Notes under the pieces: generated by a model | What the model was told of the DNA's origin: nothing | The model's input: only the letters and a program-made list of their open reading frames with translations | Database searches by the model: none | DNA from: Candidatus Cloacimonadota bacterium | GTDB lineage: Bacteria; Cloacimonadota; Cloacimonadia; Cloacimonadales; PWNZ01 | Length of the DNA: 37,273 nt | Assembly: GCA_003564155.1 (NCBI GenBank) | Contig: PWOA01000007.1 | Span: 1 to 37,273, forward strand | Direction of reading: 5' to 3' | Shown here: positions 1 through 37,273 of the stretch, one piece after another | Layout of the letters: each line of letters starts with the position of its first letter | Numbering within the stretch: the first letter of the stretch is position 1 | Program-made: the position numbers and the translations under genes

Positions 1-135
1 ACAGTTGAAAACATTTTTCAGAAGTGTTATATTGAGACGATAGAGTCAAGTCTAACTGAAGCAGAAAAAAAAACTTTGCTTTCAAAGCTATCCCCAGAGC
101 AAAAAAGAGTGTTAGAAAGGATTGAGGTGTCCTGA
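1..135 (+). CDS. 3' end of a truncated gene, function not recognised
   Basis: An open frame runs from the first base of the window to a TGA at 133-135 and gives the last 44 residues of a protein that begins outside the window. The tail is highly charged and looks helical, with stretches such as LTEAEKKTLLSKL and PEQKRVLERIEVS. I do not recognise the family. It could be the C-terminus of an ordinary soluble protein or of a mobile-element protein; nothing here decides this. A short inverted repeat (GTGGAC at 141-146, GTCCAC at 164-169) follows directly. Confidence is limited because only a fragment is visible. Confidence 0.4.
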   Translation, partial: TVENIFQKCYIETIESSLTEAEKKTLLSKLSPEQKRVLERIEVS

Positions 136-843
136 AATAGGTGGACTAAAAGGAGCACTATATGTCCACAAAGAGTTGAGGGGAAAGAATGATTTAGAAA
201 ATTAGGAATTAGAATATAGGATGGATATGCGATTTTATGATAAAAAATAATGTTGAGTTCTGCTTTAGTTTCACAGATAAAATATATTAAACCTCCAAAC
301 TGGACAAGCCAGAAGCAACCCGTCCTGGCAATTGGCCTAACCGATTTCGTAAGCTGGGCTCATGAATTGCCCTTAGAATCTTCTGCCAAAGTAACACGAA
401 GCAAAACAAGATCGACAAGGAATGCATTAAATCCAACAGTCTAAAGCATTATTATCGTTCAAACGCGCAACTACTCCATAATAATCCTTGCTCGATTAGC
501 TTAATACTTTATTTTGTTTAAAAAGATTGAGAGTACCCAAAAGTAGTAATGCATATTATGGAACTGTTTAGGCTTTATAGATAATAACTCAATCAGAAGA
601 CGTATTAAGATAAACCATTTCTGGAGAAGCGTTTCATAATTTTTATAAGAACATTTAATTAGCTATAAGAGACTTAGGACTTGATTATTATATTAATTAG
701 AACCAATCAAACCGATACAAACAATGGCGAATCTGAAACTAAAAAATCGTTTCAAGTTAGCTTTGATACTAAGATTTGTAAACATGCGGTTATAGATTGA
801 AAAAAAACTCAAATGATAATTACTCATCAGGAGACTTTGCTTA
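136..843. other. 700-bp stretch without a convincing gene
   Basis: No open frame here has a ribosome-binding site together with a recognisable product. An AGGAG at 151-155 precedes an ATG at 162, but that frame stops after five codons. A 64-codon frame at 250-444 has no good Shine-Dalgarno sequence and no recognisable motif. Several frames break off after 20-60 codons, which would fit a decayed gene or insertion-sequence relic next to the truncated upstream gene, but I cannot name one. The last part (about 690-843) should hold the copA promoter; I see no strong consensus there. Confidence 0.4.
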
Positions 844-3288
844 ATGAATACTAAAAAAGAGACAGTTATTAAAATCAAAGGAATGAATTGCACCAGTTGT
901 TCTGCAAATGTCGGAAGAAGCTTAAAAGCTTTGAATGGAGTATTAAAAGTTAATGTCAATTTTGCTTCAGAAAAGGGATACATAACATACGATGAAAATA
1001 TAATAAATATTTCCGTATTATATGATACTATAAAAAAACTTGGCTTCGAGCCTATCAAAGAATCTAGTGACATTGAGCAAGTATCATTAAAAATCGGAGG
1101 CATGCATTGTGCTTCATGTGCACAAAACATTCAAAAATTGTTAAATAATTTAAAAGGAGTCAAAGAGGCTTCGTTAAATTTCAGCACTGAAATACTCATT
1201 CTGCAGTATGATAAATCAGTAATACCTTTAGAAGGCATAATAAAGCGAATATCTAATTTAGGCTATCAAGCCGGCGTCCGCAATAAAACAAATAATTATG
1301 AAGAAGACAACAGTATCAAAAATCTGAATTTGATTCGCCACAAAATGTTACGTGCTGTTGCATTATCTAGTTTGATAATGATATTAATGGTTATCAGAAT
1401 GACGGGTATATATGTTCCGGTTTATCGCTTGATTACCGCTATATTGGCTTTCCCTGTAATTTTCATATTCGGCTTTAGGATTCATAAGTCTAGCTTTAAT
1501 TCACTTATTAACAAGACGGCGAATATGGATGTTTTGGTAAGTCTTGGGTCCTTATTACCTTATATTGTTGGTTTATTGGGATTTTTCTTTGAAATGCAAA
1601 CCTTTATTGAGATGGCAGCAACTATAGTGACTTTTCATTTGCTTGGGAAGTATTTAGAAATTAAAGCAAAAGGCAAGGCATCAGATGCTATCAAGAAACT
1701 TATACAATTAGGTGCTAAAACTGCTCGTGTATTAAGGGAAGGTAAAGAAATTGAACTACCTGTTAATGAATTAGAAAAGGATGACATATTATTAATTAAA
1801 GCAGGAGAAAAAATACCTACAGATGGAATCATATTAGAAGGGCGAACTTCAGTTGATGAATCTATGGTAAGCGGTGAATCCATGCCCGTAAATAAGCAAG
1901 AAAACGACGAGATCATTGGGGGAACAATTAACCAGTTTGGTTTTTTGAAGGCCAAAGTAACTAAGATCGGCCAAGAAACGTTTTTATCACAAGTTATTAA
2001 ATTAGTTGAAGAAGCCCAAGGTTCAAAAATTCCAATTCAAGATTTTGCGGATCGTGTCACAGGCATATTTGTACCCACAATACTTGGACTTACAGCTATG
2101 ACATTTTTATCATATCTCATCTTCCCTGAATTTCATCGGTCTATTATTTTGTGGGGAGCTAATTACTTACCATGGATAAATCCCGACTTGAGTATTCTAT
2201 CTCTTGGTTTTCTTTCTTCAATTGCCGTTTTAGTGATATCATGTCCATGTGCTTTAGGATTGGGTACTCCAACTGCTTTAATGGTAGGCGGTGGATTAGG
2301 TGCAGAGAACGGTATTTTGATTAAAAATGGAGAAGCTGTACAAACGTTAAAAGAAGTAGATGCTATTGCTTTTGACAAAACCGGAACTATAACTAAAGGG
2401 AAACCGGAGGTTACCGACATAATAACAGTAGGAAGCATTACCAAAAGTGAGTTGCTACAGTTATCAGCTTCTTTGGAAAGTATTTCTGAGCATCCTTTAG
2501 CAAGGGCAATAATCGCAAAAGCCCAAGAATCACACTTAACTTTAAGTAACGTGACAGAAGCTAAAACCATCCCGGGTAAAGGAATTATGGGAATGTTGGA
2601 TTCTCATAAAGTTATAATTGGCAATCAACAACTCATGAAAGATCTTGATATTAAAATAAAAAACAAAAAAGATATCGACAACTTAGAAGAAGCTGCTAAA
2701 ACAGTTCTTATTGTTGCTGTCGATAATCAAATTAATGGATTAATTGCTGTTGCTGATCAATTGAAAGAAGATTCTAAAAGTGCTATCGAGCAGATTAAAA
2801 AAATGGGCATAGCAACTATCATGATAACCGGTGATAATAAAAAAACCGCAGAAGCTATTGCCAATATGGTCAATATTGACGAAATAGTATCACAGGTTTT
2901 ACCGGATGGAAAAGTAGATGCTATTAAAAAACTGCAACGTAGATATTCTAATGTAGCAATGGTAGGTGATGGGATAAACGATGCGCCAGCTCTAAAACAA
3001 GCCAATATAGGTATTGCTATAGGAACAGGAACCGATATAGCAATAGAAGCTTCGGATATTACACTTGTAAAAGGTGACTTATCAACAGTTGTAGCCTCAA
3101 TCAGATTATCAAAACAAATCTTTAGAAAGATTAAAGAGAATTTCTTTTGGGCTTGGTTCTACAATGCAGTTGCAATCCCTATAGCAATGTTAGGACTTCT
3201 TCATCCCATGATTGGTGCTGCTGCTATGTCTATTAGTTCTCTTAACGTTGTTTATAATTCTTTAAAACTTAAAAAAGCAGAAATATGA
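844..3288 (+). CDS. copA: Copper-exporting P1B-type ATPase (CopA)
   Basis: An inner-membrane pump that uses ATP to move Cu(I) out of the cytoplasm. The 814-residue protein carries two N-terminal heavy-metal-binding domains with CxxC pairs (GMNCTSC, C16/C19; GMHCASC, C89/C92). Eight predicted membrane helices, the actuator loop SGES, the transmembrane Cys-Pro-Cys (C467-P468-C469), the phosphorylated D511 in DKTGT, TGD at 662-664 and GDGIND at 708-713 follow in the family order. Late-helix motifs FYN and MSISS match copper (P1B-1) rather than zinc or cadmium pumps. AGGAG at 828-832 supports the ATG. It appears monocistronic and faces the flavodoxin-domain gene tail to tail. No copper-responsive regulator or operator was recognised nearby, so its control is unknown. 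Confidence 0.95.
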   Translation: MNTKKETVIKIKGMNCTSCSANVGRSLKALNGVLKVNVNFASEKGYITYDENIINISVLYDTIKKLGFEPIKESSDIEQVSLKIGGMHCASCAQNIQKLLNNLKGVKEASLNFSTEILILQYDKSVIPLEGIIKRISNLGYQAGVRNKTNNYEEDNSIKNLNLIRHKMLRAVALSSLIMILMVIRMTGIYVPVYRLITAILAFPVIFIFGFRIHKSSFNSLINKTANMDVLVSLGSLLPYIVGLLGFFFEMQTFIEMAATIVTFHLLGKYLEIKAKGKASDAIKKLIQLGAKTARVLREGKEIELPVNELEKDDILLIKAGEKIPTDGIILEGRTSVDESMVSGESMPVNKQENDEIIGGTINQFGFLKAKVTKIGQETFLSQVIKLVEEAQGSKIPIQDFADRVTGIFVPTILGLTAMTFLSYLIFPEFHRSIILWGANYLPWINPDLSILSLGFLSSIAVLVISCPCALGLGTPTALMVGGGLGAENGILIKNGEAVQTLKEVDAIAFDKTGTITKGKPEVTDIITVGSITKSELLQLSASLESISEHPLARAIIAKAQESHLTLSNVTEAKTIPGKGIMGMLDSHKVIIGNQQLMKDLDIKIKNKKDIDNLEEAAKTVLIVAVDNQINGLIAVADQLKEDSKSAIEQIKKMGIATIMITGDNKKTAEAIANMVNIDEIVSQVLPDGKVDAIKKLQRRYSNVAMVGDGINDAPALKQANIGIAIGTGTDIAIEASDITLVKGDLSTVVASIRLSKQIFRKIKENFFWAWFYNAVAIPIAMLGLLHPMIGAAAMSISSLNVVYNSLKLKKAEI

Positions 3289-3329
3289 TAAGCAGGTTAA
3301 TACACCATATCTTTCAGTACTCTATTTAT

Positions 3330-3800
3330 TTAAATGTTAACAATATTAGCAAAATCCTTGATTTTGTCATCAAAAAATACAACTTCACTTTTTTTCACTC
3401 CAATAAGTCGCAAAATCAGTTTTTCGATAAAACTTATTCTTTTAAAATCATACTCATAACCGAGGTTCTCTTTGGCGATCGCTTTCTGGTAAATTACAGG
3501 GGGATATGACTTTTTAAAATAAGATTCAATGACTTTTTCTTTATCAGTTCCGGCACATAAATATAAAACTACTCTTTTTCTATTGAATTTTGAAAGATTA
3601 TCATTTATGAAACTTTTCATCTCTTTTTGAATTCCTCCGTAATATACAGAACTACCCAATATAACCGTATCATATTTCTCTATATCATGATTACTATTTA
3701 CGTTTACAATCTTGACCTCACCATTGATTAAGTTCTGTAACTTTTTTGCAACTTTATTTACACTCCCATACTTCGTTGAATAAACAATAATAGTTGTCAT
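3330..3800 (-). CDS. Flavodoxin-domain protein (HemG-like family)
   Basis: A 156-residue protein of the flavodoxin fold expected to bind FMN. The N-terminus MTTIIVYSTKYGSV has the beta-strand and phosphate-binding loop of the family (consensus T-x-T/Y-G-x-T/S), and VILGSSVYYGG matches the second flavin-contacting loop. Size and sequence resemble the flavodoxin-domain group that includes menaquinone-dependent protoporphyrinogen oxidase HemG, but the true substrate cannot be read from sequence. I start at the ATG at 3800 and not at an in-frame upstream ATG (3836), because AGGAG lies the right distance before it and the fold begins there. It converges on copA with a 41-bp gap, so the two are not cotranscribed. 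Confidence 0.75.
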   Translation of the reverse strand: MTTIIVYSTKYGSVNKVAKKLQNLINGEVKIVNVNSNHDIEKYDTVILGSSVYYGGIQKEMKSFINDNLSKFNRKRVVLYLCAGTDKEKVIESYFKKSYPPVIYQKAIAKENLGYEYDFKRISFIEKLILRLIGVKKSEVVFFDDKIKDFANIVNI

Positions 3801-4182
3801 ATAAAAATCTCCTCTTATTTTAGTCAATATTACCAAATACTGCCATGAGAAAGAGTATGAAATAGAGAAGTAAAAAAAGTCAAGTAAAAGAACATGTAAA
3901 AAACAGAAGAATAAATTTAATCTCAGTATTCCCTAAGATTGAGTAACACTTATTTTAGATATAGCTAATATAAGGATATAGTAAACACATAGAATATTTC
4001 TTCTCAATATAAAATTTTAAGCTTTTGTTTACCATTGAAAAATTGATAATAAAACTTAGCAACTATCTTCAGTTATGAATATCGGGAGAAATTGGTTGAC
4101 AACCTTCTGTAGTGTAGGTAATTGTGATCTCAATTATATTCAGGGAGTTAACCCCCTAACAGAAAAAGCTTGGAGGTTTGTT
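3801..4182. other. Divergent intergenic region, flavodoxin gene / S8 protease
   Basis: About 380 bases separate the two divergent start codons once the protease start is moved to 4183. It must contain promoters for both directions. Apart from the weak minus-strand candidate at 3854-3883 I see no strong promoter, hairpin or repeat. An in-frame ATG at 4075 lacks a Shine-Dalgarno sequence and would prepend 36 residues unlike a signal peptide. Confidence 0.4.
3854..3883 (-). promoter_or_regulatory. Possible sigma-70-type promoter of the flavodoxin-domain gene
   Basis: On the minus strand TTGACT (3883-3878) is followed after 18 bases by CATACT (3859-3854), about 55 bases before the start codon. 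In such AT-rich DNA near-matches occur by chance, so this is only a candidate. Confidence 0.25.
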
Positions 4183-4185
4183 TTG
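4171..4185 (+). promoter_or_regulatory. Shine-Dalgarno and TTG start deciding the S8 protease N-terminus
   Basis: TGGAGG at 4171-4176 is followed after six bases by TTG at 4183-4185 in the protease frame. This is the only strong ribosome-binding site near the gene start, and starting here yields a classic signal peptide (K-rich N-region, then hydrophobic VLIMSLAVISFVSM). Confidence 0.7.
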
Positions 4186-7100
4186 AAACTAACAAATAAG
4201 TACGATCAGTTTAACAAATACATTAAAGTATTAATAATGTCACTTGCAGTTATATCTTTCGTAAGTATGGACGGCTTAGATCATTTAGACCAAAATGTGA
4301 GAACAGCAGAAAATTTTAATCTTGAGCAACAGAGAATGCTGTTAAATTCTTTAGACCCGGTTGATTTAAATAGTGTACCGGAGAGTGCTTATCATAAAGG
4401 GAGAATTGTTATAAAACTAAGTTCTCAAGCAGGCGAAGTTGTAAAAGATATTCTTCACAGAGCTGCTAATGATTACGTTATCACTAACCATTCTGAATTA
4501 GACTTATTGAATGTTAAATACTCAGTTAGAGAATACCGACCTATATTACATGGACACTATGATATTTCTGCCGATTTCATCAAAAACCGTCATAAGCATC
4601 AGGAATGGGGTTTTCACTTATGGTTCAAGCTACAGTTAGATAAAAACGCCAATATTATAGACGCTGTACGTGATTATCAATCTCTCGAAGCAGTTGATAT
4701 TGCCGAACCGGTTTACATAAAAAAAATGATAGAACCGTTAGATAAGATACCGATATTTAATCAAAATCCACCAACCAGATGGAGACCTAATGATACTCAT
4801 TATAATGTACAATGGGCCTTAAGAAACACCGGTCAATCGATTCAAGACTTTATAGGAGTTGCCGGATCCGATATAAAAGCAGAAGGAGCTTGGACTCTCG
4901 AAAAAGGTCATAGTGATATCATTGTCGCAATATTTGATGATGGCATGGATTATGAACATGAAGATCTCGAAGATAATGTTTGGCCTGGTATTGGCCCTCA
5001 AGGATCCAACACTCCAACAAACAACCATGGTACTCATGTGGCAGGCATTATAGCTGCAATATCTAACAATAATCAAGGTATAGCAGGTATTGCAGGTGGT
5101 TCAGGAACTGGTAATGGAGTTAAGTTAATGGCTTGTAACATATTTAATACGGAAGATACTTATACACAGAGAAAGGTTTTTGCAGCTGATAGTAATGCGG
5201 TAATATCACAAAACAGTTGGACATATACCCAAGCCAACGTATATAATACTAATGATTTAGAGGCTATTTCATATTTCAATGTTAATGCAGGAGGAGACGT
5301 ATTAGATGGAGGGATAACTATCTTTGCTGCCGGCAATAGTAATAGCAGTAATAATTGGTATCCAGGATATTATGGTGGTACAATAGCAGTAGCATCAACT
5401 TTTAACCAAGACAGAAAATCCGGATTCTCCAATTATGGCCGTTGGATCGACATTTCTGCACCTGGCTCTCTAATTGCCAGTACCATTTCCGATGACGGCT
5501 ATTCCTATCTGAGCGGAACATCTATGGCTTGTCCTCATGTTTCAGGTGTAGCTGCACTGGTGGTATCATATGCACACAGGAATGATATATCACTTACTAA
5601 TAGTCGATTAAGAGATATTTTACTCAATACAACAGATAACATTGACCACATAAATACTAACCACCAAGGCCAGTTAGGAACGGGAAGACTCAATGCACAT
5701 GCAGCTTTGATGGAGCTTGTAATCCCTAACCCTCAACATTTTAGTGCTGAAGCAGATAGTAAGACCGAAGTTGATCTTCATTGGCAACAAAACGAATATG
5801 AAGATGACGTAATGATAATTTGGTCTAGTGAACCTGAACTAGGTCATCCTGAACAAGGAACTTTCTACGATTTAAGTCATAATATACCAGGTGGTGGAGT
5901 TGTTTTATATAAGGGTGCAGATACAACGTTCGTTCATCAAGAACTGGAATCGGGAAGAACTTATTATTACAAAGCTATCTCTTATAATGAAGATTATGAC
6001 TACTCTTATGGCTTAGCATACCACGTTACTACTATCCCACCGGTATTTGAAGTACCGTTCTATGAAGATTTTGACGAAGATGATCGGCTGCCGGTAGCTT
6101 GGGATGTAATAGATAATATCGGTTTAGGTCAAGTTTGGAAAATTGGATCTATTAATGAAGGACTACAAGAAACAACCGGTAACTATGTCTATACCTATAG
6201 AGACGAACATGGTGATAATCGCATGCAAAATACCGATCTGATCTCCCCTAATATAAAATTATTAGGCAAAGATAATGTAACACTGAAATTTAATCACTAT
6301 TTTTTAAGTTCTTTTAACTCATACGCTTATTTGCTCTACAGGCTTGATGGAGGGAGTTGGTATCCTTTAGACCGCTGGATAACTACTACAAATAACCCTC
6401 AAACATATGAAACGATGATATCTGATCTCGAAGAGTATTCCAATATTAGTTTCAAGTGGACTTTTTTCAGCATAAACGCCAATTTTTGGTGTATTGATGA
6501 TATTGAGGTTTTTAAAACCATTTATCTGCCTCCAGTAAATATTGAAGTTTATGCAAAAAACAACGCGGCAATTATTGAATGGGAACCTCCCTCAGAGGAT
6601 AAACCAAAAGGATATAATGTATTTAGAAACTCAAAATTGGTTAATGATAAACCTTTAACAAACTTTTTTTATGAAGACAATAATATTGACTTCGGCAAAC
6701 AATATGATTATTACTTGACTTCAGTGTATGAAGAAAGCGAATCTTTACCGTCAGAAACAGTTAGTATAACCTTAAAATACCCAGATGAGACAGACAAAAA
6801 ATCCCCTCCTCGTAATTTGACGTATTTTGCAGAAGGTTCGAACGTTCATTTGACTTGGCACAGACCTCATAATTTCGCTCAAGATGATTTTACAAGTTAC
6901 CGAATTTACCGGAATGATCTTGCTGTTAATATTGAAACAATTTTAGACACAACATATATTGATACAGATTTATATCCGGATAACGACTATGATTTTTATA
7001 TAACAGCTGTTTTTGATGAGATTGAATCTAAGCCGTCAAATGTTGTAACTGTAGAATTGGTAAATATTGAAAATGTGGATCTTCCATCTGTCACGGGATT

Positions 7101-7365
7101 GAAACCTAATTACCCCAACCCGTTCAATCCGGAAACAACAATAAAGTTTACTCTTGCTAGTCCCGGTTTTGTTATTATTGATATTTATAACACCAGAGGA
7201 CAACTAATAACAACTCTAATTGATAAGCATTTAGAATCAGGAATACACACTATTAATTGGAACGGTAAAGACTTTAATAATAATCAGGTAGGTAGTGGTA
7301 TCTATTTTTATAGAATGAAAAAAGGGAGTTATACTTCAACCAATAAAATGATTATGCTGAAATAA
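4183..7365 (+). CDS. Secreted subtilisin-like serine protease (S8) with FN3 and C-terminal FlgD-like sorting domain
   Basis: A 1060-residue extracellular or surface protease counted from TTG 4183. A signal peptide is followed by a propeptide-like region (about 60-190), then the S8 catalytic domain with triad D252 (FDDG), H282 (HGTHVAG) and S447 (GTSMACPH), and the oxyanion Asn in AAGNS. Next come a fibronectin-III-like repeat (from about 517), a choice-of-anchor/MAM-like domain (about 620-773, ending CIDDIEVF), two more FN3 domains (about 783-960), and a C-terminal beta domain (about 975-1060) beginning YPNPFNPETTIKF and ending in a typical GIYFYRMK strand. Such FlgD-like tails are common in Cloacimonadota, Caldithrix and relatives and resemble type IX sorting domains. 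It may degrade protein polymers outside the cell. The next gene, for another exported protein, follows in the same direction. Confidence 0.92.
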   Translation: MKLTNKYDQFNKYIKVLIMSLAVISFVSMDGLDHLDQNVRTAENFNLEQQRMLLNSLDPVDLNSVPESAYHKGRIVIKLSSQAGEVVKDILHRAANDYVITNHSELDLLNVKYSVREYRPILHGHYDISADFIKNRHKHQEWGFHLWFKLQLDKNANIIDAVRDYQSLEAVDIAEPVYIKKMIEPLDKIPIFNQNPPTRWRPNDTHYNVQWALRNTGQSIQDFIGVAGSDIKAEGAWTLEKGHSDIIVAIFDDGMDYEHEDLEDNVWPGIGPQGSNTPTNNHGTHVAGIIAAISNNNQGIAGIAGGSGTGNGVKLMACNIFNTEDTYTQRKVFAADSNAVISQNSWTYTQANVYNTNDLEAISYFNVNAGGDVLDGGITIFAAGNSNSSNNWYPGYYGGTIAVASTFNQDRKSGFSNYGRWIDISAPGSLIASTISDDGYSYLSGTSMACPHVSGVAALVVSYAHRNDISLTNSRLRDILLNTTDNIDHINTNHQGQLGTGRLNAHAALMELVIPNPQHFSAEADSKTEVDLHWQQNEYEDDVMIIWSSEPELGHPEQGTFYDLSHNIPGGGVVLYKGADTTFVHQELESGRTYYYKAISYNEDYDYSYGLAYHVTTIPPVFEVPFYEDFDEDDRLPVAWDVIDNIGLGQVWKIGSINEGLQETTGNYVYTYRDEHGDNRMQNTDLISPNIKLLGKDNVTLKFNHYFLSSFNSYAYLLYRLDGGSWYPLDRWITTTNNPQTYETMISDLEEYSNISFKWTFFSINANFWCIDDIEVFKTIYLPPVNIEVYAKNNAAIIEWEPPSEDKPKGYNVFRNSKLVNDKPLTNFFYEDNNIDFGKQYDYYLTSVYEESESLPSETVSITLKYPDETDKKSPPRNLTYFAEGSNVHLTWHRPHNFAQDDFTSYRIYRNDLAVNIETILDTTYIDTDLYPDNDYDFYITAVFDEIESKPSNVVTVELVNIENVDLPSVTGLKPNYPNPFNPETTIKFTLASPGFVIIDIYNTRGQLITTLIDKHLESGIHTINWNGKDFNNNQVGSGIYFYRMKKGSYTSTNKMIMLK

Positions 7366-7446
7366 TCCAAATATGTCAATACCTTGAATTCGTTATTTAT
7401 TTCCAATCAAATACATTCAACACACAAGTGGTATTTATTATCTATT

Positions 7447-9999
7447 ATGAATAATTTTAACCCAAATTACAGTGTTCCTATTGTAACCGGTTTCTTCTTA
7501 TGGCTATTATTCTCCCCGGTTTGTATTCAAGCTACAACTAATAACTTAGGAATCGCTGAACATAGAATCAATCATCTTAACGGTAATTTCGATAAACAAA
7601 TAACTAATTCCTACCGACAACAGTTTTTTTCAACTACTATAAAGCTATCTGATGTTGATGAATGGTATTATGAATATGCCATATCGGAAGCAAAAGAGAA
7701 TAATTGGACTAAAGTCAGTGCAATTACACAAGAGATACATACTACAGATTCAATTTCACTTTATATTAAATCTTTATTTGAGTTGGATAAGTATGATGAA
7801 CTATTACAATTCGTTGATAAAATACCTGAACACAAAATGAAACAATTGTTTGACGGAATAATTGAGTATTATGTTTTATCAGCGCTAGAATTAGCTCAAT
7901 ATGACCATATATTAGTTCTTTTAGAGTCACAAAGAGATTTAGATAGACAACTCACTAATTACTGGTATAAACGTATTTTATATACACTCATAAAAAATCA
8001 TGATTATAAAGCAATTATAACGTTAATTGATGTTTTCCCTGACGATATATATTTAGAAGGAGAACAAAACTATATCTTAGGGGTTGTTAATTACCATAAA
8101 GGTAGTTACTCAACAGCCCGCGATTTATTACATAACATCCCTAAAGAGGCGTTATTTTACAATCTTGCCCACAATTACCTCTCATTAATATATTATTACA
8201 GTGAAGATTTAGAAAGCATTCCGAACGATTTACAGAGTTTAAGTGAAGAAGTAAAGTTTAATTACGCACTTACTTTGTTAAAATTAGGGAAACTGGACGA
8301 TGCGAGTTCAATTGCTTTAAAATTAGAGCAAGCTGAAAGTAAGAATCTTATTAATCTCTTAATTGCTTGGGAAATGAAACATTACAGAACTGCATACTCG
8401 TTATTAAACGATTTCTATAGCTTTAGCCCTACAGGACATAAACTTACGACTTTAATAATGGCTGAAACATACTTATTTCTAGATAATTATCGTGAAGCAG
8501 AATGGCTTTTTAAACATTATACAAGTTTCGAAAATGCGGACATAAAATATGCTAATCACGCCTTAGGATATTGCTTCAATAGTTTTTATCGGTTTGATAA
8601 TGCTGTTTATTTTTGGAATCAAAACTTAGATACCCATAAATCTCATTATGATTCATTAGCAGCTTATAATTTGTCATTGCTTTATGCCAAAACAGAACGC
8701 TATAGTTCAGCTAATGATTATTTTAATTATTTTAATGATAAGTATGGTCTTAAAACCAATGACAAAGTGTTCATTGAGTCATATTTAACTACTTTATTAG
8801 AACAACAATTATTTCTTGTCTTCAAAGATAAGTTTAATAAACTACAATCTATACTACCGGATAAATTAAAGTTACAAGGGATGCTCACATTAGGAGATTA
8901 TTTTAACAATTTACAACAATATCAAAAAGCTGTTAACTACTATCAAGAAGCTTTACATATTGAACATGATGATAATTTACTCTTAAAAATTGAACGACTA
9001 CGTTTCAGTATGGGAGAATATAAAGATTCTGAGGACTTTATTATCTCGCTGATAGATAAATATCCTAATAGTAGCTTCAATAAACAGCTATCCTTAGATC
9101 TGACTAAGTACTATATCAGTCAAAACAAACTTCAACAAGCGGGAAATTTAATCGATTCTTTGCTTGTTATCCAAGAATATCCGGATTTGATGGTTGTTGA
9201 TGAAAATTCTGCTTATACAGACTCACTGGTTTATTATAAAGCTTTAGTACAAAAAGAAGCGGGTAACTTAACCGATGCCAAACATCTTTTTATTGAACTC
9301 CACCGTAATCTAAGAACAGATAATTTACGGTTGTCTATTGTTCAGCATTTAGACAATATTTTTTCCAGAACAGGGGCTCAAAAAGCAATCACTTTTTTAA
9401 ATGAGCTAATTGAAGATGAATCTAGAACCCATATTCACAAAGATTACCTTATTCTATTGGCACAAGTCTATGAAAATCAATCTTTATATGGAGAAGCAAA
9501 TAAGATTTATCAACTACTCCTTGAAGAGGATGAAAATTATGATTATTATTATTACTTAGCAATAAATGAAATACGCCAACGAAATTACAATAAAACTCTT
9601 AACTATATAGAAGCATTTAAAGATAAGACAGAAAGTGTAAATGAAGACATTCAATTTCTATCATATTTAGCATATTATTCCTTAGATGAGAAGGAAAAAG
9701 CTGTTGACATACTGCTGGATCTTTATTACGATTATCCTGATTCTCCCAAACGGTTCGAATTTTTGAAAAACATTATTGAATTTTTCATCGAAAACGACTA
9801 TGATCTTTTCGCTTGGTACTTTCTTTATCACTATTACCCTCAGGCTACTAATCCCGAAAAATGGATTCTCGACCGCTATAATGAGCAACTTGAGCCTAAA
9901 ACAGCTGAAGACAGTCTCAAAGTAGAAGAAGTTAATAACTTTCGTAAAACACTGTCTAAATACTTCATTTACCCCATAAAGGAAAACAATGAAAATTGA
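7447..9999 (+). CDS. Exported tetratricopeptide-repeat protein
   Basis: An 850-residue protein with an N-terminal signal sequence (hydrophobic IVTGFFLWLLFSPVCIQA), then helical repeats of TPR type along most of the length. Examples are paired helices with small residues at the TPR positions near YNLAHNYLSLIYYYS, LTTLIMAETYLFLDNYREAEWLF and LKLQGMLTLGDYFNNLQQYQ. No enzymatic domain is visible; TPR arrays of this kind usually scaffold periplasmic or outer-membrane complexes. I prefer the ATG at 7447 over an in-frame TTG at 7384, because only the shorter form puts the hydrophobic segment at a normal signal-peptide position; neither has a strong Shine-Dalgarno. It lies 81 bases after the S8 protease, and its 3' end overlaps the PHP gene by 11 bases, so the downstream pair is probably translationally coupled. 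Confidence 0.8.
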   Translation: MNNFNPNYSVPIVTGFFLWLLFSPVCIQATTNNLGIAEHRINHLNGNFDKQITNSYRQQFFSTTIKLSDVDEWYYEYAISEAKENNWTKVSAITQEIHTTDSISLYIKSLFELDKYDELLQFVDKIPEHKMKQLFDGIIEYYVLSALELAQYDHILVLLESQRDLDRQLTNYWYKRILYTLIKNHDYKAIITLIDVFPDDIYLEGEQNYILGVVNYHKGSYSTARDLLHNIPKEALFYNLAHNYLSLIYYYSEDLESIPNDLQSLSEEVKFNYALTLLKLGKLDDASSIALKLEQAESKNLINLLIAWEMKHYRTAYSLLNDFYSFSPTGHKLTTLIMAETYLFLDNYREAEWLFKHYTSFENADIKYANHALGYCFNSFYRFDNAVYFWNQNLDTHKSHYDSLAAYNLSLLYAKTERYSSANDYFNYFNDKYGLKTNDKVFIESYLTTLLEQQLFLVFKDKFNKLQSILPDKLKLQGMLTLGDYFNNLQQYQKAVNYYQEALHIEHDDNLLLKIERLRFSMGEYKDSEDFIISLIDKYPNSSFNKQLSLDLTKYYISQNKLQQAGNLIDSLLVIQEYPDLMVVDENSAYTDSLVYYKALVQKEAGNLTDAKHLFIELHRNLRTDNLRLSIVQHLDNIFSRTGAQKAITFLNELIEDESRTHIHKDYLILLAQVYENQSLYGEANKIYQLLLEEDENYDYYYYLAINEIRQRNYNKTLNYIEAFKDKTESVNEDIQFLSYLAYYSLDEKEKAVDILLDLYYDYPDSPKRFEFLKNIIEFFIENDYDLFAWYFLYHYYPQATNPEKWILDRYNEQLEPKTAEDSLKVEEVNNFRKTLSKYFIYPIKENNEN

Positions 10000-10855
10000 T
10001 TATCATATTCACAGTGAATTCAGCGCAGACAGTAAAGCGAACATGAATGAACTGATCGAAAAAGCAATTGATAAAGAATATGATCAAATAGCTTTTTCAG
10101 AGCATTTTGACTTAGTCCCATCCGAAATAGCAGTCTATGGTGTACCTTCTTATTCTCAGTTTTCTCAAGCTATAAATAAGATGAGAATTAAGTACCCAAA
10201 CATCAGTATACTCAAAGGAGTTGAACTTGGCGAATATCATAGATGTTATAACATCGTTGATTCGGTTCTAATAAAAGATCCACCCGAAGTTAAGATAGCT
10301 GCAATACATGTTATACCTATTGAGCATAAACTTTTATCAGAATATCGGGGTACAGATACTTCCTCTTCTCAACAATTATCTGAAAATAATCTCTTAAATG
10401 TACAAGAAATGAATATTTCATTACCAATTAAAGAAGTGATTGACGAACCCATCATCAAAGCATATTATCTAGAGAATTTGAAACTAGTAAAACATGGTTG
10501 TTTTGACATACTCGCTCACTTAGGCGTGTATAAACGCTATCTTCAAGAACAGCCCGATGAATCAATAGTCCAAGAATATGTTGAAGAGATATTCGAGCTT
10601 TTAATCAAAAATAACATTGCTTTGGAGGTCAATCTTTCCGGATTAAGGAAACCTATTAAAAGCTTGGTACCTGATATTAACCAACTTATTTTATACTATA
10701 AAATGGGAGGAGAATTAATTACGATTGGCTCTGATACACATCATATTAACGACTTAGATCAAGATTATGACAAAGCAAGACAGATTCTCAGACACATTGG
10801 ATTCCGATATTTATTCCGAAAAATAAAGAACGGATGGGAAAAACATCCCAGTTAA
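9989..10855 (+). CDS. PHP-domain phosphatase, histidinol-phosphatase (HisJ/HisK) family
   Basis: A 288-residue metal-dependent phosphoesterase of the PHP superfamily. Metal ligands are visible in the family order: HIH (H6, H8), EH in SEHFD (E38, H39), the glutamate of GVELGEYH, the histidine of AAIHVIP, DILAHLG, and the C-terminal GSDTHH. Layout and length match HisJ/HisK histidinol-phosphatases, which dephosphorylate L-histidinol phosphate in histidine synthesis. No other his gene is present, so another small phosphomonoester substrate is possible. The ATG lies inside the end of the TPR gene with AAAGG at 9978-9982, indicating coupled translation; a functional link with the TPR protein is not implied by sequence. 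Confidence 0.82.
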   Translation: MKIDYHIHSEFSADSKANMNELIEKAIDKEYDQIAFSEHFDLVPSEIAVYGVPSYSQFSQAINKMRIKYPNISILKGVELGEYHRCYNIVDSVLIKDPPEVKIAAIHVIPIEHKLLSEYRGTDTSSSQQLSENNLLNVQEMNISLPIKEVIDEPIIKAYYLENLKLVKHGCFDILAHLGVYKRYLQEQPDESIVQEYVEEIFELLIKNNIALEVNLSGLRKPIKSLVPDINQLILYYKMGGELITIGSDTHHINDLDQDYDKARQILRHIGFRYLFRKIKNGWEKHPS

Positions 10856-11051
10856 CACTGCTTATGGCTTCTCCCTTTAACATCTGCCATCGGTATATAT
10901 CCAGCTTTTATTGAAGTAACATCTTTCATACATAAATTGATAAACCAACGTATTATTGGGCTATATTATCAATTCACGCAACATAAAAAAATTTGCATAC
11001 AGGTATATAAGATATAGATTATAATATATTAGTACTAAAAGGAGTATGGAT

Positions 11052-11480
11052 ATGGTTGAGGTAAATCTTAAATGGAAAGAAGGATTATTGTTTCTTGCTG
11101 AACAAGATAATCAAAAATATTATTTAGGTGCAGGAGATGAAACTGGAGTTTCAAATAAAGGAATTATGCCAAAAACTATGTTACTTTCCGCTTTAGCTGG
11201 ATGTTCCGGTATGGATGTAGTTTCTTTATTAAAGAAGATGAGAGTTTCCGGATATGAGTTACAAATCAATGTTTCAGCAAGCAGTATAGAAGAGCATCCT
11301 CAGGTTTTCAAAGATATTAAGATGACTTTTCAATTTGAAGGGAAAGAACTACCAATCGATAAAATTAGAAAATCTATTGATTTATCGGTAAATAGATATT
11401 GCCCTGTTCATGCAATGTTATCTAAAGCAGTACCGATAAATACCGAAATAATCATTGATGGAGAAAAGGTTGAATTATGA
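11052..11480 (+). CDS. OsmC/Ohr-family protein
   Basis: A 142-residue OsmC-fold protein. The two conserved redox cysteines are present: C51 in LAGCSGMDVV and C117 in NRYCPVHAML, the arrangement by which OsmC/YhfA-type proteins reduce organic hydroperoxides. The helix with AGCSGMDVVSLLKKM is the most conserved part of the family. I take the ATG at 11052 as start, since AAGGAG (11039-11043 region) is about eight bases upstream; an ATG at 11046 would be too close. Its TGA overlaps the ATG of the thioredoxin-like gene, so the two are cotranslated, suggesting joint thiol or peroxide defence. Substrate specificity cannot be read. Confidence 0.88.
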   Translation: MVEVNLKWKEGLLFLAEQDNQKYYLGAGDETGVSNKGIMPKTMLLSALAGCSGMDVVSLLKKMRVSGYELQINVSASSIEEHPQVFKDIKMTFQFEGKELPIDKIRKSIDLSVNRYCPVHAMLSKAVPINTEIIIDGEKVEL

Positions 11481-11971
11481 AATCAACAATAACAATAATT
11501 TTAATACTGTGTGCTGTTTTCACGTTACAGGCAAATGATGAGACAGTTTATGTCACAGATTTTACACTGCCTGATTTGGCAGGGAATATGGTTACCCTCA
11601 GCGAATTTGAAGGATTGATAGTCCTTGATTTTTGGGCTTCTTGGTGTCCACCCTGTCGAGATGAAGTTCCTGTTTTACAAAGGTTATATGACGAATATAA
11701 AGAGCAAGGGCTACATATTATCGGAATAAGCAATGAAGATGTGATCACGCAAAAGAGATTCAAAGAAGACATGGTTGAACAAGATGTTGCTATGGATTAC
11801 ACTCTATTAGTTGATATCGATCGCACCGTCTTCGGTGATTACAAGATTCAGGGAATACCTACAACAATCTTCATAAGAGACGATTTATCTAAAATTTATA
11901 AAGAAATCGGTTTTACAATCGAATATGAAGATAAGTTCAGAGAGATTATTAAAAATAATCTTCCTGATTAA
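11477..11971 (+). CDS. TlpA/ResA-like exported thioredoxin
   Basis: A 164-residue thiol-disulfide oxidoreductase acting outside the cytoplasm. A short signal sequence (KSTITIILILCAVFTLQA) precedes a thioredoxin fold of the TlpA/ResA/AhpC-TSA type with FTLPDLAGNMVTLSEFEG and the active site WCPPC (C57, C60), followed by the cis-proline region GIPTTIFI. Such proteins reduce disulfides in periplasmic or cell-surface partners. A cysteine at residue 12 lies within the signal segment and does not make a convincing lipobox. The ATG overlaps the OsmC stop by 4 bases (ATGA). A hairpin with T-run follows at 12004-12066. Confidence 0.88.
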   Translation: MKSTITIILILCAVFTLQANDETVYVTDFTLPDLAGNMVTLSEFEGLIVLDFWASWCPPCRDEVPVLQRLYDEYKEQGLHIIGISNEDVITQKRFKEDMVEQDVAMDYTLLVDIDRTVFGDYKIQGIPTTIFIRDDLSKIYKEIGFTIEYEDKFREIIKNNLPD

Positions 11972-12003
11972 ACCACTAATCATTAACTATATTATAAACC
12001 GAG

Positions 12004-12066
12004 TCCTGACCACTAAACTTAATCTTTCAAATTCCAATTATTTTGCTAAGTGGTCAGGAATTTTTA
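12004..12066 (+). terminator. Rho-independent-like terminator of the osmC-tlpA unit
   Basis: An 11-bp perfect stem, TCCTGACCACT (12004-12014) with AGTGGTCAGGA (12049-12059), is followed by ATTTTT. The loop is long (34 bases), which weakens a simple intrinsic-terminator reading, but its place directly after the unit and the T-run favour it. Confidence 0.6.
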
Positions 12067-12103
12067 GTTAAATAGCTCATTAACCGGTATAATTGATTTT
12101 TGA

Positions 12104-12262
12104 TTATTCATTATCTTTATTATCGTTTATTGGTAATGACTTACCTTCGAAGAGATTACCTATAAAGTTTCCGATAGACGAGACTACAAAGCTTAGCATA
12201 ATAGATAATGCTATCATCTTAATAACGGATAATGAACCATCTTTTTTCTTTAAACACCTCAT
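12104..12262 (-). CDS. Small single-span membrane protein (52 residues)
   Basis: On the minus strand an ATG at 12262 opens a 52-codon frame ending in TAA at 12104-12106. GGAGGT lies ten bases before the start. The product has a basic N-terminus (MRCLKKKDGS), one hydrophobic segment (about residues 13-39, IKMIALSIMLSFVVSSIGNF) and an acidic polar tail (INDNKDNE), the design of a small inner-membrane protein with the tail outside. TTGACA followed after 17 bases by TTAAAG lies upstream. The 96-codon frame on the other strand (12093-12383) has no ribosome-binding site and covers this gene, so I treat that one as the shadow. No family recognised; function unknown. Confidence 0.6.
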   Translation of the reverse strand: MRCLKKKDGSLSVIKMIALSIMLSFVVSSIGNFIGNLFEGKSLPINDNKDNE

Positions 12263-12606
12263 AATTATTCATACCTCCCTATCAAATATTTACAACATTT
12301 TAAGTACTATTTCTTTAAATCCGATAATCGTTTATTGTCAAGTAATACATATAAATAATGTTTTGATCAATAATAACCGGTAATTCCGTGCAAAAAAATG
12401 AGAGACATTGTGATTAGTTAATTTACATGAATATCTGATGTTAAGAGAACGTTGTTTAAGAACCAAGAATTTATTTTTTTATTTACAAATGACACATGCC
12501 CTGTGATCTTGTTCATTGAAATTAGTATAGGTCTATAAATAAGATTTTGTAGTTTTAGCTAATCTCAATAATTATTATTGGTCGATCAATAGATGGAGTT
12601 TTTTTT
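12263..12606. other. Divergent intergenic region before the receiver-PPDK pair
   Basis: About 340 bases between the start of the small minus-strand gene and the first receiver-PPDK gene. It holds the minus-strand candidate promoter (12313-12341). For the plus strand I see only AT-rich sequence and a GGAG at 12595-12598 serving as ribosome-binding site; no hairpin or repeat stands out. Confidence 0.4.
12313..12341 (-). promoter_or_regulatory. Candidate promoter of the small membrane protein
   Basis: On the minus strand TTGACA (12341-12336) is separated by 17 bases from TTAAAG (12318-12313). The -35 is perfect, the -10 is poor. It lies about 50 bases upstream of the small gene's start codon, supporting that gene as real. 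Confidence 0.35.
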
Positions 12607-15573
12607 ATGAAAATGGAAGAATTAAATTACTACTACAATAAGTTTAAGTTTGGTGAAGATGTCTTCCACAATTTAATGCAAAAACAGATCAAAGAAATCC
12701 TTTTAGTATCAACTTTTTACGATGCTTTTATTTTCGAACAAGATGGACGCTTAACGGAACAGATTTTTGGAGAATATAGGCAACTAAATCTAAGTATCAC
12801 TCCCAAAATAACAAGCATTCCATCAGGGAAAAAAGCAATTGAAAAAATCGAAGAGACAGATTTTGATTTAGTAATACTTATGATGAGGATCGGTGAAGTT
12901 GGTCCATTTGAACTGAGTAAGATCATAAAAGAGAGAAAACCAAACTTACCGGTTTTATTATTACTTAATATCCAATCTGACTTAGCCATCATAGAATCTC
13001 ATCGTGATGAAATGAGTTTTATAGATGATGTGTATTTATGGAATGGTGATACCAAACTTTTTTTAGCGATGGTAAAAAGTGTTGAAGATAATTTAAACGT
13101 TGCCCACGACACAGAAATTGGCTTGACTAGGGTTATTTTACTGGTAGAAGACTCAGTTCACTATTACTCAATCTTTCTTCCTCTTTTATATTCTGTTATC
13201 ATGAAACAGACCCAACGGCTTATAAAAGAAGAACTAACTGACATCAACAAGAGATTGAGGATGAGAGCTCGGCCCAAAGTATTACTTGTTCATAGTTACG
13301 AAGAAGCTCTTGAATTATACATTAAGTATCGCGAATATGTAGTTTGTATTATTTCTGATGTAAAATATTCTCGTAATAATAAACTTGATGAAAACGCAGG
13401 TTTTCATCTCATCAAAAAAATATCTGCCGATAACCGAGATATTCCAATTATTCTACAATCTTCCGACACATCAAATAAAGTAAAGGCGAACAAATTTGGA
13501 GCTTTTTTTATCGATAAAAACTCTAAGAAACTTCTCCATACGTTACGAGAATTTATTGTAAAGAATTTAGGTTTCGGAGATTTTGTTTTTTTTAATAAAA
13601 ATCATGAAGAAGAGGCAAGAGTTAAGTCACTTAAAGATTTTGAGTTAGTTCTTTCTAAAATATCTGATGAATCATTGATGATTCATAGTGATAGTAATGA
13701 TTTCTCGAATTGGTTAATAGCTCATGGAGAAGTAATCTTAGCAAAAAAAATTCGTCCCATGAAGATTTCCGATTTTGTATCTGTTGATGAGTTGAGAAGT
13801 TTTTTACTTAAGATTTTTAAGGATGTCAGAAAAGAAAAGACCCGAGGTAAGATAATTAACTTTGATTCCGGTAGATTGACCGAGATGAATCAAATCATTA
13901 GAATGGGAGAAGGTTCATTAGGAGGGAAAGGCCGCGGATTAGCTTTTCTTAATGCTCTTTTAGTCACTATGGATTTTGAAAAGAAATTCGCAAACATTAA
14001 TATATCATTACCCAGCACATCTATAATAGGCACTAATGAGTTTGATATTTTTACGGATAATCTGCCTATAGATAGTAGTATTAATCAACTTACCGACGGC
14101 AATATTGACGAGTTTTTTTTAAATGGTAAATTATCCCATCAATTAGAAAAACAATTAAAAATCTATATTGAAAAGATCAAATACCCAATAGCCGTTCGTT
14201 CTTCAGGTCTGCTTGAAGATTCTCAATCCCAACCGTTTGCCGGCATTTACAGAACAATTATGCTTCCCAATAATCATCCGGATGACAATATAAGACTCAA
14301 ACAACTTATGGATGCGATCAAACTTGTTTTTGCTTCTGTATTCTTAAAGAGTGCACGTTCTTATATAGAAAGTCTGAATTATAAAGCTGAAGAAGAAAAA
14401 ATGGCTGTAATCATTCAAGAAATTGCAGGGAATAAACATAGTGAAAATCACTACTATCCCCATATTTCTGGCTCTGCACAATCATATAACTTCTACCCAA
14501 CATCTTACGTCGAGAACAATGATGGAATTGCATCAATAGCTTTAGGTCTGGGTAAATCAGTAGTAGAAGGTAAACAAAATTATAGATTCTGTCCTAAGTA
14601 TCCTAATTTAGAAACCTTAGAACCGAAAGATAGAATAAAAAATTCTCAAAAGGAATTCTATGCCCTCAATATGAAACAATCTGACTTTGATTTACGTCAA
14701 GGTGAAGAAATAACTCTATCTAAATTGGATCTAAAGATTGCAGAAAAAGAAGGATCCTTGAATAACCTCGTTTCAGTATGGGATTTGGAAAACAACCGTT
14801 TCGCCGACACTCTGGATGCTGAGGGAATAAGAGTTCTTACATTCCCCGGAATTCTTAAATACGATCTCTTTCCTCTTGCAGAAATATTACAGCAAATATT
14901 AGATATTGGTGAAGTCGCATTGGGGAGTCCTGTGGAAATCGAATTCGCATTGAACTTGGAAAGCAATTCTGAAAAAAATGTTCTGCCCACATTTTATATT
15001 TTGCAGATAAGACCTCTCTCCATTGCAACAGAAACCTTTACGATTGACAAAGATAGAATTGATAAAAACAAACTTCTACTCTATACAGAAAAAGCTATGG
15101 GCAATGGAGTAATTGATCAAATTCATGATATTGTCTTTTTAGATTATAACCGATTCGACAAGACTGCAACTATTATAATGCAAGAAGAACTGGAAAAGAT
15201 CAACGAAAGAATGAAAAAGGAAAAGAGGGAATATATTCTAATTGGACCGGGAAGGTGGGGCACGAGAGATCGCTTTTTAGGTATACCGGTTAGATGGGCA
15301 CAGATTAATAAGGCTAAAGTGATAGTAGAAGTAGGACTTGAAGATTTTATGATAGAACCTTCTCAAGGTACCCACTTTTTCCATAACATCGTAGCAATGC
15401 AAGTAGGCTATTTTTCTATTCCCTACTCTTCGCAATCAGATTTCATAGATTGGAAATGGTTATTTGAACAGCAAGAAGTCGCCAAGTATGATTATTTTGT
15501 GCATCTGAGAGTGGAAAAACCTCTTTTTGTAAAGATGGATGGGAAAAAAGGTATAGCAGTAATTGAAAAATAG
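12607..15573 (+). CDS. Receiver-like/PPDK-type ATP-grasp fusion protein, copy 1
   Basis: A 988-residue cytoplasmic protein. Residues about 25-165 look like a degenerate receiver domain. Residues about 172-330 form a second receiver-like domain with acidic pair E181-D182 (LLVEDS), candidate phospho-acceptor D251 (IISDVKY) and a later SSD. A linker follows, then the pyruvate-phosphate-dikinase/PEP-synthase ATP-binding region: MGEGSLGGKGRG (from 433), AVRSSGLLEDSQSQPFAG (around 531) and LQIRPL (799-804). The C-terminus carries a conserved block with IGPGRWGTRDRFLG and SQGTHFFHN. The swivelling phosphohistidine domain and PEP-binding barrel of true PPDK/PpsA are missing, so it should not be called a PEP synthase. 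A phosphotransfer or ligase role gated by the receivers is inference. GGAG at 12595 supports the start. A close paralogue follows. Confidence 0.8.
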   Translation: MKMEELNYYYNKFKFGEDVFHNLMQKQIKEILLVSTFYDAFIFEQDGRLTEQIFGEYRQLNLSITPKITSIPSGKKAIEKIEETDFDLVILMMRIGEVGPFELSKIIKERKPNLPVLLLLNIQSDLAIIESHRDEMSFIDDVYLWNGDTKLFLAMVKSVEDNLNVAHDTEIGLTRVILLVEDSVHYYSIFLPLLYSVIMKQTQRLIKEELTDINKRLRMRARPKVLLVHSYEEALELYIKYREYVVCIISDVKYSRNNKLDENAGFHLIKKISADNRDIPIILQSSDTSNKVKANKFGAFFIDKNSKKLLHTLREFIVKNLGFGDFVFFNKNHEEEARVKSLKDFELVLSKISDESLMIHSDSNDFSNWLIAHGEVILAKKIRPMKISDFVSVDELRSFLLKIFKDVRKEKTRGKIINFDSGRLTEMNQIIRMGEGSLGGKGRGLAFLNALLVTMDFEKKFANINISLPSTSIIGTNEFDIFTDNLPIDSSINQLTDGNIDEFFLNGKLSHQLEKQLKIYIEKIKYPIAVRSSGLLEDSQSQPFAGIYRTIMLPNNHPDDNIRLKQLMDAIKLVFASVFLKSARSYIESLNYKAEEEKMAVIIQEIAGNKHSENHYYPHISGSAQSYNFYPTSYVENNDGIASIALGLGKSVVEGKQNYRFCPKYPNLETLEPKDRIKNSQKEFYALNMKQSDFDLRQGEEITLSKLDLKIAEKEGSLNNLVSVWDLENNRFADTLDAEGIRVLTFPGILKYDLFPLAEILQQILDIGEVALGSPVEIEFALNLESNSEKNVLPTFYILQIRPLSIATETFTIDKDRIDKNKLLLYTEKAMGNGVIDQIHDIVFLDYNRFDKTATIIMQEELEKINERMKKEKREYILIGPGRWGTRDRFLGIPVRWAQINKAKVIVEVGLEDFMIEPSQGTHFFHNIVAMQVGYFSIPYSSQSDFIDWKWLFEQQEVAKYDYFVHLRVEKPLFVKMDGKKGIAVIEK

Positions 15574-15661
15574 ATAATAATATTGAAAATATAATTAGAA
15601 TCATCTGAGCATGATGCTTATATAAGTGTATATGAAATAATTAATTGGGTCTCATTAAAAC

Positions 15662-18600
15662 ATGAAAAAGGCGATCAAAGATTTAGAGTATTACTATAAC
15701 AAGTTTAAATTTGGTGAAGATATTTTTCATCACCTTATGCAGCATCGAATTAGGAATATCTTATTGGTTTCAACATTCTATGATGCATTTATTTTAGAAC
15801 AAGATGGTAACCTATCTGAAGAATTGTATGGAGAGTATAAACAACTTGATTTATCGAACTATCCATATATCTTAACCGTGCCAACCGGAGAGCAAGCAGT
15901 AAAATTACTTGGTGAGAAAAATTTCGATTTAGTAATTACTTTAGAGAACATAGGGAAATTAACTTCTCTCGATCTGGCAAAATTTGTAAAAAACACTCAA
16001 CCGGACTTACCTATTGTCTTACTGTTAAATAAAACATCTAATCCCACTAATTATGAAAACAACTATGAGATGTATAAACTCTTCGATGGCGTTTTCTGTT
16101 GGGAAGGAGACAGTAAAATATTCCTTACAATGATTAAGACAATTGAGGATCGTAAAAATATCGAATATGATACAAAAAACGGACTCGTCAGAGTTATAAT
16201 GCTTTACGAAAACTCAATACGTTACTACTCAAAATTTCTCACCAAGATATATTATGAATTAGTTCGACAAACACAAAGATTGATTGAAGAAGATTACAGC
16301 GAAGTCAGTAAAAGGTTAAGAATGAGGGCAAGAACTAAAGTCATATTAACCAATAATTTAAATGATGCATGGAAGTTTTACAAGGAGTATAGGGAATACA
16401 TTAGCTGTATCATATCAACAACCGAAATACGCGATAGAAATGAGCTGCCAAAGTGGGGTGCTTTAGAACAAGATTGCCCCGCTGAAGTCAATGATTGCTT
16501 TGAGTTTTATGTAAAAATTAGAGAAAGAGACCATCAAACTACACTCATGTTACATAGCTCTGATATGTCTGACATTAAGAAAGCATCACTTTTTGATTGT
16601 TATTTCCTATTCGATGATTCACCTACATTTTGGAGAGACTTTAAAACATTTCTTCACACCAGCCAAGGATTTGGAGATTTTATTTTCCGGGACGAAAAAG
16701 GAAGGATCATCGACTCGGCAAGTACCATGAAAGAGTTTGAGGAAAAATTAACAACCATCAATGCAGATTCGTTGAAATACCATGGGGAAAAGAATCACTT
16801 TTCTACTTGGTTGATTGCTCATGGTGAATTTCAAGTTGCTCATGTTTTAGCCCCAAAAAGAATTGAACACTTTGATGATATCGAAATGGTTAGAGAATAC
16901 CTGATAGCAGTCTTCAAGTACGTCAGGGAACAAAAAAATAGAGGCAAAATTGTTTATTTCAACCAAGAAAGTTTAACTAATTCAAAGCAAATTGTTCGTA
17001 TGGGTGAAGGATCATTAGGTGGAAAAGGACGTGGTCTTGCATTCCTAAATGCACTTTTAGAAACAATGGAATTAGATGACATTTTCCCCGAAATTTCAAT
17101 AAAATTACCTTGCACAGCTGTAATTGGAACTGAAGAATTTGATTATTTCATTGAAGACAACAATCTCAATCTGGATTATTCTCGATTAACCGATAAAGAA
17201 ATTGATAACTTGTTTATAGACGGTGAACTGTCGAATAACTTGAAAGCAAAACTGCAAATTTATATACGTACTATGAGAAAACCAATAGCTGTACGATCTT
17301 CAGGATTATTGGAAGATTCTCAGTCACAACCTTTTGCAGGTGTTTATAGAACCTTTATGCTCCCAAATTCTCATCCTGAAGAAAAAGTGAGACTAAAAAG
17401 ACTGGAGAAGGCAATAAAATTGGTTTTTGCTTCTATTTATCTTAAAGATACTCGTAATTATATTGAAGGTATCAACTATAAAATTGAGGAAGAAAAAATG
17501 GCTGTCATTCTGCAAGAAATCATAGGCAAGAAATTTGATAACATTTACTATCCTCAAATATCAGGTGTAGCTCAGTCTTATAATTACTATCCTACCTCAT
17601 ATATTAAACATAAAGATGGAATAGCTTCGTTGGCAGTTGGATTGGGCAAGTCAGTCGTTGATAGAGAAAAATCCCTCAGCTTTTGTCCAACTTATCCCAA
17701 AATAGATTTTATGGAACCTTTCAAAATCGTAGAAAACAGCCAGAAACATCTATATGTGACAAACTTAAATCACGACAATGTCGACTTAGAAAAGGGAGAG
17801 GATGTGACTTTAATCAAAAAAAAGATCACTACTGCCGACAAAGAAGGTCCTCTACTTCCTTTAACATCTATATGGGATTATGAGAACAATCGATTTCTGG
17901 AAGGAGTCTACCAAACCGGACCACGTGTAGTAACATTTCGGTCAATAACCCACTACAATCAATATCCGATATCAGACATACTTAAAGTTATCTTAGATAT
18001 TGGTGAAAAATCTATGGGAGTACCGGTAGAAATTGAATTCGCCATAACTCTTCCGGGCATATCGAAAACAGTATCTCAACCAAGCAAGAATGAGGATCAA
18101 AAAGCAAATTTCAGTTTACTGCAAATCAGACCATTAAACGTGTACAGAGAAAATTTGGACATTAACCTCAATTTAGTTGACAAAAACAGACTTATATTGT
18201 TTACAAATCATGCTTTAGGTAACGGATATATAGACACAATTTGTGACATAATTTATCTGAATCCCGATAGATTTAACAATAATAAAACAGTTTTAATGCG
18301 CGATGAAATTGATTATTTGAACAGTTTAATGAAAAAAGAAGACAGACATTATATTTTGATCGGTCCGGGACGCTGGGGATCTAGTGACCACCATCTCGGT
18401 ATTCCTGTTAAATGGGCTCAGATCAATCGGGCAAAGGTAATCGTTGAAGTAGGGTTGAAAAATTTTATCGTTGAAGCATCTCAAGGCAGTCACTTTTTCC
18501 AAAATGTCTTCGCTATGAATGTAGGCTATTTAACCGTTCCCTATAATACGGAACAAGATTTCATCGATTGGAACTGGTTGAAGAAACAGAATATTTCTAC

Positions 18601-18691
18601 AAAAACAGATCATTTTATCCATCTAAGAAGTAAAAAACCTTATTTAGTAACAATTGATGGGAAGAAAGGAGCAGCTACTATCGATAAATAA
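15662..18691 (+). CDS. Receiver-like/PPDK-type ATP-grasp fusion protein, copy 2
   Basis: A 1009-residue paralogue of the preceding gene, alike from the first residues (EYYYNKFKFGEDIFHHLMQ) to the C-terminal block (IGPGRWGSSDHHLG, SQGSHFF). The ATP-binding motifs MGEGSLGGKGRG and AVRSSGLLEDSQSQPFAG are fully kept. The second receiver-like domain has changed: the acidic pair is now Y182-E183-N184 and the acceptor position is T253 (IISTTEI), so aspartate phosphorylation there looks impossible. An extra segment of about 20 residues follows (around KWGALEQDCPAEVNDCF). The pair is a tandem duplication that diverged in the regulatory half while keeping the catalytic half. The ATG has no strong Shine-Dalgarno; the 88-base gap suggests cotranscription with copy 1. 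Confidence 0.8.
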   Translation: MKKAIKDLEYYYNKFKFGEDIFHHLMQHRIRNILLVSTFYDAFILEQDGNLSEELYGEYKQLDLSNYPYILTVPTGEQAVKLLGEKNFDLVITLENIGKLTSLDLAKFVKNTQPDLPIVLLLNKTSNPTNYENNYEMYKLFDGVFCWEGDSKIFLTMIKTIEDRKNIEYDTKNGLVRVIMLYENSIRYYSKFLTKIYYELVRQTQRLIEEDYSEVSKRLRMRARTKVILTNNLNDAWKFYKEYREYISCIISTTEIRDRNELPKWGALEQDCPAEVNDCFEFYVKIRERDHQTTLMLHSSDMSDIKKASLFDCYFLFDDSPTFWRDFKTFLHTSQGFGDFIFRDEKGRIIDSASTMKEFEEKLTTINADSLKYHGEKNHFSTWLIAHGEFQVAHVLAPKRIEHFDDIEMVREYLIAVFKYVREQKNRGKIVYFNQESLTNSKQIVRMGEGSLGGKGRGLAFLNALLETMELDDIFPEISIKLPCTAVIGTEEFDYFIEDNNLNLDYSRLTDKEIDNLFIDGELSNNLKAKLQIYIRTMRKPIAVRSSGLLEDSQSQPFAGVYRTFMLPNSHPEEKVRLKRLEKAIKLVFASIYLKDTRNYIEGINYKIEEEKMAVILQEIIGKKFDNIYYPQISGVAQSYNYYPTSYIKHKDGIASLAVGLGKSVVDREKSLSFCPTYPKIDFMEPFKIVENSQKHLYVTNLNHDNVDLEKGEDVTLIKKKITTADKEGPLLPLTSIWDYENNRFLEGVYQTGPRVVTFRSITHYNQYPISDILKVILDIGEKSMGVPVEIEFAITLPGISKTVSQPSKNEDQKANFSLLQIRPLNVYRENLDINLNLVDKNRLILFTNHALGNGYIDTICDIIYLNPDRFNNNKTVLMRDEIDYLNSLMKKEDRHYILIGPGRWGSSDHHLGIPVKWAQINRAKVIVEVGLKNFIVEASQGSHFFQNVFAMNVGYLTVPYNTEQDFIDWNWLKKQNISTKTDHFIHLRSKKPYLVTIDGKKGAATIDK

Positions 18692-18785
18692 GAGTAATCG
18701 GAACACTTGAATTTTACATGTGAATATATTAATCATGTTTATCTATATTCGCTAAGATTAATAATAATTTGACCAAACCATCTTA

Positions 18786-18814
18786 TTGACAGAGAGAATA
18801 ATAAATAATATTTT
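18786..18814 (+). promoter_or_regulatory. Candidate gdhA promoter
   Basis: TTGACA at 18786-18791 is followed after 17 bases by TATTTT at 18809-18814, about 80 bases before the gdhA start. Perfect -35, weak -10. Confidence 0.35.
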
Positions 18815-18896
18815 CCAAGGAGAGAATATCGAATAATTTTAATAATATACTAATTAACTTAGTATAAATAACCGTAAGAAACGGAGGTATCGTATA

Positions 18897-20228
18897 ATGA
18901 ATTTACAGGAATTTATGCAGAAAGTTAAGGCAAGAAATGCCAATGAACCGGAATTTCTTCAATCTGTTGAAGAAGTTATTGAATCAGTTTGGCCAGTTTA
19001 CGTGGCCAATCCACAATTTAAACAAGCTAATATCTTAGAACGCATTGTGGAACCGGAACGAATAATTATGTTTCGTGTCCCTTGGGTATCAGATAATGGA
19101 GAAGTCAATGTTAATCGTGGCTTCCGTATTGAGTTTAACTCAGCTATCGGTCCTTATAAGGGCGGTCTAAGATTTCATCCAAGCGTAAACCTATCAATTC
19201 TCAAGTTTTTAGGCTTTGAACAAATCTTCAAGAACGCACTAACAACACTTCCAATAGGAGGTGGTAAAGGTGGTTCGGATTTTAACCCTCGAGAAAAATC
19301 CGATGGAGAAGTGATGAGGTTTTGTCAATCGTTTATGCTGGAACTATTTCGTCACTTAGGACCCAATACTGATGTTCCAGCTGGCGATATCGGAGTCGGT
19401 AAACGTGAGATTGGGTATATGTTTGGTATGTATAAGAAAATCAAAAATGAGTTTACCGGCGTATTTACCGGCAAATCACTTAATTGGGGAGGTAGTTTAA
19501 TCAGACCTGAAGCTACTGGCTATGGAACAGTATATTTCGCCCAAGATATGTTAGCTACAAGAAATATGGATTTGGAGGGAAAAACTGTGGTTGTTTCAGG
19601 ATCTGGTAATGTGTCCCAATATGCTATCCAAAAAGTTAATGAATTTGGTGGATTAGTTACTACAATCTCAGATTCTGACGGTTTCATTCATGATCCCGAA
19701 GGCATAAAAGGAGAAAAATTGGAATACTTAATGGATCTGAAAAATGTTCGTCGTGGAAGAGTCAAAGAATATGGAGAAGAGTTTGGGGCAAAATTCTATC
19801 AAGGACATCGTCCTTGGAGCATTAAATGTGACGTAGCACTTCCGTGTGCAACTCAGAATGAAATTAATGCCAAAGAAGCCGCCTCGTTGGTCAATAATGG
19901 TTGTATTTGCGTCTCTGAAGGAGCAAATATGCCCACAGTACCCGAAGGAGTAAAGCTCTTTCTTGATAATAAAATCCTCTATGGTCCGGGTAAAGCGGCA
20001 AATGCCGGAGGAGTTGCAACTTCAGCTTTAGAAATGACTCAGAATAGTATGAGATTAAGCTGGTCCCGGGAAGAAGTTGACGAAAAATTAAGGACGATAA
20101 TGAGTTCAATTCACCAGCAATGTGTTCAATATGGAACTGAAGATAATTTCATCAATTACGTTAAAGGAGCTAATATAGCCGGTTTCATGAAAGTTGCTAA
20201 TGCAATGATTGATCACGGAATAGTTTAA
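18897..20228 (+). CDS. gdhA: NADP-type glutamate dehydrogenase
   Basis: A 443-residue hexameric-type glutamate dehydrogenase that interconverts 2-oxoglutarate plus ammonium and glutamate, the main ammonium-assimilation step in many anaerobes. The family signature is complete: PYKGGLRFHP, the catalytic-lysine loop LPIGGGKGGSDFNP, PAGDIGVGKREIGYM, GSLIRPEATGYG and the dinucleotide-binding SGSGNVSQYA. Length equals that of the E. coli GdhA class (about 447), which favours NADPH, though cofactor choice is inferred from family. GGAGGT lies nine bases before the ATG. A perfect hairpin closes the gene (20239-20268), and a histidine kinase gene starts 74 bases later. No frameshift or missing motif is seen. 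Confidence 0.96.
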   Translation: MNLQEFMQKVKARNANEPEFLQSVEEVIESVWPVYVANPQFKQANILERIVEPERIIMFRVPWVSDNGEVNVNRGFRIEFNSAIGPYKGGLRFHPSVNLSILKFLGFEQIFKNALTTLPIGGGKGGSDFNPREKSDGEVMRFCQSFMLELFRHLGPNTDVPAGDIGVGKREIGYMFGMYKKIKNEFTGVFTGKSLNWGGSLIRPEATGYGTVYFAQDMLATRNMDLEGKTVVVSGSGNVSQYAIQKVNEFGGLVTTISDSDGFIHDPEGIKGEKLEYLMDLKNVRRGRVKEYGEEFGAKFYQGHRPWSIKCDVALPCATQNEINAKEAASLVNNGCICVSEGANMPTVPEGVKLFLDNKILYGPGKAANAGGVATSALEMTQNSMRLSWSREEVDEKLRTIMSSIHQQCVQYGTEDNFINYVKGANIAGFMKVANAMIDHGIV

Positions 20229-20238
20229 AATTAGAATT

Positions 20239-20268
20239 GGTTAGGATAGGGTTGTTCCTATCCTAACC
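20239..20268 (+). terminator. Perfect 12-bp hairpin between gdhA and the kinase gene
   Basis: GGTTAGGATAGG (20239-20250) and CCTATCCTAACC (20257-20268) pair perfectly around the loop GTTGTT. The following TAATTATGTTAA is only modestly T-rich, so it may be a partial terminator or an mRNA-stabilising structure that lowers, without abolishing, read-through into the kinase gene. Confidence 0.6.
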
Positions 20269-20301
20269 TAATTATGTTAACGATTATCGTGTGGAGGGAA
20301 A

Positions 20302-21960
20302 ATGGTTAAAAGAATATGTGAAATATCAAACCGTATACTACGCTGTGCTAGTTCAGGTCTAACCAGACTCGATTTTATCAGAAATGTAGCTGCCACATTT
20401 CTTGATTTTAGCAGTGCGAATAATATAATCATTTTATTAGGTGATCCTGACCGGCTTAATAGCTTTGAATTTAAGCTCCCTGATGATTTTACAATCAAAC
20501 CAATTCTCCATTCTAATTTTCCTGTTGAGTATTTCTCCGACAGCATGATTATCAAAGATTATGTTGATGATTTTAGTAGTTGGGTTGAGGAATTTTTCAA
20601 CTGCTATATACTTAAGTCAAAAAAGAATTCACCATTAATCAAGCTCCAAACAATTCAAACTGACGATGCAGTATGCTTTTATAATCTAAATATCGATAAT
20701 CAATATAGATCATACTATATAATCCCTTTTGTTTTCGATGAACAAAATTATGCTTTCCTTATAATAAAAGCCACCGAATCATTAGCTTTTACTAAAGCCG
20801 ATCTTAGTTTCTTTAGTAAATTGGTTCAAGTCTTGTCTGATGGTTTTTCACATCAATTCGCTCAAGATGCATTAAAAGAACGTGTCAAAGAACTTACCTG
20901 TCTCTATCAAATAACTCAAATAGCAAACCGACCAAACTATACAATCTCTCAAATTATGCAACGAATCGTCGAAATTATTCCTTATGCTATGCAGTATCCG
21001 GAAATAGCTTATGCGAAAATTTTTATAGACGATGATTATTATCATAGCAGAAATTTCCAAGAAAGTAAAATCAGACTCTCTTCAGTCATATCTTCAAAAT
21101 ATGAACAACGAGGTATATTAGAAGTTTTCTATACTGAAAAAGAACTACCTAAATATTGTAAAATATTTCTGCCTGAAGAAGAAAATCTTATTGAAACAAT
21201 ATCCAAACAATTAGCTCTGATAATCGAAAGAAAACAGATTGAAATTATTAATAATAAACTCCAAGAACAGTTACGACATGCAGATAGACTGGCTACAATA
21301 GGCCAACTTTCAGCCGGTATTGCTCATGAAATGAATGAACCATTAGGAACTATTCTTGGTTTCGCTCAACTTATTGAACAAAATGTTGATACATCCTCAG
21401 AAACGTTTAGTGATATTCGCCGGATTGTCAATGCAGCACTTCATGGTAGAGAGGTAGTTAGAAAACTGTTACTGTTCTCACGACAAATGCCTCCTAAAAA
21501 AGGGAAAATTGACATCAATCATATTATCGAAAACGGATTATACTTTCTTGAAAGCCGCTCTGCAAAATCCGGAATTGAAATTATTAGAAAACTTGATCCG
21601 AATTTACCAAACATTGACGCAGACACCAATCAAATACATCAAGTTTTAGTTAACCTTATAGTAAATGCTATCCATTCTATGCCTGAAGGTGGACTGTTGA
21701 CTCTATCTACAAAAATTAACAACGATGGTACTATATCGATTTTTGTTAAGGATACCGGAATAGGAATTCCTGAAGAAATTCAACAAAAGATATTTATTCC
21801 TTTTTTTACCACCAAAGATATTGACCAAGGTACTGGTTTAGGTCTACCGGTAGTTCATGGCATAGTAACATCTCATCATGGAAGAATCATTGTAAAAAGC
21901 AAAGTCAACGCAGGGAGTATATTCGAGGTACGTCTTCCATATACACAATCCCAATCATGA
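20302..21960 (+). CDS. Soluble sensor histidine kinase
   Basis: A 552-residue kinase without visible membrane helices. The first ~310 residues form a sensory region, probably GAF-like (a second GAF-like stretch ends around LIETISKQLALIIERKQIE), with a short coiled coil (KLQEQLRHADRLAT) leading to the H-box. The autophosphorylated histidine is H342 in GIAHEMNEPLGTILG. N-box (HQVLVNLIVNAIHSMPEGG), G1 (DTGIGIP), F-box (PFFTTK) and G2 (GTGLGLPVV) are all intact, the NtrB/ZraS-like HisKA plus HATPase arrangement that usually pairs with NtrC-type sigma-54 activators. The NtrC-type receiver gene follows 137 bases on. GGAGGG precedes the ATG. The signal is unknown; cytoplasmic sensing is inferred from the lack of membrane segments. 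Confidence 0.9.
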   Translation: MVKRICEISNRILRCASSGLTRLDFIRNVAATFLDFSSANNIIILLGDPDRLNSFEFKLPDDFTIKPILHSNFPVEYFSDSMIIKDYVDDFSSWVEEFFNCYILKSKKNSPLIKLQTIQTDDAVCFYNLNIDNQYRSYYIIPFVFDEQNYAFLIIKATESLAFTKADLSFFSKLVQVLSDGFSHQFAQDALKERVKELTCLYQITQIANRPNYTISQIMQRIVEIIPYAMQYPEIAYAKIFIDDDYYHSRNFQESKIRLSSVISSKYEQRGILEVFYTEKELPKYCKIFLPEEENLIETISKQLALIIERKQIEIINNKLQEQLRHADRLATIGQLSAGIAHEMNEPLGTILGFAQLIEQNVDTSSETFSDIRRIVNAALHGREVVRKLLLFSRQMPPKKGKIDINHIIENGLYFLESRSAKSGIEIIRKLDPNLPNIDADTNQIHQVLVNLIVNAIHSMPEGGLLTLSTKINNDGTISIFVKDTGIGIPEEIQQKIFIPFFTTKDIDQGTGLGLPVVHGIVTSHHGRIIVKSKVNAGSIFEVRLPYTQSQS

Positions 21961-22097
21961 TAATGAACAGATAGATTACGTTCATGGTAACAGTAATACA
22001 AGACATTTTGATAACCATATAACTGATTCAACTAATATATCGTAACTAACACCAAATAGAATCTAGAATGTTTGAAAAACACAAATGAAGGAATAAT

Positions 22098-22538
22098 ATG
22101 AAAAATAACGACATAAATATCTTAGTGGTTGATGACTCGCCGGATGCTGTAGAAATGCTGACCAGAAAATTAAAAAATAAAGGATTCAATCTCTTTCAAG
22201 CATCAAATGTAAATATGGCACTAAATATACTTGAGAATAATAATTTACATTTGGTGATAACTGATTTTAAAATGCCAAAAATTAGTGGATTGGAACTAAT
22301 AAAACACATTAGATCTAACTATAAACAAATCATTGTCATAATGATTACCGGATATCCAACAATTGATGGAGCAGTTGAAGCAGTTAAAATGGGTGCTGAA
22401 GAATACTTGACTAAACCATTTACCGATAAAGAGTTATTTCAAGCTGTTGATAGTGCTGTGAATAAAATAAATACAACTATAATCAGTTCCTCAATAAACA
22501 AAATTCCTAATACTTATGGGATCATTGGAGGCTCCTAA
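22098..22538 (+). CDS. NtrC-type response regulator, receiver half (split by an in-frame stop)
   Basis: A 146-residue protein with a complete receiver domain: acidic pair D12-D13 (VVDDS), phospho-acceptor D56 (TDFKMP), switch threonine in MITGY and lysine in LTKPF. After the receiver the linker continues with INKIPNTYGIIGGS and stops at TAA 22536-22538. In intact NtrC-family proteins the same linker runs GGS-x-x-M straight into the AAA+ domain. Here the next codons, in the same frame and with no intervening shift, are CCA ATG AAA, the start of the AAA+ half. The partner kinase is the preceding gene. It is either a nonsense mutation or sequencing error, or a working stand-alone receiver of a split regulator. 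Confidence 0.85.
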   Translation: MKNNDINILVVDDSPDAVEMLTRKLKNKGFNLFQASNVNMALNILENNNLHLVITDFKMPKISGLELIKHIRSNYKQIIVIMITGYPTIDGAVEAVKMGAEEYLTKPFTDKELFQAVDSAVNKINTTIISSSINKIPNTYGIIGGS

Positions 22539-22544
22539 CCAATG
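22527..22544 (+). promoter_or_regulatory. Internal Shine-Dalgarno and ATG just after the in-frame stop
   Basis: GGAGG at 22527-22531, formed by the Gly-Gly codons at the end of the receiver frame, stands ten bases before ATG 22542. The stop codon lies between them. This arrangement would let ribosomes terminate and restart, so the AAA+ half could be made as a separate protein. Confidence 0.5.
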
Positions 22545-23423
22545 AAAGAAGTTTTTCGCTCTATTGAAAAATCTATAGCTATCTCCGCGACGGTGCTTAT
22601 TTCCGGTGAAAGTGGAACTGGAAAAGAATTGTTAGCTCGAGCAATACATTATAACAGTTCACGAGTTGCAGCTCCGTTTGTTCCCGTAAATTGCGGAGCA
22701 ATACCTGAGAATCTCTTAGAAAGTGAACTCTTTGGATTTGTAAAAGGATCATTTACAGGTGCAGCTGAGACCAGAGCTGGCTACTTCATTGTAGCTGATG
22801 GCGGCACAATATTTCTTGATGAAATTGGAGAGACATCTCTGTCAATGCAAGTCAAGCTACTTCGCGTACTTCAGGATAGACAGATTTATATGGTTGGTGC
22901 TAAAACACCAAGAAATGTTGATATCCGGATCATAACCGCTACTAATAAATCTCTGCAAAACCTTATTAGCCAAGGTCATTTCCGCGAAGATCTTTTCTAC
23001 CGTCTGAATGTCATTAATATTCATGTACCACCACTAAGAGAAAGAGATCAAGATATTGCAATATTAAGCAACTATTTTTTGGGAAAATATGCTAAAGAAT
23101 TTGGGAAACAGACCCCGTCGTTGACCGATAATGCTTTAACTGCAATAAAAAGATATCCCTGGCCCGGAAATGTTAGAGAGTTGGAAAATACCATGCAAAG
23201 GCTTGTAATTATGCATGACCAGACAATTATCGATGCTCCCGACTTACCCGAATCTATGCGTTTCTGCTTACAAAAAGATCAAGGATTAAAACGATCTTTA
23301 CATGAAGTAGAAACAGAACACATAAGAAATGTACTAAATGCTGTTCAGGGTAATAAAACAAAAGCTGCTCAAATTCTCGGTATCGACAGAAAAACCATAC
23401 GCAAAAAATTAGATGAATTATAA
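22542..23423 (+). CDS. Sigma-54 activator, AAA+ and DNA-binding half
   Basis: A 293-residue protein beginning exactly at the AAA+ domain of an NtrC-family activator, which hydrolyses ATP to remodel sigma-54 RNA polymerase. Walker A is GESGTGKE (22-29), the sigma-54-contacting loop reads GSFTGA in place of the usual GAFTGA, Walker B is GGTIFLDEIGE, and the arginine-finger and sensor regions (FREDLFYRLNV, PWPGNVRELEN) are present. A Fis-type helix-turn-helix (KTKAAQILGIDRKTIRKKLDEL) ends the protein. The receiver domain is encoded in frame just upstream but separated by TAA. If made alone it would lack receiver control. A strong sigma-54 promoter at 24017 is the obvious candidate target. Confidence 0.88.
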   Translation: MKEVFRSIEKSIAISATVLISGESGTGKELLARAIHYNSSRVAAPFVPVNCGAIPENLLESELFGFVKGSFTGAAETRAGYFIVADGGTIFLDEIGETSLSMQVKLLRVLQDRQIYMVGAKTPRNVDIRIITATNKSLQNLISQGHFREDLFYRLNVINIHVPPLRERDQDIAILSNYFLGKYAKEFGKQTPSLTDNALTAIKRYPWPGNVRELENTMQRLVIMHDQTIIDAPDLPESMRFCLQKDQGLKRSLHEVETEHIRNVLNAVQGNKTKAAQILGIDRKTIRKKLDEL

Positions 23424-23424
23424 T

Positions 23425-23444
23425 TTAGGGAGAGCAAACCCTAA
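23425..23444 (+). terminator. Weak hairpin after the activator gene
   Basis: TTAGGG (23425-23430) and CCCTAA (23439-23444) can pair around an eight-base loop right behind the stop codon. No T-run follows, so termination is uncertain. Confidence 0.3.
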
Positions 23445-24016
23445 CAGTACACATTGGAGATATTTATAAAGATTCGCCTAAATTTCTAAGTAAACAGATG
23501 CTTAGTTAAAGACAAAAATAATAGTCTAAAGCTCAACTGATATGAATATCCTAAGTAGCGAGATTGTCCAAAAAAATGATCTTACACCCTACTATTATGA
23601 TTAGCTAATCAATCCGGATGAGAAATGATACAACTCTCAAAAAAAGCTGGATGTATCCATTAGATCGTCAACATTAATTGGTAAATCTCCCTGCATAGAT
23701 GCATAGAATCCTGATAAATACAAGCATATTCATAATTCCGAGTAGAGATTATTTTGGGGATAGAGGTATAAGTGCAAGTAATAGTTGATAAAAACCTCTC
23801 ATATCATTCCACCAATTAAGTTTTGGAAATCTTCTCGACCATCAAATCAATAATCAATTTGGGTGATTAAGTCCCATCGAGTAATTATTCCTCAGTGAAT
23901 ATCGTTTAGACAGTCGTCAATTTCGAATTAATTACTTCACGCTACTATCCCTTAAAGATAACCATTACAATGTTTTACGATAGCAATAACAACTAGTTAC
24001 CTCTCCAATTATTCAA

Positions 24017-24031
24017 TGGCACAACTATTGC
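24017..24031 (+). promoter_or_regulatory. Sigma-54 (-24/-12) promoter
   Basis: TGGCAC (24017-24022), five bases, then TTGC (24028-24031) followed by T. The invariant GG and GC dinucleotides are exactly 12 bases apart, matching the established consensus TGGCAC-N5-TTGC(A/T). It predicts transcription start near 24043, about 35 bases before the ATG at 24078. It is the only full match I found in intergenic DNA of the window, and it lies downstream of a kinase and sigma-54 activator. Confidence 0.85.
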
Positions 24032-24077
24032 TCATATATATAGTAAATAAGTTGATTTGAGGAAAAAGGAGGATATC

Positions 24078-24428
24078 ATGATAACGAAACAAAGCTTGAA
24101 ACAAGACATTGATAAACTAGCAAAAAAAGAGATTGAACTGGAAATTAGATCCAGAAATAATCAAAGAAAGGGTTTGTGTAAAAATTGCGTCAGAGCTGAG
24201 AATTGCAGCTTAAGTCATAATACGAATAGTATTATTTGGGATTGTGATGATTTTACTAACAGCCAAGAAGTTTTTCAGGAAATACAGACAAAAAACACAG
24301 AGAACGAGACTGAATACAGCAAAAGTTCAACTGCTAATCCCGGGTTGTGTTCCTACTGTGTTTATAAAGATAACTGTAGTTTAAAATCTATTGAAGGTGG
24401 TGTTTGGCATTGTGCTGAATACGCATAA
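24078..24428 (+). CDS. Small protein with two tandem Cys4 motifs
   Basis: A 116-residue soluble protein with a charged helical N-terminus (about 1-30) followed by two copies of the same motif: C34-x2-C37-x5-C43-x12-C56 and C91-x2-C94-x5-C100-x11-C112. Shared residues are GLCxxC, NCSL, a tryptophan shortly before the last cysteine and an acidic/aromatic end. Each could hold a zinc ion or an iron-sulfur cluster; which one cannot be told from sequence. The linker (about 60-88) is polar and probably disordered. AAGGAGG lies just upstream of ATG 24078, so I reject an in-frame TTG at 24057. It is preceded by a sigma-54 promoter and followed by a strong terminator, so it is a single-gene, tightly controlled unit. 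Function unknown. Confidence 0.82.
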   Translation: MITKQSLKQDIDKLAKKEIELEIRSRNNQRKGLCKNCVRAENCSLSHNTNSIIWDCDDFTNSQEVFQEIQTKNTENETEYSKSSTANPGLCSYCVYKDNCSLKSIEGGVWHCAEYA

Positions 24429-24441
24429 TTATTAAAGAAAA

Positions 24442-24462
24442 CATACGATACGATACGATACC
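24442..24462 (+). repeat. Short tandem repeat (TACGA x3)
   Basis: The pentamer ACGAT/TACGA occurs three times head to tail immediately before the terminator hairpin. It is too short to say more; it could vary between strains through slippage. Confidence 0.5.
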
Positions 24463-24465
24463 TCT

Positions 24466-24502
24466 GGAAGGGGGCTGAGTATAATCAGTTCCCTTCCTTT
24501 TA
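24466..24502 (+). terminator. Strong intrinsic terminator of the Cys4 protein gene
   Basis: GGAAGGGGGCTGA (24466-24478) pairs with TCAGTTCCCTTCC (24485-24497) over 13 positions, two of them G-U, with loop GTATAA, followed by TTTTA. It begins 37 bases after the stop codon. Confidence 0.88.
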
Positions 24503-24504
24503 TG

Positions 24505-24940
24505 TATGCCATGCTTAATCTATAGGCTTAAAGCCCAGAACAGGCAATGGCAGTGAGAACTGTTAACCGAAAAGCAAGGGTGTCCATCGTGAGATGGAAT
24601 CTGAAAGATGTTTCAGGTAAACTATGGAACTGACAACAGGAATCGGATATAAGACGTAATATGGAGATAAAGACAGGTAAATATTATCAGCCTCAGATAA
24701 ACCTTTCTGGAGAAGGGGGTATTGATACCTTACCAGTAAACGGGGCAGACGTATTCTGTCCACGTATCGGTAAGGTTTGTCTGTCAGTGGTTTTCAGCGT
24801 GTGATAAAGAAGGACGAGCCTTGACGCAAGTCTTTATGACAGTGATAGCTTCTGTTTCCAATCTTGTTGTTTCATTGAAGCAGGTAGTTAGAAATGGATT
24901 AATCAACTACCGTTAAAATTTTAAAGAAACCGCCCTGTAC
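24505..24940 (+). mobile_element. Probable group II intron relic (structured RNA, no reverse transcriptase)
   Basis: The segment has no frame but many paired elements: TGCCAT/ATGGCA (24507-24512, 24547-24552); CCATC/GATGG around a GTGA tetraloop (24584-24597); CTGAAA/TTTCAG (24601-24616); ACCTTACC/GGTAAGGT (24727-24734, 24769-24776); and GGTAGTT/AACTACC (24883-24889, 24905-24911). GNRA loops appear only when read on the plus strand. The run from GTGAGAACTG to the GCTTCTG-TTTCC block, then the AACTACC stem and AAACCGCCCTGTAC (24927-24940), resembles from memory domains I-IV and the beginning of domain V of bacterial group II introns. The complementary half of domain V, a clear GUGYG 5' end and the RT gene are missing. 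It would then be a dead, 3'-truncated copy. Another structured non-coding RNA is the alternative. Confidence 0.45.
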
Positions 24941-25020
24941 TCGATTTTTTGAGTAAAATCTTATCAATTTTTTCATCAGTTGAAAGTCAGATTCTTAATA
25001 TTTATCAGATACCAATACTG
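24941..25020. other. Short AT-rich gap before the priA stop
   Basis: TACTC/GAGTA (about 24939-24955) could form a small stem around T-rich DNA. No convincing terminator for minus-strand priA was seen. Confidence 0.3.
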
Positions 25021-27444
25021 TCACAACAATGATAATGGATCTATATCAATGTCTACCTTAATAGAGTTTTTCCACTTATTGAGTCGGGTTATGCGATTCA
25101 CGACATTTAACAGAGTATTAATTTTAGCAACTTTAATTATTATGTGATATCGATATTTATTGTTTATCTTATGAATAGGGGTTGGGATCGGACCTAATAA
25201 CAGCAGATCTTGGCTGCTACCAGTTTTATTTGATTGATCACCGTGACTTTTTTTTAACTCTTTAATCAAGGGAACAATCTTATTAATTTCATTTTTCAAG
25301 TATTGTTCGTCTTTATGCGAATATACAATTCTTGCTAAACGAGAGAATGGAGGGTAAAAGGAATTTTTTCTAAGCGGCATTTCATATTTACAAAATTTAG
25401 TGAAATTTTGTTCTTGTGCGCTTTTTACTGCATAATGTTCAGGATTATATGTTTGGATGATCACTTCACCGGGTAAGTCACCTCTTCCGGAGCGTCCGGC
25501 GACTTGAGTCAACAGTTGAAATGTCCTTTCGGATGCTCGAAAATCAGGTACATTAAGGCTGTTATCTGCAGCAACAACCCCTACTAGAGTGACTTTAGCA
25601 AAATCTAAACCTTTAGCAATCATTTGAGTGCCAAAAAGAATATCAACAACTCCACTATTCATTCTTTCAAACATCGACAGATAACTATCCTTCTTAACAA
25701 CCGTATCAGTATCCATACGAAGAATTTTTGCAGAGGGGTATTGTATTAACAATTCTTTTTCAAGCTGTTGAGTACCGGGTGTTCCGTAAGATAATAAATA
25801 ACTACCGCAAATCGTACATTTTTGTTCCATTTCTTTAATATATCCACAGTAATGACACATCAATACATCTGATTTGCTGTGAAAAATAAGACTAACATCA
25901 CATTTAGGGCACTTGGAAACTTTCCCGCAATTCATACAAAGAAGATAACTAGCATAACCTCGACGGTTAAGTAACAAGAGAGTCTGTTCTTTTTGTTGTA
26001 GTCTTTCTTTAATCTTCTCCTTAAGGATTTTCGATATTATTCTGTTGGATTCGTTTTCGTTTTTCATGTCTACTATTATCACTTCAGGCCGTTTAATATT
26101 TAAAGGCCTGTTATCGAGTTTTAGAAGTTGATATTTACCTGATTCTACATTTTGCAAGGATTCTAAGGAAGGGGTGGCACTTCCTAATAAAACTATGGAG
26201 TTATTTATTTTCCCTCTTAAAACAGCTATGTCTCTAGCATTATAACGGGGAGCTTTATCCTGTTTATAACTTGTTTCATGTTCTTCATCAACTATAATGA
26301 TACCAATTTTATCTAAGGGTGCAAAAATAGCGCTCCGGGCACCAATTACAATTTTACGTTCACCCCTTCTAATTCGTTTCCACTCTTCCCAACGTTGTCG
26401 TTCATTTTTACGGCTGTGAAGTATAGCAATTATATCACCGAAAGCGTTATAAAACCACTGCTCCATTTGGGGGGTTAGAGCTATTTCAGGCACTAACACC
26501 AAGGCATTTTTGTTGATCGAAAGACATTCACGTATTAGTCTAATATATATTTCTGTCTTACCGCTACCGGTAATCCCATGAAGAAGGAATGGTTTATATT
26601 CTCCTGTTAATAAGCTGTTTTTGATAGTTGAAAAAACTTCTTGTTGTTCATCGGTTAATGATATTTTTTTATTATTGCATTGAACCTGGTTGTTGCTAAT
26701 CTTTTCTTTGACTACTCTTGCTTCTACATTGATTAGACCTTTATTTTTTAAAGCTTTTACAATTGAATAACTAATTGTTTCAGCAATCAATGATAAGGGG
26801 ATGTCTTGTTGAAAACCTTTAATCAATTTATATGCTTCATCCTGTTTCGACGTTAGTTTAGGGATATCTTGTACCGATTTTTCTGCTGAGATATAATTAG
26901 CGTATTTAGGTCTGATTTTGGGATCACAAAGACGTTTGACTTCAATAAGGTTCAGCTCTTCCAAATGTTCAAAATATTTGTAAATCGGTAAGTTAGGATA
27001 CTTTTTTTTAAAATCTTTCAAGTTAGTCCACTTTTCATAACTCAAATAATTTAATATCTCAATTTCAATATCATTTAATGAATCGTTAAGTTCATCAGCA
27101 CACTCTTTTCTCTTTACTTCCAACGCTATTTGAGGTTGTATGGCAGTCGGCAGCATCGCCAATAAAACAATTCCCCGGCTACAAAAGTAATAGTTACTCA
27201 TCCAATCGGCTATCGTCCGTAAATCCTCAGCAAGTAAAGACCGGTCATCTATTATCTCAATGATATTTTTGTATCTAATATCCGGGTTAATATTTGGTGA
27301 TGATAATCTTGACCATACGAAACCGGAAATAAGTTTATTGTTAAAATCTACCAAAACACGGCTACCTGGCATAATATTCCGGTCACATTTATAAGTAAAA
27401 AGCTTATCTATTCTAACTGGAATAGCTATTTCGTAATAATTCAT
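25021..27444 (-). CDS. priA: Primosomal protein N' (replication restart helicase PriA)
   Basis: An 807-residue DNA helicase that recognises stalled forks and reloads the replicative helicase. The N-terminal 3'-end-binding domain (YYEIAIPVRIDKLFTY) is followed by a winged-helix region, then the superfamily-2 motor: Walker A GITGSGKT (290-297), DEEH in IIVDEEHETSYKQ, GSATPSLESL and QMIAKGLDF, QVAGRSGRG. A zinc-binding insertion carries paired cysteines (CMNCGKVSKCPKC, MCHYCGY, KCTICGS). Length and order fit the family, with no truncation. An AGAGGT just before the ATG on the minus strand supports the start. The gene stands alone, divergent from the outer-membrane protein gene; the structured segment lies beyond its 3' end. 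Confidence 0.96.
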   Translation of the reverse strand: MNYYEIAIPVRIDKLFTYKCDRNIMPGSRVLVDFNNKLISGFVWSRLSSPNINPDIRYKNIIEIIDDRSLLAEDLRTIADWMSNYYFCSRGIVLLAMLPTAIQPQIALEVKRKECADELNDSLNDIEIEILNYLSYEKWTNLKDFKKKYPNLPIYKYFEHLEELNLIEVKRLCDPKIRPKYANYISAEKSVQDIPKLTSKQDEAYKLIKGFQQDIPLSLIAETISYSIVKALKNKGLINVEARVVKEKISNNQVQCNNKKISLTDEQQEVFSTIKNSLLTGEYKPFLLHGITGSGKTEIYIRLIRECLSINKNALVLVPEIALTPQMEQWFYNAFGDIIAILHSRKNERQRWEEWKRIRRGERKIVIGARSAIFAPLDKIGIIIVDEEHETSYKQDKAPRYNARDIAVLRGKINNSIVLLGSATPSLESLQNVESGKYQLLKLDNRPLNIKRPEVIIVDMKNENESNRIISKILKEKIKERLQQKEQTLLLLNRRGYASYLLCMNCGKVSKCPKCDVSLIFHSKSDVLMCHYCGYIKEMEQKCTICGSYLLSYGTPGTQQLEKELLIQYPSAKILRMDTDTVVKKDSYLSMFERMNSGVVDILFGTQMIAKGLDFAKVTLVGVVAADNSLNVPDFRASERTFQLLTQVAGRSGRGDLPGEVIIQTYNPEHYAVKSAQEQNFTKFCKYEMPLRKNSFYPPFSRLARIVYSHKDEQYLKNEINKIVPLIKELKKSHGDQSNKTGSSQDLLLLGPIPTPIHKINNKYRYHIIIKVAKINTLLNVVNRITRLNKWKNSIKVDIDIDPLSLL

Positions 27445-27829
27445 TCTACCTCTGATGATTATTTATTTATAGTATTCATTGATTATGTCCTCGTATATCG
27501 GTCAATCAATTTACTTGTTTTATCCTCAAGAATAATATCAAGATTATATCACAGTATAAGCCGATGAAAGAAAATATGTTTATTAGCACTAGATAAGTCC
27601 ATAAAGCTAATATTGAGTGATACAGATGCTTCTTATCTTTACTAGTATATGTTAAAACTTTATGACTGCAAATATGAGATAATAATGCTTTGACATATAA
27701 TCACATATTTAGGGTTATTATTTCTAGTTAAAGTGATAACCGATTATTGAATCCGTTCTCAGCAAAACATTGACAATAAGAAACAATATAGATTTATGGA
27801 ACATAAATATGGATAAAGGATATTGATAT
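27445..27829. other. Divergent intergenic region, priA / outer-membrane protein
   Basis: About 385 bases between divergent starts. TTGACA hexamers occur at about 27692 and 27769 on the plus strand, but none has a good -10 at the right distance. No gene, long repeat or strong hairpin was seen. A 63-codon minus-strand frame at 27724-27915 runs into the next gene and is most likely a shadow. Confidence 0.4.
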
Positions 27830-29062
27830 ATGAGATATAAACTAATAATTATAGCTTTCATTATAAACTTATTGATTATAACAGACTTAAGAGCTAATTC
27901 CATTTTCTCTTTCAAGGGCTTCCCTATCCAGGATTACAATACAGATGTTTTGAGTTTGAGTATGGGTGGAGCCGGTATTGGAGATACATTTAGAAGAAAT
28001 ACGAGTTTTATCAATCCTTCCTTAAGTACGACATTAAACCAAGTATATTTCTCAACGGGTATTAGCACAGGTTATTATTATTACCATGATAGTAGTTATA
28101 AATTCAGAGATGATGGCATTTATTTCCCTTATTTTAATATAACAATACCGCTATCAAACCATAGAATCGGATTTAACTATAGCTCGTATCTCTCCGGCAA
28201 TATTGATACTTACCTAAAAGACAAAAAATGGGAAGAAGCAGACTTATCTTTTTCAGAAATAAATCGAGTTAGATCTTACATATACAAAGGGTCATTGTTT
28301 TGGAGTTATAAACATGAACTTGTAAATTTGGGTCTCTCTTTTGATTATTTATTAGGCCATCAATTCCATTCATGGAAACAAGAATATGTCGGAGCAGGTT
28401 TTTTCATCGACCCTTGGTATGAAGTGAACCGTAATTATAGTAATTATGGATACAGTGTTGGTCTTAACAGGAGTTTTGGTGAAGTTTCTTTGGGAGCTTT
28501 ATACTCCAGTCCTACCAATCTTGAAGGTGATCAAGAGGTTGTTACCAGGCATAAGGTTTTTGATATAGAACAAGCAAAATTTGAGACACCACATCATCTC
28601 GGTTTAGGTTTAGCATGGCGTCTTAATTATAATTACCGTATCGCCTCCGACTTCCATTATGAATTATGGTCACAGACAAAATCTTATGAAGACTCTGACA
28701 ATACTTATAAATTTTCACTAGGGCTTGCATACGAACCTCATTGGAGTTACGAAAAATGGCACCGAAGAATTCCTCTAAGAATTGGTGGATATTATAGGAC
28801 ATTACCTTTCAAAGTGAATGACAAAAATCTCGATGAAATTGCTGCTTCGTTCGGATTTACCGTCCCTTTACAAACTCCTAATAGTCAACTTGATTTTGCT
28901 ATCCAATACGTTGTTCGTGGTGATGTAGACCTTCATGACTATTCTGATGAAAGCCTGATTCTGAGTATAGGGTTTTCCGGATTTGATTTCTTCTCTAGTA
29001 GAAAGAAAAAAATCGATGACAGAGATATTCCAGAAGCCGAATTTGAAAGTTTTAGAGATTAA
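27830..29062 (+). CDS. Outer-membrane beta-barrel protein (PorV/FadL-like fold)
   Basis: A 410-residue exported protein. A signal peptide (KLIIIAFIINLLIITDLRA) precedes DVLSLSMGGAGIGDTF and TSFINPS, the N-terminal signature of the PorV/UPF0164/FadL-like barrels in which a small-residue stretch is followed by an Asn-Pro. The rest alternates polar and aromatic residues in short amphipathic strands (YFSTGISTGYYYY, LGLAWRLNYNYRIASDFHYELW, YKFSLGLAYEP), as expected of a barrel of about 14 strands. The extreme C-terminus is acidic (DDRDIPEAEFESF) and follows the last strand. In Bacteroidota-like lineages such proteins include the type IX component PorV; a general porin or transport role is equally possible. 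recJ starts eight bases after its stop. Confidence 0.75.
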   Translation: MRYKLIIIAFIINLLIITDLRANSIFSFKGFPIQDYNTDVLSLSMGGAGIGDTFRRNTSFINPSLSTTLNQVYFSTGISTGYYYYHDSSYKFRDDGIYFPYFNITIPLSNHRIGFNYSSYLSGNIDTYLKDKKWEEADLSFSEINRVRSYIYKGSLFWSYKHELVNLGLSFDYLLGHQFHSWKQEYVGAGFFIDPWYEVNRNYSNYGYSVGLNRSFGEVSLGALYSSPTNLEGDQEVVTRHKVFDIEQAKFETPHHLGLGLAWRLNYNYRIASDFHYELWSQTKSYEDSDNTYKFSLGLAYEPHWSYEKWHRRIPLRIGGYYRTLPFKVNDKNLDEIAASFGFTVPLQTPNSQLDFAIQYVVRGDVDLHDYSDESLILSIGFSGFDFFSSRKKKIDDRDIPEAEFESFRD

Positions 29063-29070
29063 TAGTCATT

Positions 29071-30648
29071 ATGTTCTACTGGCAAGTAGCTCCCCGTAAA
29101 GGAGAATCAATATCTGAACACCTCGACAAATCGCGAGAGTACCTTGATGATAATAATTACGGTAATGGCAATCATGAATCCTTCTTCGGCTATAAAATAC
29201 CAAATAAAAAACTGATTAAAGATGTTCTTAAAGCTGCAACTAGAATTGTAAAAGCTGTAAAAAACAATGAGAAAATTGTTATTTTCGGGCATGATGATGT
29301 TGATGGTATAACTTCAACCTACATACTTTTTGACTTTCTAGACAAAATAGGTTCCTATTCTCACTATTACTATATACCAAATCGCCTTACAGATAGTCAT
29401 GGTATTAGTGAGTCTTTTATCAACTGTGTTAATGAAAATAATTTTTCGCTAGTTATAACTGTTGACATCGGGGTCACATCGATTGAAGGTGTTAATAAAC
29501 TCAATGATATGGGATGTGAAGTAATCATTACCGATCATCATTTGATAAGTTCTTCAAACTTACCTAATGCTTACGCTATTGTCAATCCCAAAAGAGATGA
29601 TTGTCAATATCCTGATAAAACGTTAACCGGTGTGGGCATAGTATATTTCTTAGTAAGCATTATATCCGAGTTATTGGGTATCACTGTTCCTGATAAATAT
29701 ATTTTTTGGACAGCAACCGGTACGATCGCTGACAAAGGATCAATGGTAGGTATAAATAGAATAATCTGTAAAGTCGTATTTGATAATTGGCAAAAAATGA
29801 TTGATCGGCCTCTATCTCTTTGGTCCAATTGTATTTCTAAAAAATGTACTACCTATTTTGATAAGAATCATTACATCTATAATATGGCTAAGCTTTTAAG
29901 CTGTGGTAGAGATATTAATGGAGAGAACAAAGCACTCTATTTTCTACTTGCTCCGGACTATAAACAACGTGAGGTAGTAACAGAATTGTTCAAACGTAGA
30001 AGTGAATACGAATCTAGTCTAACCAACGTGCGAAAATTATTAGAAAGTATATCCCCTGAGAACAAAGATCTGTTTTATATTTATATTGACGAAAAGGATG
30101 AGATACCTCTTATTCATTCAGGCTGGGCAGTTAATTACATGTGTTATCTTTTCAAAATTCCGGTTATTTATATTAAGATTAAAGGTTCTCTGGTTTTAGG
30201 TGAATGTAAATGTATAAAACCGTTTAATTTCGTTGATGCTTTAGATTATTGTAAAGAAACATTATGTCAATTTGGAGGTCATAATTGTGCAGCCGGTTTT
30301 ATTTCTTCTGTTGATATGTTGTCTTCATTTAGGAATTTATTCGCTCAATATGCAGAGACTCAAAAAGATGTTATTCTCAACGGGAAGAAGATTCCGATTG
30401 ATCTGGAGGTCAACAAAGAAGATATTCCTTCACTAAAGAATCTCATAATGAATTATAGCCCTTTCGGTGAAGACGCACCAATACCTACATTCTTAGTGAA
30501 AAATATTAAAATACACCAAACTATGCCAGACGCCGTAAATTTCAGTCTAAAAGAGTACCTGCCCGGAGAAAATTATGATGTTGTTTTCACTTATCGGTGT
30601 AACGGTAAAATGGCAATTATTGATACTAAAAAATCAAGTATAAGTTAA
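29071..30648 (+). CDS. recJ: RecJ-type single-stranded-DNA exonuclease (DHH/DHHA1)
   Basis: A 525-residue DHH-superfamily nuclease. Motif I is GHDDVDG (H74-G79 region), motif II VDIGVTS, motif III the signature DHH (D155-H156-H157), followed by AIVNPKRDDCQYP and LTGVGIVYFL typical of RecJ. The DHHA1 domain shows GGHNCAAGF, and a C-terminal OB-like region closes the protein. RecJ degrades single-stranded DNA 5' to 3' in recombination and mismatch repair. It is about 50 residues shorter than E. coli RecJ (577), within family range. The start is close behind the beta-barrel gene and lacks a clear Shine-Dalgarno, so translation may depend on read-through from that gene. Confidence 0.88.
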   Translation: MFYWQVAPRKGESISEHLDKSREYLDDNNYGNGNHESFFGYKIPNKKLIKDVLKAATRIVKAVKNNEKIVIFGHDDVDGITSTYILFDFLDKIGSYSHYYYIPNRLTDSHGISESFINCVNENNFSLVITVDIGVTSIEGVNKLNDMGCEVIITDHHLISSSNLPNAYAIVNPKRDDCQYPDKTLTGVGIVYFLVSIISELLGITVPDKYIFWTATGTIADKGSMVGINRIICKVVFDNWQKMIDRPLSLWSNCISKKCTTYFDKNHYIYNMAKLLSCGRDINGENKALYFLLAPDYKQREVVTELFKRRSEYESSLTNVRKLLESISPENKDLFYIYIDEKDEIPLIHSGWAVNYMCYLFKIPVIYIKIKGSLVLGECKCIKPFNFVDALDYCKETLCQFGGHNCAAGFISSVDMLSSFRNLFAQYAETQKDVILNGKKIPIDLEVNKEDIPSLKNLIMNYSPFGEDAPIPTFLVKNIKIHQTMPDAVNFSLKEYLPGENYDVVFTYRCNGKMAIIDTKKSSIS

Positions 30649-30729
30649 GTTTCTTAAGGAGATATACTCAAAACTATTTTGAGCGATACGATAAACAATG
30701 ATAAATTACTAATTAAGGCGGTAAAACAT

Positions 30730-32142
30730 ATGAAAGTAATTTGGAATAAATGTGATATTTGTGGGGTTTGTGCTTCTGTATGCCCCGTAGATGCAGTAAC
30801 TATTTCAGAACATAAAGTCGAAATTAATAACATGAAATGTATTGATTGTAATAAGTGTCTCATAGTATGTCCCGCTATGGCAATCGTTAGAGGATTTGAA
30901 AATAATTCTCCAAAAGAAGATGAAACGACTATTGACCTAACTCTTTTGCCTAATATCGAAAAAGAATATGACGTTATCGTCGTCGGCGCTGGACCGGGAG
31001 GTAGCGTAACTGCCAGGTTTTCAGCCGAAAATAACCTTTCGACTTTAATTTTAGAAAGAGACAGAGAAGCCGGAATACCGGTCAGATGTGCAGAGGGTAT
31101 TTCCGGAGGAGGGTTAGATGCTTTTATTAACATCGATGAGAGATTTATTTCATCAAGGATAAGAAAAGCCAGGCTATATACCCCAGACGGCAATCATTTA
31201 GATATGCGATCTAAAGTCGAAGGTTATGTATTAGAAAGGCGAGTCTTCGATTCTGCTCTTTGTGATATAGCTTGCCAAAAAGGAGCAGAGATGCTTACAA
31301 AGGCCGATGTCACAGGAATTAAAAAAACATCTGATGGTAAGATGAAAGTTTTTTTTACCTACAAAGGTCTACAGAGGTACGTGACCTGCAAAATAGTCAT
31401 AGGAGCCGATGGAGTCGAATCCCGAGTAGGTAGATGGGCAGGTATAGACACTACTCTTAAACTTAATGATATATCATCAAGTACTCAATATAGAATTAAT
31501 AATATTCAGTTAGATAGTGAAATGATATCATTTTATTTTGGCAATAAAATTGCTCCTGGAGGTTACGTTTGGGTATTCCACAAATCAAGTAATTCTGCTA
31601 ATGTCGGTATCGGTATTACCGGTAATTTTGCCCAAAACAAACCTGCTCAAGATTATCTGGATGAATTCATTAAAATACATTTTCCCGAAGCATCCATAAG
31701 TTATACTGTATATAGTGGAGTTCCCATTGCAAACACATTAGATAAAATTGTTGCGGACAATGTTATGCTTGTCGGAGATGCTGCCAGACAAGTAAACCCT
31801 GTAACCGGTGGTGGAATAAAGCAGGCAATGGTAGCTGGGAAAATCGCAGGTGAAGTTGCAGCGGAAGCTATTCTTAAGAATGACTATAGCACTAAAATTC
31901 TCAAGAAATATTCTCAGGAATGGGAACGCGTTTTGGGCTCAAAACATAGATTCATGTATAAGATTAAAGAAAAAGTTCTAAATGCTCCGGATGAAAGGTT
32001 AAATAAGATATCTAATATATGTAAAGGGCTGCCGGCTGAAGATATCTCTCTAACATATTTGTTTAAAGCCGTTGTCAAAGGTGATCCGAAACTGGTAGCT
32101 GAGATGGCAACAGCATTTGTTTTGAGTAAGATAAGTATCTAA
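30730..32142 (+). CDS. Ferredoxin-fused geranylgeranyl-reductase-family flavoprotein
   Basis: A 470-residue fusion. Residues 8-48 hold two 4Fe-4S ferredoxin motifs (C8, C11, C14, C18 and C37, C40, C43, C47, each ending CP). An FAD-binding Rossmann fold follows with GAGPGG at 86-91, the RCAEGISG motif of the geranylgeranyl reductase family, IGADGVESRVGRW and the second FAD motif VMLVGDAARQVNPVTGGGI. The family reduces isoprenoid double bonds, as in archaeal lipids, chlorophyll phytyl tails or dolichols; the built-in ferredoxin suggests low-potential electrons. I choose ATG 30730 (AAGGCGG eight bases upstream) over TTG 30679, whose nearest AAGGAG is too far away. The polyprenol-kinase-like gene follows 50 bases on, making a lipid-alcohol or quinone side chain the likely substrate. 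Confidence 0.88.
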   Translation: MKVIWNKCDICGVCASVCPVDAVTISEHKVEINNMKCIDCNKCLIVCPAMAIVRGFENNSPKEDETTIDLTLLPNIEKEYDVIVVGAGPGGSVTARFSAENNLSTLILERDREAGIPVRCAEGISGGGLDAFINIDERFISSRIRKARLYTPDGNHLDMRSKVEGYVLERRVFDSALCDIACQKGAEMLTKADVTGIKKTSDGKMKVFFTYKGLQRYVTCKIVIGADGVESRVGRWAGIDTTLKLNDISSSTQYRINNIQLDSEMISFYFGNKIAPGGYVWVFHKSSNSANVGIGITGNFAQNKPAQDYLDEFIKIHFPEASISYTVYSGVPIANTLDKIVADNVMLVGDAARQVNPVTGGGIKQAMVAGKIAGEVAAEAILKNDYSTKILKKYSQEWERVLGSKHRFMYKIKEKVLNAPDERLNKISNICKGLPAEDISLTYLFKAVVKGDPKLVAEMATAFVLSKISI

Positions 32143-32192
32143 ATATATTAACTGAATAAAGCAAGTTATGTCTTGATGGAATATCGGAAATT

Positions 32193-32834
32193 ATGCAACA
32201 TAAAGCTCCAAAAAAAATAACACCTATCCTGAGTAAACATGAGACAAAAGAGATTTATCGAAAGTCTGTCCACGTTGCATCTATAATACTGCCTCTTTCG
32301 TATCGTTATATTTTTAATTATGATAAATCACTAACTGTTACTGTATTGCTTCCATTAGCTTTAATTGCAGTTATTATTGAGTTGTTTCGATTAGAACACA
32401 AAACTGCCAAAAAAATATTTTATCGTATATTTGGTATTATGCTTCGTAAGCATGAGGTAGCAAACCTGACTGGCGCTTCATATCTATTGACTTCCAGTGT
32501 TTTTACTATAACTCTTTTCCCGCATGACATTGCTTTCATTTCTCTTAGTTTTTTAGCTTTAGGGGATACTTTTGCCGCCGTAGCCGGTATTCGTTTCGGC
32601 AAACGGAAATTAAAAAATAATTATAAGAGTTTTGAAGGTAGTCTTGCCTGTTTTGTTTCTTGTTTCATTTTTGCCCTGATATATTCTATCCATCCCACTA
32701 TGGCATTCGTTGGTGCTATAGCAGCTACATTTGCAGAACTATCTAAAATACCAATAGATGATAACATTAAATTGCCGATTTTTACCGCTATAATAATGTC
32801 ATTAGCTTCTATCATCATTCCTGTTAATTTTTAA
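32193..32834 (+). CDS. Polyprenol/dolichol-kinase-like membrane protein
   Basis: A 213-residue integral membrane protein with about six hydrophobic segments. It matches the SEC59/VTE5 (dolichol and phytol kinase) branch of the CTP-transferase superfamily: KSVHVASIILPL near the N-terminus, and the block ALGDTFAAVAGIRFGKRKLKNNYKSFEGSLACF, in which GD-x2-A, G-x2-x-GK and K-S/T-x-EG-S are the hallmark nucleotide-binding residues. Family members phosphorylate isoprenoid alcohols using CTP. Placed between a reductase that can saturate isoprenoids and a polyprenyl-phosphate glycosyltransferase, it is a good candidate for making a reduced polyprenyl phosphate. The start ATG has only a weak ribosome-binding site. 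Confidence 0.8.
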   Translation: MQHKAPKKITPILSKHETKEIYRKSVHVASIILPLSYRYIFNYDKSLTVTVLLPLALIAVIIELFRLEHKTAKKIFYRIFGIMLRKHEVANLTGASYLLTSSVFTITLFPHDIAFISLSFLALGDTFAAVAGIRFGKRKLKNNYKSFEGSLACFVSCFIFALIYSIHPTMAFVGAIAATFAELSKIPIDDNIKLPIFTAIIMSLASIIIPVNF

Positions 32835-32871
32835 AAGTTCAAATGATCTATTATGATTTGAGGAGGATTAA

Positions 32872-33804
32872 TTGAAAATATCGTTCATCGTACCTGTTTA
32901 TAATGAAGAACAAAGCTTGCAGCAACTCTATAGTGAAATAAAAAAAGAGTTAGATATTTACAACCATGAAATAATTTTTATCGATGATGGTAGCACCGAT
33001 AATAGTTTTGAGGTTTTATCTTATTTAGCGCATCAAGATAAAACTGTAAAAATTGTTAAATTAAGAACCAATTTTGGTAAATCTGCAGCATTACAAACAG
33101 GTTTTGAAAAAGTTACCGGGAACTATGTTTTTACTATTGACAGCGACTTGCAAGATTCACCAGAAGAAATTCCATTATTTATAAAAAAAATTGAAGAAGG
33201 TTATGATCTTGTTTCCGGATGGAAAAAGAAACGTAAAGATCCTTTTATCAGAAGAATATCTTCTTACCTGTATAATCTAACTACTTCTGTTCTTTTTGGT
33301 ATTCGTCTCCATGATTATAATTGCGGTTTTAAATTATATAGATCTCAAGTTATAACTGAATTCGATATTTATGGAGAACTTCACCGTTATATTCCGGTTT
33401 TAGCTGCTGCAAAAGGTTTTAAAATCACAGAAATTCCGGTTAAACATAGAGCCCGTAAACATGGTAAAACAAAATTTGGTAGAGAAAGATATCTAAGAGG
33501 ATTTTTTGATCTCTTGACCGTTAAATTAATTACTAACTATATTAGAAGTCCCTTATACTTATTTGGTGGTTTAGGAATGGTATTCTCGTCATCAGGTTTT
33601 ATTATTGGTTTATATCTTACCGTTCTAAAGTTTTTTTATGGTATACCACTCAGCGACCGTCCTTTATTATTTATGAGTATTTTATTGATTGTTGTAGGTT
33701 TACAATTTTTTTCTATTGGTTTAATAGGTGAATTACTGGTTAATCAAACCCGAAGACTTAACAGGTTAACGAGTATATCTATTGAAAAAGAGATAAATTT
33801 TTAG
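32872..33804 (+). CDS. DPM1/GtrB-type polyprenyl-phosphate glycosyltransferase
   Basis: A 310-residue GT2 enzyme. The GT-A domain has SFIVPVYNEEQSL, IFIDDGSTDNSF and the metal-binding DSDLQDSPEEI, with the acceptor-side motif DYNCGFKLYRS. Two C-terminal membrane helices (about 228-256 and 268-296) are those of the GtrB/ArnC/DPM1-like group, which move a sugar from a nucleotide donor to undecaprenyl or dolichyl phosphate at the inner face of the membrane. The start is a TTG at 32872 preceded by GAGGAGG, a strong ribosome-binding site. It sits 37 bases after the kinase-like gene and 61 before the flippase. The sugar cannot be deduced. Confidence 0.9.
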   Translation: MKISFIVPVYNEEQSLQQLYSEIKKELDIYNHEIIFIDDGSTDNSFEVLSYLAHQDKTVKIVKLRTNFGKSAALQTGFEKVTGNYVFTIDSDLQDSPEEIPLFIKKIEEGYDLVSGWKKKRKDPFIRRISSYLYNLTTSVLFGIRLHDYNCGFKLYRSQVITEFDIYGELHRYIPVLAAAKGFKITEIPVKHRARKHGKTKFGRERYLRGFFDLLTVKLITNYIRSPLYLFGGLGMVFSSSGFIIGLYLTVLKFFYGIPLSDRPLLFMSILLIVVGLQFFSIGLIGELLVNQTRRLNRLTSISIEKEINF

Positions 33805-33865
33805 ATTATCGCTTAAAGTAAGCAATAATAATTCATTTTATTTTTCTACTAACACTATTTCAGCA

Positions 33866-35338
33866 ATGGGAATCATTAAAAGACAAAGTATAACTGGTAC
33901 CGTCTATTTGTATTTAGGTGTTGTACTCGGTTTTATTACTACCGGTATCTTATTCCCAATAGTGTTTACCACTGAACAAGTAGGATTATTAAGATTGCTC
34001 TTGTCTGTTGCAATCTTAATTTCACAATTTGCTAGCCTTGGCTTTTATTCACCGACAATTAGGCTGTTCCCATATTTTCGAGATAAAGAAAAAGGTCATA
34101 ATGGATTCCTATGCTTATCGTTATTGATAAGTTTAGCCGGTTATATTTTCTTTATTGCTGCATTGGTAATATTAAAACCGTGGATAGTTGCAGCTTATCA
34201 AGATAAATCTGCATTATTTGTTGATTACTTTTATTATCTTATACCCTTGATATTTTTCACACTATTGTTTAATACCCTGGAAACATACTATAAAGTACTT
34301 TATAATGCAGTCAAAGGAACATTACTAAAGGATGTATGGCAGAGAATATTTATTCTTATCTGCGTGACTAGCTATTTCCTGGAACTGATTGACTTTGATA
34401 TGTTAGTCAGATTATATGTTATTTCTATCGGACTACCTCCCATATTATTGATTATAGCTCTCATAAAAGAAGGTCAGTTCAATTTAAAGTGGGGGAATAA
34501 ATTCATTACGAAAAGCCTAGCTAAAAATATTATCAATATGAGTATGTACGGAATAATAAGCGGCTTTTCCGGTATCTTAATTGTTAATATAGATCTGCTA
34601 ATGATTAATCATTTCCTAGGTCTGAGTTTTACAGGAATTTACGCTATCACTATGTATTTCGGTACGTTAGCAAATATCCCCGCTCGTTCCATCAGAAATA
34701 TTTCTACAATAGTCATTTCAGACGCTTGGAAATCGGAAAACATATCAACTATTAATGATATCTATAGGAGAAGTAGTTTAATCTTGACTGTTATAGGCTC
34801 ATTAATTATTTGTGGCCTTTGGGCAAATATTGACAATGTGTTTAAAATAATTGGCCCTGAGTATGAGGCAGGACGCTATGTGATTTTATTTATTGGTATT
34901 GCAAACCTGTTTGATATGGCAACTGGAGTTGGTAAAAACATAATTCATACCTCCCCTTATTATCGTTACTTAACATGGTTTATTGTCTTATTTTTTGTAA
35001 TTATTGTGGTTACTAATTTGATTCTAATACCTGCCTGGGGAATAATTGGTGCAGCGATTGCATCTGCAGTATCTAAATTAATTTACAACATCCTGATCTG
35101 GGCATTTCTTTGGACGAAGTTCAATTTTCAACCTTTTAACTATAAATATTTACTTATTGTAGCCATTACTGTCGGAACTTACTTGTTGTCAACTTCGTTA
35201 AACACTATATCTCCAATGTATTTAGACTTGACTATTCGTAGTTTAATGGTTACTGTTACATACTTAGCCATTATCTACTTTCTCCGGATATCACCGGATA
35301 TCAATAATACAATAAAAACGATAATATATAAGTCATAA
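33866..35338 (+). CDS. PST/MATE-superfamily polysaccharide flippase (Wzx-like)
   Basis: A 490-residue membrane protein with 12-14 hydrophobic segments and the polysaccharide-transporter pattern: an N-terminal TVYLYLGVVLGFITTGIL helix with FTTEQVGLLRLLLSV, the mid-protein MYGIISGFSGILIVNIDLLMINHFLG, and a C-terminal GIIGAAIASAVSKLIYN. Such proteins flip lipid-linked sugars or oligosaccharides across the inner membrane. Placed after a polyprenyl-phosphate glycosyltransferase it completes a lipid-linked glycan module. No strong Shine-Dalgarno precedes the ATG. No Wzy polymerase or O-antigen ligase gene is in view. Confidence 0.85.
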   Translation: MGIIKRQSITGTVYLYLGVVLGFITTGILFPIVFTTEQVGLLRLLLSVAILISQFASLGFYSPTIRLFPYFRDKEKGHNGFLCLSLLISLAGYIFFIAALVILKPWIVAAYQDKSALFVDYFYYLIPLIFFTLLFNTLETYYKVLYNAVKGTLLKDVWQRIFILICVTSYFLELIDFDMLVRLYVISIGLPPILLIIALIKEGQFNLKWGNKFITKSLAKNIINMSMYGIISGFSGILIVNIDLLMINHFLGLSFTGIYAITMYFGTLANIPARSIRNISTIVISDAWKSENISTINDIYRRSSLILTVIGSLIICGLWANIDNVFKIIGPEYEAGRYVILFIGIANLFDMATGVGKNIIHTSPYYRYLTWFIVLFFVIIVVTNLILIPAWGIIGAAIASAVSKLIYNILIWAFLWTKFNFQPFNYKYLLIVAITVGTYLLSTSLNTISPMYLDLTIRSLMVTVTYLAIIYFLRISPDINNTIKTIIYKS

Positions 35339-35363
35339 GCTTATTTTTCGAGGGTATATTTAA

Positions 35364-36017
35364 TTGAAAAGTATAAAAGACAAACAATCTTTAATAAACA
35401 AAACCCACTACTATGGTAAATACGTCAATCTACAAGGGTTTATTTCTTATTTCTATCAGATAGAATTGATTTTAGATCTTATGCCAGGAAGAATACTTGA
35501 AATTGGTTGTGGCAATAAATTAGTGAGCAATTATATTCGACAAAGTGGATTAAATATAACCACATGTGATTTCAATAAACATCTAGAACCCGATTATACT
35601 GCCGACATCAGAAACCTGCCATTTAGTGATAGTTCCTTTGATTTGATAACTGCTTATGAAGTTTTGGAACATATCCCTTGGGAAGATACGGAAAGAGCAA
35701 TGACAGAGCTAAAAAGAGTTACAAAAAAATATGTTATCATCTCTTTACCATATCCATCTTTTTTCAAACTTGAAATCGTGGTTAATAACACAACTATTTC
35801 AAAGGTTGTAAAACGAAAAATGACAAGCATTTTACTAAGAATACCACCATTCTTTAAGAAACATAAATTTAATGGATACCATTATTGGGAAGTCGGTAAA
35901 AAAGGGTATTCTGTTAAAACAGTTTGTAATATGCTAAGTAAACATTTCTATATTAAAATGAAACTGCGACCAACCCTGAATCCATACCATATTTTTTTTG
36001 TTCTTGAGAAAAGATAA
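35364..36017 (+). CDS. SAM-dependent class I methyltransferase
   Basis: A 217-residue methyltransferase. Motif I is ILEIGCGNKLVS, the acidic end of strand 2 is TTCDFN, motif II/III is DIRNLPFSDSSFDLITAYEVLEHIPWED, then VIISLPYP, the type-11 fold. The start is a TTG at 35364 with GAGGG about nine bases upstream. It is the last gene of the plus-strand glycan block (26 bases after the flippase) and may methylate a sugar, a lipid carrier or a quinone; sequence does not say which. A clear terminator was not found before the convergent SUMF1-fold gene. Confidence 0.88.
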   Translation: MKSIKDKQSLINKTHYYGKYVNLQGFISYFYQIELILDLMPGRILEIGCGNKLVSNYIRQSGLNITTCDFNKHLEPDYTADIRNLPFSDSSFDLITAYEVLEHIPWEDTERAMTELKRVTKKYVIISLPYPSFFKLEIVVNNTTISKVVKRKMTSILLRIPPFFKKHKFNGYHYWEVGKKGYSVKTVCNMLSKHFYIKMKLRPTLNPYHIFFVLEKR

Positions 36018-36060
36018 TTGCTGATACTAATTCGAGGAGAAATTAAGTAGATCATTTTTA

Positions 36061-36939
36061 TTACTTATCCGTTGAACTTCTATAAACTCGAAATCCAATA
36101 AACGAAGATCCTCGATTAATATCACTAAAACTTGTATATTCTATCGCACAATAATTATGGTCAAAATACCAAGCACCACCACGCGTATAACGACCTGGTT
36201 TACCTTCGGGTGTACAAATCCATTCCCATAAATTACCGCTCATATCATAAATACCAAGTTCATTAGGATGTTTTGTTCCGACAGTATGGGTTCGATTATC
36301 AGAATTGATATTATACCAAGCATATTCTGATAATTCTATTTCATAGTCAGTACCGGCATACTTGTAATTATAAGTATCACTTTCTTGTGCAAGTATCCCT
36401 CCTCTAGCAGCAAACTCCCATTCAAAATTCGTAGGAAGTCGAAAACCATCAGCTTCATAATCTCGACGAATATTACTGCTATTATCCCAACCAACATCCC
36501 AACCATCTGGCCAAACATCTGGATTTGATCCATGATTACCATGTTCATCAATATAAATATAATATGGTTTTAGGTTACCTTCAATGCTCAAACGGTTACA
36601 ATACTCTATTGCATTATACCAACTAACTTGCTCTACCGGGAGGTGAGGCCTATATGGTATAATATTAAGAAAATATGAAGGATTATTGTTCATTATCCTT
36701 GCATACTCTTCCTGAGTTACAAGGTTCTGACCTATATAAAACGAGGATACATTAAATCCAGAGTGTAATTCTCCCCCTTCTACAAATATCATACTACCAG
36801 GTGATGTGCCTTCACCCAGACTTATTTTCAATGATTCATCATCTATTCTTGATTGAAAAGGTTTAGAAAATAAAATATACATGATAAAAAGCAATGCAAT
36901 CAAACCTATCAGAGATGTTGTTAAAACTATCTTTCTCAT
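36061..36939 (-). CDS. Membrane-anchored SUMF1/FGE-fold protein
   Basis: A 292-residue protein with one N-terminal membrane anchor or uncleaved signal (IVLTTSLIGLIALLFIMYILF), then a formylglycine-generating-enzyme/sulfatase-modifying-factor domain: VEGGELHSG, PVEQVSWYNAIEYCNRLS, FRLPTNFEWEFAARGG, YDMSGNLWEWI and RGGAWYFDHNY...GFRVYRS. In true aerobic formylglycine enzymes two nearby cysteines near the C-terminus do catalysis. Here that region has a single cysteine (NYCAIEYT), so catalysis of that kind is unlikely; many SUMF1-fold proteins are binding or structural. An AAGGAT and an AAGGAG precede the ATG on the minus strand. It converges on the methyltransferase gene. Confidence 0.85.
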   Translation of the reverse strand: MRKIVLTTSLIGLIALLFIMYILFSKPFQSRIDDESLKISLGEGTSPGSMIFVEGGELHSGFNVSSFYIGQNLVTQEEYARIMNNNPSYFLNIIPYRPHLPVEQVSWYNAIEYCNRLSIEGNLKPYYIYIDEHGNHGSNPDVWPDGWDVGWDNSSNIRRDYEADGFRLPTNFEWEFAARGGILAQESDTYNYKYAGTDYEIELSEYAWYNINSDNRTHTVGTKHPNELGIYDMSGNLWEWICTPEGKPGRYTRGGAWYFDHNYCAIEYTSFSDINRGSSFIGFRVYRSSTDK

Positions 36940-37273
36940 CTTAATCCTTGAGATCTCCTTACTTCAACAATTTTTAAATATATACCTGTGTGAAGTCAGC
37001 TTTATGTCAAGAGAAACTAATTTATTCGGTTTTTTCCTAAGGATATCAAAATCACTTAAACCGGCATCTCCGCTCAATCATCTTTTAGTACGCTAATTCG
37101 CTATATAACCTTATTTCAACGTTGAGAACTTTTCAAATATACCATTGTTTGTCCGAATGTATATCACGATAGCCTCTCAAATATTAACATCCACTCAAAA
37201 AATACTCCTAGTCAACTATTATTTAATAAACGTTGCTCTTCCTGTGGCAACTAGTCTCTCATTAAAATGCAGA
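36940..37273. other. Terminal intergenic region
   Basis: Apart from the minus-strand promoter candidate, I see no gene, RNA or repeat. A 71-codon plus-strand frame (36881-37096) begins inside the SUMF1-fold gene, has no ribosome-binding site and is not supported. Confidence 0.4.
36981..37010 (-). promoter_or_regulatory. Candidate promoter of the SUMF1-fold gene
   Basis: TTGACA (37010-37005, minus strand) is followed after 18 bases by GGTATA, within a TATATA-rich stretch, about 45 bases upstream of the start codon. The -35 is perfect; the -10 is ambiguous. Confidence 0.35.

Follow-up and report, generated by a model that had tools for sequence, protein, structure and literature searches.

Does a geranylgeranyl reductase (GGR), encoded beside a lipid-alcohol kinase and a polyprenyl-phosphate glycosyltransferase (GT) in a bacterium, act with these neighbours in a single pathway for a dolichol-like glycan carrier, as was originally predicted, or do separate functions share one address? 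The question arises from a stretch of 37,273 nucleotides (the window), contig C16 in a Candidatus Cloacimonadota bin (MAG) of 1.86 Mb and 82.6% completeness.

Layout of the locus

The original prediction described five genes in a fixed order with short gaps, and the open reading frames bear this out. The ferredoxin-GGR fusion, kinase, GT, flippase-like protein and methyltransferase follow one another on the + strand, separated by 50, 37, 61 and 25 bases (Table 1). The reductase frame has a further in-frame ATG at 30730, which had been taken as its start. The identities proposed for the GGR, the GT and the methyltransferase stand on family matches, but the flippase call is weak.

Table 1. Genes of the locus and its immediate surroundings in the window
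Feature	Position	Strand	Evidence
Outer-membrane beta-barrel protein, FadL/TodX- or BamG-like	27830..29062	+	BamG NF053685 107.7 bits (cut-off 250); Toluene_X weak
RecJ-like DHH exonuclease	29071..30648	+	DHH PF01368 E=3e-23; TIGR00644 267 bits (cut-off 396.9); conserved position
Geranylgeranyl reductase fused at its N-terminus to a two-cluster ferredoxin	30679..32142	+	PF22578, TIGR02032
Predicted SEC59/VTE5/DGK1-type CTP-dependent lipid kinase (polyprenol or diacylglycerol)	32193..32834	+	Orthologue motifs; PF01148 in orthologues
ArnC/GtrB/DPM1-type polyprenyl-phosphate glycosyltransferase	32872..33804	+	GT2 PF00535 E=1e-33
Probable PST/MATE-like polysaccharide flippase	33866..35338	+	PF01943 16.8 bits, under cut-off of 28.2
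SAM-dependent methyltransferase, Methyltransf_11	35364..36017	+	PF08241 E=1.6e-14

The named relatives of the kinase locus are nearly all Candidatus Cloacimonadota, and their gene order is outer-membrane protein, RecJ-like protein, ferredoxin and GGR (where present), kinase and GT. The outer-membrane beta-barrel gene is the first of the conserved locus in the window, and its upstream position is kept in relatives. In 78 database loci the GT directly follows the kinase 64 times, and the gene preceding the kinase is GGR in 31 and RecJ in 28. This frequency, together with the recurrence of the RecJ-[ferredoxin-GGR]-kinase-GT order across relatives, argues that the arrangement is not due to chance. 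Local departures occur: thiamine genes stand between GGR and kinase in family f13, and in three genomes with GGR and no kinase (G052, G081, G086) the GGR adjoins the GT directly. The gene after the GT varies by family, being the flippase here, a UDP-sugar pyrophosphorylase in f10 and an FtsX-type ABC transporter in f2. Among the loci compared, a flippase at this place was seen only in the window and in two others (L070 and L090), all within one family of genomes, and the position of the methyltransferase is not conserved among relatives; these two genes are local additions outside the conserved unit.

One of those loci, L070, is a second RecJ-GGR-kinase-GT-flippase copy within the same bin (contig C81, 1-5733), with GGR and kinase 74-76% identical to those of the window. 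Its GC content of 39.2%, compared to 33.5% in the window, suggests that the contig probably stems from a relative and contaminates the bin. Promoter and terminator scans gave signal no better than shuffles. Elsewhere in the window, an Rfam match to a group-II-D1D4-3 intron (24583-24691, + strand, 38.5 bits) lies beside priA (25021-27444, - strand), and a subtilase with a Por secretion-system C-terminal sorting domain (4075-7365, + strand) points to type IX-like secretion.

The reductase and the archaeal-type lipid genes

By its sequence, the window reductase is a true member of the geranylgeranyl reductase family. It passes the GGR_cat model (PF22578; 86.5 bits against a cut-off of 27, E=1e-24) and TIGR02032 (214.3 bits against 158.8), and it retains the CxxxG, RxxFD and GDAA motifs. 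Its best PDB relative is 3oz2, a digeranylgeranylglycerophospholipid reductase (E=1.7e-75, residues 96-476). The equivalog cut-off for that enzyme is missed (best NF041160, 276 bits against 780), the models in question having been made for archaeal taxa. The N-terminus matches 4Fe-4S ferredoxin domains; in most relatives the ferredoxin is a separate small open reading frame.

Archaeal-type ether lipids were predicted for this phylum in 2020. According to that study (Villanueva et al. 2020, PMC7852524), Candidatus Cloacimonetes encode GGGPS (GGGP synthase) and DGGGPS, which proved active when tested in E. coli; CarS is missing, and the Black Sea MAGs carry GGRs of the Euryarchaeota type. Three MAGs of the study (NIOZ-UU2, UU3 and UU4) all carry the same locus as the window, and the UU4 reductase is identical to that of genome G117. 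In the genome from which the window comes, a different contig (C46) carries genes for a prenyl-diphosphate synthase, DGGGPS and GGGPS one after another, and the GGGPS passes TIGR01769. DGGGPS, a UbiA-family gene, is adjacent to GGGPS in most genomes. CarS was not found in this genome, nor in 25 of the 26 genomes searched.

Co-occurrence was compared across 125 genomes of the phylum, with GGR counted at E below 1e-36 and 27-29% identical matches in G048 and G049 left out. GGR is found in 65 genomes, GGGPS in 67 and the kinase in 109. GGGPS is present in 61 of the 65 genomes with GGR and absent from 54 of the 60 without it, an agreement in 115 of 125 (61 both, 54 neither, 10 discordant; Fisher p=1.6e-23, a value inflated because the genomes are related). 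A tree of 48 loci has just 4 GGR changes and 5 GGGPS changes; with so few changes in GGR, the co-loss of the two is not statistically independent, and an independent-pairs test of it draws on 3 pairs and has no power.

Because GGR tracks GGGPS, and because this genome has its own prenyl-diphosphate synthase, DGGGPS and GGGPS cluster, the GGR would most likely saturate archaeal-type ether lipids, making it the saturating step of the pathway already predicted for the phylum. In nearly all lineages its gene is placed with the kinase and GT, not with GGGPS and DGGGPS. In a bacterial phylum whose membranes may be mixed, these results supply a genomic address for the predicted saturating enzyme of the archaeal-type lipids, and they group GGR with the ether-lipid genes, apart from the kinase-GT pair.

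The kinase-glycosyltransferase pair

In the original prediction, GGR and kinase were successive steps toward a dolichol-like lipid, so that the two might be expected to co-occur in relatives. They are indeed linked, since the kinase is present in 60 of the 65 genomes with GGR, usually next to it. However, they are not co-dependent: 49 genomes carry the kinase but no GGR (almost the whole of family f2, together with G054, G056 and G061), and the two genes are not associated across the 125 genomes (Fisher p=0.11). Family f2 has kept kinase and GT, has no GGGPS and is missing GGR almost throughout, and kinase and GT are contiguous both with and without GGR. What stays constant in the locus is the kinase-GT pair, which persists when GGR is lost. 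This persistence argues that the locus is probably not a dolichol pathway, and GGR itself follows GGGPS and DGGGPS; a dolichol pathway operating as one unit was rejected as the main reading on the basis of co-occurrence.

DGK1, VTE5 and SEC59 are kin, members of one kinase family. The window protein has no match in Pfam or NCBIfam, and its placement in this family, as first proposed, is backed by its orthologues. CTP_transf_1 (PF01148) is matched by 17 of 29 orthologues at E<=1 (best E=2e-6; the window protein is not among them), and the motif RKxxH...GDTxAxxxG...K[ST]xEG, whose RKxxH and CTP-binding region we take to define the family, is present in 29 of 29. The kinase profile matches CdsA across the motif region (E=1e-4), and the nearest solved fold to the AlphaFold2 model (pLDDT 94) is CdsA 4q2e, a modest likeness (prob 0.99, E 0.03, TM 0.38); the PDB fold search otherwise returned only unrelated helical proteins. 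A role as CdsA or CDP-archaeol synthase was considered and rejected, as the CdsA signature is found in 0 of 29 orthologues and genomes without GGGPS still have the kinase. The genome has its own CdsA on C109, which bears the PROSITE-type CdsA signature. More distant kinase homologues (35-41% identity; L183, L184 and L186) occur in WOR-3 and an uncultured bacterium, with no recognised GGR or GT alongside and a large protein following them instead.

The GT resembles ArnC (E=2e-48), the GtrB protein sll0501 (2e-30) and the dolichol monophosphate mannose synthase 5mlz (2e-22) in the PDB. It falls below every equivalog cut-off; the motif D-x-D-L-Q-D is present in 36 of 36 relatives.

UppS was found in 26 of 26 sampled genomes and UppP in 24, and so the usual undecaprenyl-phosphate route is available. 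DgkA was found in 0 of the 26, which together with the presence of UppS and UppP points to a probable role for the kinase in recycling undecaprenol or diacylglycerol; a salvage role is plausible. The kinase would phosphorylate a lipid alcohol with CTP, most likely undecaprenol (or diacylglycerol). The GT, working at the inner membrane, would then attach a sugar to polyprenyl phosphate to serve the synthesis of envelope glycan. The best explanation of the locus is probably that it holds two functions, a GGR for archaeal-type lipids and a separate kinase-GT module for lipid-alcohol and glycan metabolism. Protein families, gene order and co-occurrence are read directly from the genomes, and from them we infer the substrates, the nucleotide donor and the direction of flow. 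With DgkA absent, the pair offers a candidate throughout the phylum for phosphorylating lipid alcohols, and the kinase is a candidate replacement for a DgkA-type enzyme.

A somewhat unlikely alternative has the kinase standing in for DgkA as a CTP-dependent counterpart of yeast DGK1, acting on diacylglycerol (or on an archaeol-type diradylglycerol); its adjacency to the GT would then be incidental. Its near universality in the phylum and the closeness of its fold to CdsA are in keeping with such a role, as are the lack of DgkA and the scarcity of DAGK_cat, which is over the cut-off in just 10 of 26 sampled genomes and not in this one. The persistent pairing with a polyprenyl-phosphate GT nevertheless fits polyprenol better.

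Other substrates and known systems

A GGR could in principle serve both lipids, saturating the archaeal-type lipids as well as at least one isoprene unit in the polyprenyl phosphate that the GT uses, with the kinase re-phosphorylating the reduced polyprenol. The linkage of GGR to kinase and GT is deep across families, three genomes in which neither archaeal-lipid nor quinone prenyltransferases were detected still have GGR next to the GT, and deleting a single GGR in Haloferax has effects on diether lipids and dolichol phosphate alike (2024 review, PMC10821996). We nonetheless judge this unlikely, as almost the whole of f2 retains the kinase and GT with no GGR, normal UppS and UppP are present, and the GGRs of two GGGPS-less genomes of f2 and f4 are fast-evolving outliers.

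Four of the 65 GGR genomes are without GGGPS. In G052 (99% complete), G086 (96%) and G010 (74%) GGR stands at the locus and no GGGPS or UbiA-family enzyme was detected; the same enzymes were not found in G105, which is 64% complete. The GGR branches of G052 and G010 are long, at 4.0 and 2.4 changes per column where the median is 0.38 (about 6-10x), whereas their concatenated kinase/GT/RecJ branches are ordinary (0.65 and 0.40); in the GGR tree the long-branch rows G048, G052 and G010 cannot be placed. Such fast evolution fits a constraint that changed or relaxed once the ether-lipid genes had gone, and it also fits a new substrate. G086 has an ordinary GGR, so that a missing contig is possible in that genome. 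Very fast-evolving GGRs with most motifs kept were noted at L193:7153-8352 and L195:1913-3088, in genomes without GGGPS. That some Cloacimonadota use one GGR for a dolichol-like glycan carrier as well as for membrane lipids, with G052 and G010 keeping the carrier role only, is doubtful; if a GGR did serve both, this would be a bacterial dolichol-like carrier. A literature search found no paper joining Cloacimonadota and dolichol.

The kinase family takes in phytol and farnesol kinases, which raises the idea of a geranylgeraniol or phytol salvage in which a VTE5-like kinase acts first and the prenyl phosphate is then re-used. This is very unlikely, since the kinase pairs with a glycosyltransferase rather than a prenyltransferase and the conserved neighbours showed no second kinase for prenyl phosphates. 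Menaquinone, originally raised as an alternative GGR substrate, is most improbable: MenJ is a GGR homologue and a truncated, weakly MenA-like UbiA-family protein lies at a contig end in this genome (L188:3685-4236, - strand), but the MenJ model gives 66 bits against a cut-off of 700, far under the lipid-reductase models, most near-complete GGR genomes (more than 15) have a single UbiA enzyme, nearly always beside GGGPS, and MqnA was found in 0 of 28 genomes.

The preferred reading, an ether-lipid GGR beside a separate kinase-GT module, can be set against several known systems. With the ether-lipid pathway of Candidatus Cloacimonetes and the FCB group (PMC7852524), the window's genome shares the phylum, the adjacency of GGGPS and DGGGPS, GGRs of euryarchaeal type and the absence of CarS alongside a bacterial CdsA. 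The main-text passages of that study compared here give no description of the GGR locus, of its ferredoxin or of the neighbouring kinase and GT. The Thermoplasma acidophilum reductase (3oz2) is alike over the residues aligned above, with its motifs kept, and the window enzyme differs from it in the fused N-terminal two-cluster ferredoxin. With the SEC59/VTE5/DGK1 kinases (COG0170) the window kinase has in common the motifs and a multi-helix membrane architecture, but it is short (about 200 aa), below Pfam detection and linked to a GT2 enzyme. The GT shares with ArnC, GtrB and DPM1 the GT2 domain, the DxD motif and C-terminal membrane segments. Finally, eukaryotic and archaeal dolichol phosphate synthesis draws its reductase, kinase and GT from these same families; in Cloacimonadota, in contrast, the kinase and GT persist without the reductase, and the UppS/UppP route is present.
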